38,544 nt of DNA from Campylobacterales bacterium (GTDB taxonomy: Bacteria > Campylobacterota > Campylobacteria > Campylobacterales > Sulfurimonadaceae), in assembly GCA_026390135.1 (NCBI GenBank), contig JAPLGN010000019.1:1-38544 (forward strand), given 5' to 3'. Position numbers and translations under genes: made by a program. Positions within the stretch are counted from its first letter, which is position 1; each line of letters starts with the position of its first letter. Below, piece by piece: positions 1 to 38,544 of the stretch. The notes below the pieces were generated by a model. The model was not told the DNA's origin. It was given only the letters and a program-made list of their open reading frames with translations, and did no database searches.

Positions 1-2
1 AG

Positions 3-179
3 GTAAAAGTGGCACGATCAAAAATTCTACCTGAACATTTTCATGCTGTGACATCGAAACAAGAACGTAATAGTGCGATTATCAGCGCATTTAAAGACGG
101 ACATACTCAAAGCAGTATAGCAGCGCATTTAAATCTCTCAGTAGGGCTGATTTGTGGTGTAATAAAAAGTGAAGATTGA
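3..179 (+). CDS. C-terminal end of a probable REP-associated (Y1/IS200-like) transposase, truncated by the window edge
   Basis: An open frame enters from the left edge and stops with TGA at 177-179, giving about 58 residues. The visible part ends in a helix-turn-helix: a conserved 'SKQERN' segment, then 'TQSSIAAHLNLS' and 'GVIKSED'. This resembles the DnaA/Trp-repressor-like HTH tail often found at the C-terminus of RAYT (REP-associated tyrosine transposase) proteins. The catalytic HUH and Tyr motifs would lie upstream, outside the window, so the assignment rests on the tail only. The stop is followed by 'acctgacccc' and then, about 35 bases on, by one copy of the palindromic repeat found four more times in this window. 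That pairing is what a RAYT would be expected to show. It could instead be another HTH-tailed protein. Confidence 0.5.
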   Translation, partial: VKVARSKILPEHFHAVTSKQERNSAIISAFKDGHTQSSIAAHLNLSVGLICGVIKSED

Positions 180-210
180 ATACCTGACCCCTATTGACTA
201 TTGAGAATCT

Positions 211-243
211 AGCTGGATCCCGTATCAAGTACGGGATGACGGG
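211..243 (+). repeat. Dispersed palindromic repeat, module B, copy 1
   Basis: A perfect 8-base inverted repeat, ATCCCGTA at 217-224 and TACGGGAT at 230-237, encloses the loop TCAAG and is followed by GACGGG. The flank (AGCTGG before, GACG after) and the TCAAG loop recur at 22631-22665, 23891-23925 and 30335-30369. It lies between the transposase tail and the 3' end of fbaA and could also act as a terminator for either. Confidence 0.8.
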
Positions 244-246
244 AAA

Positions 247-1326
247 TTAGTTTCTATCTATCGCATTCAAATCATTAAATGCCACTTTCACACGATTCAC
301 CAACGTTTTTTGCCCATCACGGAGCCATTTACGCGGGTCATAATATTTTTTGTTTGGCTTTTCTTCCCCTTCAGGATTTCCGATTTGTCCTTGAAGATAA
401 TCTTTATACTGCTCATAATAATTTTTTACCCCTTCCCATGTTGCCCATTGGGTATCGGTATCGATGTTCATTTTGATAACACCATAGCTTATTGCTTCGC
501 GAATCTCTTCGAGTGTTGAGCCTGAACCGCCGTGAAAGACGAAATTAACAGGTTTTGGTGCTGTGTTGAATTTTTGTTCGATGTATTTTTGGGAGTTGTC
601 CAAAATAATAGGTGTGAGAACGACATTTCCAGGTTTATAAACACCATGCACATTTCCAAACGATGCTGCAATTGTAAAGTTTTTACTGACTGCCATCAGC
701 TTTTCGTACGCATACGCAACATCCTCAGGTTGAGTATAAAGGAGTGAATTGTCAATATTTGTATTGTCTACACCGTCTTCTTCTCCTCCTGTGACACCGA
801 GTTCGATTTCTAGCGTCATTCCGATTTTGGCCATTCGTTCCATATATCGAACACAGGTTGCAACATTTTCTTCTAAACTCTCCTCAGAGAGATCAAGCAT
901 GTGAGAGCTAAATAGGGGTTTTCCGTATTGAGCGAAGTGTTTTTCACCTGCATCCAGTAGCGCATCAATCCATGGAAGAAGATGACGCGCGGCATGGTCG
1001 GTATGCAACACTACAGGTAGCCCATACGCTTCTGCCATCATATGGACATGTATTGCACCACTGATTGCACCAACAATAGCTGCTTTTTCATTTTCGTTAC
1101 TAAGTCCTTTTCCCGCATAGTAGCTTGCCCCACCATTGGAAAACTGGATGACGACTGGAGAATTGACTATTTTGGCAGCTTCAAGAACCGCGTTGATTGA
1201 ATCGGTTCCGACAACATTAACAGCAGGAAGAGCAAAGCCTTCTTGTTTTGCAATGGCAAAAAGAGTATATAAATCTTCGCCGAATACTACACCTGGTTTG
1301 ATTGAGTCTAAAATACGCATGGACAT
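247..1326 (-). CDS. fbaA: Class II fructose-1,6-bisphosphate aldolase
   Basis: This enzyme interconverts fructose-1,6-bisphosphate with dihydroxyacetone phosphate and glyceraldehyde-3-phosphate; in an autotroph it would work mainly in the gluconeogenic direction. At 359 residues it matches the length of the E. coli-type class IIA enzyme. The Zn site and catalytic Asp lie in 'HTDHA' (residues 108-112), and the phosphate-binding glycine loop 'GGSGS' is near residue 266. The start is ATG at 1326, with GGAG five bases upstream; a second ATG two codons in (1320) is spaced less well. A TATAAT-type -10 lies about 30 bases upstream on the same strand. It is transcribed divergently from the M23 peptidase gene and stands alone. 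Confidence 0.95.
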   Translation of the reverse strand: MSMRILDSIKPGVVFGEDLYTLFAIAKQEGFALPAVNVVGTDSINAVLEAAKIVNSPVVIQFSNGGASYYAGKGLSNENEKAAIVGAISGAIHVHMMAEAYGLPVVLHTDHAARHLLPWIDALLDAGEKHFAQYGKPLFSSHMLDLSEESLEENVATCVRYMERMAKIGMTLEIELGVTGGEEDGVDNTNIDNSLLYTQPEDVAYAYEKLMAVSKNFTIAASFGNVHGVYKPGNVVLTPIILDNSQKYIEQKFNTAPKPVNFVFHGGSGSTLEEIREAISYGVIKMNIDTDTQWATWEGVKNYYEQYKDYLQGQIGNPEGEEKPNKKYYDPRKWLRDGQKTLVNRVKVAFNDLNAIDRN

Positions 1327-1357
1327 GATTACTCCGTAATGAATAAAAATAATCTTT

Positions 1358-1363
1358 ATTATA
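1358..1363 (-). promoter_or_regulatory. Probable -10 element of fbaA
   Basis: Reads TATAAT on the minus strand, about 32 bases before the fbaA start codon and upstream of its GGAG ribosome site. No clear -35 is seen, as is common in Campylobacterota sigma-70 promoters. Confidence 0.55.
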
Positions 1364-1449
1364 GCAGACCTTGGTTCTATATGCTATTTAGATGTGCTAA
1401 AATAAGATAAGTAGACTTCATAGAATTGTGTTGAAAGGGTTAGTTAAGA

Positions 1450-2820
1450 GTGATAAAATCGGTTATTTTTTTATTCTGCAGTATGATCATTGTCAGTGGG
1501 AAAAATTTACCCCCTTTTTATTCACTTGCTTCTCCGCTCGAAAAAGATTCACGCCAATTGAACCAAATAAATGAAGCTTTTTTAGAGGCACAAGAACCAA
1601 AGATTATTGAAAATTATTGTAAAGATGTTCAGGGGACATTACTTCTTGGTGAATCATTGCGAGAACCTTCTAAAAAAGATGAAGGAAAGCTAAGCACTTA
1701 TCTTCAGCAATTACGCTCATTGTCTTTACGTCAAGAGGTGATTTATCAACTTTATAAAAAATCATTACTGGGTGCGATTGACGCCAATGATAAACAAAAA
1801 TTTGAGCACTTGGCATCTATTGAATTGGAGCCTTTGCATCAGCCTCGTGTCCGTTCAGAAGCGATAGCTTATTATCAAAAAAACTTTTCTGATCACCCGA
1901 TTAAAAATTTAGATTCTTTGTGCAAGGAGCAGGTATTAGAAGCTAAAAGTATACAGTTTTCAATGGAACAAGAGCAGGCCTATGAGGAGCATTTGAAAAT
2001 TCTTAAACGTTCTGAGGTGCAAGGGATTAAACGAACTGCCAAAATAGGTTCTCGCAACAGTGTGATTGTGGTGGGAGAGCGAAAGAACAACGGTGAAATG
2101 GTTTTTGAAGCGGAAAATTTAAATCCTTTTTTAGTGACTCTGTCATTAGATTTTGAAAAATTGACCAATTTAAAAGCCAATCATTCGCTTCCCTTGTATG
2201 TTGAGTTACCGGGGCACACCAAAAAAGAAATTTTGACATTGAGCCCTATAGCTGAATCATTAATAACCGATTATGAATCGTCCTATGGATGGGTTAAAGG
2301 CTCGGTATTTTCACAGCATGACGACTCATATTTGTATAGACTCCCATTTGCTATAGGCACAAGTGCCCGTGTATCGCAAGGGTATAATGGGGGATTGTCG
2401 CACAAAGGATTATCAGCTTATGCTATCGATTTTTCTCTTCCGATAGGAACTCCTGTGTATGCTGCGCGTGAGGGAGAAGTTGTAGGCGTGGATGTGACGA
2501 ATAATTTGGGAGGGCCATCACCTGAGTATCGAACTTATATGAATTACATCAATATTCGGCATAGTGATGGGACATTGGGAAATTATTATCATCTTAAATT
2601 AGGAGGCTCAGCCGTTAAAATCGGGGATGTGGTTAAAAAAGGGCAGTTGATTGCGTATTCAGGAAATACGGGCTATACCACAGCCCCGCATTTGCATTTT
2701 AGTGTTAGTAAGGTTGATCCTATATCAATGCGTCGACCGATGAATCTGCCCATTAAAATACAAACCTTACAAGGAATTGTAAGCAATCCGCGCGAAGGCG
2801 ATTATTATACGGTACAATAA
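1450..2820 (+). CDS. M23-family peptidoglycan endopeptidase, secreted or periplasmic
   Basis: Zn-dependent peptidase expected to cut peptidoglycan cross-links in the periplasm. The chosen GTG start, 10 bases after AAAGGG, gives a hydrophobic signal sequence (residues 1-17). An internal ATG at 1483 would shorten that signal, so GTG is preferred. Residues about 20-190 are helical and of unknown function, and about 195-300 look like a beta domain. The LytM/M23 catalytic core runs from about 305 to 425: H318 and D327 fit the first Zn-binding motif, 'YYHL' (379-382) is the central motif, and 'HLHF' (414-417) is the final metal and catalytic motif. In related bacteria such enzymes shape or remodel the wall. 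The Csd cell-shape peptidases of Helicobacter are a functional parallel, but I cannot claim orthology. The chemoreceptor gene follows 27 bases later. Confidence 0.85.
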   Translation: MIKSVIFLFCSMIIVSGKNLPPFYSLASPLEKDSRQLNQINEAFLEAQEPKIIENYCKDVQGTLLLGESLREPSKKDEGKLSTYLQQLRSLSLRQEVIYQLYKKSLLGAIDANDKQKFEHLASIELEPLHQPRVRSEAIAYYQKNFSDHPIKNLDSLCKEQVLEAKSIQFSMEQEQAYEEHLKILKRSEVQGIKRTAKIGSRNSVIVVGERKNNGEMVFEAENLNPFLVTLSLDFEKLTNLKANHSLPLYVELPGHTKKEILTLSPIAESLITDYESSYGWVKGSVFSQHDDSYLYRLPFAIGTSARVSQGYNGGLSHKGLSAYAIDFSLPIGTPVYAAREGEVVGVDVTNNLGGPSPEYRTYMNYINIRHSDGTLGNYYHLKLGGSAVKIGDVVKKGQLIAYSGNTGYTTAPHLHFSVSKVDPISMRRPMNLPIKIQTLQGIVSNPREGDYYTVQ

Positions 2821-2847
2821 CTTATAGAGAAAAGATCGGGGATTGCT

Positions 2848-4434
2848 ATGTTTGAAACAGTAAAATCAAAAATTATATTTACGACGTTAATGTTTAGTTT
2901 TTTAGGGTTAGGGGCTATTTATTGGTATTTGACCGCAACATTTAATACATTTTCAAACGATACGGCTAAACGCTCCTTGACTATGCTAAGTCAATCGATT
3001 TTTCAAACGATGTCGGGAAGTATGTTGGCGGGGGATCCAAAAGTGGTAGCTGAAGCGATCTCACATGCGCAAGAGATTGATGGGATTAAAAACCTTAAAA
3101 TCGAAAAATCTCAAGCTGTGATTGATTTATTTGGTTTAGATGCAAAATTTAGTGATGAACCGATGGTTCAAGCGATCTTTAAAAATAAAAAACCTGAAGT
3201 GATCGAAAATACCGACGGAATTCATACGATTCGATTATTACAGCCTCTTGTCGCTGAAGATCGATGTATAGCGTGTCACACTAATCTCCAAAAAGGTGAT
3301 GTGATTGGGGTGATGGATTTAATTGTTTCACTCGAAAAAAATGATGAGGAGATCCATAAAACTCAAACAATTTTGTTGATTGCACTGAGTATTGTCGTTA
3401 TTGTTTTTGTATCGGTGCTCAATATTTTCTTTGGAAAAGAGGTTTTAACTCCTCTTGCTGGATTGCGTAAGCGAATATCTGAGTTGGTGAGTGGAGATAA
3501 AGATTTGACTGCACGGCTTGAAGTGCGAAAGAAAGATGAATTTGCAGAAGCGGCAACATCTGTCAATAATTTTGTAGCTATGGTACAAGAGACGATTAAT
3601 GAGGTTAAGCAGTTAGGAAAACAAAATGCGATGATAGCTTCAACGATTACTCAAGCAACCCAAAATATTTTGACTGGAGTGGAAAAAGAGCGCGCTATTG
3701 TTGAAGCAACAACTCAAAAAAGTCATTCAATAAAAGTAATACTTTCAGCGGCAATGATAATCTCGGAGCAAACACAGCGTAACGTATCAAATGCTAATGA
3801 TGAACTTTTAAGCGCTAAGGATGCTTTGGATCATCTTGTGAGCGAAGTAGAAGGATACATAGAAACAGAAAATGATATGTCTGCACGATTGGTAGGTCTG
3901 CGTCAAGATGCCCAACAAGTTAAAAGTGTTCTTGGCGTGATCAAAGACATAGCTGATCAGACCAATCTTTTGGCATTGAATGCGGCTATAGAAGCAGCTC
4001 GTGCGGGTGAACATGGACGAGGATTTGCTGTAGTTGCCGATGAGGTACGAAAACTTGCTGAGCGAACCCAAAAAAGTTTGACAGAAATTGAAGTGAATGT
4101 TGGGACAATTGTTCAGTCCATTAACGATGTAAGTGATACTATTGCTGAAAATGCTACCAATATGAATGGATTGACAACAATATCACTTGAAGTAGAAGCA
4201 AAAATTTCAACAACATCTCAAGAGATGGAAAACTCAGTCGTAATTGCAAAAAAATCCTATAAGGATTCGATAGAAATGGTGGAAAATATTGAATGGATTA
4301 TTGAGAAAATATCACAAATTAATGATGTTTCACAATCCAATCAAAAAAGTGTTGAAAATATCGAGGGAGATTCCGAAAAACTTTTGAGTGTTGCTCAATC
4401 ATTGCAAGCGCGCATTAATGAGTTTAAAAGCTAA
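2848..4434 (+). CDS. Methyl-accepting chemotaxis protein with a periplasmic c-type haem motif
   Basis: Membrane chemoreceptor of 528 residues. TM1 is at about 8-28. A periplasmic sensor domain (about 30-170) carries a single CxxCH haem-attachment motif, CIACH, at residues 140-144 (3265-3279). TM2 (about 174-196) leads into a HAMP segment (about 197-250) and a cytoplasmic coiled-coil signalling domain. The conserved hairpin tip that contacts CheA/CheW starts near residue 370 ('[16 protein letters not shown]'). The sensor resembles Tll0287-like (DUF3365) haem domains, which suggests sensing of redox state, oxygen, NO or another haem ligand. This is inference from the motif. The diguanylate cyclase at 23939-25780 has the same arrangement. 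No ligand-specific neighbours are present. Confidence 0.9.
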
Positions 4435-4493
4435 GCACACTAAGTTAATCTCTGATATGATTGCACCTTTATAATTTAAATTTTTGGTATGTC

Positions 4494-5006
4494 ATGAAAA
4501 ATATTGTGTTAATTGGATTTATGGGAGTGGGCAAGGGGTCGATTGCACGAGCAATGGTCAAGCATACGGCGATGATGGCATTGGATACAGATGACATCAT
4601 TGAGAGTATTGAAAATCGCTCTGTCAAAGCAATATTTGCTACGGATGGGGAAGAATATTTCCGTAATTTAGAGCGTAAAATAGCACGCTGGCTGAAGAAA
4701 AAAGTGACAGGAACAATCATATCTACCGGAGGCGGATTTTTCAAAGTTCCGGCATTAAAAAAGGTTGGGACGATTGTTTTATTAAATGCTCCTTTTGATA
4801 CAATTTATGAGCGTATCCTGGCTCATCCGGATGCGACAAAAAAATTCAAAAAACGTCCATTGTTTAAAGACATTGATAAAGCTCGTGAATTGTATAACGA
4901 AAGACTTTCTCAGTATCTAAAAGTAGCAGATATTGTGATTGATGTTAGTGATAAAACTGTTGATGCAATTGCAAAAGAGATCATTGAAAAAGGTAAAAAA
5001 CGATGA
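4494..5006 (+). CDS. aroK: Shikimate kinase
   Basis: Phosphorylates shikimate to shikimate-3-phosphate with ATP in the chorismate pathway. The P-loop 'GFMGVGKGS' is at residues 8-16, followed by 'DTDD' for Mg and shikimate binding and 'STGGG' for shikimate binding. From the ATG at 4494 the protein has 170 residues, the usual length. The open frame extends back to a TTG at 4461, but those eleven codons are not conserved-looking and lie where a leader would be, so the ATG is preferred even though its ribosome site is weak. The stop overlaps the next start by four bases (ATGA), so aroK, the thioredoxin-like gene and hisD are probably co-transcribed. Confidence 0.92.
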   Translation: MKNIVLIGFMGVGKGSIARAMVKHTAMMALDTDDIIESIENRSVKAIFATDGEEYFRNLERKIARWLKKKVTGTIISTGGGFFKVPALKKVGTIVLLNAPFDTIYERILAHPDATKKFKKRPLFKDIDKARELYNERLSQYLKVADIVIDVSDKTVDAIAKEIIEKGKKR

Positions 5007-5419
5007 AAACACTATTACTGCTTCTTTTAGCATTTTCCACACTCTTGGGTAGTGATATCAAATGGGAAAAAGATTATGCAACCGCACTTAAACAAGCCAA
5101 GTTACTTCATAAACCAATGATGTTTATTATCTCAAATCATAATTGTCGTTATTGCGTTCAACTGGCATCAACAACACTCAAAGATCCAAAAGTGATTCAA
5201 AAAATTAATACTAATTACGTAGCAGCTATTGTCTATGTTGATGAAGCCCCTTTGTTCCCGCGTGAACTTTATGTGGGCGGTACACCAGCAACATGGTTTA
5301 TAAAAGGGGATGGTGAACCTTTGTTTGAACCGCTCATGGGTGCTGTCGATGCAACAAGTTTTCAAAAAGCGCTTGATATTGTCAGCAGTGAATATGCAAA
5401 AGTAGCACCGAAAAAGTAA
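5003..5419 (+). CDS. Periplasmic thioredoxin-fold protein with a CxxC motif
   Basis: A 138-residue protein with a clear signal peptide (residues 1-17, hydrophobic leucine-rich core). A thioredoxin-like fold is indicated by the redox motif CRYC at residues 48-51 and by the cis-proline loop 'GGTPATWF' near residue 92. It is probably a thiol-disulfide reductase or a partner for periplasmic cytochrome or sulfur enzymes, as in SoxW/DsbE-like or DUF255-like proteins; the substrate is not evident. Translational coupling to aroK through an ATGA overlap and the short gap before hisD suggest operon placement rather than a functional tie to amino-acid synthesis. Confidence 0.8.
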   Translation: MKTLLLLLLAFSTLLGSDIKWEKDYATALKQAKLLHKPMMFIISNHNCRYCVQLASTTLKDPKVIQKINTNYVAAIVYVDEAPLFPRELYVGGTPATWFIKGDGEPLFEPLMGAVDATSFQKALDIVSSEYAKVAPKK

Positions 5420-5433
5420 AAGAGGATAATAAT

Positions 5434-6726
5434 ATGGTTAGTATTCGAACAAGTGATAGTAATTTTCAAAATGTTTTTGATGAACTTTTAAATCGTGGAA
5501 AAATGGATATGGAGCATGTTGCAAGTATCGTTAAAACGATAATTGATGAAATCCGTATTGATAAAGATACTGCATTAATGACTCATATCGCTAAATTTGA
5601 TCGTTGGGCTCCTGCAAGCGGTTCAGAATTGAAAATCAATCCAGACGATATGAAAACGGCATACGATGAGCTCGAACCTGCATTAAAATCAGCACTCCAT
5701 TTAGCGTATGATCGTATCCGAGCCTATCACGAAAAACAGCTTCCGCGAAGCTGGTTTGATACGGAGGCCAATGGGACGATTTTAGGGCAAAAAGTGACTC
5801 CTGTTGACAGAGCAGGTCTCTATATACCGGGAGGAAAAGCAGCGTATCCCAGTTCACTTCTTATGAATGTCATCCCGGCACAAGTAGCAGGAGTAGAGCA
5901 CATTGTAGTTTGTACTCCAACGCCGGATAATGAACCTAATGCTCTTTTGCTTGCAGCATGTTATTTGTGCGGTGTGAGTGAAGTATTCAAAGTTGGCGGT
6001 GCAAGTGCGATTGCTGCAATGGCATATGGAACGCAAAGTATTCCTAAGGTAGACGTGATTACGGGTCCGGGGAATATTTTTGTTGCCACGGCAAAAAAAA
6101 TGGTGTTTGGTGAGGTGAACATCGACATGATTGCAGGTCCAAGTGAAATTGGGGTTTTAGCGGATGATTCGGCTAATCCTGAGCACATTGCAATAGATTT
6201 ACTTTCACAAGCAGAACACGATGAGATGGCAAGCTCTATTTTGATAACTCCATCCCAAAAATTTGCAGATGCGTGTGCACTCGAAATCGAAATATGGCTG
6301 AAAAAGCTTCCTCGTGAAGAGATCGCACGAAAATCAATTGAAGAGCGTGCCGCAATTATCGTCACCGAGTCAATGGAAGAAGCTGTTAAACTGATGAATT
6401 GCATTGCACCAGAGCATTTAGAGGTAGCAACCAATAACCCGTTTGAACTTTTAGCATCTATAAAACACGCTGGAGCAATATTTTTAGGACATAATACCCC
6501 CGAAGCAATCGGTGATTATGTAGCGGGTCCGAATCATACGTTACCTACAGGGGGAACAGCGAAATTTTACTCCCCTCTTGGGGTTGAGAATTTTATGAAA
6601 AAATCTTCCATCATAGCTTTTTCTAAACAAGCAATTAACGAAATTGGTGAGGCTTGTGCTCTCATCGCTCATACTGAAGGGCTTGGTGCACACGAAGCAT
6701 CAGTTCGTTGTCGTTTAGATAAATAA
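5434..6726 (+). CDS. hisD: Histidinol dehydrogenase
   Basis: Catalyses the last two steps of histidine synthesis: NAD-dependent four-electron oxidation of histidinol to histidine. At 430 residues it matches the family. Recognisable segments are the nucleotide-site region 'ITGPGN', the 'GPSEIGVLAD' segment, the Zn-ligand region 'QAEHDE', and the C-terminal 'NHTLPTGG' region holding the conserved His/Gly loop. A ribosome site (AGAGGA) precedes the ATG. It sits 14 bases after the thioredoxin-like gene as the last gene of the aroK group; no other his genes are in the window. Confidence 0.95.
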   Translation: MVSIRTSDSNFQNVFDELLNRGKMDMEHVASIVKTIIDEIRIDKDTALMTHIAKFDRWAPASGSELKINPDDMKTAYDELEPALKSALHLAYDRIRAYHEKQLPRSWFDTEANGTILGQKVTPVDRAGLYIPGGKAAYPSSLLMNVIPAQVAGVEHIVVCTPTPDNEPNALLLAACYLCGVSEVFKVGGASAIAAMAYGTQSIPKVDVITGPGNIFVATAKKMVFGEVNIDMIAGPSEIGVLADDSANPEHIAIDLLSQAEHDEMASSILITPSQKFADACALEIEIWLKKLPREEIARKSIEERAAIIVTESMEEAVKLMNCIAPEHLEVATNNPFELLASIKHAGAIFLGHNTPEAIGDYVAGPNHTLPTGGTAKFYSPLGVENFMKKSSIIAFSKQAINEIGEACALIAHTEGLGAHEASVRCRLDK

Positions 6727-6744
6727 ACTTTTTTTATTCTTTCC

Positions 6745-6761
6745 TTTCCCTTTGCGGGAAA
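6745..6761 (+). terminator. Possible terminator hairpin after hisD
   Basis: TTTCCC (6745-6750) can pair with GGGAAA (6756-6761) across a 5-base loop, about 20 bases after the hisD stop. The stem is short and lacks a strong T tract, so this is weak. The rest of the 206-base gap before the molybdoenzyme operon holds its promoter and no gene. Confidence 0.35.
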
Positions 6762-6875
6762 TATTTCCAAACGGTTACATATCAAAAAGTTATCGCAAAA
6801 ATGAGTTTCCTTTTAGTTTCGGTTAAACCTTATTTAGCTAATATCAACTCAGCAGAAATGCCATTATAAGCCTAT

Positions 6876-6881
6876 TATAAT
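6876..6881 (+). promoter_or_regulatory. Probable -10 element of the molybdoenzyme operon
   Basis: TATAAT lies 52 bases before the Fe-S subunit start codon. The leader between them is AT-rich and ends in a strong ribosome site, TAAGGAGA, at 6921-6928. No convincing -35 is seen. Confidence 0.55.
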
Positions 6882-6932
6882 GACAATAGATAATTATTAT
6901 TCTATTAAGCAATAGGAATTTAAGGAGAATAT

Positions 6933-7571
6933 ATGCAGTTAGGTTTCTTGGTAGACCTTCGCCTTTGTATGGGCTGTAAGGGCTGTGAGATCGCATGTAA
7001 AGTGGAAAATGAAGTTCCACTAAGCACATGGCGTCTTCGTGTAAAGTATGTCGATGTTGGGAGTTTTCCGGAAACTAGACGTACGTTTACTCCACTTCGT
7101 TGTAACCACTGTGCTAATGCGCCGTGTGAACGTATTTGTCCTGTAAGTGCGTTGCACTACATTGAAAACGGTATTGTAAATATTGATAAAGAACGCTGTA
7201 TTGGGTGTGCAGGATGTGTTATGGCGTGTCCTTACGGAGCTATTTACATCGATCCGCAAACACAAACTGCGGACAAATGTACCTATTGTGCTCACCGTAT
7301 TGCAAGCTCTATGATGCCGTCATGTGTTGTTGCGTGTCCAGTTGAAGCGAATATTTTTGGAGATTTAGACGATCCATTGTCGAACATCAGTAAATATATT
7401 CAACAGCACCAAGGCAATGTTCAAGTTCGTAAACCGGAAAAAGGAACCGATCCTCACCATTTTTATGTTGGTGGCGGAAATGTTCAGTTAAATCCATTGG
7501 CATCATTCCGTGGAGAGGGTCATAACCTCTTTAACAAACTTACTCATCTCCCTTTAGGAGGGCACCACTAA
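6933..7571 (+). CDS. Four-cluster ferredoxin subunit of a Psr/Soe/Dms-type molybdoenzyme
   Basis: Electron-transfer subunit linking the molybdenum catalytic subunit to the quinone-reactive membrane anchor. The 212 residues contain four cysteine groups typical of DmsB/PsrB/NrfC-type proteins. The first is C12-x2-C15-x2-C18-x3-C22, followed by CNHCANAPCERIC, CIGCAGCVMAC and a spaced CTYC...C...C group, enough for four [4Fe-4S] clusters. There is no export signal of its own, so it would travel with the TAT-tagged catalytic subunit. Its stop overlaps the anchor gene start by one base. The His-rich end ('GGHH') is unremarkable. Gene order here is B-C-A, unlike the common A-B-C. Confidence 0.9.
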   Translation: MQLGFLVDLRLCMGCKGCEIACKVENEVPLSTWRLRVKYVDVGSFPETRRTFTPLRCNHCANAPCERICPVSALHYIENGIVNIDKERCIGCAGCVMACPYGAIYIDPQTQTADKCTYCAHRIASSMMPSCVVACPVEANIFGDLDDPLSNISKYIQQHQGNVQVRKPEKGTDPHHFYVGGGNVQLNPLASFRGEGHNLFNKLTHLPLGGHH

Positions 7572-8476
7572 TGGTACACGAAGCAATTGCAGCAACGAAT
7601 GCGATAGTCGTCCTTGACGTTCCTCTTCCTGGAATTGTCTGGGGTTGGATTATTACGATGAATATGTGGGCGAAAAGTATCGGTACCGGTATTATTTTCA
7701 TCACTTTCTTTTTATTGAAAAAATATCCTGAGGAAACTGGTTTTATACGGTTTCCTGCAGTCGTGGTGTCGATCGTATTTATCCACCTTTTCTTATTTTT
7801 TACCGTCATTGATTTGCACCAAATGTTCCGCTTTTGGCACATTTTCTTCTACCCGCATATGACTTCGGCGATTACGATCGGTGCATGGATGGCAACAGGT
7901 TTTGTTGGTCTTTTATTGGCTATGGCATATTTCATTTATATGCACCCTAGAAAAGATAAAGAGATGTATGACAAATTATTGGGATACACTGTCATTTTAG
8001 CAATTCCAGTCACGTTATACACTGCAGGTCTTATGGCTCAATCAACAGCGCGTGAGCTATGGCAAATGCCTACTGAATCGGCGCAAATGATTTTAGCTGC
8101 CCTTTTAGCAGGGTCAGCAACGATGATTTTATTGGGCGGCAATAGATTTAATAACAGAATCAAAAAAGATCTTGGGCTCATTTTGGGATTGAGTGCGTTT
8201 TCGGCATTTATCCTTTATATGGCAGAGTACATTTTCGGTGGAATGAAAGCAGAAGAGGTTATTGCGACATTAGAGTTTATCAAAGGTGGAGAATACACCA
8301 TTATGTTCTGGATTGGACAAGTTATGGCGTTCATCATCCCAATGGTTCTTGTCTGTTTGAGTATTAAGAAAGAGTCGTATTATTTGTTGAAGATCGCTGC
8401 TGTATCAGCATTGGTCGGTTTATGGGTAGCTAAACACGTTTGGCTAGTTATCCCACAATTGTTAAACATGAGCTAA
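7571..8476 (+). CDS. NrfD/PsrC-like integral membrane anchor of the molybdoenzyme
   Basis: A hydrophobic protein of 301 residues with about eight membrane segments separated by short charged loops. It matches the NrfD/PsrC/DmsC type of quinone-interacting subunit without haem. Early histidines and acidic residues (for example 'IDLHQMFRFWH') lie near predicted helix ends where quinone sites are found in PsrC-like proteins; this placement is inferred. It overlaps the Fe-S gene by one base, and the catalytic subunit follows within about 10 bases, so the three are co-translated. It would pass electrons between menaquinone and the Fe-S subunit. Confidence 0.88.
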   Translation: MVHEAIAATNAIVVLDVPLPGIVWGWIITMNMWAKSIGTGIIFITFFLLKKYPEETGFIRFPAVVVSIVFIHLFLFFTVIDLHQMFRFWHIFFYPHMTSAITIGAWMATGFVGLLLAMAYFIYMHPRKDKEMYDKLLGYTVILAIPVTLYTAGLMAQSTARELWQMPTESAQMILAALLAGSATMILLGGNRFNNRIKKDLGLILGLSAFSAFILYMAEYIFGGMKAEEVIATLEFIKGGEYTIMFWIGQVMAFIIPMVLVCLSIKKESYYLLKIAAVSALVGLWVAKHVWLVIPQLLNMS

Positions 8477-8487
8477 AGAGGTAAATG

Positions 8488-11400
8488 ATGTATTTAGAAA
8501 GCAGAAGAACATTTTTAAAAGGTGCAGCGTTCACCGTAGCAGGCGCAGCTATTGCAAAAGGGGTTTTTACAACCGATGCAGTTGCTGAATCAGTTGAAAA
8601 TAGTAAATTTACCAATACTCCAGATACTCTTTCATTTTATCCTCCATTGGACCAATGGGATAATTTCCAAGAGCTTGATGGAACAGACTGGAAACGTGGC
8701 GGTATCGGTCGTCACGGTGTAAAGAGTGAAGAGAATCCTGATGGTATTTTAGTTCATGACTATATGGTTATTCCTACGGCATGTTCCAACTGTGAAGCTT
8801 CATGCGGATTGACGGCATGGGTTGATAAAAAAACGATGACGGTTAAAAAGTACATGGGTAACCCATTGCATCCGGGTTCACGTGGACGTAACTGTGCCAA
8901 AGGGTATGCCGTTCAGTCACAAATGTACGACCCAGATCGTATTCCATTCCCACTCAAACGTGCTCCTGGTTCAAAACGTGGAGAGGGTAAATGGATTCGT
9001 ACAACATGGGATGAGGCGATGACCACCATTGGTAAAAAGATGGGTGATACGATTCGCAAAGGGGATGAACTCTCTAAAAAATCGGTTATGTACCATGTTG
9101 GTCGTCCGAATGAAAATGGCTTTGTTCCTAAAGTTTGGGAAAGTTTGGGTCTGGATTCGTACAACTCTCATACGAACATTTGTTCGGCAAACGGTCGTAC
9201 ACCGACGATTCATTTTGTGAATGATGACCGTACCAGTCCTGACTGGGGGAATGCAAAACTTATTTTCTTGAACTCGTCGCATGCAGCGGATGCAGGGCAC
9301 TATTTTGCGCAAGCTGCGGCATATATTGCTGATGCTCGTAAGAAGGGTGCGAAAATGGTCGTTATGGACCCTCGTCTTTCAAACTCTGCGGGTATCGCGG
9401 ATTTATGGCTCGCACCATGGCCGGGTACTGAAACGGTCATCTATCTTCATTTGGCAAGCCGAATTTTGAGTGATAATCTTGTAAATAAAGCCTTTGTTAA
9501 ACGTTGGTTTAACTGGGATACATTGATGAAAGATAGTGATTATCTCAATTATATGGTTGAAAAAGGGTACGTCCCAAAACTTCCAGAAGGGCGTGATTTT
9601 GAAAGTTATTTAGAGCTTTTAAAAGATATGTATGCGCCATATACTCTCGAATTTGCTGAAAAAGAGACCCATATTCCAGCCTATAAACTTGAAAAACTCT
9701 ATGAGATGTTTATTTGGGCAGAAGATGCCATTTCGACGTACGTTTGGCGTGCGGCCGCTGCGGGTAATCGCGGTGGATGGATGGTCGGTAAAGCGGTATT
9801 CTTTGTAACCGGTTTACGTGGTGCTATCGGCAATGTCGGCGGAACTGGTTTTTATCATTCACACGATATTTCAGTGGGTGGTAAAGGGGGAAGTTCTACT
9901 GTTGGACAGGGTAAAGGCGGTGCAGACGTCCCTGCGGTTAAAGCATGGAACGAGTTGACATGGCCACCAGAATGGCCTATTTCAACGTATGAAATGTCAT
10001 TTTTATTGCCTCATCTTTTGAGTGATACTGAGTGGCAGAAAAAATGGAATGATCGCGGATTGCAAGTACCAAGTAAATTGGCTGTCTATGCTCCTCGTAT
10101 GTACAATCCGGTGTGGATTAATCCGGATGGATTCCGTTGGATCGAAGTTCTTAAAGATGAGACAAAAATGGAACTTACCTTTAACCTCTCTCCGGTATGG
10201 TCAGAAACAAACTGGTACATGGACTATGTCCTTCCCGTCGGACTTGCAGGTGAGCGCCACGATCAGCACTCTGAAGCAACGATTCCTGCACGATGGACAA
10301 CGTTCCGTCAGCCGGTATTGCGTGTAGCACTCGAAAAATCGGGTTGGAAACCAAAAAATCCAAATCGTGCAACTCTTGAAGCACACATCAAAGCAGGTCT
10401 TGGTGAAGTGTGGGAAGAGAATGAGTTCTGGTTCCAATTGTGTACGGATTATATTGACCCTGATGGAAGTTTGAACATCAAGAAGATGTGGGAAAGTAAA
10501 CGTCATCCAGGCAAAGCGGTTACCATTGCAGAATGGTACGATGCGGCATTTGGAGATAATCTTCCGAAACTTCATGAAACGGTTATGAATGATGAACGAT
10601 ACACGAAAGAAGAGTTCCCAGTTTATTCGTACATGAGAGATCATGGTGTATGGCTCGAAGAAGATAAAATTTACAACGTTCAAGAGCGTGAACTCAAAAT
10701 GGAAGAGGGCAAAGTTGAATCGTATGAGCATAAATACGATGCGGCATCGATGAGCGTTGACAGTTCGGGCATTATTAGTGCAGTTGATGACAAAGGGGTA
10801 TCGAAAAAAATCGGAATCCAAATCGACGGTAAAAAAATGCAAGGCTTTACGACACCAACGCGTAAACTTGATGTATATACACAATGGGTAGCAAAAGATT
10901 GGAAATGGCCAGAATATGGAATGCCAATCTATCCACGTAATGACAAAGAGAAAGAAGATATGGTTCATATTGTCTCTCACGTCAATCATATCTATATGAA
11001 AGAGGAAAACTCATTTGCTCTCAATACGGTCTTCCGTTTGCCGTATAACATTCATACCCGTTCGGCGAACTCCAAACATTTGATGGAAATAAGCCAAAAC
11101 CATGATCCTATTTGGATCAGTACGGGAGATGCAAAACGTCTTGGCCTTAAACGCGGTGATGCGATCCGTGTAAAAATTGTTGATACAGTTTCAGGACTGG
11201 AGAGTGGACATTTTGTAGCGATGGCAGTTCCAACTGAGGGCGTTCTTCCCGGTACGCTTGCGTGTTCACATCATGGCGGACGATGGAAGCTTACTAACCA
11301 TGTCACAATCCCTAATGGGGTAAGTGATGGTAAGGTAGCACCGGGCGTAGCGCCTCGTGATTTGAGTAACAAAGACTTCCTCAAAGAATCACCGGCAAAC

Positions 11401-11880
11401 GTAGGTAAAGTAGGTGGTCAAAGTATCATCGATGATTACAGTGGTACAAGTGGTATCAACAGCTTTGGAGTACCTGTAGCTGAAATCCAAATGGATGGAA
11501 AAGTGGGTAAACTCAAATACGTTGAAGGGATTAAAGGGTTCAAAGCAGAGCGTTTTGCCGAGTATAACCGAGATTCTGAAAATGTATGGTGGGATGGACT
11601 AAGTGGTTCATGGCAAAATGCTGTTGCGGCTCCGCATCCTGACCCAGTATCCGGAATGCACTGCTGGCACCATAAAGTTCTTGTTGAACCGGCGCAGCCA
11701 GGAGATAAAATCGGAGATATTTTTGTCAATTATGACAACAATCTCAAAGTTTACCAGGCGTGGAGAGATAAGCTTTCACGTGGATTGGATTCTAATTCCA
11801 AACTTCGACGTCCTCGTCACATTTTCCGTCCATGGGTCAAGCTTGATCCAGCATCGTATGATGTGACAATTAAGGCGTAA
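8488..11880 (+). CDS. TAT-exported molybdopterin oxidoreductase catalytic subunit (Psr/Phs/Soe/Ttr group)
   Basis: Catalytic subunit of 1130-1131 residues, bis-MGD type. The twin-arginine signal 'SRRTFLK' at residues 6-12 is followed by a hydrophobic stretch, so the enzyme faces the periplasm. The N-terminal [4Fe-4S] site is C100, C103, C107 and C137. The likely Mo ligand is Cys233 in 'TNICSANG', which places it with cysteine-ligated sulfur, arsenate and tetrathionate enzymes rather than the serine (DMSO) or aspartate (nitrate) types. It is longer than PsrA or ArrA (roughly 760-860 residues) and closer to or beyond TtrA and SoeA. The start is uncertain: two adjacent ATGs occur (8485 and 8488), and the second is better spaced from AGAGG. 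The substrate cannot be fixed from sequence; polysulfide/sulfur reduction or sulfite oxidation are the leading options given the likely lifestyle. Confidence 0.88.
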   Translation: MYLESRRTFLKGAAFTVAGAAIAKGVFTTDAVAESVENSKFTNTPDTLSFYPPLDQWDNFQELDGTDWKRGGIGRHGVKSEENPDGILVHDYMVIPTACSNCEASCGLTAWVDKKTMTVKKYMGNPLHPGSRGRNCAKGYAVQSQMYDPDRIPFPLKRAPGSKRGEGKWIRTTWDEAMTTIGKKMGDTIRKGDELSKKSVMYHVGRPNENGFVPKVWESLGLDSYNSHTNICSANGRTPTIHFVNDDRTSPDWGNAKLIFLNSSHAADAGHYFAQAAAYIADARKKGAKMVVMDPRLSNSAGIADLWLAPWPGTETVIYLHLASRILSDNLVNKAFVKRWFNWDTLMKDSDYLNYMVEKGYVPKLPEGRDFESYLELLKDMYAPYTLEFAEKETHIPAYKLEKLYEMFIWAEDAISTYVWRAAAAGNRGGWMVGKAVFFVTGLRGAIGNVGGTGFYHSHDISVGGKGGSSTVGQGKGGADVPAVKAWNELTWPPEWPISTYEMSFLLPHLLSDTEWQKKWNDRGLQVPSKLAVYAPRMYNPVWINPDGFRWIEVLKDETKMELTFNLSPVWSETNWYMDYVLPVGLAGERHDQHSEATIPARWTTFRQPVLRVALEKSGWKPKNPNRATLEAHIKAGLGEVWEENEFWFQLCTDYIDPDGSLNIKKMWESKRHPGKAVTIAEWYDAAFGDNLPKLHETVMNDERYTKEEFPVYSYMRDHGVWLEEDKIYNVQERELKMEEGKVESYEHKYDAASMSVDSSGIISAVDDKGVSKKIGIQIDGKKMQGFTTPTRKLDVYTQWVAKDWKWPEYGMPIYPRNDKEKEDMVHIVSHVNHIYMKEENSFALNTVFRLPYNIHTRSANSKHLMEISQNHDPIWISTGDAKRLGLKRGDAIRVKIVDTVSGLESGHFVAMAVPTEGVLPGTLACSHHGGRWKLTNHVTIPNGVSDGKVAPGVAPRDLSNKDFLKESPANVGKVGGQSIIDDYSGTSGINSFGVPVAEIQMDGKVGKLKYVEGIKGFKAERFAEYNRDSENVWWDGLSGSWQNAVAAPHPDPVSGMHCWHHKVLVEPAQPGDKIGDIFVNYDNNLKVYQAWRDKLSRGLDSNSKLRRPRHIFRPWVKLDPASYDVTIKA

Positions 11881-11913
11881 AAACCTTTCTTCCCCTTGCT
11901 AAAAGGGACTTCT

Positions 11914-11933
11914 AAAGGGCTTTTCAGCCCTTT
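11914..11933 (+). terminator. Hairpin between the catalytic subunit and chaperone genes
   Basis: AAAGGGC (11914-11920) pairs perfectly with GCCCTTT (11927-11933) around the loop TTTTCA, followed by a short T run. It may act as a partial terminator, or protect the upstream mRNA from 3' decay so that structural subunits are made in excess of the chaperone. Confidence 0.5.
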
Positions 11934-11974
11934 TGGCTACAATCCTACAATCACTATTAAAAGGCCTAACCGTT

Positions 11975-12598
11975 ATGGATGAGATCATTGCACGAAGCAA
12001 TATATATGCACTTCTTTCTCGAATACTTCTCCAAGAACTGGACAGTGAACTCTTGGAAACACTTAAAACAGATCCGACAGTATTAGAATTTTTTCCTCAT
12101 TGGAATGAGTGGGAACAGCGTACAAGCATAAGTAATACTAAACTTTTAGAAGAGTATCTTAATCCTGATTTTACCAATCTGTCTATTTTACATCTTGTTC
12201 CATATGAGACTTTTTATACACGCTCAGATCAAATGATTGAAACGGGCGGGGCTAATCCAGTCACGGATATTTACAGTGCATACGATTTTATGGTTGATTA
12301 TGAAATCGCTCGTGTTGTTTCCGCCGATCACATTGGAATCCAATATGAATTTATGCATCATCTCTGTGATGCACAAAAAAAAGCTATGGAAGAAAATGAT
12401 TCAGAGGCGGTTCGAGATCTTCAAGAGGTACAGCACCGTTTTTTGAATACTCATTTACTTCAATGGGCACCGATGTATCTCATCAATATGAAATATGAAT
12501 CCAGAACCCCTTTGTATTACGATGCTGCTGAGACGGCACTGGAGTTTATCCTCTCTGATAATGAAACCTTAAGTGCAGTAGTTTCCAAAGATTCATGA
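11975..12598 (+). CDS. TorD/DmsD-like molybdoenzyme maturation chaperone
   Basis: An all-helical protein of 207 residues from the ATG at 11975, resembling the TorD/DmsD/NarJ chaperone superfamily: N-terminal 'RSNIYALLSRILLQEL', a central 'PYETFYTR' region, and conserved acidic and aromatic residues around 'DYEIARVVSADHIGIQYEFMHHL'. Such proteins bind the TAT signal of their partner and aid cofactor insertion before export. The frame extends back to a TTG at 11933 inside the hairpin, so the ATG with AAAAGG upstream is preferred. It sits directly after the catalytic subunit, its presumed client, and its stop overlaps the following ferredoxin gene by four bases. Confidence 0.82.
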   Translation: MDEIIARSNIYALLSRILLQELDSELLETLKTDPTVLEFFPHWNEWEQRTSISNTKLLEEYLNPDFTNLSILHLVPYETFYTRSDQMIETGGANPVTDIYSAYDFMVDYEIARVVSADHIGIQYEFMHHLCDAQKKAMEENDSEAVRDLQEVQHRFLNTHLLQWAPMYLINMKYESRTPLYYDAAETALEFILSDNETLSAVVSKDS

Positions 12599-13692
12599 GT
12601 CTTTTAATCCTCTCTCCAAGTAGATGCGTTAGAGCGTTGAGTGTCAATTCGATTTGCACCCATTGTGCTGACGTGTGTCCTATCGGTGCCATTAGTATCA
12701 CAGACCGGCTCCCCTCCATTAATCAAGTGCAATGCGTCGGATGTGCAGGATGTGTTGCGGTGTGTCCAACTGAAGCGTTGAGTTTGGATGATTTCAGCTC
12801 AACCGACTTTTTCTTTACGTTTGCATCGGATGAGGAGAATCTCATTTCGTGCCAAAAAAATGTCCCTTGCATAGCGGCTTTGAGTCATGAACAGCTGATT
12901 TCTTTTGCTCAAATGAAACATGGCGTTGTTTTAGATACGGGGCACTGTGCACAATGTGATATTGGCTCACATGTTTTAGCAACACTTGCACATACGCTTG
13001 AAAATACCAATTATCTACTCGAAGCGATTGAATCAGAGTTTCGAGTAGAATGCTCGGATATTGGATACAGCGCTTTGGAAGAAGATGAAACAGTCGTGGA
13101 GAGAAGAGATTTTTTCAAGACGTTTCATCTTCGCGGATTGGGTAAAATTCGAGGGGATTTTGAAAAAGAGATTCAGAAAACGACGGATGAGTTTGTAGAG
13201 TATTCAACCGACAGTTCCCATACTAAAGAGTTGAGGACAAAAAAAATTACCGATCGACGTAAACTTTTTTTTACTGCGATAAAGCGATTGCCGACTCCGT
13301 CAATTTTTCACGTCGTTGATGGGTCAAAAATACCGTTTACGTCCCAAAAATTAATGGATGAGTCATTGTGCACTGCGTGTGAGATGTGTTATAGAATTTG
13401 TCCGACAGGGGCTTTAACCTCTGATGTTCGTAATTCTAAAATTGATTTCGACCCGTTTTTATGTGTCAAATGCCATCTGTGCCATGATGTCTGTGAACCA
13501 AAGGCAATTACCCTTTCCGAATCGTATAATTTAGCGGAATGGTACAAACCAACGGTACAGAATCTTGTAACCTATAGGGTAAGACGATGCGATGAATGCG
13601 ATGCACTATTTAGTTCCAGTGTCGGGGATAAAATTTGTCGTCGCTGCCGTTTAGAAGACGAAGAAGCAAAAGAGTTATGGGGGCTTGAATAA
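12595..13692 (+). CDS. Multi-cluster ferredoxin-like protein with C-terminal zinc-ribbon-like cysteines
   Basis: A cytoplasmic-looking protein of 365 residues. Two ferredoxin pairs are visible: N-terminal CTHCADVCP and CVGCAGCVAVCP, and C-terminal CTACEMCYRICP and CVKCHLCHDVCEP. Between them is a region with further cysteines ('SCQKNVPC' and 'GHCAQC') and a charged linker. The tail holds CDEC and CRRC, a zinc-ribbon-like pair. There is no signal peptide. It overlaps the chaperone gene (ATGA) and directly abuts the next gene. Its role may be in supplying electrons for, or assembling, the molybdoenzyme, or a cytoplasmic electron branch; this is not established by sequence. Confidence 0.75.
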   Translation: MSLLILSPSRCVRALSVNSICTHCADVCPIGAISITDRLPSINQVQCVGCAGCVAVCPTEALSLDDFSSTDFFFTFASDEENLISCQKNVPCIAALSHEQLISFAQMKHGVVLDTGHCAQCDIGSHVLATLAHTLENTNYLLEAIESEFRVECSDIGYSALEEDETVVERRDFFKTFHLRGLGKIRGDFEKEIQKTTDEFVEYSTDSSHTKELRTKKITDRRKLFFTAIKRLPTPSIFHVVDGSKIPFTSQKLMDESLCTACEMCYRICPTGALTSDVRNSKIDFDPFLCVKCHLCHDVCEPKAITLSESYNLAEWYKPTVQNLVTYRVRRCDECDALFSSSVGDKICRRCRLEDEEAKELWGLE

Positions 13693-14139
13693 ATGATGAA
13701 CAATGACAATTCGATTACGACAGAAACGTTACTCTATGGGTTTATTGCAGAAAATGCGCACAGCAATCGTTTTTCGGTTACGGTCAATAAATTGTTTAAA
13801 GGTAATGGAATAAATGCTATGGCAATACCGATGAACATACGTCCGGATGATCTGGCATTTACCATTTCACAAATGCGCAGTTCAAAACTTTCCGGTGCCG
13901 TGATTTCGTCAGAGTACCAAGAGGAAGCGTTTGCTTTGTTGGATAGAGCTTCTAATTTGGCACAAGATCATGGATATTGTGATTTTATCCGTATTGTCGA
14001 GGGTGAGCTTATCGGAGAACTCATTATGCCGATGGCTTTGGAAAAATTTGCAGACAGCGAAGCATTTGAAGACGATATTGCATTGAACTCAATGACGCAC
14101 TATTTTTATGAATTAACTACAGGAGAAAAGAATGATTAA
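13693..14139 (+). CDS. Stand-alone relic of the shikimate dehydrogenase (AroE) substrate-binding domain, function unknown
   Basis: A 148-residue protein whose whole length can be laid against the N-terminal domain of AroE. 'YGFIAENAHS' (15-24) matches the AroE 'GNPIAHS' loop. 'LSGAVISSEYQEEAFALLD' (66-84) matches 'GANVTVPFKEEAFARAD', and 'VEGELIGELIMPMALEKF' (102-119) matches 'DGRLLGDNTDGVGL'. Residues essential in AroE are replaced: the catalytic Lys by Gln76, and the NTD aspartate by Met112. The NADP-binding Rossmann domain is absent. It is therefore unlikely to be a shikimate dehydrogenase. It may bind a small ligand or a partner in molybdoenzyme maturation. It abuts the ferredoxin gene and overlaps the next gene by 8 bases. 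The alignment was made by eye. Confidence 0.65.
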   Translation: MMNNDNSITTETLLYGFIAENAHSNRFSVTVNKLFKGNGINAMAIPMNIRPDDLAFTISQMRSSKLSGAVISSEYQEEAFALLDRASNLAQDHGYCDFIRIVEGELIGELIMPMALEKFADSEAFEDDIALNSMTHYFYELTTGEKND

Positions 14140-14632
14140 AACGGATTTTAGTGATTTAAAAGCTGAGTTTGACCAGTTTGTACGAGGTAAATGTGAGAGC
14201 GGAAGTTGTGAGCCATCCAGTGATGAAAAAAGTGAAGAAGAAGCAGAGGAATATGTTCCTGGATTTGTGGATGAACTAGGGGATAAACTTCTTGCCCCTT
14301 ATCATAGCGGTGTCTATTTTTCTCGAATGGATATTAAGCGGGTCGCCGAAGCAATCGATGAATCCATCCCCATCAAAGAGCGTAAAAAAATGATTCGAGC
14401 GCTGTTTCGTCATACAACACGACGTTCGTATCTGCAAGAGGCATTTGATGAATTTAACCGCCATTTTGGAGGACGTATTTTGATTTATACAGAACTTTCC
14501 GAAGCATTTCCTGCGTCAAAACCGATTTTTGATGCCAATATAGCAAAAATTAAAAAGACTCAAAAAATGTTGGATCAGATTATACAAGATTTTGAAGAGA
14601 TAGAGCCGACGGATGAGCCGATGATGATGTAA
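14132..14632 (+). CDS. Small protein of unknown function, last gene of the molybdoenzyme operon
   Basis: I do not recognise a family. The 166 residues have no signal peptide or membrane segment. An N-terminal helix-like stretch is followed by a short cysteine pair (C21 and C26, 'CESGSC') and a glutamate-rich acidic linker (about 31-45). A basic, helical region (about 70-115; 'IKERKKMIRALFRHTTRRS') and a second helical segment follow, ending in 'PMMM'. The 8-base overlap with the AroE-relic gene implies co-expression, so a role in assembly or regulation of the enzyme is plausible but unproven. Confidence 0.7.
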   Translation: MIKTDFSDLKAEFDQFVRGKCESGSCEPSSDEKSEEEAEEYVPGFVDELGDKLLAPYHSGVYFSRMDIKRVAEAIDESIPIKERKKMIRALFRHTTRRSYLQEAFDEFNRHFGGRILIYTELSEAFPASKPIFDANIAKIKKTQKMLDQIIQDFEEIEPTDEPMMM

Positions 14633-14647
14633 TCTTACTCTAAAACA

Positions 14648-14666
14648 AAAGAGTGAATAACTCTTT
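14648..14666 (+). terminator. Possible bidirectional terminator between convergent genes
   Basis: AAAGAGT (14648-14654) pairs with ACTCTTT (14660-14666) over a 5-base loop. It sits between the molybdoenzyme operon end and the response regulator's stop codon. It may serve both strands; no long T tract is present. Confidence 0.45.
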
Positions 14667-15348
14667 ACCCAACAAACCGATACCCAATTCCCGTTTCGGT
14701 GATAATACGCTTCGGACGGGCGGGATCGGCTTCGATTTTTTGGCGTAGTTGATTGATAAAAACACGCAGATAATGCGTTTCATGCTGATAACCGACTCCC
14801 CATATCGCTTTTAAAAGCCACGAATGGGTAAGTGCTTTACCGTGGTTTTCCATAAAAATTCGGAGAAGTTTAAACTCTTTGGGAGTGAGTTTGACACCTT
14901 CATCATCGATTGTGACGATTCTGCCCGATATATCCATCGTTATTGCACCAACAACTAAAAGTGATGATGCGGTTGATGTCGGAAGTACACGACGTAAATT
15001 GGCTTGTATACGGGCAATAAGCTCATCGGTACTAAAAGGTTTGGTTACATAATCATCGGCTCCGGAATTCAGTGCGGCTATTTTGTCGGACTCATCATGG
15101 ATTGCAGATACGATAATCACGGGAGTTTGTTCATCTTCGCGATAACGCTCTAAAAACTTCACACCGCTCATATCCGGCAATCCCAAATCGAGCAAAATCA
15201 AATCAAAATGTTTATCCGCCCCTTTTTTTAATCCCTCTTTTCCCGTTGCTGCCGTCTCCGTCATAAATCCTGCAAATGCGAGTGTCATCGCAAGCAAACG
15301 GCGGATGGAGGGATCATCGTCTATAATCAGGATATGGTGAAGGGTCAT
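14665..15348 (-). CDS. KdpE-like OmpR-family response regulator
   Basis: Two-domain response regulator of 227 residues. The receiver (1-120) has the acidic pair at 'IIDDD', the phospho-acceptor Asp in 'LILLDLGLPD' and the conserved Lys in 'VTKPF'. The C-terminal winged helix (about 130-227) contains 'LTPKEFKLLRIFMENHGK', 'THYLRVFINQLRQKIE' and 'ITETGIGYRF', wording very close to KdpE. Its start overlaps the end of the antiporter-kinase gene by four bases, so that kinase is the obvious partner. No kdpFABC potassium pump genes are in this window, so the regulated genes are not visible here. Confidence 0.9.
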   Translation of the reverse strand: MTLHHILIIDDDPSIRRLLAMTLAFAGFMTETAATGKEGLKKGADKHFDLILLDLGLPDMSGVKFLERYREDEQTPVIIVSAIHDESDKIAALNSGADDYVTKPFSTDELIARIQANLRRVLPTSTASSLLVVGAITMDISGRIVTIDDEGVKLTPKEFKLLRIFMENHGKALTHSWLLKAIWGVGYQHETHYLRVFINQLRQKIEADPARPKRIITETGIGYRFVG

Positions 15349-17408
15349 AATTCACCGCGCAGTGTCACCCGAACGCAAAAATGGTCATTCTCCATCTCTA
15401 TCATCAATTTTCCGCCGTGTGCTTCGATAATGGTTTGAGAAAGCCGCAAACCAATCCCCGACCCCGGTTTACCTTGGGAATTATCCAGCCGACCTGAGAT
15501 AGTACCAAGTGTGCTGATCGTGTCAGCCGAGGGGAGATTCCCATTGTTGCAAATGACCAAATAGAGTTCATTGTATGCGCATGTCATCTCGACGCTCACA
15601 TCGTCTCCGTATTTAAATGCATTGTCCAGTAGATTGCCTATGGCTAATTGAAGCAGGGTAAAGTCTGCCATAATAGGGGGAGCGTCAGATGTTAATGATA
15701 GTTTTGCTTGCCGATACCAGTCATTTTCAGCTATCGATAATGCAGATGAGACCACCTCTTCCAATCGTCCCATCGTCATATTGAGAGGTGTTCTCTGCTC
15801 ACGAAAGCGTGCATTGACGAGTAGATTATCGATTACCTTTTCCATACGGCGGGATCCTTCGACAATGGTTTGAATCATTGCTTCTTTGTCGTTTGTTGCA
15901 AGGATAAAATTTCGGTTTGCAAGATTGCTAGCAGCACCTCGAATGAGTGTTAACGGGGTTCTCAGTTCGTGAGATAGAAGGTCAAGTAAACTTTTTTGCA
16001 TGTTAGCAACAATGCGATCTTGTTTCGAATCTTTGGTTAAGAAAGTTAAAATAGGTCCGGTCATAAAGGTGGTTGCTAATGCCATAATTACAAACATTGT
16101 AAAGAGCTCTGTCGAGAGAATCCCCATCTCATAGCCAATATTTAACACAACCAATTCCATTAGCCCTCGTGTGTTCATCAAAATTCCCAATGAGAAGGAA
16201 TCCCGCCAATTGAAGCCCATGAATTTCGCAGCCAACGAACTTCCTAATAATTTTCCGGTGACGGCAATAATAATAATCAGTCCGCAGACAAGCCACCCAT
16301 CGCTCGTATTAAGCAATCCAATCTCAGTTCGAAGCCCAGTAAGGGCAAAAAATAAGGGGAGCAATACAAGGAGACTGACGTATTCCAAGCGCGGTGCGAT
16401 CAGTTCTTTTAGCCTTGAGATTGCAGAGGAAGGCATCATCGCCCCTGCCATAAAAGCACCGAAGAGAGCGTGAATACCGATTGATTCGGTGACCAGCGAA
16501 GAGACGAGGAGTAAAACCACAATGGCCGACATGGCGTTCATACTGAGTCGCTCGTTCTGAGTACTCCCAATTTTTGCGAGAAGGGGGCGAATACCATAAA
16601 ACATAACGACAACATACGCAGCGATAAAGAGCAACAGAAACAAGGAAGAACCCAGCGTTCCCGAAATTGAGAGGGCGATAATAAGGGCTAGAATATACCA
16701 TGCGGTGATATCATCCGTCGCGGCGCAGGTAATCGCCATCGCACCGTAGCTGGTATCGGTGAGATTTTTTTCTTTGATAATACGAGCAAGGACAGGAAAG
16801 GCAGTAATACTCATGGCAATACCGATAAAGAGAGCAAACGGCATGAACGAGACATTTTGAGGAGCAAATAGTGGATAGAGCCAGTACGATAAGACTACCC
16901 CCAAGAAGAAAGGGAAGATGATGCTGGCATGACTGATAAATACCGATGCACTCGATTGTTTTTTGATCTTTTCAAAATCAAGTTCCATTCCGACAACGAA
17001 CATAAAAAATATCAGTCCGAGCTGACTGATGAGGCTGAGATTTCCCAAGGATTCTTTTGGGAATAAAAAGATCGAAAATTCAGGAAAAAACAGCCCCAAC
17101 AAGGATGGTCCAAGGATGATACCGGCGATAATTTCTCCCACAACTGTAGGCTGGGCGACAAAGGAGACTAAAAAACCGAACAGACGGGTAGCCACCATAA
17201 TCACAACAATTTGAATCAGCAAAAGAGCTAAAGGGTGGTGTAATTGTTTCAGGAAATTTTCGATCAAACCTGAACTTAGTGTTGTATGGGGCATAGCGGT
17301 ATACAAGAGAGTAGCACTTTCTAGGGCGCTTCCTTCATGAAGGACATAGGCGATTCCGCTACCGAAGAAAACGATAATGGCAATATATAAAAGGAGTGTT
17401 TTTTTCAT
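15345..17408 (-). CDS. CPA2-type cation/proton antiporter fused to a histidine kinase
   Basis: A 687-residue fusion. Residues about 5-22 are a membrane or signal segment, and 55-455 are a CPA2 (NapA/GerN-like) antiporter domain of about a dozen helices. Two adjacent aspartates at 232-233 in 'ATDDITAW' sit at the usual ion-binding site. After a linker of about 20 residues a kinase core follows: H-box His480 in 'LLSHELRTPL', N-box N592/N596 in 'GNLLDNAFKY', and G-box 'GSGIGL' at 649-654. There is no HAMP, PAS or GAF domain, so the transport domain itself is the likely sensor. The protein could transport and signal, or be a transporter-derived receptor of Na+, K+ or pH. A KdpE-like regulator overlaps its 3' end. 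Minor alternatives are a chimeric assembly or a frameshift fusion, but the reading frame is clean. Confidence 0.9.
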   Translation of the reverse strand: MKKTLLLYIAIIVFFGSGIAYVLHEGSALESATLLYTAMPHTTLSSGLIENFLKQLHHPLALLLIQIVVIMVATRLFGFLVSFVAQPTVVGEIIAGIILGPSLLGLFFPEFSIFLFPKESLGNLSLISQLGLIFFMFVVGMELDFEKIKKQSSASVFISHASIIFPFFLGVVLSYWLYPLFAPQNVSFMPFALFIGIAMSITAFPVLARIIKEKNLTDTSYGAMAITCAATDDITAWYILALIIALSISGTLGSSLFLLLFIAAYVVVMFYGIRPLLAKIGSTQNERLSMNAMSAIVVLLLVSSLVTESIGIHALFGAFMAGAMMPSSAISRLKELIAPRLEYVSLLVLLPLFFALTGLRTEIGLLNTSDGWLVCGLIIIIAVTGKLLGSSLAAKFMGFNWRDSFSLGILMNTRGLMELVVLNIGYEMGILSTELFTMFVIMALATTFMTGPILTFLTKDSKQDRIVANMQKSLLDLLSHELRTPLTLIRGAASNLANRNFILATNDKEAMIQTIVEGSRRMEKVIDNLLVNARFREQRTPLNMTMGRLEEVVSSALSIAENDWYRQAKLSLTSDAPPIMADFTLLQLAIGNLLDNAFKYGDDVSVEMTCAYNELYLVICNNGNLPSADTISTLGTISGRLDNSQGKPGSGIGLRLSQTIIEAHGGKLMIEMENDHFCVRVTLRGEL

Positions 17409-17469
17409 GCCGGAAGTGTAGCGCAGTTCGTGTCAGGAAAGTATCAAGATATAAAGTAGTCGTATCGTT

Positions 17470-17982
17470 TTAGCCGATTAATCCACTTTCTAATATAAGC
17501 TGCCACACCAATGCTGTTGTAATTCCTGCGGCAAAGCCTGCGAGTATATCATCTCCCATCACTCCCCATCCCCCTTTGGTTTCACGATCTATTCGTCCAA
17601 TAAGTGAAGGTTTTTTGATGTCATAAATGCGGAAGAAAATAAAACTCATTACAATCTGGATAGCTATTCCATTATCAAAATTTCCTAAGTCACCCATGGT
17701 AAACACTATTCCTGGAGCAATAGCAAGGGCAATCCACATCCCGACCAGCTCATCAATGACAATACGGGAATCATCATGGGTTTCGCAAGAGGCTTCGTGT
17801 TTATCAATCGCTTTTATTGCAATGAGTGTGATTAAAATAGAGAGCATAAAAAGGGTCTGTGATCCAAAAAACATTAAAATTACGACACCAAAAGGGAGAG
17901 AAACAAGAGTTCCAACTGTTCCGGGTGCTTTAGGTGCATGACCACTTTTTAAGAGGGTGAGAAAAAGCCAGTTTAGTTTCAT
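17470..17982 (-). CDS. pgpA: Phosphatidylglycerophosphatase A
   Basis: Membrane phosphatase converting phosphatidylglycerophosphate to phosphatidylglycerol. The 170 residues show the family signature: 'GHAPKAPGTVGTL' near the N-terminus, the acidic pair in 'VIDELVGMW' for Mg binding, and the C-terminal 'GGWGVMGDDILAG' motif. Three to four hydrophobic segments are seen. It begins 8 bases after the Sat-like gene on the same strand and is the last gene of the ispDF-regulator-sat-pgpA cluster. Confidence 0.92.
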   Translation of the reverse strand: MKLNWLFLTLLKSGHAPKAPGTVGTLVSLPFGVVILMFFGSQTLFMLSILITLIAIKAIDKHEASCETHDDSRIVIDELVGMWIALAIAPGIVFTMGDLGNFDNGIAIQIVMSFIFFRIYDIKKPSLIGRIDRETKGGWGVMGDDILAGFAAGITTALVWQLILESGLIG

Positions 17983-17990
17983 AATCGTTC

Positions 17991-19181
17991 CTAGGTTAGG
18001 GAAGTAGTTTGGTAGAGATTCATTAATTCGACGTAAAAATCTTTTTCGCTATGTTCTTCAAGCAGTCCGTTTGTCGGCATAATGTCGTAATAGAGCTTGG
18101 CTAGATTTTTAAATCGGTTTGGATGGAGAGTTGAAACAATGAGTGAAGAAATCTCTTTTCGAACTAAGACGGCTGGGGGGAGAAGTCCTTGTTTCATAAG
18201 CTCCAAAATTGATTCGGAATTGTAAGAAATATGGTGATGGTGTCCATGTGGACAAGTCTGTATACTGACGAGTGTTTTGCACAGGTTACAATAAACGTAT
18301 TCACTGGCGATGCATACCTCTATATTAATGCCAACCAGACGATCGACAACTGATTTATTGGCATTTCGATCATAGTACATACCGATACCTGCATGATTCT
18401 GACCAATCATAAGGCGATCGCACCCATAATTTTTAGCAACAATAGCATCGAGTATAACTTCATTACTTCCTGCAAAAATATAGCTATTTTCCAGTGGAAC
18501 AACAATCACTCGACTTTGGGGCAGGTAATTGGTGATGAAAAATTCAAGCACTTCATGTCGAAGTTCGTAAGTAAGATCACTGCTTGCATAGGGTTTGAAT
18601 AAAAATATAACGACTAAATCACTTCTGTCCAAGCTCTGACGAATAAGACGCTCATGGGCACGATGGAGAGGATTGGCTGCCATGAAAATAGCGGTTGTAT
18701 GTTTAGCAGAAATTTGTTCCTGCGCTTTTTTAATTTTTGAGTGAATGGCTTCGATAGGGGAAAGGTCAATGGAATATTCCCCACAAAGAGCATATTTACC
18801 TAAGCGTTTGTAGGTTGCACTTACTCCGGGATGGGCAAGATCTTCTGTTCCATAAATTTGTCGAAGACGTTCAATGGGATTGATGGGGAAAACTTCATCA
18901 ACGCATATTTCACCGACTATTACATTCTCACATACTAAATTAAGAATTTCTCCCTTTTTGGTACTGAGTAAAATGGTTTCATTAGTCTTTCCATTGGGTG
19001 AAAGAATGAGAGGGAATGGAAACGTTGTTCCATCAAAAAGCCCACTTTGAAGTACTTCCATACATTGCTGTGCGTTCATGAGTCGCGTGACAGGAGAGAG
19101 CATCCCAGATTTGAGTAGGGTAAGCGCGCTTAATGCCTCTTGGTCAATATATAGAGCTCTATTTTTTCTTGATGATGCCAT
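17991..19181 (-). CDS. Divergent ATP-sulfurylase (Sat)-like protein with altered active-site motifs
   Basis: A 396-residue member of the sulfate adenylyltransferase family, which makes APS from sulfate and ATP (or runs in reverse in sulfur oxidisers). The overall layout is kept, including a zinc site of C298, C301, C310 and H312 and the histidines of the 'NPLHRAH' loop (170-176). Key positions differ: canonical QxRNPxHRAH reads MAANPLHRAH (167-176), removing Gln and Arg, and GRDHAG reads GQNHAG (260-265), removing another Arg. The typical 'SGTKIREML' segment is also unrecognisable ('SESILELMK'). Activity as ATP sulfurylase is thus doubtful. The start overlaps the 3' end of the upstream regulator gene by 23 bases. 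A Sat-like gene in the same place is, from memory, Cj1609 in Campylobacter jejuni. Confidence 0.8.
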   Translation of the reverse strand: MASSRKNRALYIDQEALSALTLLKSGMLSPVTRLMNAQQCMEVLQSGLFDGTTFPFPLILSPNGKTNETILLSTKKGEILNLVCENVIVGEICVDEVFPINPIERLRQIYGTEDLAHPGVSATYKRLGKYALCGEYSIDLSPIEAIHSKIKKAQEQISAKHTTAIFMAANPLHRAHERLIRQSLDRSDLVVIFLFKPYASSDLTYELRHEVLEFFITNYLPQSRVIVVPLENSYIFAGSNEVILDAIVAKNYGCDRLMIGQNHAGIGMYYDRNANKSVVDRLVGINIEVCIASEYVYCNLCKTLVSIQTCPHGHHHHISYNSESILELMKQGLLPPAVLVRKEISSLIVSTLHPNRFKNLAKLYYDIMPTNGLLEEHSEKDFYVELMNLYQTTSLT

Positions 19182-20046
19182 ACTTTTTTCTCTTTTCCCA
19201 TAAGCTTTTACGTGAAATACCTAATTTTTTTGAGAGCTCCGTATCCGGAAAACGGTTTTGAAAATTGGTCATGATGTATTTGACGTATTCCTCAATTGGT
19301 AAGATTTCCCCTTGATCAAAGAGTTGACTTTCACTTTCGATCTCGATGAGACGGAAAGGAACATTTTCAACATGCTCCGTGCTGGAAATAATACATGACT
19401 TTTTCTCAATCAGTTCAAAAAAAGTTTTATGATCACTTTTTTTGAGGTTTTGAAAGTCGGTAATATAAAGGATATTCGTATTGGAAAAAAGTGCAATTTC
19501 ATGAAGTGCTTTAGGCGAACTAAGGGAAATAAATTGAAGATTTTCCCGATGATGATCAGCATATCCAAAGGCAAAGGCATCGGCATATTTTTGATAACCA
19601 CTGCAAATCATGATGGGGAGTTCTGTTTTATCAAAATCTTCATCAATCTTAACACTTGTAAAGCTATGGGCTAAATAACGCTCATAGGTCTGATTCTGAC
19701 GGCGAAGTCGTTCGTGATTTTGAAAATGTTGAATTTTCCGAATTAACTCTTCAATCATAAATGGTTTGAGAATATAATCCTTTGCCCCTGCTGCAAGGGG
19801 TTTGGATACGGTATCATTGCTGACATAGGAAACCATCAAAATAACGACGGCATCCTTGTACGCTTCGATAACAGGATAAATATCTTGGCCGCTAATGTTG
19901 GTTGAGAGGAGAATGACATCGTATGGCGTACCTTTTAGTGCTTCTTTAGTCGAGCTGCTAATATCACAATTGTGATTTAGATCACTGAGTTTAGAAGCAA
20001 TACTTTGTGCGAGATAAATCTCATTTTCGATAATTAAGACGTTCAT
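19159..20046 (-). CDS. HP1021-type orphan response regulator (atypical receiver plus Fis-type HTH)
   Basis: A 295-residue regulator from the ATG at 20046, which overlaps the original ispDF stop by four bases (ATGA); an in-frame TTG at 20058 is less likely. The receiver-like domain keeps acidic residues near the N-terminus and Lys94 in 'ILKPF', but the phospho-acceptor position is Ser48 ('VILLSTN') instead of Asp. A middle domain (about 125-250) resembles no common output. The end is a Fis/NtrC-type helix-turn-helix, 'LSKKLGISRKSLWEKRKKYG'. Length, missing Asp and position after ispDF match HP1021 of Helicobacter and Cj1608 of Campylobacter. HP1021 binds oriC, affects replication initiation and responds to redox stress; transfer of that role here is inference. 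Confidence 0.82.
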   Translation of the reverse strand: MNVLIIENEIYLAQSIASKLSDLNHNCDISSSTKEALKGTPYDVILLSTNISGQDIYPVIEAYKDAVVILMVSYVSNDTVSKPLAAGAKDYILKPFMIEELIRKIQHFQNHERLRRQNQTYERYLAHSFTSVKIDEDFDKTELPIMICSGYQKYADAFAFGYADHHRENLQFISLSSPKALHEIALFSNTNILYITDFQNLKKSDHKTFFELIEKKSCIISSTEHVENVPFRLIEIESESQLFDQGEILPIEEYVKYIMTNFQNRFPDTELSKKLGISRKSLWEKRKKYGIIKKK

Positions 20047-20994
20047 CCGTTTTTCCAATCAAAATAGTATAACGAAGCAGTTGCGAGGACACCCACTCCT
20101 TCTTTTCGTCCGATAAAGCCGAGGTGCTCCAAGCAATTCTTTAGAGTTCGCATTTTTATAGGCACTGTCTGTATCGGGGAAAAGCATTCCAATATCACCC
20201 AAACAAGCAGCACCCAGCAGTGCATCAATAAGAGCATGAATCGCAACATCTCCATCACTGTGAGCTAAAAAGCCAAATGGACTGTCGATTTCTACGCCAC
20301 CAAGCACCATTGGTTTACCCTCTTCAAAGGCATGGACATCGAAGCCATTTCCGGTAAAAATAGCGCTTGAAGGAGATTTTAGACACTGAAGCGCGGTGAG
20401 ATCGCTGACATGCGTTATTTTATCGGCTAAAATGTCTCCTTCAATAAGATGGCGTGTTCCGCCACAAGCTATAATTGCACTGCTCTCATCGGTATATTCA
20501 ATGGATGTTTTTAGTGCTTGGATAAGAATGGATGTTTTGGAAAGCTGTGGAGTCTGAATACGTTTTACTTGATCACGATTTATCGTCTCATGATTATAGA
20601 GTATGGTGTCATTGACACTCAGCGCTGGAACGATGCAATCGGCGAATTCTTTTGCATTTATAAGACGCTGTATGAGATCAGAGCTAACACATGAACGTGC
20701 AATATCGCTAACTAGCACATGGGAAGTTTCAACGTGCTTCATTGCGTTAAGTAATGAGTGCTGACGGCTATCTCCACCGGCAACAATCGTATGCTCGCAC
20801 ATGCTTTGCATAAATAACAGTTCATCAGTGTGCGCAACTACGATTACTTTTGCAAAAGATTCCATATGAGTGATACGGTTAGTAACATATAGCCACAGCG
20901 GATCGTGATCAATTCGAAGCCACTGTTTTTTAACAGGAACTTTAAAACGGCTTGAATTACCTGCTGCGAGTAGAATAAGTGTCAAATCAGACAA
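20043..20994 (-). pseudogene. ispDF: Bifunctional ispDF with an internal out-of-frame deletion in the IspF domain
   Basis: The MEP-pathway fusion of IspD (CDP-ME synthase) and IspF (MEcPP synthase). The IspD part is intact ('[10 protein letters not shown]' nucleotide loop and 'KKQW'). IspF begins near 20360 with '[11 protein letters not shown]' and the metal-site 'LAHSDGDV'. Right after 'NANSKELL' (about 20126-20136) the frame should continue through some 58 residues to 'EKLGF', but '[14 protein letters not shown]' follows immediately, in a different frame. The long frame ends at 20059 with a nonsense tail, whereas the IspF-like tail ends at 20043. Translation starts at TTG (20994), preceded by AGGA six bases upstream. 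MEP enzymes should be essential here, so this is either an assembly or sequencing error or a real lesion with another ispF elsewhere. Confidence 0.85.
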
Positions 20995-21160
20995 TTTATA
21001 TCCTGTTTTATGGGTAGTGTTACGAAAGTATACACATAAAAAGCTGTTTTTTATCTTGTTTGTGATAAATTCTACTTAAAATGATTAAGAAATAAAGAGC
21101 ATATAAAATAATGTTTCCCTAAATATTCTTGAAATTTTTAATATAAGTTGAAACTGATAC

Positions 21161-21177
21161 GACCCTTTTAGGGGGTC
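21161..21177 (+). promoter_or_regulatory. Hairpin in the thiC leader, not a recognisable TPP riboswitch
   Basis: GACCC (21161-21165) can pair with GGGTC (21173-21177), about 50 bases before thiC. The 232-base region between divergent ispDF and thiC shows none of the conserved THI-box segments (the CTGAGA and ACCTGATCTGG-like motifs). The hairpin might be a leader element or part of a terminator. A ribosome site (AAGGAG) lies just before the thiC start. Confidence 0.35.
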
Positions 21178-21226
21178 TTATTTATAAGTCCACTGTAGCT
21201 TTACGCAAAGTCCAAGGAGTAAAATT

Positions 21227-22606
21227 ATGAGAACAAAATGGGTCGATGAACGAAAAAATGATACAGTTTGTACTCAGATGTATTATGCCAAGCAAGGTAT
21301 TATCACGGAAGAGATGAAGTATGTAGCAGCAATAGAAGAACTAGATGCTGAGCTCGTCCGCAGTGAAGTAGCGCGTGGTCGTTTAATAATACCTGCCAAT
21401 ATAAATCACAAAAATTTAGAGCCAATGGCAATCGGGATTGCAGCACGCTGTAAAATCAATGCGAATATTGGTTCTTCAGCAATTGCTAGTGATGTGCAAG
21501 GGGAAATTGAAAAAATTCAAGTTTCTCAGCATTATAAAGCCGATACGGCCATGGACCTTTCAACAGGTGGAGATTTGGATGAGATTCGCCGTGCGGTTAT
21601 TGCCAATTCAAAAATTCCTATTGGAACAGTGCCCATCTATCAAATTTTGCATGATGTTCATAATAAGATTGAAGATATGAGTATCGAAAAAATGCTTGAA
21701 GTATTAGAGCGTCAAGCGCAGCAAGGGGTGAGTTATTTCACTATCCATGCAGGATTTTTGCTTTCAACAATGCCTAAAGTAGCTAAACGTAAAATGGGAA
21801 TCGTCAGTCGTGGCGGATCTTTGATGGCGGCATGGATGATGCACTATCATCGTGAAAATCCTTTTTATACCGCGTATGATGAGATTTTAGACATTTGTGC
21901 CCGCTATGATGTTTCTCTTTCACTTGGAGATTCTCTGCGTCCGGGATGTTTAGCAGATGCTTCGGATGATGCACAGCTTTCTGAGCTTAAAGTTTTGGGA
22001 GAATTGACATTACGTGCATGGGAGAAAAATGTTCAAGTCATGATTGAAGGACCGGGACATGTTCCTCTCAATCAAATCGAACGTAATATGAAAATTCAAC
22101 GAGAATATTGCCATGAAGCACCATTCTATATTTTAGGTCCTCTAGTAACGGACATTGCAGCAGGGTATGATCACATCAGCTCTGCAATCGGTGCGGCAGT
22201 GGGCGGATGGCATGGTGCGTCAATGTTGTGCTATGTTACTCCTAAAGAACATTTGGGGCTACCTAATGCTGAGGACGTTCGTAATGGAATCATTGCTTAC
22301 AAAATCGCAGCGCACGCAGCAGATATTGCACGCGGTCGAAAAGGTGCACGTGACGTTGATGATGCAATGAGTGATGCTCGTTATGCGTTTGATTGGAATC
22401 GTCAGTTTGAATTAGCCCTTGATTCTGAGCGTGCACGTGAGTATCATGATGAGACCTTGCCTCAGGACGTTTTCAAAGAAGCAGAGTTTTGTTCCATGTG
22501 CGGACCAAAGTTTTGCAGCTACAAAATTACCCAGCAGATTATGGACAATCCAGAATCAATGGCGTGGATTGCGGCAGAAGAAAATAAAGCGGCTACGGCT
22601 AGTTAG
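21227..22606 (+). CDS. thiC: Phosphomethylpyrimidine synthase
   Basis: Radical-SAM enzyme that rearranges aminoimidazole ribotide to HMP-phosphate for thiamine synthesis. The 459-residue form is the shorter, core-only type. It carries the C-terminal cluster motif C422-x2-C425-x4-C430 in 'CSMCGPKFC', and conserved stretches including 'IGTVPIYQ', '[11 protein letters not shown]', 'SLGDSLRPG' and 'IEGPGHVPL'. AAGGAG precedes the ATG. A palindromic repeat sits immediately after its stop, followed by mrp. No other thi genes are visible. Confidence 0.95.
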
Positions 22607-22665
22607 TGTCATTCCCGCGTAGGCGGGAATCCAGCTAGATCCCCGGGTCAAGCCCGAGGATGACG
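22607..22665 (+). repeat. Dispersed palindromic repeat, modules A and B together, copy 2
   Basis: Module A: ATTCCCGC (22611-22618) pairs with GCGGGAAT (22623-22630) over a 4-base loop. Module B: ATCCCCGGG (22639-22647) and CCCGAGGAT (22653-22661) enclose TCAAG, with one mismatch. The unit runs from the thiC stop to the mrp leader and is the only copy here with both modules. It may also terminate thiC. Confidence 0.85.
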
Positions 22666-22695
22666 TTGTATAATTTGATTATGAGGGAAAATAAA

Positions 22696-23865
22696 ATGAC
22701 AGAAGAAATTGTAAAAAGTGCGTTATCCAAGGTTACATATCCTGGGTTTACGAAAGACATCGTAGCGTTTGGATTTGTTAAAGAGATTAAGATTGAGGGT
22801 AAAAATGTTAGTGTAGTGGTTGATATAACCTCAAGTGCGCCAGAAGTTGCTCATCAAATTACACATGAAGCTACCGATGAGTTAAAACTTGCAGGTTTTA
22901 GTGACGTAGTCATCAATATACAAGCACCGAAAATGCCTCGTGAGAGTTCATCAAAAGGCAAAAATATTGCTCCTCAAGTGAAAAATTTCATTATGGTAAG
23001 TTCAGGTAAGGGGGGCGTTGGTAAATCAACGACTTCGGTAAATCTTGCAGTGGCACTTGCAATGCAAGGTAAAAAAGTAGGTTTGTTGGATGCTGATATT
23101 TATGGTCCAAATATTCCTCGTATGATGGGTATTGACGGAATCAAACCTGAAGTAGTCGGTAATAAAGTTCTTCCGATCAAAGCATACGGTGTGGAAGTAA
23201 TGTCTATGGGCTCATTGATGGAAGATGGGCAGTCTCTGATTTGGCGCGGTGCCATGATCATGAAAGCAATTGAGCAATTCTTACGTGACATCGTGTGGTC
23301 AGATTTAGATTGTTTGGTCATTGATATGCCTCCAGGTACAGGTGATGCTCAGCTTACTTTGGCACAAAGTGTTCCGGTTACTGTAGGTGTTACGGTTACG
23401 ACTCCCCAAATGGTAGCATTGGATGATTCACGACGAAGTTTGGATATGTTTAAGAAATTGCATATCCCAATTGCGGGTGTTATTGAAAATATGTCTGGAT
23501 TTATTGCTCCTGATACCGGTGTAGAATATGACATCTTTGGAAAAGGGACTTCTGAAGCAATGGCTAAGCAGTTTGACACAACTATCTTGGCACAAATTCC
23601 TATCGAGCCTTCGATTCGTACAGGTGGAGATGAAGGGAAGCCTATTACCTATTGTGTTCCGACATCTGAAACGGCAAAACGTTATATGAAGGCAGCGCAA
23701 GAGCTATGGGCAACGATTGAAAAAATCAATGCTGATGGCGGTGTTGACAATCAAGCAATCCAGCCAAATACCCCTCCAGGTGTATCTGCATGCTCAACAG
23801 CTGCCGCTCCTGCTCCGAAAGCTTCAAGCGGTGAAAGTTGTGGAACTGGGTGCGGTTGTCATTAA
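22696..23865 (+). CDS. mrp: Mrp/ApbC-family Fe-S cluster carrier ATPase
   Basis: Cytosolic P-loop ATPase that carries [4Fe-4S] clusters to target enzymes. It has 389 residues from the ATG at 22696, preceded by GAGGGA; the frame extends to a TTG or similar at 22660 inside the repeat flank, which is unlikely. An N-terminal MIP18/DUF59 domain (about 1-80) is followed by the deviant Walker A 'GKGGVGKST' (104-112), 'DADIYGPNIPRMMG', and 'VIDMPPGTGD' as the Walker B region. The tail is unusual, ending in 'SCGTGCGCH', a cysteine cluster that could hold metal. Many Fe-S proteins in the window (ThiC, the ferredoxins, MqnE) would need such a carrier. Confidence 0.9.
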   Translation: MTEEIVKSALSKVTYPGFTKDIVAFGFVKEIKIEGKNVSVVVDITSSAPEVAHQITHEATDELKLAGFSDVVINIQAPKMPRESSSKGKNIAPQVKNFIMVSSGKGGVGKSTTSVNLAVALAMQGKKVGLLDADIYGPNIPRMMGIDGIKPEVVGNKVLPIKAYGVEVMSMGSLMEDGQSLIWRGAMIMKAIEQFLRDIVWSDLDCLVIDMPPGTGDAQLTLAQSVPVTVGVTVTTPQMVALDDSRRSLDMFKKLHIPIAGVIENMSGFIAPDTGVEYDIFGKGTSEAMAKQFDTTILAQIPIEPSIRTGGDEGKPITYCVPTSETAKRYMKAAQELWATIEKINADGGVDNQAIQPNTPPGVSACSTAAAPAPKASSGESCGTGCGCH

Positions 23866-23890
23866 GTTTTAGACGCTATTTCTCTTCCTC

Positions 23891-23925
23891 TCGTCATTCT
23901 AGGGCTTGACCCTGGGAATGATGAA
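23891..23925 (-). repeat. Dispersed palindromic repeat, module B in reverse orientation, copy 3
   Basis: On the minus strand it reads ATTCCCAGGG, TCAAG, CCCTAGAATGAC: the same TCAAG loop and GATGAC-like flank, with diverged arms. It lies between the convergent mrp and diguanylate cyclase genes, where it may double as a terminator. Confidence 0.7.
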
Positions 23926-23938
23926 GTACCATCACTCC

Positions 23939-25780
23939 TTAGAACTCATTTCCGCTTTTGAACATCTTGGATTCAAATTCGATGACACGATTACGTCCTG
24001 AATTCTTTGCTTCATAGAGGGCTATATCGGCAAATTTGATAACCTTCCAAATTGAATCTGCATCCGATGGGAAGTGAGAAATTCCTATACTAAGCGTCTT
24101 TTCAACGCTATCATTTCCAAACTGATATTTTTTTGCGGCAAATTGTGTACGAATTTTTTGGGCAACACCTAAAGCTCCTTCTCTTGTTGTATTGTGCAAG
24201 AAAATAAGGAATTCTTCTCCTCCGTAACGGATAGGGAGATCAGCTTTACGAACGGTTGACTGTAAAATTTCAGCGAGAGATTTGATGACTATATCTCCTG
24301 AATCGTGCCCGTAAGTATCATTGACCATTTTAAAATAATCTATATCAATCATAAGGATAGAATATGAAATATTGGATCGAAGTGCTTGTTCTGCGCTTTT
24401 GTCGATAAACTCTTCCATAAATCGTCGATTGTATAGTTTGGTTGCTCCATCGCGCAGTGACGAATCACGAAGTTTATCCATTAGTGTTTTGCTCTCAATT
24501 ACTGCTTTGGCCGCTTCAAAATAGTTTTTAATACTTGGAAGTATTTGGTTTAAAATTTCAATCGTTTTGATTTCTTTAGTTGAATATGATAGGGTTAGAG
24601 CTAAATCATCGTTGATATTAAAAGGTACACAAGTGTATTCTTTATCATGAACTGAACAATTTTGACATACATTGTAAAAATCTGTTGAATAAACATCACT
24701 ATGGGTACGATAGGCACGACACTCTGTTGCATTATGATCAACAATCGGAGCACAAAAACTTTTGTGATCAGTGATATAGATAAGGCGACGAGTTTTTGTC
24801 ACTTTATCTACTTCATACAAAGCAAAATGATCAAAATGAAACTTCTCTTTTAAAACATAGATAAAGCGTTCATAAATATCATCTTTAGTACCGTCTAATT
24901 CAATGGTCTTCTTGAATTTATACACATCAGAGAGTTCTTTGATAATTGTTCCAGCCATGTTGAGAGGATCAGAGCATGAAATATTGGAGCTTGACATAAA
25001 TGTCCCTAAGTCCTGCTTTATCCCTCCAAATGTTTCATCGATTTTTTCAAATAAGGTATTCATTTGCTCAGCAACGTCATTTCCGCCATCTTTGAGAGTT
25101 GTAGTAAATCGAAAAGAAAAATCACCGGTACGTGCTCGTTTAATTCCCTGTTGAAGATTTTCAAAAAGCTTCATGTAGGGTTTAAAATAGTAGTGAGTGA
25201 CCCAAAGAGCAATAAATATAAAGAGAACATTAATAGCGAATATTTTGGCAATCGTTAGTGCACCTGTTTGGCGAATATCATTGATATTAAATTCCATGCT
25301 GATAGCACCAAGGACATCGCCTTCTTTCGCATTATGACAGCTCAAACAGTTTGGACTTCCATATGCTGAAGCGATATAAGGGATAGTGACACGTAAAATG
25401 GCATTTTTAGAATCTTCGCGAACTTTACTAATTATTTTACCTTCTTTGAGTACCTGTCGATCGATTCTATCTCTGGGATGCTCGTTTTGTAACCCTTCTC
25501 CATGTTGTGCAATGACGTTACCAGAACGGACGATCCAGAGAGATTGCACGTCTTTTATATTGGCAATGTTAGAAAGAAAAAATTGTCGTTTATCCATAAT
25601 ACCATTGACCATATGGGCGGTTAGTCCATCACGAACAATTTCAGCGGTCATTTTTGATTTTTCGATGGCATTACTATATCCATACTCTCTAAAATTGAGA
25701 GCAACATTCGTGATGGTGGCAACAGCTAAGCCTATAAGCATAAGTGCAACAATAAAAAGGATTCTTCGATTGGTATTCAT
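23939..25780 (-). CDS. Diguanylate cyclase with a haem-c sensor domain and cysteine-rich GAF-like domain
   Basis: Makes cyclic di-GMP. The 613 residues comprise TM1 (about 8-28), a periplasmic sensor with haem motif CLSCH at residues 145-149 (25334-25348), TM2 (about 175-195) and a HAMP-like stretch. Next is a GAF-like domain (about 275-430) holding an unusual set of cysteines ('SFCAP', 'TECRAY', 'NVCQNCSVH', 'YTCVPF'). The C-terminal GGDEF domain has the active 'RYGGEEF' motif and an inhibitory RxxD site (RKAD) five residues before it. Two redox-capable modules in one cyclase suggest that electron-transport state sets c-di-GMP level. Its sensor parallels that of the chemoreceptor at 2848-4434. 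It is monocistronic and convergent with mrp. Confidence 0.9.
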   Translation of the reverse strand: MNTNRRILFIVALMLIGLAVATITNVALNFREYGYSNAIEKSKMTAEIVRDGLTAHMVNGIMDKRQFFLSNIANIKDVQSLWIVRSGNVIAQHGEGLQNEHPRDRIDRQVLKEGKIISKVREDSKNAILRVTIPYIASAYGSPNCLSCHNAKEGDVLGAISMEFNINDIRQTGALTIAKIFAINVLFIFIALWVTHYYFKPYMKLFENLQQGIKRARTGDFSFRFTTTLKDGGNDVAEQMNTLFEKIDETFGGIKQDLGTFMSSSNISCSDPLNMAGTIIKELSDVYKFKKTIELDGTKDDIYERFIYVLKEKFHFDHFALYEVDKVTKTRRLIYITDHKSFCAPIVDHNATECRAYRTHSDVYSTDFYNVCQNCSVHDKEYTCVPFNINDDLALTLSYSTKEIKTIEILNQILPSIKNYFEAAKAVIESKTLMDKLRDSSLRDGATKLYNRRFMEEFIDKSAEQALRSNISYSILMIDIDYFKMVNDTYGHDSGDIVIKSLAEILQSTVRKADLPIRYGGEEFLIFLHNTTREGALGVAQKIRTQFAAKKYQFGNDSVEKTLSIGISHFPSDADSIWKVIKFADIALYEAKNSGRNRVIEFESKMFKSGNEF

Positions 25781-25881
25781 AGATAACCTACTTATAAATA
25801 TTTTTAATTTTTAACATTAAAACATTAGCATAGCTAAAGATGAATTAAAAGAATTTGAAATAAGATAAAAATGAGAAAGTG

Positions 25882-27696
25882 CTACTCGACGGTAACACTT
25901 TTAGCAAGATTTCGAGGCATATCGACATCGTTTCCTAGTCGAACTGCAATTTCCATAGAGAGAAGTTGTAGCACCACCATCATTTCAAAAAATTCGAGCA
26001 TATAATCTTCGTGAAAATGCGTACGAATATGGTCATCAGCTTTGTCAAAATCAAGCGGACTAATGGAGCAAATTGTTGAATCGCGAGCACTTAGCTCTTC
26101 TACATTGCTTTTAGTTTTATCGTAGAGTTTATGTTGTGGAAGCAGTGCAATGGTAAAGAGTTCAGGATCAGCCAACGCGATAGGACCGTGCTTCATCTCA
26201 CCGCTGGGATAGCCTTCTGCATGAAGATAGCTTATTTCTTTGAGTTTTAGTGCCCCCTCTAAAGCGAGAGGGAAGAAGACATCACGTCCGATAAAGAAAA
26301 ATCCATGTCCGTGAAGATAGCGTTTTGAGAGACGACGGAGCTGCTCATGGATACTATTGTCAACGACCACAACTGAAGGAAGGGTCCGTAAAAGTTTAAT
26401 TTGTCGAGCAATTTCATTTTCTTGAAGTGTTTTACGTTCGCTTGCGAGATGGAGGCTAAGCATCCATAAGACACTCACTTGAGTTGCGAAGGCTTTGGTC
26501 GAAGCAACCCCCTTTTCGATTCCTGCACGAGTCAGGATACTAGCATCTGCTAAGCGTACCATAGATGAGTTATCGACATTACAGATAACGAGAGTTTTAA
26601 GTCCCGCCTTTTTTGCCATTTTAAGCGATTCGAGTGTATCGGCTGTTTCTCCGCTTTGACTGATAACGACAAAGAGTGTATCGGGAGATAGAAGCGGTTC
26701 ACGGTATCGAAATTCACTTGCAATTTCAACAGAAGTTTGAATTTTTGCGTGACGCTCTAATAAATAGGTTGCAACCAATGCTGCATGATAACTGGTACCG
26801 CAAGCACACAGTTTGATAGAATGAATACCATCAAAAAGCTCAGGGGGGAGTTCTTCAAAATAAACCGTTTCATCGCGTAATCGCCCCATAAGAGTATCGG
26901 CTAGAACAGTACCTTGCTCATAAATCTCTTTTTCCATAAAAAAGCGATGTCCATCTTTTTGAGCGGAGAGTTTGTTTTCACTTAGCGGGGTGAAGTGTAG
27001 ATCAACTTGGTTGTTGTTCTTATCGTAAAGAGATATTTTATCAGCGGTTGCTATCCCATAATGTCCATCTTCGAGGTAAATAACTTCGTGACATTTTCCA
27101 ATAAGTGCTGCATCTGAAGAACCGAAAAGAGTTTCATTCTCTTGATTTCGTCCAACAATCATAGGTGAACCCTGTTTGGCAAAGAAGATTGTGTCATTGA
27201 CAGAGGCAGTAACCAGCAAAATGGCATACGCTCCTTCAAGTTCTTCGAGTGTTTTCGTGAATGCCTCAAAAGGGCTGCTGGCAGTTTTGAGATGGAATTC
27301 AAAGAGATGAACAATTACTTCAGTGTCGGTTTGACTAATAAAGTGTGATCCCTGTGCTGTGAGCTTGCTTTTCAATTCTTGATAATTTTCGATAATTCCA
27401 TTATGAACCACGTAGGAACTAGAGCCTACATGGGGATGGGCATTGAGTTCAGTTGGTTTACCGTGCGTTGCCCAGCGAGTATGTCCGATACCGACTGAAA
27501 AGCCGGTACTTTCAAATTTCTGTGCTTTTTCTTCAAGATTGATCAGTTTTCCGACGGCTTTGAAAAGAGAGAACTGGTGGTTTTGCAAAACAGCGATTCC
27601 TGCGGAATCGTAACCGCGGTATTCTAGTTCACGAAGACCGTCTATGAGTATTTCTTTTACGGGTTTTGTTCCGATGTATCCTACGATTCCGCACAT
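25882..27696 (-). CDS. glmS: Glutamine-fructose-6-phosphate aminotransferase (isomerising)
   Basis: Makes glucosamine-6-phosphate for peptidoglycan and lipopolysaccharide. At 604 residues it has the usual length. The mature N-terminal Cys follows the start ('MCGIVGYIG'), and the glutaminase residues in 'HTRWATHG' and 'NGIIEN' are present. Two SIS sugar-isomerase domains follow ('CGTSYHA' and 'SQSGETADTLE'), with the C-terminal 'KSVTVE' tail. No glmS ribozyme is expected or seen. It starts 4 bases after the stop of glnD, so the two are probably co-transcribed. Confidence 0.96.
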   Translation of the reverse strand: MCGIVGYIGTKPVKEILIDGLRELEYRGYDSAGIAVLQNHQFSLFKAVGKLINLEEKAQKFESTGFSVGIGHTRWATHGKPTELNAHPHVGSSSYVVHNGIIENYQELKSKLTAQGSHFISQTDTEVIVHLFEFHLKTASSPFEAFTKTLEELEGAYAILLVTASVNDTIFFAKQGSPMIVGRNQENETLFGSSDAALIGKCHEVIYLEDGHYGIATADKISLYDKNNNQVDLHFTPLSENKLSAQKDGHRFFMEKEIYEQGTVLADTLMGRLRDETVYFEELPPELFDGIHSIKLCACGTSYHAALVATYLLERHAKIQTSVEIASEFRYREPLLSPDTLFVVISQSGETADTLESLKMAKKAGLKTLVICNVDNSSMVRLADASILTRAGIEKGVASTKAFATQVSVLWMLSLHLASERKTLQENEIARQIKLLRTLPSVVVVDNSIHEQLRRLSKRYLHGHGFFFIGRDVFFPLALEGALKLKEISYLHAEGYPSGEMKHGPIALADPELFTIALLPQHKLYDKTKSNVEELSARDSTICSISPLDFDKADDHIRTHFHEDYMLEFFEMMVVLQLLSMEIAVRLGNDVDMPRNLAKSVTVE

Positions 27697-27699
27697 AAT

Positions 27700-30207
27700 T
27701 TATACCTCTGTTAATTTAGTAATTATTTCCTGTGCATTATCGCACATCCTGTTTTGTTTTTCGATTAAGAAGTGATCCCGGACTCTATTTTTATCCGTGT
27801 GAATTTTGGCAGTTGCGATGTTGATCTGAGCTTCATCACAAAGCTGGACAAAATAAGCAAGTAATCCGCGTTGGTTTGCAGTATTGAGATTGAGTTGAGC
27901 GTAATGGATGGAATGGTCACAATCGAGAGTTATTTCCTGCGGTTTAATAATAGGTTTTGGAAGGTCAAGTTTTTTGGACATATCAAATGCTTCTTCAACA
28001 ATTATTTCGATTTGTTCCATCGTACCCTCACGAGGTTGTTGCAGAAACTCGATTTTGAAATATTTGATTCCATCAAAAAGGGTAAAAATATCCATTGAAG
28101 CCACATCGAGATAGCTTAGTTTTCCGAGTAAATATCCTAAATTAAGTGGGATACGACGGAAAATATGGATAATCAAACCACCATCAATATTGAGTCCATA
28201 GGTGAAGGTCTGGCATTCAAATGCCTCTTTAGAGAGAGCTATGATCTCATCTGGAGAGTGCTTAAAAAAGAAAAGGTTGGATTCAATAGAGAGAATTTTC
28301 TTTTGTTCAACTTTACTTAATAAAGCAAAATTAGCATCACTGAGTAACCGTCGTTCTTTATTTTGACGCTTAATCGCATCGGTCAGACGGTCATTTTGAG
28401 AAGAAATTTCTAACGATGCTTCATAAAGTTCATGGAGTAAATTAGCTCCGAAGCTTGTATACGTTCCCGCACCTACTCCATTGATATCGGCATAGGTGAG
28501 AATATAGAGAAGATTGAGGTTTTCGGGAGTTTTGATTTTGGACATAAATTGATAGAGTGTTTTTTCACTGTAGAGATTTTCACGGTAGGCAACGTTGCTC
28601 ATCGTAACATGGTGGCGGACAAGTAACGCTGCACGTTCATGTGTGGAAGCAGGAAGTTTAAGACTTTTGATAAAGGGTACTACGAGTTTTGTTCCCACTT
28701 CACTGTGATCTTGCTTTCTTCCTTTACCCGTATCATGAAGTAAAATGACCGATTTTAGAAGTATCTTATCGTTGAGTGAAAGCGGAGTGTACAGAGCTTC
28801 TACATGTGGGTCTTTGATATTTTCAAGCGCTTCAATACACTTAATGGAGTGCAAATCAACAGGGTAATGGTGATAACCATCAAACTGAGGGAGATGAAGT
28901 ACCTTTTTGAAGGCTCCTATGAGATGATGGAGGATTCCGGCATCGTAAAACAGTTTGAGAATAACATAGAGATAATTGCGTTCAAAAAGTTTACGTAAAA
29001 GGATGTGCGTTTTGGCTTTTAATGGGTGCTTTATTGTAACATAGGTAAAGTGAAAGAGTACACTTTCATCAAATTTCCACGGTTTGTCTTCGAGAGTAGT
29101 CAAAAGCTCGAGAAGAAAGTCGATGTTCGGGATAGGGAGATTGTATGAACTGTAGAGGGTGTTCTCAAAGGCGTAAAATCCTTTACAAATCCTTCCTGAT
29201 CGCAGCTTTGCGGTTTTAGTAATGTCTGTGAGATAGTGTCTCGCCATTTTTTTGACATAAATTTGGGTGAAGTTATTAATGCGCCATTGTGCTTCGAGGA
29301 GCTTGGTGACCAGTCGGCGTTCATCGGTAAATCCAAGCATTCGTGCAACACTTGGCATAAAGTCAAGAACAAGTTGGTCTTGCTGTTTATTAGCGAGCAG
29401 GTGAAGCGCACTTCGAACCCGAAAGAGCAATTCTAATGCGATACGATATTCACGATAATGTTCTTCACTAAAAAGTGTCCCGATAAGTTCACGCAGGGTC
29501 GTTACTCCATAAAGCGTTTTAGCAATCCAATACAGCAATTGGGAATCTCGCAATCCGCCTACCCCTTCTTTAATATTAGGCTGCATAGAAAAAGCATATT
29601 TAGCCCGACGTATTTCCGCCTCATTAATTTTTGCCAAAACAAATTTTTTAGGATCATCGTGACGGATGAGGGTGAGGCGATTTTGAGTTGCATTCCATGT
29701 AAAAGGGGAACCGATAATTAGACGAGATTCCATCATTGCAGTTTTAATGGTAATATCTTCACGAGAAGCATTAAACAAATCACCTACTTCATGAACACGA
29801 TGACCCAGCTTTAGCCCCGAATCCCATGCTAAATAGAGGAATTTTTCAATAATAGCCGCCGTATTGTACCCTTCATTTTTTTCATATACAATCATGAGGT
29901 CAATGTCACTGTGAACACAAAGCTGTTCCCGCCCGTAGCTTCCAAGGGCGATAAGTGCGATAGGGATATTCCCACGCATAGGAAGATAATTACCAAACAT
30001 TCGACGTAAAAGTGTTTTGTACATGAGAGAGATAATCGAATCAAGAGCTTTAGTATGAGTGACTAGAAAATCTTTCCCTTGATTACGCTCGAAAAGGGTT
30101 AAAAGCGAATTTTTATAATCATTAATATGCGATTTAAAAAGCTTTGAGAGCTCAAAATCACTGGCATTGGATTCGATGAGGTCTTCAAGTTGTTCGGTGA
30201 TAGTCAT
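27700..30207 (-). CDS. glnD: GlnD-like PII uridylyltransferase / uridylyl-removing enzyme
   Basis: Senses glutamine and modifies PII proteins. The 835 residues have four parts in the usual order. An N-terminal nucleotidyltransferase carries 'GSYGREQLCVHSDIDLM' (metal-binding Asp pair) and is followed by a helical linker. An HD domain has 'LLHDTGKG' and 'DHSEVG'. Two C-terminal ACT domains include the 'NTANQRGLLAYFVQLCDEA' region. It is a little shorter than the E. coli protein (890) but looks complete. No glnB or amt is in the window; pairing with glmS links glutamine use and sensing. Confidence 0.88.
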   Translation of the reverse strand: MTITEQLEDLIESNASDFELSKLFKSHINDYKNSLLTLFERNQGKDFLVTHTKALDSIISLMYKTLLRRMFGNYLPMRGNIPIALIALGSYGREQLCVHSDIDLMIVYEKNEGYNTAAIIEKFLYLAWDSGLKLGHRVHEVGDLFNASREDITIKTAMMESRLIIGSPFTWNATQNRLTLIRHDDPKKFVLAKINEAEIRRAKYAFSMQPNIKEGVGGLRDSQLLYWIAKTLYGVTTLRELIGTLFSEEHYREYRIALELLFRVRSALHLLANKQQDQLVLDFMPSVARMLGFTDERRLVTKLLEAQWRINNFTQIYVKKMARHYLTDITKTAKLRSGRICKGFYAFENTLYSSYNLPIPNIDFLLELLTTLEDKPWKFDESVLFHFTYVTIKHPLKAKTHILLRKLFERNYLYVILKLFYDAGILHHLIGAFKKVLHLPQFDGYHHYPVDLHSIKCIEALENIKDPHVEALYTPLSLNDKILLKSVILLHDTGKGRKQDHSEVGTKLVVPFIKSLKLPASTHERAALLVRHHVTMSNVAYRENLYSEKTLYQFMSKIKTPENLNLLYILTYADINGVGAGTYTSFGANLLHELYEASLEISSQNDRLTDAIKRQNKERRLLSDANFALLSKVEQKKILSIESNLFFFKHSPDEIIALSKEAFECQTFTYGLNIDGGLIIHIFRRIPLNLGYLLGKLSYLDVASMDIFTLFDGIKYFKIEFLQQPREGTMEQIEIIVEEAFDMSKKLDLPKPIIKPQEITLDCDHSIHYAQLNLNTANQRGLLAYFVQLCDEAQINIATAKIHTDKNRVRDHFLIEKQNRMCDNAQEIITKLTEV

Positions 30208-30227
30208 TGGGGCTGCTTTTTTAGGAT

Positions 30228-30233
30228 ATTGTA
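30228..30233 (-). promoter_or_regulatory. Possible -10 element for glnD-glmS
   Basis: Reads TACAAT on the minus strand, about 20 bases upstream of the glnD ATG at 30207. This gives a short leader. There is no other gene-like signal between here and the repeat at 30335. Confidence 0.35.
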
Positions 30234-30334
30234 TCTCAAATCAGTGTTATTGGGAGAGGAAATGCAGGTGAAAAAATAAGCAAAAATATTATCTTATTCT
30301 TTAGTACTTAATAGACTTCTTGCATAACCTTCTA

Positions 30335-30369
30335 AAGATGGATACCCGTGTCAAGCACGAGGATGACGA
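30335..30369 (+). repeat. Dispersed palindromic repeat, module B, copy 4
   Basis: GGATACCCGTG, then TCAAG, then CACGAGGATGACG: the same loop and flanks as the copies at 211 and 22631, with a one-base irregularity in the stem. It lies between glnD and the decayed hydrolase fragment. Confidence 0.7.
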
Positions 30370-30427
30370 AACTCTAATAAAGCTAAAAATTCATTTGATG
30401 TGACAACATCGATTCCGCAGCGATAAA

Positions 30428-30556
30428 ATGCTGATTCCGATCCATTACAGCACCTTCAAACTCTCCGATGAGCCGATGAACGAACCCTTGGAGTGGTTTG
30501 AAAGATTAGTGAGCGAGAAAACTCCTATTTACGGTAAAAGTGCTCCAAATCGGAGA
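30428..30556 (+). pseudogene. C-terminal remnant of a metallo-beta-lactamase-fold hydrolase (NAPE-PLD-like)
   Basis: An open frame begins 'MLIPIHYSTFKLSDEPMNEP', followed by 'LEWFERLV'. This closely matches the last conserved block ('PIHYGTF.LS.EP..EP') of NAPE-PLD/RomA-like zinc hydrolases. The rest of the enzyme (HxHxDH motif and core) is absent upstream, where all frames hold stops, and the frame runs into the antisense of yceI downstream. It is therefore a fragment of about 43 codons, not a working gene. Confidence 0.55.
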
Positions 30557-30559
30557 GAT

Positions 30560-31090
30560 TTATCGTTTCAACGAAATATCCGCACTCAAATCGACCTGAT
30601 CACGTACGCTCAAAAATAGTAATTTAGGCGGTTTGACCCCAAAATCGGTCATTTTAAGAATACCGATAACTTGAATACGCACTTGTGAACTCTCTTCGGT
30701 AATTCTTCCCTCAAAACTGATCGGTTTGGTCACGCCGTGCAGATTCATTGTCCCTTTGAGGAGATAATTATCTTCCCCTTTGGCCACAACCTCTTTGACC
30801 TCAAATACCGCTTTAGGAAATAAAGAAGACTCCAGCGCCTCTTGCATATCAGAATCTCGTTTTTTGTTATCGCTAATCAGATCGCTCATCGATACTTCAA
30901 TAGACCCTTTTAATGTCAATGGAGTGGACTCCATAGATAAATGGGATGTTGCCCTCTTGGCAACCGGATCAATCGTCTTATCCAAAGCCATTTCCGTATG
31001 GGCTTTGATAGCTCCCGATTCAAACGACAGATTTCCTGCAAATACAGCAGCGGTCAATGCAACGGCTGCCAAACTTAATTTCAACATCAT
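30560..31090 (-). CDS. YceI-family periplasmic lipid-binding-like protein
   Basis: A 176-residue secreted protein with a signal peptide (residues 1-18, ending 'VFAGN'). The remainder fits the YceI lipocalin-like beta-barrel, which binds long isoprenoids such as polyprenyl or quinone precursors. Visible features are 'FPKAVFEVKEV', 'LLKGTMNLHGVTKPISFEG', and a C-terminal barrel strand 'VDLSADISLKR'. Two start ATGs are adjacent (31090 and 31087); AGGAGA lies upstream. The 5' end overlaps the stop of a small membrane-protein-like frame. Confidence 0.88.
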   Translation of the reverse strand: MMLKLSLAAVALTAAVFAGNLSFESGAIKAHTEMALDKTIDPVAKRATSHLSMESTPLTLKGSIEVSMSDLISDNKKRDSDMQEALESSLFPKAVFEVKEVVAKGEDNYLLKGTMNLHGVTKPISFEGRITEESSQVRIQVIGILKMTDFGVKPPKLLFLSVRDQVDLSADISLKR

Positions 31091-31209
31091 GACATTCTCC
31101 TAAAATAAAATGGATACGATAGACTAAACAAACCTAATGCCGCAACCACAATCCAAAGCTGATAATAAAGGGCGACGGTGGTATTGACCGCCGACCATTG
31201 CGCTTTCAA
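31087..31209 (-). pseudogene. Possible C-terminal remnant of a membrane protein upstream of yceI
   Basis: A 40-codon frame with no good start (stop at 31210-31212, then TTG) encodes one clear membrane helix, 'YYQLWIVVAALGLFSL', ending 'YPFYFRRMS'. Its TGA overlaps the yceI start region (ATGATG), the arrangement seen in coupled operons. It is probably the tail of a decayed membrane gene once coupled to yceI, or a tiny membrane protein with a TTG start. The remaining bases to mqnE (31210-31400) show no gene. Confidence 0.4.
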
Positions 31210-31408
31210 TCACACAAAACATTATTCATCTGGATCAATGTCTGAAACAATAACATATTATAGTACGAAAGGTTAACAGAGGCGTAATGAAAGAAATTGG
31301 AGGCTAAAATCCTTAGTAAACCTTGCTAGCATGGTACTTTGTAAAGGATCGTTTACGATGAGTTTTAAAAAAAATAGCTTAATTTAATACCCCTCTTTCT
31401 TCTTTCGC

Positions 31409-31414
31409 TATAAT
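31409..31414 (+). promoter_or_regulatory. Probable -10 element of mqnE
   Basis: TATAAT lies 32 bases before the mqnE ATG in an AT-rich leader. Confidence 0.55.
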
Positions 31415-31445
31415 ACGCGAATAAATAAATACTAAAGATTTTTTC

Positions 31446-32507
31446 ATGACTATTATAGAAAAAGTAAAACAAAATATTCGCTTGACGTTCGACGAAGCGG
31501 TCTCTTTGTACGATTTAGACCTTTTTACTCTTGGTGAGCTTGCGGATGAAAAGCGACGTGCTTTACATGGTAAACAAACATTTTTTAATATCAACCGTCA
31601 TATTAATCCGACCAACGTCTGTAAAGATGTCTGCAAATTTTGTGCCTACAGTGCCAGCCGTAAAAATCCTAATCCCTACACGATGAGTCACGAAGAGATT
31701 GTGGCAATCACCGATGATATTGTCGCGCGCGGTATTTCGGAAGTACATATCGTCTCAGCACATAATCCTGATACGGGCTTGGAGTGGTATCTCGAAGTAT
31801 TCCGCAAGATCAAAGAAGCGCATCCGCAGTTGCATATCAAAGCGCTCACCGCAGCCGAAGTTCATTTTTTGGCAGAAGAGTATGGCAAAAGTTACGATGA
31901 AATTTTGGATTTGATGGTTGCAAACGGTGTTGATTCGATGCCGGGTGGTGGAGCAGAGATTTTCGATGAAAAGGTGCGTGATTTCATCTGTAAAGGGAAA
32001 GTAAATTCCCAACAGTGGCTAGAAATCCACCGTAAATGGCATGAACGCGGGATGAAATCGAATGTCACTATGTTATTTGGTCATGTTGAAGAGCGCTCTC
32101 ATCGGATTGACCACATGATGCGAATCCGTGATTTGCAGGATGTTACGGGAGGGTTTAACTGTTTTATTCCTCTCGTGTATCAAAGTGAAAACAACTTTTT
32201 GAACGTCAAAGAGTTCATCACCGCACATGAAATTCTCAAGACGATGGCAATCAGCCGTATCGTATTAGACAATGTCCCCAATCTTAAAGCTTATTGGGTT
32301 ACCTCTACGGTGAATTTAGCATTGGTAGCTCAAGAATTCGGTGCCAACGATTTGGACGGCACAATCGAAAAAGAATCCATAAATTCAGCAGCTGGGGCTA
32401 AAAGTGCTCATGGTGTGAAATTGGATGAGTATGTTGCCTTAATAAAGAACAGCGGATTTGAGCCGATTGAGCGTGATAGCTTGTATAATGTTATCAAAGC
32501 GTGGTAG
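31446..32507 (+). CDS. mqnE: Aminofutalosine synthase, menaquinone futalosine pathway
   Basis: Radical-SAM enzyme that joins the MqnA product (3-enolpyruvyl benzoate) to SAM to form aminofutalosine. The 353 residues carry the cluster motif C59-x3-C63-x2-C66 ('CKDVCKFC'). Further MqnE-type blocks are 'PGGGAEIF', 'GMKSNVTMLFGHVE', 'LQDVTGGFNCFIPL', 'LDNVPNLKAYWV' and 'GANDLDGTIEKE'. MqnC is a related alternative, but the 'TMLFGHVE' and 'LQDVTGGF' wording favours MqnE. The route fits Campylobacterota, which use menaquinone and lack the classical Men pathway. trpG/pabA follows 9 bases after the stop. Confidence 0.9.
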   Translation: MTIIEKVKQNIRLTFDEAVSLYDLDLFTLGELADEKRRALHGKQTFFNINRHINPTNVCKDVCKFCAYSASRKNPNPYTMSHEEIVAITDDIVARGISEVHIVSAHNPDTGLEWYLEVFRKIKEAHPQLHIKALTAAEVHFLAEEYGKSYDEILDLMVANGVDSMPGGGAEIFDEKVRDFICKGKVNSQQWLEIHRKWHERGMKSNVTMLFGHVEERSHRIDHMMRIRDLQDVTGGFNCFIPLVYQSENNFLNVKEFITAHEILKTMAISRIVLDNVPNLKAYWVTSTVNLALVAQEFGANDLDGTIEKESINSAAGAKSAHGVKLDEYVALIKNSGFEPIERDSLYNVIKAW

Positions 32508-32516
32508 GAGAAAAAT

Positions 32517-33086
32517 ATGATAGTAATGATTGATAATTATGACAGTTTTACCTATAACATCGTCCAGTATTGTCTCGAATTGGGCGCTGATTTAAAAATT
32601 ATTCGTAATGATGAGATGAGTGTTGAGGAGATCGAAGCCCTTCACCCCGAAAAACTCATCATCTCTCCTGGACCTGCAACGCCGGACGATGCGGGTGTCA
32701 CTCTCGAAGCCATTCGTTATTTTGCCGATAAAATTCCTATTTTAGGAATTTGTTTGGGGCATCAGAGTATTGCGCAGGTGTTTGGCGGTAATGTCGTACG
32801 AGCCAATCGGATGATGCACGGCAAAACATCACGGATGATTCGTGAGGGAGATACGGCTATTTTTAACAAACTGCCGGAAATGTTTATCGCAACGCGTTAT
32901 CATTCACTGATTGTAGAGCAAAAGAATCTTCCCAGTGAGATTATCCCAACGGCGTACAGCGAAGATGATCATGAGATTATGGCATTGCAAATCAAAGACA
33001 AGCCTATCTATGGCGTTCAATTTCACCCTGAATCGATTATGAGTGAATATGGGCACGAAATATTGGATAATTTTCTCAAATTATGA
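32517..33086 (+). CDS. trpG: Anthranilate / aminodeoxychorismate synthase glutamine amidotransferase subunit
   Basis: Class I glutaminase of 189 residues that supplies ammonia to TrpE or PabB. The catalytic triad is Cys79 in 'GICLGHQS' with His170 and Glu172 in 'QFHPES'. The N-terminal 'IDNYDSFTYN' is typical. In many bacteria one subunit serves both tryptophan and folate synthesis; with no trpE or pabB next to it, I cannot separate TrpG from PabA. The next gene's start overlaps its stop by four bases. Confidence 0.9.
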   Translation: MIVMIDNYDSFTYNIVQYCLELGADLKIIRNDEMSVEEIEALHPEKLIISPGPATPDDAGVTLEAIRYFADKIPILGICLGHQSIAQVFGGNVVRANRMMHGKTSRMIREGDTAIFNKLPEMFIATRYHSLIVEQKNLPSEIIPTAYSEDDHEIMALQIKDKPIYGVQFHPESIMSEYGHEILDNFLKL

Positions 33087-34267
33087 GAGAACATAAGATT
33101 TTTGCACTCTTTCTAGGGATTAATTTCCTTATTTTAGTGGCGCAAATCCAAGGGCTTTCGATTAGCTTTTATGAAGCCAATATCCTTTACGGTGACAGCT
33201 CGCTCTTAAAAAGTTTTAGTACCTTCTTTTTAAATATTTTTGGCTCCAACGATTATGCGTTACGTATTCCGATGATTCTAATTCATCTTATCGCCACTAC
33301 TCTTTTGTACCTTATTTCAAGTTATTATGTATCACGTCCAAACGATAAGCTGTGGATTGTTTTCATCTATCTTCTTCTTCCGGGAATCACCAGTTCGGCA
33401 CTGCTAGTCAATATCGCGGGATTAAAAATAGTTACGCTTTTTGCTTTTGTATACATCTACTTGAGGTTTAATAATTGGTCATTGATCATTTTACCACTTT
33501 TTATGATGCTGGATTCGACGGCAATCTTTCTCTACTTTACCGTGGCCTTGTTTGGTATTAGTCGTAAGCAATGGATTACAGCAGGTATTTCTTTGGGACT
33601 CTTGATCGTAGCTGTCTTCTTTTTTGGAGTGGATTTTGGAGGACGTCCTCAAGGCCGATTCTTAGATGCTTTGGCTATTTATTCGGCTATTTTTTCTCCC
33701 GTTGTCTTTATGTATCTCTTTTACGTCCTGTATCGACGGTATATGGCACATGAGCGAGATTTGATGTGGATGATAGCATCGAGTATGTTTGTTATTTCAG
33801 TATTATTATCGTTTCGTCAAAAAGTGAACATTCAAGACTTTGCACCGTATTTGATGGTAGCACTTCCCCTTGCGGCACAAACGTTTTTTCATACGTATCG
33901 GGTTAGGCTGCCCATCTTTAGACGACGTTATCGGCTTCTCTTTTACAGTGCTTTTACCCTTTTATTGGTAAATGCTCTGGCAGTATTCTTTAATCAATGG
34001 CTTTATCAATGGATAAAAAATCCTAAAGATCACTTTTCTTATTCAATGCATATTGCCAAAGAATTAGCCCATGAACTAAAGTACAATCAAATTTCCTGCG
34101 TAAATACTGATGATGAGAAAATGCAGCTTAGACTTCGTTTTTATGGAATTACAGAGTGCAAGGGGACTCTCTTAAGTGAAAAGAGGAATAGAAAAGCAAA
34201 AAAAGTTACAATAAGTTACATTAATATTCCTATCTATACAGCTTATGTTACAAAAGTAAACAAATAA
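33083..34267 (+). CDS. Polytopic membrane protein resembling GT-C / family 39 glycosyltransferases
   Basis: A 394-residue protein with about nine to ten hydrophobic helices and a soluble C-terminal part from about residue 330. Soon after TM1 is 'ISFYEANILYGDSS', which recalls the acidic catalytic loop of GT-C transferases (ArnT, PMT and GT39 families), followed by 'DYALRIPMILIHLIAT', a common stretch in those proteins. Donor would be a lipid-linked sugar and acceptor unknown. It overlaps trpG by four bases (ATGA), which looks like a fortuitous operon. The similarity is by eye and the class uncertain. Confidence 0.65.
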   Translation: MREHKIFALFLGINFLILVAQIQGLSISFYEANILYGDSSLLKSFSTFFLNIFGSNDYALRIPMILIHLIATTLLYLISSYYVSRPNDKLWIVFIYLLLPGITSSALLVNIAGLKIVTLFAFVYIYLRFNNWSLIILPLFMMLDSTAIFLYFTVALFGISRKQWITAGISLGLLIVAVFFFGVDFGGRPQGRFLDALAIYSAIFSPVVFMYLFYVLYRRYMAHERDLMWMIASSMFVISVLLSFRQKVNIQDFAPYLMVALPLAAQTFFHTYRVRLPIFRRRYRLLFYSAFTLLLVNALAVFFNQWLYQWIKNPKDHFSYSMHIAKELAHELKYNQISCVNTDDEKMQLRLRFYGITECKGTLLSEKRNRKAKKVTISYINIPIYTAYVTKVNK

Positions 34268-34323
34268 TACAATTATTACCTTCAAAATGAAACTCTGTGA
34301 GTATTTCTGTAGCTCATATTGGT

Positions 34324-34329
34324 TATAAT
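34324..34329 (+). promoter_or_regulatory. Probable -10 element of the aclB-aclA operon
   Basis: TATAAT lies 30 bases before the aclB start; AAGGAG at 34348-34353 is the ribosome site. No clear -35 is seen. Confidence 0.55.
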
Positions 34330-34358
34330 TTGCCAAAAGATTTTTCGAAGGAGTTGCA

Positions 34359-35675
34359 ATGGCTCAAAGAGCGATTCGTGAATACGACGGTAAAGCAATT
34401 TTCTCAAAGCATTGGGAAAAATACTTCAGCGGTTTCCATTATGGTTTTAAATCGGTAATGGTCACTAACGGTGATGAGCTTCGTGCGAAAGCACAAGAGC
34501 ATGGTTTTGAATGGTTGAAACAAGAAGCCTTGGTTGCAAAACCGGATATGCTTTTTGGTAAACGGGGTAAAAATGACTTAGTTTTGTTTCGAACCAACAA
34601 GCCAGGTGATGTCACTCTTGAAGAAGCTGCAACGTGGATTGATGCGAAAATCGCAAATGAGACCGTTCTTCTTACAGGACAAAAAGGGACGTTGACGCAT
34701 TTTATCGTTGAGCCATTTACTCCTCACTCTCAAGATCAAGAGTACTATATTTCAGCAACCACGGTTGGTGAAGACGATGTTCTTTATCTATCGGCTGAGG
34801 GCGGAATGGAAGTTGAAGAGGGATGGGAAGAGAAAGTTAATGAAGTAACGATTCCTATTACTATGGATGATGCATCTATCGCTCATTTGATTCGTGCAAA
34901 TGTTCCTACTGGAATTCCTACCGAAAACAAAGAGCGTTTTATCGCTTTTGCAGAGCAGTTCTATAAATTTTACCGTGATCAGAATTTCGCTTACCTAGAA
35001 ATCAATCCAATCGTTATGGTTGGTAATGATATGCACATTCTTGACCTTGTTGCACGACTTGATGATACAGCAGGATTTATGATGGCAGATGCATGGTGTG
35101 GTGCAGAGTTTCCAACAGCGTTTGGTATGGAAGATCAATCTCCTGAAGAAAAAGCGATTGCTGAAGCAGACTCAAAATCGGGTGCTTCATTGAAACTTAC
35201 TATCCTTAATCCTATGGGTCGTATTTGGACTATGGTCGCGGGTGGCGGTGCATCGGTTGTATACGCGGATACCATTGCAGACTTGTCAGGTAATGTTTCT
35301 GATCTTGCAAACTATGGTGAATATTCAGGCGGACCGACAACGGGTGAAACCAAGTTTTACGCTGAAACCGTTCTTGATTTGATGACACGTCACAAGGATC
35401 CAAAAGGTCGTGATAAAATCCTCATTATTGGAGGAGCAATTGCAAACTTTACAGACGTTGCAAAAACTTTTACCGGTATTATCCAAGCGTTTGAAACGTA
35501 TGCAGAACGTATGAAAGCACACAATACACGTATCTATGTACGCCGTGGCGGACCAAACTATGAAAAAGGTTTGAAGGATATTAAAGAGGCAGCAGACCGT
35601 TTGGGTCTTTATATCGAAGTTTATGGGCCAGAAACGCATGTCACTGACATCGTCCGTATGGCTCTTGAGAAGTAA
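34359..35675 (+). CDS. aclB: ATP-citrate lyase, small (ATP-grasp/CoA-ligase-like) subunit
   Basis: With AclA, cleaves citrate to oxaloacetate and acetyl-CoA using ATP and CoA, the hallmark step of the reverse TCA cycle. At 438 residues it covers the ATP-grasp part (N-terminal half) and the succinyl-CoA-synthetase-beta-like domain ('AYLEINPIV', 'DLVARLDDTAG', 'GRIWTMVAGGGASVVYADT', 'NYGEYSGGPTTGETKFY'). These blocks are characteristic of ACL. Its stop is 10 bases before the aclA start with an intervening AAGGAGA, so they are translated from one message. This is the strongest evidence for autotrophy in the window. Confidence 0.95.
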   Translation: MAQRAIREYDGKAIFSKHWEKYFSGFHYGFKSVMVTNGDELRAKAQEHGFEWLKQEALVAKPDMLFGKRGKNDLVLFRTNKPGDVTLEEAATWIDAKIANETVLLTGQKGTLTHFIVEPFTPHSQDQEYYISATTVGEDDVLYLSAEGGMEVEEGWEEKVNEVTIPITMDDASIAHLIRANVPTGIPTENKERFIAFAEQFYKFYRDQNFAYLEINPIVMVGNDMHILDLVARLDDTAGFMMADAWCGAEFPTAFGMEDQSPEEKAIAEADSKSGASLKLTILNPMGRIWTMVAGGGASVVYADTIADLSGNVSDLANYGEYSGGPTTGETKFYAETVLDLMTRHKDPKGRDKILIIGGAIANFTDVAKTFTGIIQAFETYAERMKAHNTRIYVRRGGPNYEKGLKDIKEAADRLGLYIEVYGPETHVTDIVRMALEK

Positions 35676-35685
35676 GGAGAAAAAT

Positions 35686-37503
35686 ATGGGTGCTTTATTT
35701 ACCAAAGATACACAAGCGATTTTTTGGAATAACAACGCGAGTGCAATTCAACGTATGTTGGATTATGACTATGTTATCAATCGTGTAAAACCTTCTGTTG
35801 CTGCAATCGTTGCACCAACTTCAGGTAATAAATTTGAGAAATTTTTCTATGGTGCTGATGAGATTATGGTTCCAGTTTTCCGTAACACGGTAGAAGCTGC
35901 GGCAGCATTTCCAAAAGCAGATGTTTTATTGAACTTTGCTTCATTTCGTACCGCGTACGATGTTACAATGGAAGCGATTAAAATCAAAGGTCAATTCAAA
36001 ACCGTCATGGTAACCGCTGAGGGTATTCCTGAACGTCTTGCACGTAAAATGAACCAAGCGGCTCGTGATGCTGGTGTCGTGGTTATTGGACCGGCAACAG
36101 TCGGTGGTATCGCACCGGGCGGATTTAAAATCGCTAACGTCGGTGGAACCATCGAAAACATCATTAACTCTAAGCTTCACCGTGCAGGTTCATGTGGACT
36201 CGTTACCCGTTCAGGCGGTTTGTTTAATGAACTTTCAAACATCATCGCTATCAATGCTGATGGTATTGCTGAGGGTGTAGCGATTGGTGGAGACCGTTTT
36301 GTTGGATCGGTATTCATCGATAATCTTCTTCGCATGGAGAGCAATCCAGAGGTTAAATACATGGTATTGTTAGGCGAAGTAGGGGGAACTGAAGAGTACA
36401 AAGTCATCGAAGCCGTGAAGTCAGGTTTGATCAAAAAACCGATTATCGCTTGGTGTATCGGTACGATTGCAAAACATTTTAGTTCAGGTGTTCAATTTGG
36501 TCACGCTGGTGCTAGCGCAAACGCGGATGCAGAAACAGCGGCATTCAAAAATACTGCTATGGCAGAAGCCGGAATGTTTGTTCCTGCAAGCTTTAATGAT
36601 CTTCCAAAAACTATTTCAGATGTATATACAAAACTTCGTAATGAAGGTATCGTCACAGAAATCGTAGAACCAGAATTAAAAACAGTACCAAAAGTACGTC
36701 GTAAAAAAGAGTTCATTTGTACTATTTCTGATGACCGTGGTGATGAAGCGACTTATGCGGGTTACCCAATCAGCTCAGTAGCAACTCCGGAAACTGGATT
36801 TGGTATCGGTGATGTCATCTCTCTTCTTTGGTTTAAAAAACGTTATCCAAAATGGGCAACAGATTATCTTGAAACTGTTATCAAAACCGTTGCCGATCAC
36901 GGTCCTGCTGTTTCAGGTGCACACAATGCAAAAGTTACTGCTCGTGCAGGAAAAGACGTTATCAGTTCACTCGTAACCGGGCTTTTGACTATCGGACCAC
37001 GTTTTGGTGGAGCGATCGATGATGCGGCACGTTATTTCAAATATGCAAATGACCGTGGCATGACTCCGGCTGAGTTCATTGATTACATGAAAAAAGAAGG
37101 AAAAACGATTTCTGGTATCGGTCACCGTATCAAATCGGTTCGTAACCCTGATCTTCGTGTATCTGGATTGAAAAAATACGCGGCAGAGCACTTTCCGGCA
37201 ACTCCATTGCTTGATTTTGCTCTTGAAGTAGAAAAATTGACAACGTCTAAAAAAGACAACCTTATCTTGAACGTCGATGGTACGATTGGTATCTTGATGG
37301 TTGATATGTGGCGCGCACTAGGTTATTCTGAGTCTGACATCGACGGCTTCATCGAAGCGGGTGCACTTAACGCATTTTTCGTAGTGGGTCGCTCTATCGG
37401 TTTCATCGGTCATATCTTAGATGAAAAACGTCTTGGAATGCCTATGTATCGTCACCCAACAGACGATATTCTTTACAACGTCGAAATGGCAGATGAAATT
37501 TAA
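35686..37503 (+). CDS. aclA: ATP-citrate lyase, large subunit (SCS-alpha-like plus citrate-synthase-like)
   Basis: The 605 residues from the ATG at 35686 have AAGGAGA five bases upstream; the frame reaches back to 35623 inside aclB, but that part is an artefact. The N-terminal half is like succinyl-CoA synthetase alpha, with the phospho-accepting His273 in 'FGHAGA'. The C-terminal half (from about 350) is a citrate-synthase-like domain with 'SGIGHRIKSVRNPD' and 'NVDGTIGI'. It forms the active lyase with AclB in the cytosol. A repeat hairpin follows the gene and may stop transcription. Confidence 0.96.
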   Translation: MGALFTKDTQAIFWNNNASAIQRMLDYDYVINRVKPSVAAIVAPTSGNKFEKFFYGADEIMVPVFRNTVEAAAAFPKADVLLNFASFRTAYDVTMEAIKIKGQFKTVMVTAEGIPERLARKMNQAARDAGVVVIGPATVGGIAPGGFKIANVGGTIENIINSKLHRAGSCGLVTRSGGLFNELSNIIAINADGIAEGVAIGGDRFVGSVFIDNLLRMESNPEVKYMVLLGEVGGTEEYKVIEAVKSGLIKKPIIAWCIGTIAKHFSSGVQFGHAGASANADAETAAFKNTAMAEAGMFVPASFNDLPKTISDVYTKLRNEGIVTEIVEPELKTVPKVRRKKEFICTISDDRGDEATYAGYPISSVATPETGFGIGDVISLLWFKKRYPKWATDYLETVIKTVADHGPAVSGAHNAKVTARAGKDVISSLVTGLLTIGPRFGGAIDDAARYFKYANDRGMTPAEFIDYMKKEGKTISGIGHRIKSVRNPDLRVSGLKKYAAEHFPATPLLDFALEVEKLTTSKKDNLILNVDGTIGILMVDMWRALGYSESDIDGFIEAGALNAFFVVGRSIGFIGHILDEKRLGMPMYRHPTDDILYNVEMADEI

Positions 37504-37517
37504 TTTTATCATTTTCG

Positions 37518-37541
37518 TCATTCCCGCTAAGCGGGAACCCA
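37518..37541 (+). repeat. Dispersed palindromic repeat, module A, copy 5
   Basis: ATTCCCGC and GCGGGAA enclose a 3-base loop, preceded by GTC and followed by CCCA as in copy 2. It lies 15 bases after the aclA stop and is followed by a pyrimidine-rich tract, so it may act as the terminator of aclBA. Confidence 0.8.
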
Positions 37542-37580
37542 TTCTCTTTTCTCTTTCCCTCTTTTTATAAATACTTTTGT

Positions 37581-37586
37581 TATAAT
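37581..37586 (+). promoter_or_regulatory. Probable -10 element of the pseudopilin gene
   Basis: TATAAT lies 38 bases before the pseudopilin ATG; a second AT-rich match (TATAAT at about 37596) lies closer. The leader has no strong ribosome site. Confidence 0.4.
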
Positions 37587-37623
37587 CATCTCTAATATAA
37601 TTATGGTTTATTGGTGAATTAAT

Positions 37624-38286
37624 ATGAAACGCTTTGCTTTTACGATGCTAGAACTGGTTTTTGTTATTATAGTAATAGGTATATTAGCTGTCCTAGCCAT
37701 GCCAAACTTCAATCGTCATCCATTACAAGAAGCAGCGGAACAAGTAGCTGGTCATATTCGTTATACACAACATTTAGCAATGATGGATGACAGATTTGAT
37801 CCAAATAATCAATTCTGGTATAGAGAAATGTGGATGTTGTATATTCGTCAAGTGCATGATATAAACAATGGACATGAAAATGAATGGTTTTATGAAGTTT
37901 TTTCAGATCGTTCTGATGATGGTAATTCTGCTGGTACAGAAGAAGCAATAGATCCATTGACGGGTGAAACTCTTGGAAATGGTGGAGACAATACAATTGA
38001 CAATACATGTGCAGATGATAAAATTATTAATTTAACGCGTAAATATGGCATTAAGAATGTAGTATTTTCAGGAGGTACAAATGCAATTCCTTCAAATCAG
38101 AGAAGAGTTGTTTTTGATAATGTAGGTAGACCATACCGAAATACATCGTTAAATTCTCCGGCGGCTGAGAATTGGCGTGATTATTTGATTACTACAGATA
38201 TGAATATTACACTAACTGGTTCCGATGATAGTACAGCTATTATCACTATTCGTGCTGAAACAGGCTATGTATCGGTGACTTATTAA
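37624..38286 (+). CDS. Type II secretion / type IV pilin-like pseudopilin (GspH/FimT-like)
   Basis: A 220-residue protein with a class III prepilin leader: a short basic start 'MKRFA', then 'FTMLELVFVIIVIGILAVLAMP'-type hydrophobic helix with Glu at +5, processed before Phe. The residue before the cut is Ala, not the usual Gly. The rest is a globular domain of beta strands with an acidic, Gly/Asn/Asp-rich loop (about 98-135) containing a single cysteine ('NTCADD'), which may bind calcium. It is more AT-rich than its neighbours and stands alone between aclA and the rRNA promoter, without other pilus genes in view. Confidence 0.85.
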   Translation: MKRFAFTMLELVFVIIVIGILAVLAMPNFNRHPLQEAAEQVAGHIRYTQHLAMMDDRFDPNNQFWYREMWMLYIRQVHDINNGHENEWFYEVFSDRSDDGNSAGTEEAIDPLTGETLGNGGDNTIDNTCADDKIINLTRKYGIKNVVFSGGTNAIPSNQRRVVFDNVGRPYRNTSLNSPAAENWRDYLITTDMNITLTGSDDSTAIITIRAETGYVSVTY

Positions 38287-38335
38287 ACAAAAAGTGAATC
38301 TTTTTCATTTCCTTTAAAATTCTTTCGCTTTACCC

Positions 38336-38364
38336 TTGACATTCAAGGATAAATCCCCTATAAT
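38336..38364 (+). promoter_or_regulatory. Strong sigma-70 promoter, probably of an rRNA operon
   Basis: A perfect TTGACA (38336-38341), 17-base spacer and TATAAT (38359-38364), followed by TCCCGTCC. Such a consensus promoter, alone in this window, is typical of ribosomal RNA operons. Confidence 0.75.
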
Positions 38365-38371
38365 TCCCGTC

Positions 38372-38544
38372 CACAAACACTGGAAAGCCTTTAAAAGCCT
38401 GACAGATTTGAGTTTGAGATCATTGAAAACTAAGCAGGAGTGACGGTCAAGCGGATGCTTGAAACCGACATTTCTAATAATGTCAAAAACAATACAACAA
38501 CCGTCTATTTACTTTGGTTAGTTTAACTAACCACCAAAAAGTAA
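38372..38544 (+). other. Leader region of a probable rRNA operon; 16S gene expected just past the right edge
   Basis: No protein gene is seen. The stretch begins just after the strong promoter and includes 'GATCATTGAAAACTAAGCA', a sequence type common in rRNA operon leaders and spacers. A long pairing of AAATGTCGG-like and TTAGTTTAACTAA elements suggests processing stems. The conserved 16S start is not reached. Confidence 0.5.

Follow-up and report, generated by a model that had tools for sequence, protein, structure and literature searches.

A CPA2 antiporter–histidine kinase fusion with a KdpE-like regulator in Sulfuricurvum, a candidate system of cation homeostasis

Can a whole cation/proton antiporter serve as the membrane input of a sensor histidine kinase? 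This question is raised by a 38,544-nt stretch of DNA (the window; contig JAPLGN010000019.1 of assembly GCA_026390135.1) from a sulfur-oxidising bacterium of the genus Sulfuricurvum, in which a CPA2 antiporter and a kinase share one reading frame next to a response regulator gene (Table 1). The stimuli and roles of SSS transporter domains in sensor kinases have been called enigmatic (PMC7918813), and the locus bears on the open question of whether kinase-fused transporters signal their transport state.

Architecture of the fusion protein and its partner regulator

The sequence-only reading of the window had claimed an unbroken 687-residue frame joining an antiporter to a complete kinase core. 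The open reading frame, its ATG start and the Pfam domain order agree with this claim, and both the transporter domain and the kinase core were found complete within one chain. Na_H_Exchanger (PF00999) scored 186 bits, above its cut-off of 26.2, and phmmer matched residues 64–451 to the NapA chain 4bwz (E 2.5e-26). The top NCBIfam CPA2 model, TIGR00932, reached 145 bits and thereby missed its subfamily threshold of 238. An extra hydrophobic segment was recognised by eye at the N-terminus, ahead of the antiporter domain. AlphaFold prediction on 13 aligned sequences gave a mean pLDDT of 47 (about 29–47 across the antiporter) and no usable antiporter model.

The positions read for the DD pair and for His480 were confirmed. 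D232 and D233 are invariant in 11 aligned fusions and 11 close kinase-free relatives, and Lys386 is kept in 11/11 fusions, 11/11 close and 22/22 distant kinase-free relatives. The published CPA2 rule gives an essential Asp at position 7, a limited set of residues at position 6 and Lys or Arg at position 8, with electrogenic clades being marked by Asp at position 6 together with Lys at position 8 (PMC6181914); D232, D233 and K386 conform to the CPA2 rule as stated there. The unwound-helix motif, Ser-Ile-Thr-Ala in the alignment to NapA, gives no clean fit to any published K+ or Na+ rule.

His480 occupies a near-invariant column and is invariant in the 11 aligned fusions; N592 and N596 as well as G649, G651 and G653 of HATPase_c are near-invariant, in keeping with the N-box and G-box noted earlier. 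By eye, about 22 residues separate the last membrane helix from the H-box, close to the original estimate of 20, and the linker length is identical in 11/11 aligned fusions. Neither HAMP nor PAS was reported by Pfam, which bears out the earlier reading, nor was a receiver or any further sensor domain, the KdpD domain (PF02702), USP or DUF4118; SSF (SLC5) and ammonium-transporter domains are likewise absent, with Na_H_Exchanger in their place. Among the Pfam matches listed there was none to STAC. The best named kinase family was KdpD (NF007793), at 79 bits versus an equivalog cut-off of 1123.

The four-base overlap between the regulator gene and the fusion gene was reproduced. That the regulator is KdpE-like, as had been stated, is supported by KdpE (NF007820) being its best NCBIfam model at 225.6 bits, though under the equivalog cut-off of 325. 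It retains Arg, Arg and Thr spaced as R193, R200 and T215, the residues described for E. coli KdpE (PMC3264566). All 17 residues of its recognition helix are identical to those of 9 of the 11 Kup-linked regulators described below; its receiver helix alpha1 differs from theirs.

Table 1. Features of the fusion locus, in positions of the window
Feature	Position	Strand	Evidence or remark
Response regulator, OmpR/KdpE type, 227 aa	14665..15348	(-)	Response_reg + Trans_reg_C (Pfam)
DNA-recognition helix of regulator, residues 190-206	14731..14781	(-)	comparison with Kup-linked regulators
Antiporter-histidine kinase fusion, 687 aa	15345..17408	(-)	single ORF, ATG start; Pfam Na_H_Exchanger + HisKA + HATPase_c
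HATPase_c, residues 583-683	15360..15662	(-)	PF02518 E 1.5e-10
HisKA (dimerisation/phospho-acceptor), residues 473-534	15807..15992	(-)	PF00512 E 1.3e-11
His480	15969-15971	(-)	alignment of fusions
CPA2 antiporter domain, residues 75-458	16035..17186	(-)	PF00999 E 1.1e-54; phmmer to NapA
Lys386, assigned to CPA-motif position 8 (NapA Lys305)	16251..16253	(-)	NapA alignment
Asp232-Asp233 ion-site pair (NapA DD motif)	16710..16715	(-)	aligned to NapA
Possible -10 element TACACT	17415..17420	(-)	9 bp after box
Predicted KdpE-type direct-repeat box TTGATA-5 bp-CTGACA	17430..17447	(-)	21 bp before fusion ATG
pgpA, left border of slot with kup or kdp modules in relatives	17470..17982	(-)	PgpA E 3.1e-36

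Distribution and conservation of the fusion

The fusion, with its domains in one unbroken frame, was found in 12 of 228 genomes of the family, the window's own counted. Eleven of these belong to Sulfuricurvum (41 genomes) and the remaining one to another genus. The other family fusions are 75–94% identical to that of the window; ten genomes carry the fusion whole on one contig, and in G015 and G034 it is broken by contig ends. Kinase-free antiporter orthologues (59–62% identity) were encountered only in other families, their frames stopping after the antiporter. Such stand-alone antiporters would fit an error of sequencing or assembly that merged two genes, an explanation that is already refuted and has next to no probability left, given that many genomes, each assembled on its own, have the 687-aa frame intact; the refutation proposed with the sequence-only reading, two separate genes in close relatives and a stop codon lost by error, hence fails.

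The dN/dS ratio was about 0.04–0.07 for the antiporter part in 5/6 pairs, the sixth being saturated, and 0.05–0.10 for the kinase part in six pairs, values which indicate purifying selection on both halves. At positions conserved to at least 80% in 33 kinase-free relatives, the fusions differ only at 453 (conservatively) and at 474–475, on the alignment edge.

In a sample of 397 genomes of the phylum, the fusion was confined to the window's genus. Among 398 genomes sharing the phylum of the Pelagibacteraceae MAG G429 and 299 sharing that of G428 (Niallia), no listed match extended into the kinase at E <= 1e-30; distant fusions might escape these two surveys because only two to three candidates were scored per genome. 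Genome sampling covered these two phyla and the window's own, and neither Bacteroidota nor Actinomycetota. Of 3970 matching plasmid records (best 40 listed), one covers 80% of the query, and this one is no kinase fusion; for phages the count was 0 of 45 (best 10 listed), and viral contigs gave none.

Several candidates were rejected. The Rhizobium plasmid match (82% cover) is an 802-aa CPA2 + USP protein and the G795 candidate has the same combination, the C-terminal part containing no kinase in either; the long frames in G524 and G461 stop just past the antiporter, and the G779 candidate is a stand-alone antiporter. A Parabacteroides CPA2 protein has a long C-terminal part without a Pfam match and without a kinase. 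To the sequence-only reading no CPA2–kinase fusion was known as a described signalling system, and no paper on one was found in open-licence PMC text as far as sampled.

Promoter box, chromosomal slot and ancestry

The predicted box ahead of the fusion gene is made up of a pair of AT-rich 6-bp repeats with 5 bp between them, the 6-5-6 geometry of the E. coli KdpE site TTTATA-5-TTTACA, as reported in PMC3264566. It is found in the same place in 11/11 fusion promoters read and also in G034. The exact pattern, derived from the same promoters in which it was later found (exceptions being the kdp sites of G012 and G036), occurs at 28 sites in the 41 genus genomes versus 4 for the reversed control. 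Fourteen of these sites lie before kup, eight before the fusion, three at kdp and three elsewhere; in G036, a distance of 1.2 kb, including a 244-aa ORF, separates the box from kdpA. Kup promoters carry it in 16/20 cases read and lack it in four. A one-mismatch search of 12 genomes stayed at control level, with no clear excess. The sole exact box in the window's genome (1.87 Mb, 82% complete) is the fusion's own, and the window holds no second exact box and no two-mismatch box. The possible -10 element recurs with the same spacing in 10/11 fusion promoters, TACTAT taking its place in the eleventh, and was not called by a generic sigma-70 promoter scan. Were it used, RNA synthesis would start at or beside the ATG, predicting a leaderless transcript.

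In other genomes, the slot after pgpA that the fusion fills in the window is taken up by kup or kdp, with pgpA directly before their boxes. Within 2 kb of the fusion, kup or kdp is present in 5/11 genus genomes; next to it, none was seen in the other six, the contig of G029 being too short to tell. The earlier statement that no Kdp pump is near is hence correct for the window and does not extend to these relatives. In G000 (the window's 82% complete assembly), G030 and G033, no match to KdpD or Kup was obtained, and we infer the module itself to be the main predicted target there.

The nearest kinases to the fused one have the order DUF4118-HisKA-HATPase_c and lie beside kup (about 33–39% identity), DUF4118 holding the membrane-sensor position that the antiporter occupies in the fusion. 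To our knowledge, this Kup-linked kinase and regulator of Sulfuricurvum and relatives is not a named system. The true KdpD of L011 has PF02702, USP and DUF4118 together. In the trees, the fused kinases form one clade (support 100/100) that groups with the Kup-linked kinases on an unstarred branch (90/94); the fused kinases sit on a long branch (2.19), and fused and Kup-linked rows were among those for which the program gave a warning that long branches meet. Starred branches (96/88, 95/89) place the fusion regulators within the Kup-linked ones. Among the 11 tree rows labelled TRK, trkH adjoins the kinase in L042, L044, L047 and L066-L068 only. Sequence comparison places kinase and regulator with a Kup-linked KdpD/KdpE-like system, the DUF4118 sensor of which would have been replaced by the antiporter. 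The antiporter half and the kinase-regulator half recombine at the joint, doing so separately in G019 and G029.

The antiporter as a probable kinase input

The locus probably encodes a two-component system of monovalent-cation homeostasis, with the CPA2 antiporter as the membrane input of its sensor kinase. On the best reading, the fusion would be an autoregulated sensor kinase of ion homeostasis. The regulator seems to activate the fusion's own gene and, in relatives, K+-uptake genes, so that the transporter seems to have been turned into its own gauge. The His480 helix would respond to the ion occupancy of the antiporter core or to its elevator movement, the last antiporter helix (TM13) being part of the mobile core of the fold. 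The fused kinase would phosphorylate the regulator encoded by the overlapping gene, which would bind the predicted box and cause more fusion protein to be synthesised and, where kup or kdp bear the box, also raise K+ uptake. Most likely, since NapA and other electrogenic antiporters have the same D-D/K pattern, the fusion would extrude Na+ while signalling a bad Na+/K+ or pH state, with Na+ export coupled to K+ import. Through the transport cycle it may sense ion flux or pH, as first proposed.

Whether the antiporter half still transports is the point at which a different reading deserves most attention. It could be a pure receptor that binds its ion and signals, having lost transport, since a kinase fusion needs no transport and Ks-Amt5, also without HAMP, is reported to bind ammonium without translocating it (PMC5764959). 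This is possible and, in our view, rather doubtful, as the ion-site residues checked are invariant in the fusions, these hardly depart from the positions conserved in kinase-free relatives, and purifying selection on the antiporter part is strong. It is unlikely that the halves are independent and were joined for co-expression or localisation, leaving the kinase outside antiporter control. The separate recombination in G019 and G029 would suit such a joining, as would CbrA, which transports histidine and whose activities are described as not significantly affected by it; yet the transporter domain of CbrA seems to have a modulating effect on its autokinase activity (both PMC7096432), and in the fusion the antiporter has taken the place of a membrane sensor, the linker length is fixed and no alternative sensor domain was found. 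A system governing other neighbours instead of K+/Na+ homeostasis is improbable: the molybdopterin oxidoreductase cluster, GGDEF protein and sulfate adenylyltransferase-pgpA genes do flank the fusion in the window and several relatives, but the stretches read of G027, G019, G015 and L007 carry the module with its promoter box without them, and in the window the box stands alone.

Going beyond the antiporter as input, we tentatively consider a one-gene homeostat: an active antiporter might read its own transport state and set its own promoter through its kinase and the next gene, the chief target where kup and kdp are missing. Box, fusion and regulator might travel as a module between species and into one other genus, plugging into K+-uptake genes that share the box, with the antiporter half exchangeable and the kinase-regulator pair kept.

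Transporter-kinase fusions are already known, and the CPA2 type appears to be a new variant; new here are also the proposed Kup-linked ancestry, the kup/kdp synteny, the shared KdpE-type box and the recombination at the joint. The SLC5/SSS kinases CbrA, CrbS/MxtR and PrlS likewise use a whole secondary transporter as the membrane part of a kinase with a partner regulator (PMC7918813, PMC7096432), and CbrA is reported to both transport and signal (PMC7096432). The fusion differs from them in having an antiporter instead of SSF, no PAS or receiver found, a KdpD-like kinase and an OmpR/KdpE-like regulator. Ks-Amt5 similarly joins an ion transporter domain to a kinase without HAMP; it is an Amt trimer, whereas the fusion has a NapA-type antiporter, its regulator is described as unidentified, whereas the overlapping gene encodes a putative one here, and it is stated not to translocate its ion (PMC5764959), whereas the fusion is a putative transporter. 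KefC, too, carries a cytoplasmic C-terminal part behind its CPA2 membrane domain, but this part (RCK domains) gates the transporter and is no kinase, and the motif is QD as opposed to DD (PMC11150392).

KdpD/KdpE is the K+ limitation system (PMC3938482, PMC3264566). The module resembles it in the nearest named families of kinase core and regulator, box geometry, DNA-contact residues and kup/kdp linkage, and departs from it in the antiporter that stands instead of PF02702, USP and DUF4118 and in both proteins scoring under the equivalog cut-offs. The ancestry of the module's kinase and regulator is shared with the Kup-linked DUF4118 system, as are the recognition helix, the box in the promoter and the chromosomal slot; the sensor and the receiver helix alpha1 differ.

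The transporter of the fusion belongs to the well-studied NapA-type elevator fold. Its ion-site residues are separable, neither HAMP nor PAS stands at the joint, a natural kinase of related descent allows comparison with another sensor, and the promoter gives a predicted read-out, features which make the question of transport-state signalling directly testable. The fusion is a clear example of a sensor replaced in evolution and suggests how antiport could be connected to K+ uptake where bacteria lack a complete KdpD.

Structure and occurrence of the fusion

The antiporter-kinase fusion lies on contig C12 of a draft genome of 1.87 Mb (82% complete). Pfam assigned Na_H_Exchanger to residues 75-458, HisKA to 473-534 and HATPase_c to 583-683 of the protein, with neither HAMP nor PAS found in it, and the NapA alignment covered residues 64-451.

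Coordinates of the fusion gene, its regulator and further features of the window and of related loci (L numbers)
Feature	Location	Strand	Remark
Fusion ORF	window 15345-17408	-	687 aa
Regulator	window 14665-15348	-	4-bp overlap with fusion
KdpE-type box	window 17430-17447		direct repeat upstream of fusion
Molybdopterin oxidoreductase cluster	window 6933-14632		
MutS-like protein, C-terminal HNH domain	L073:2304-5246		980 aa
Protein without Pfam match	L011:4960-5385		141 aa
Short KdpD-like kinase with KdpE-like regulator	L012:2184-3904		

The fusion was present in 11 of the 41 genus genomes searched, including the window's own, and whole on one contig in nine; G034 carries it in two pieces whose contigs overlap by exactly 141 identical bases, and G015 in two pieces identical across 66 shared residues. 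All 11 complete aligned fusions had the length of the window protein, with a sole gap column near residue 43 and a joint of constant length between antiporter and kinase. The family-wide count was 12 of 228 genomes. The twelfth fusion (G1265, locus L007) has 92% identity in another genus, which points to transfer, and horizontal acquisition of this module is likely; it is flanked there by genes for an amino-acid permease and an HrpB-type helicase, and no pgpA, kup or kdp was found in the stretch covered. A further copy, L012, stands in a MAG titled Methylotenera. Its kup is 99.8% identical to that of Sulfuricurvum G003 and its contig nearly identical to G003; therefore, L012 was probably mis-binned.

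The oxidoreductase of the neighbouring window cluster (1131 aa) stayed below the threshold of every NCBIfam family listed; it is accompanied by an Fe-S protein, NrfD, a TorD-like chaperone, a 365-aa ferredoxin-like protein, a 148-aa protein similar to the N-terminal part of shikimate dehydrogenase, and a 166-aa protein with zero Pfam or NCBIfam matches. The later cluster genes are kept next to the fusion in several relatives.

Gene neighbourhood and promoter box

The fusion directly follows pgpA in the window, G022 and G030. Between the two genes, G033 has a GGDEF gene, G003 and G034 have kup-kinase-regulator, and G035 has kdpABCDE (Pfam identified KdpA, a P-type ATPase, KdpC, KdpD and the regulator in G035 or its L011 match); kdp and kup lie upstream of the fusion in G019 and G015. 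Overall, kup or kdp was found within 2 kb of the fusion in 5/11 genus genomes. In fusion-less genomes, pgpA is followed by kup (G001, G007, G024) or kdp (G012), and thus the slot occupied in the window often carries K+-uptake genes. The window's own assembly (82% complete) gave one TrkH and no match to KdpD or Kup; among the 41 genus genomes, KdpD occurred in 6, Kup in 16 and TrkH in 38.

Other elements recur at these loci. The 141-aa protein again follows kdpE in genomes that carry kdp (L074, L076, L080, L046). The MutS-like HNH protein or its N-terminal part lies downstream of fusion-linked or Kup-linked regulators (L073, L081, L035, L036, L037, L033); in L073, 65 residues of this N-terminus are repeated on the opposite side of the fusion module. 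About 60-90 bp upstream of the fusion in L074 and L073, a short frame ending YRFVG-stop resembles the C-terminus of these regulators and is possibly the scar of a deleted Kup-linked regulator.

Comparison of 20 kup, 11 fusion and 1 kdp upstream regions revealed a common direct repeat, whose usual form is TTTATA-CTTTC-TTTATA in kup promoters and TTGATA-CTTTC-CTGACA in fusion promoters. Using a slightly relaxed pattern, the box stood exactly 21 bp before the ATG in 11/11 fusion promoters, that of G034 likewise, regardless of what stands further upstream; it was present 67-81 bp before the ATG in 16/20 kup promoters and absent from the other 4, the count including both the G003 promoter and its near copy in L012. 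The exact pattern TTKATAYTTTYYTKAYRY gave 28 sites in 41 genomes vs. 4 for the reversed pattern: 14 upstream of kup, 8 of the fusion, 3 at kdp and 3 without these genes near. The pattern was written without the G012 and G036 kdp sites, and the other 23 exact sites at kup, kdp or the fusion are among, or next to, the promoters from which it was written. Two kdp boxes lie about 170 bp before kdpA and one 1.2 kb off, with a 244-aa ORF between. The fusion boxes of G003, G030 and G035 are one G outside the exact pattern, and the fusion's own box is the only exact site in the window's genome (82% complete). One-mismatch sites were about at control level in 12 genomes. Two similar intergenic sites in G006 and G037 (L130, L147), which gave no match to KdpD, Kup or the fusion, fit the box exactly between a threonine synthase-like gene and a PAS-type sensor gene (named by eye).

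The E. coli KdpE site is described as TTTATA-5 bp-TTTACA, and R193, R200 and T215 as required (passages of PMC3264566). R195, R202 and T217 of the window regulator are spaced identically, and its recognition helix is identical to that of 9/11 Kup-linked regulators. Its receiver helix alpha1, which bears on specificity, is unlike theirs. Given the same recognition helix and a different alpha1, we infer that two kinases could serve one box without cross-talk.

Origin of the two halves

Kinase-free antiporters of 59-62% identity, aligning over about residues 3-458 and then ending, were found in 10/397 phylum genomes, all of other families, and also in L016; no kinase-free orthologue was found in the family search (228 genomes, E <= 1e-45). 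Remoter relatives (about 45-50%) stand alone or have a non-kinase C-terminal part. Identity of the fused kinase to a group of ~336-aa kinases is about 33-39%; one of these was scanned and consists of DUF4118 + HisKA + HATPase_c, the layout of a KdpD that lacks the N-terminal part. With a KdpE-like regulator, the ~336-aa kinases adjoin kup or lie one gene away in 12 entries of the set (in one, the contig stops before the regulator) and adjoin trkH in 6. The fused kinases form a single clade (support 100/100), which joins the Kup-linked kinases at 90/94 on an unstarred branch with a long-branch warning, and the fused regulators are nested inside the Kup-linked regulators on starred branches. In the simplest history suggested by these sequences, a Kup-linked kinase would have exchanged its DUF4118 sensor for an antiporter.

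DNA identity between G019 and the window falls at the domain joint, from 94% in the antiporter (codons 1-450) to 75.5% in the kinase and 79% in the regulator; G029 shows the same pattern (86%, 62% and 69%), and G027 and L007 average 85-91% on all three. Kinase and regulator seem to be exchanged as a unit, and the antiporter on its own.

Short KdpD-like kinases (DUF4118 + HisKA + HATPase_c and no KdpD/USP domains in the one scanned), paired with a KdpE-like regulator by kup or trkH in several Campylobacterota (L012, L042, L044, L047, L066-L068), are possibly an undescribed K+ two-component family. Five further pairs lie away from trkH/kup (L039, L040, L041, L043, L045), adjoined by a biotin carboxylase-like gene in L039, L041, L043 and L045 and by a cysteine synthase-like gene in L040, L043 and L045 (both named by eye).

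Predicted function

All 11 fusions compared keep D232, D233 and K386 unchanged. Published rules take an Asp at position 6 combined with a Lys at 8 as the sign of an electrogenic CPA2 (PMC6181914), and KefC carries QD (PMC11150392); we therefore lean, weakly, to Na+/H+ exchange, the selectivity segment being a clean match to no rule. dN/dS was about 0.04-0.07 for the antiporter part (5/6 pairs; G033-G019 saturated) and about 0.05-0.10 for the kinase part (6 pairs). TM13, the last antiporter helix, is assigned to the core domain in this fold (PMC11150392), which would put an attached kinase in a position to sense the elevator step.

Transporter-kinase fusions are already described for SLC5/SSS kinases (PMC7918813, PMC7096432, each in part) and Ks-Amt5 (PMC5764959, in part). 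The features tested set the present fusion apart from KdpD, SLC5 kinases and Amt sensors, and no published CPA2-kinase fusion was found in open-licence PMC among the matches listed. Its most likely mode of action is that of a transporter-sensor in K+/Na+ homeostasis.
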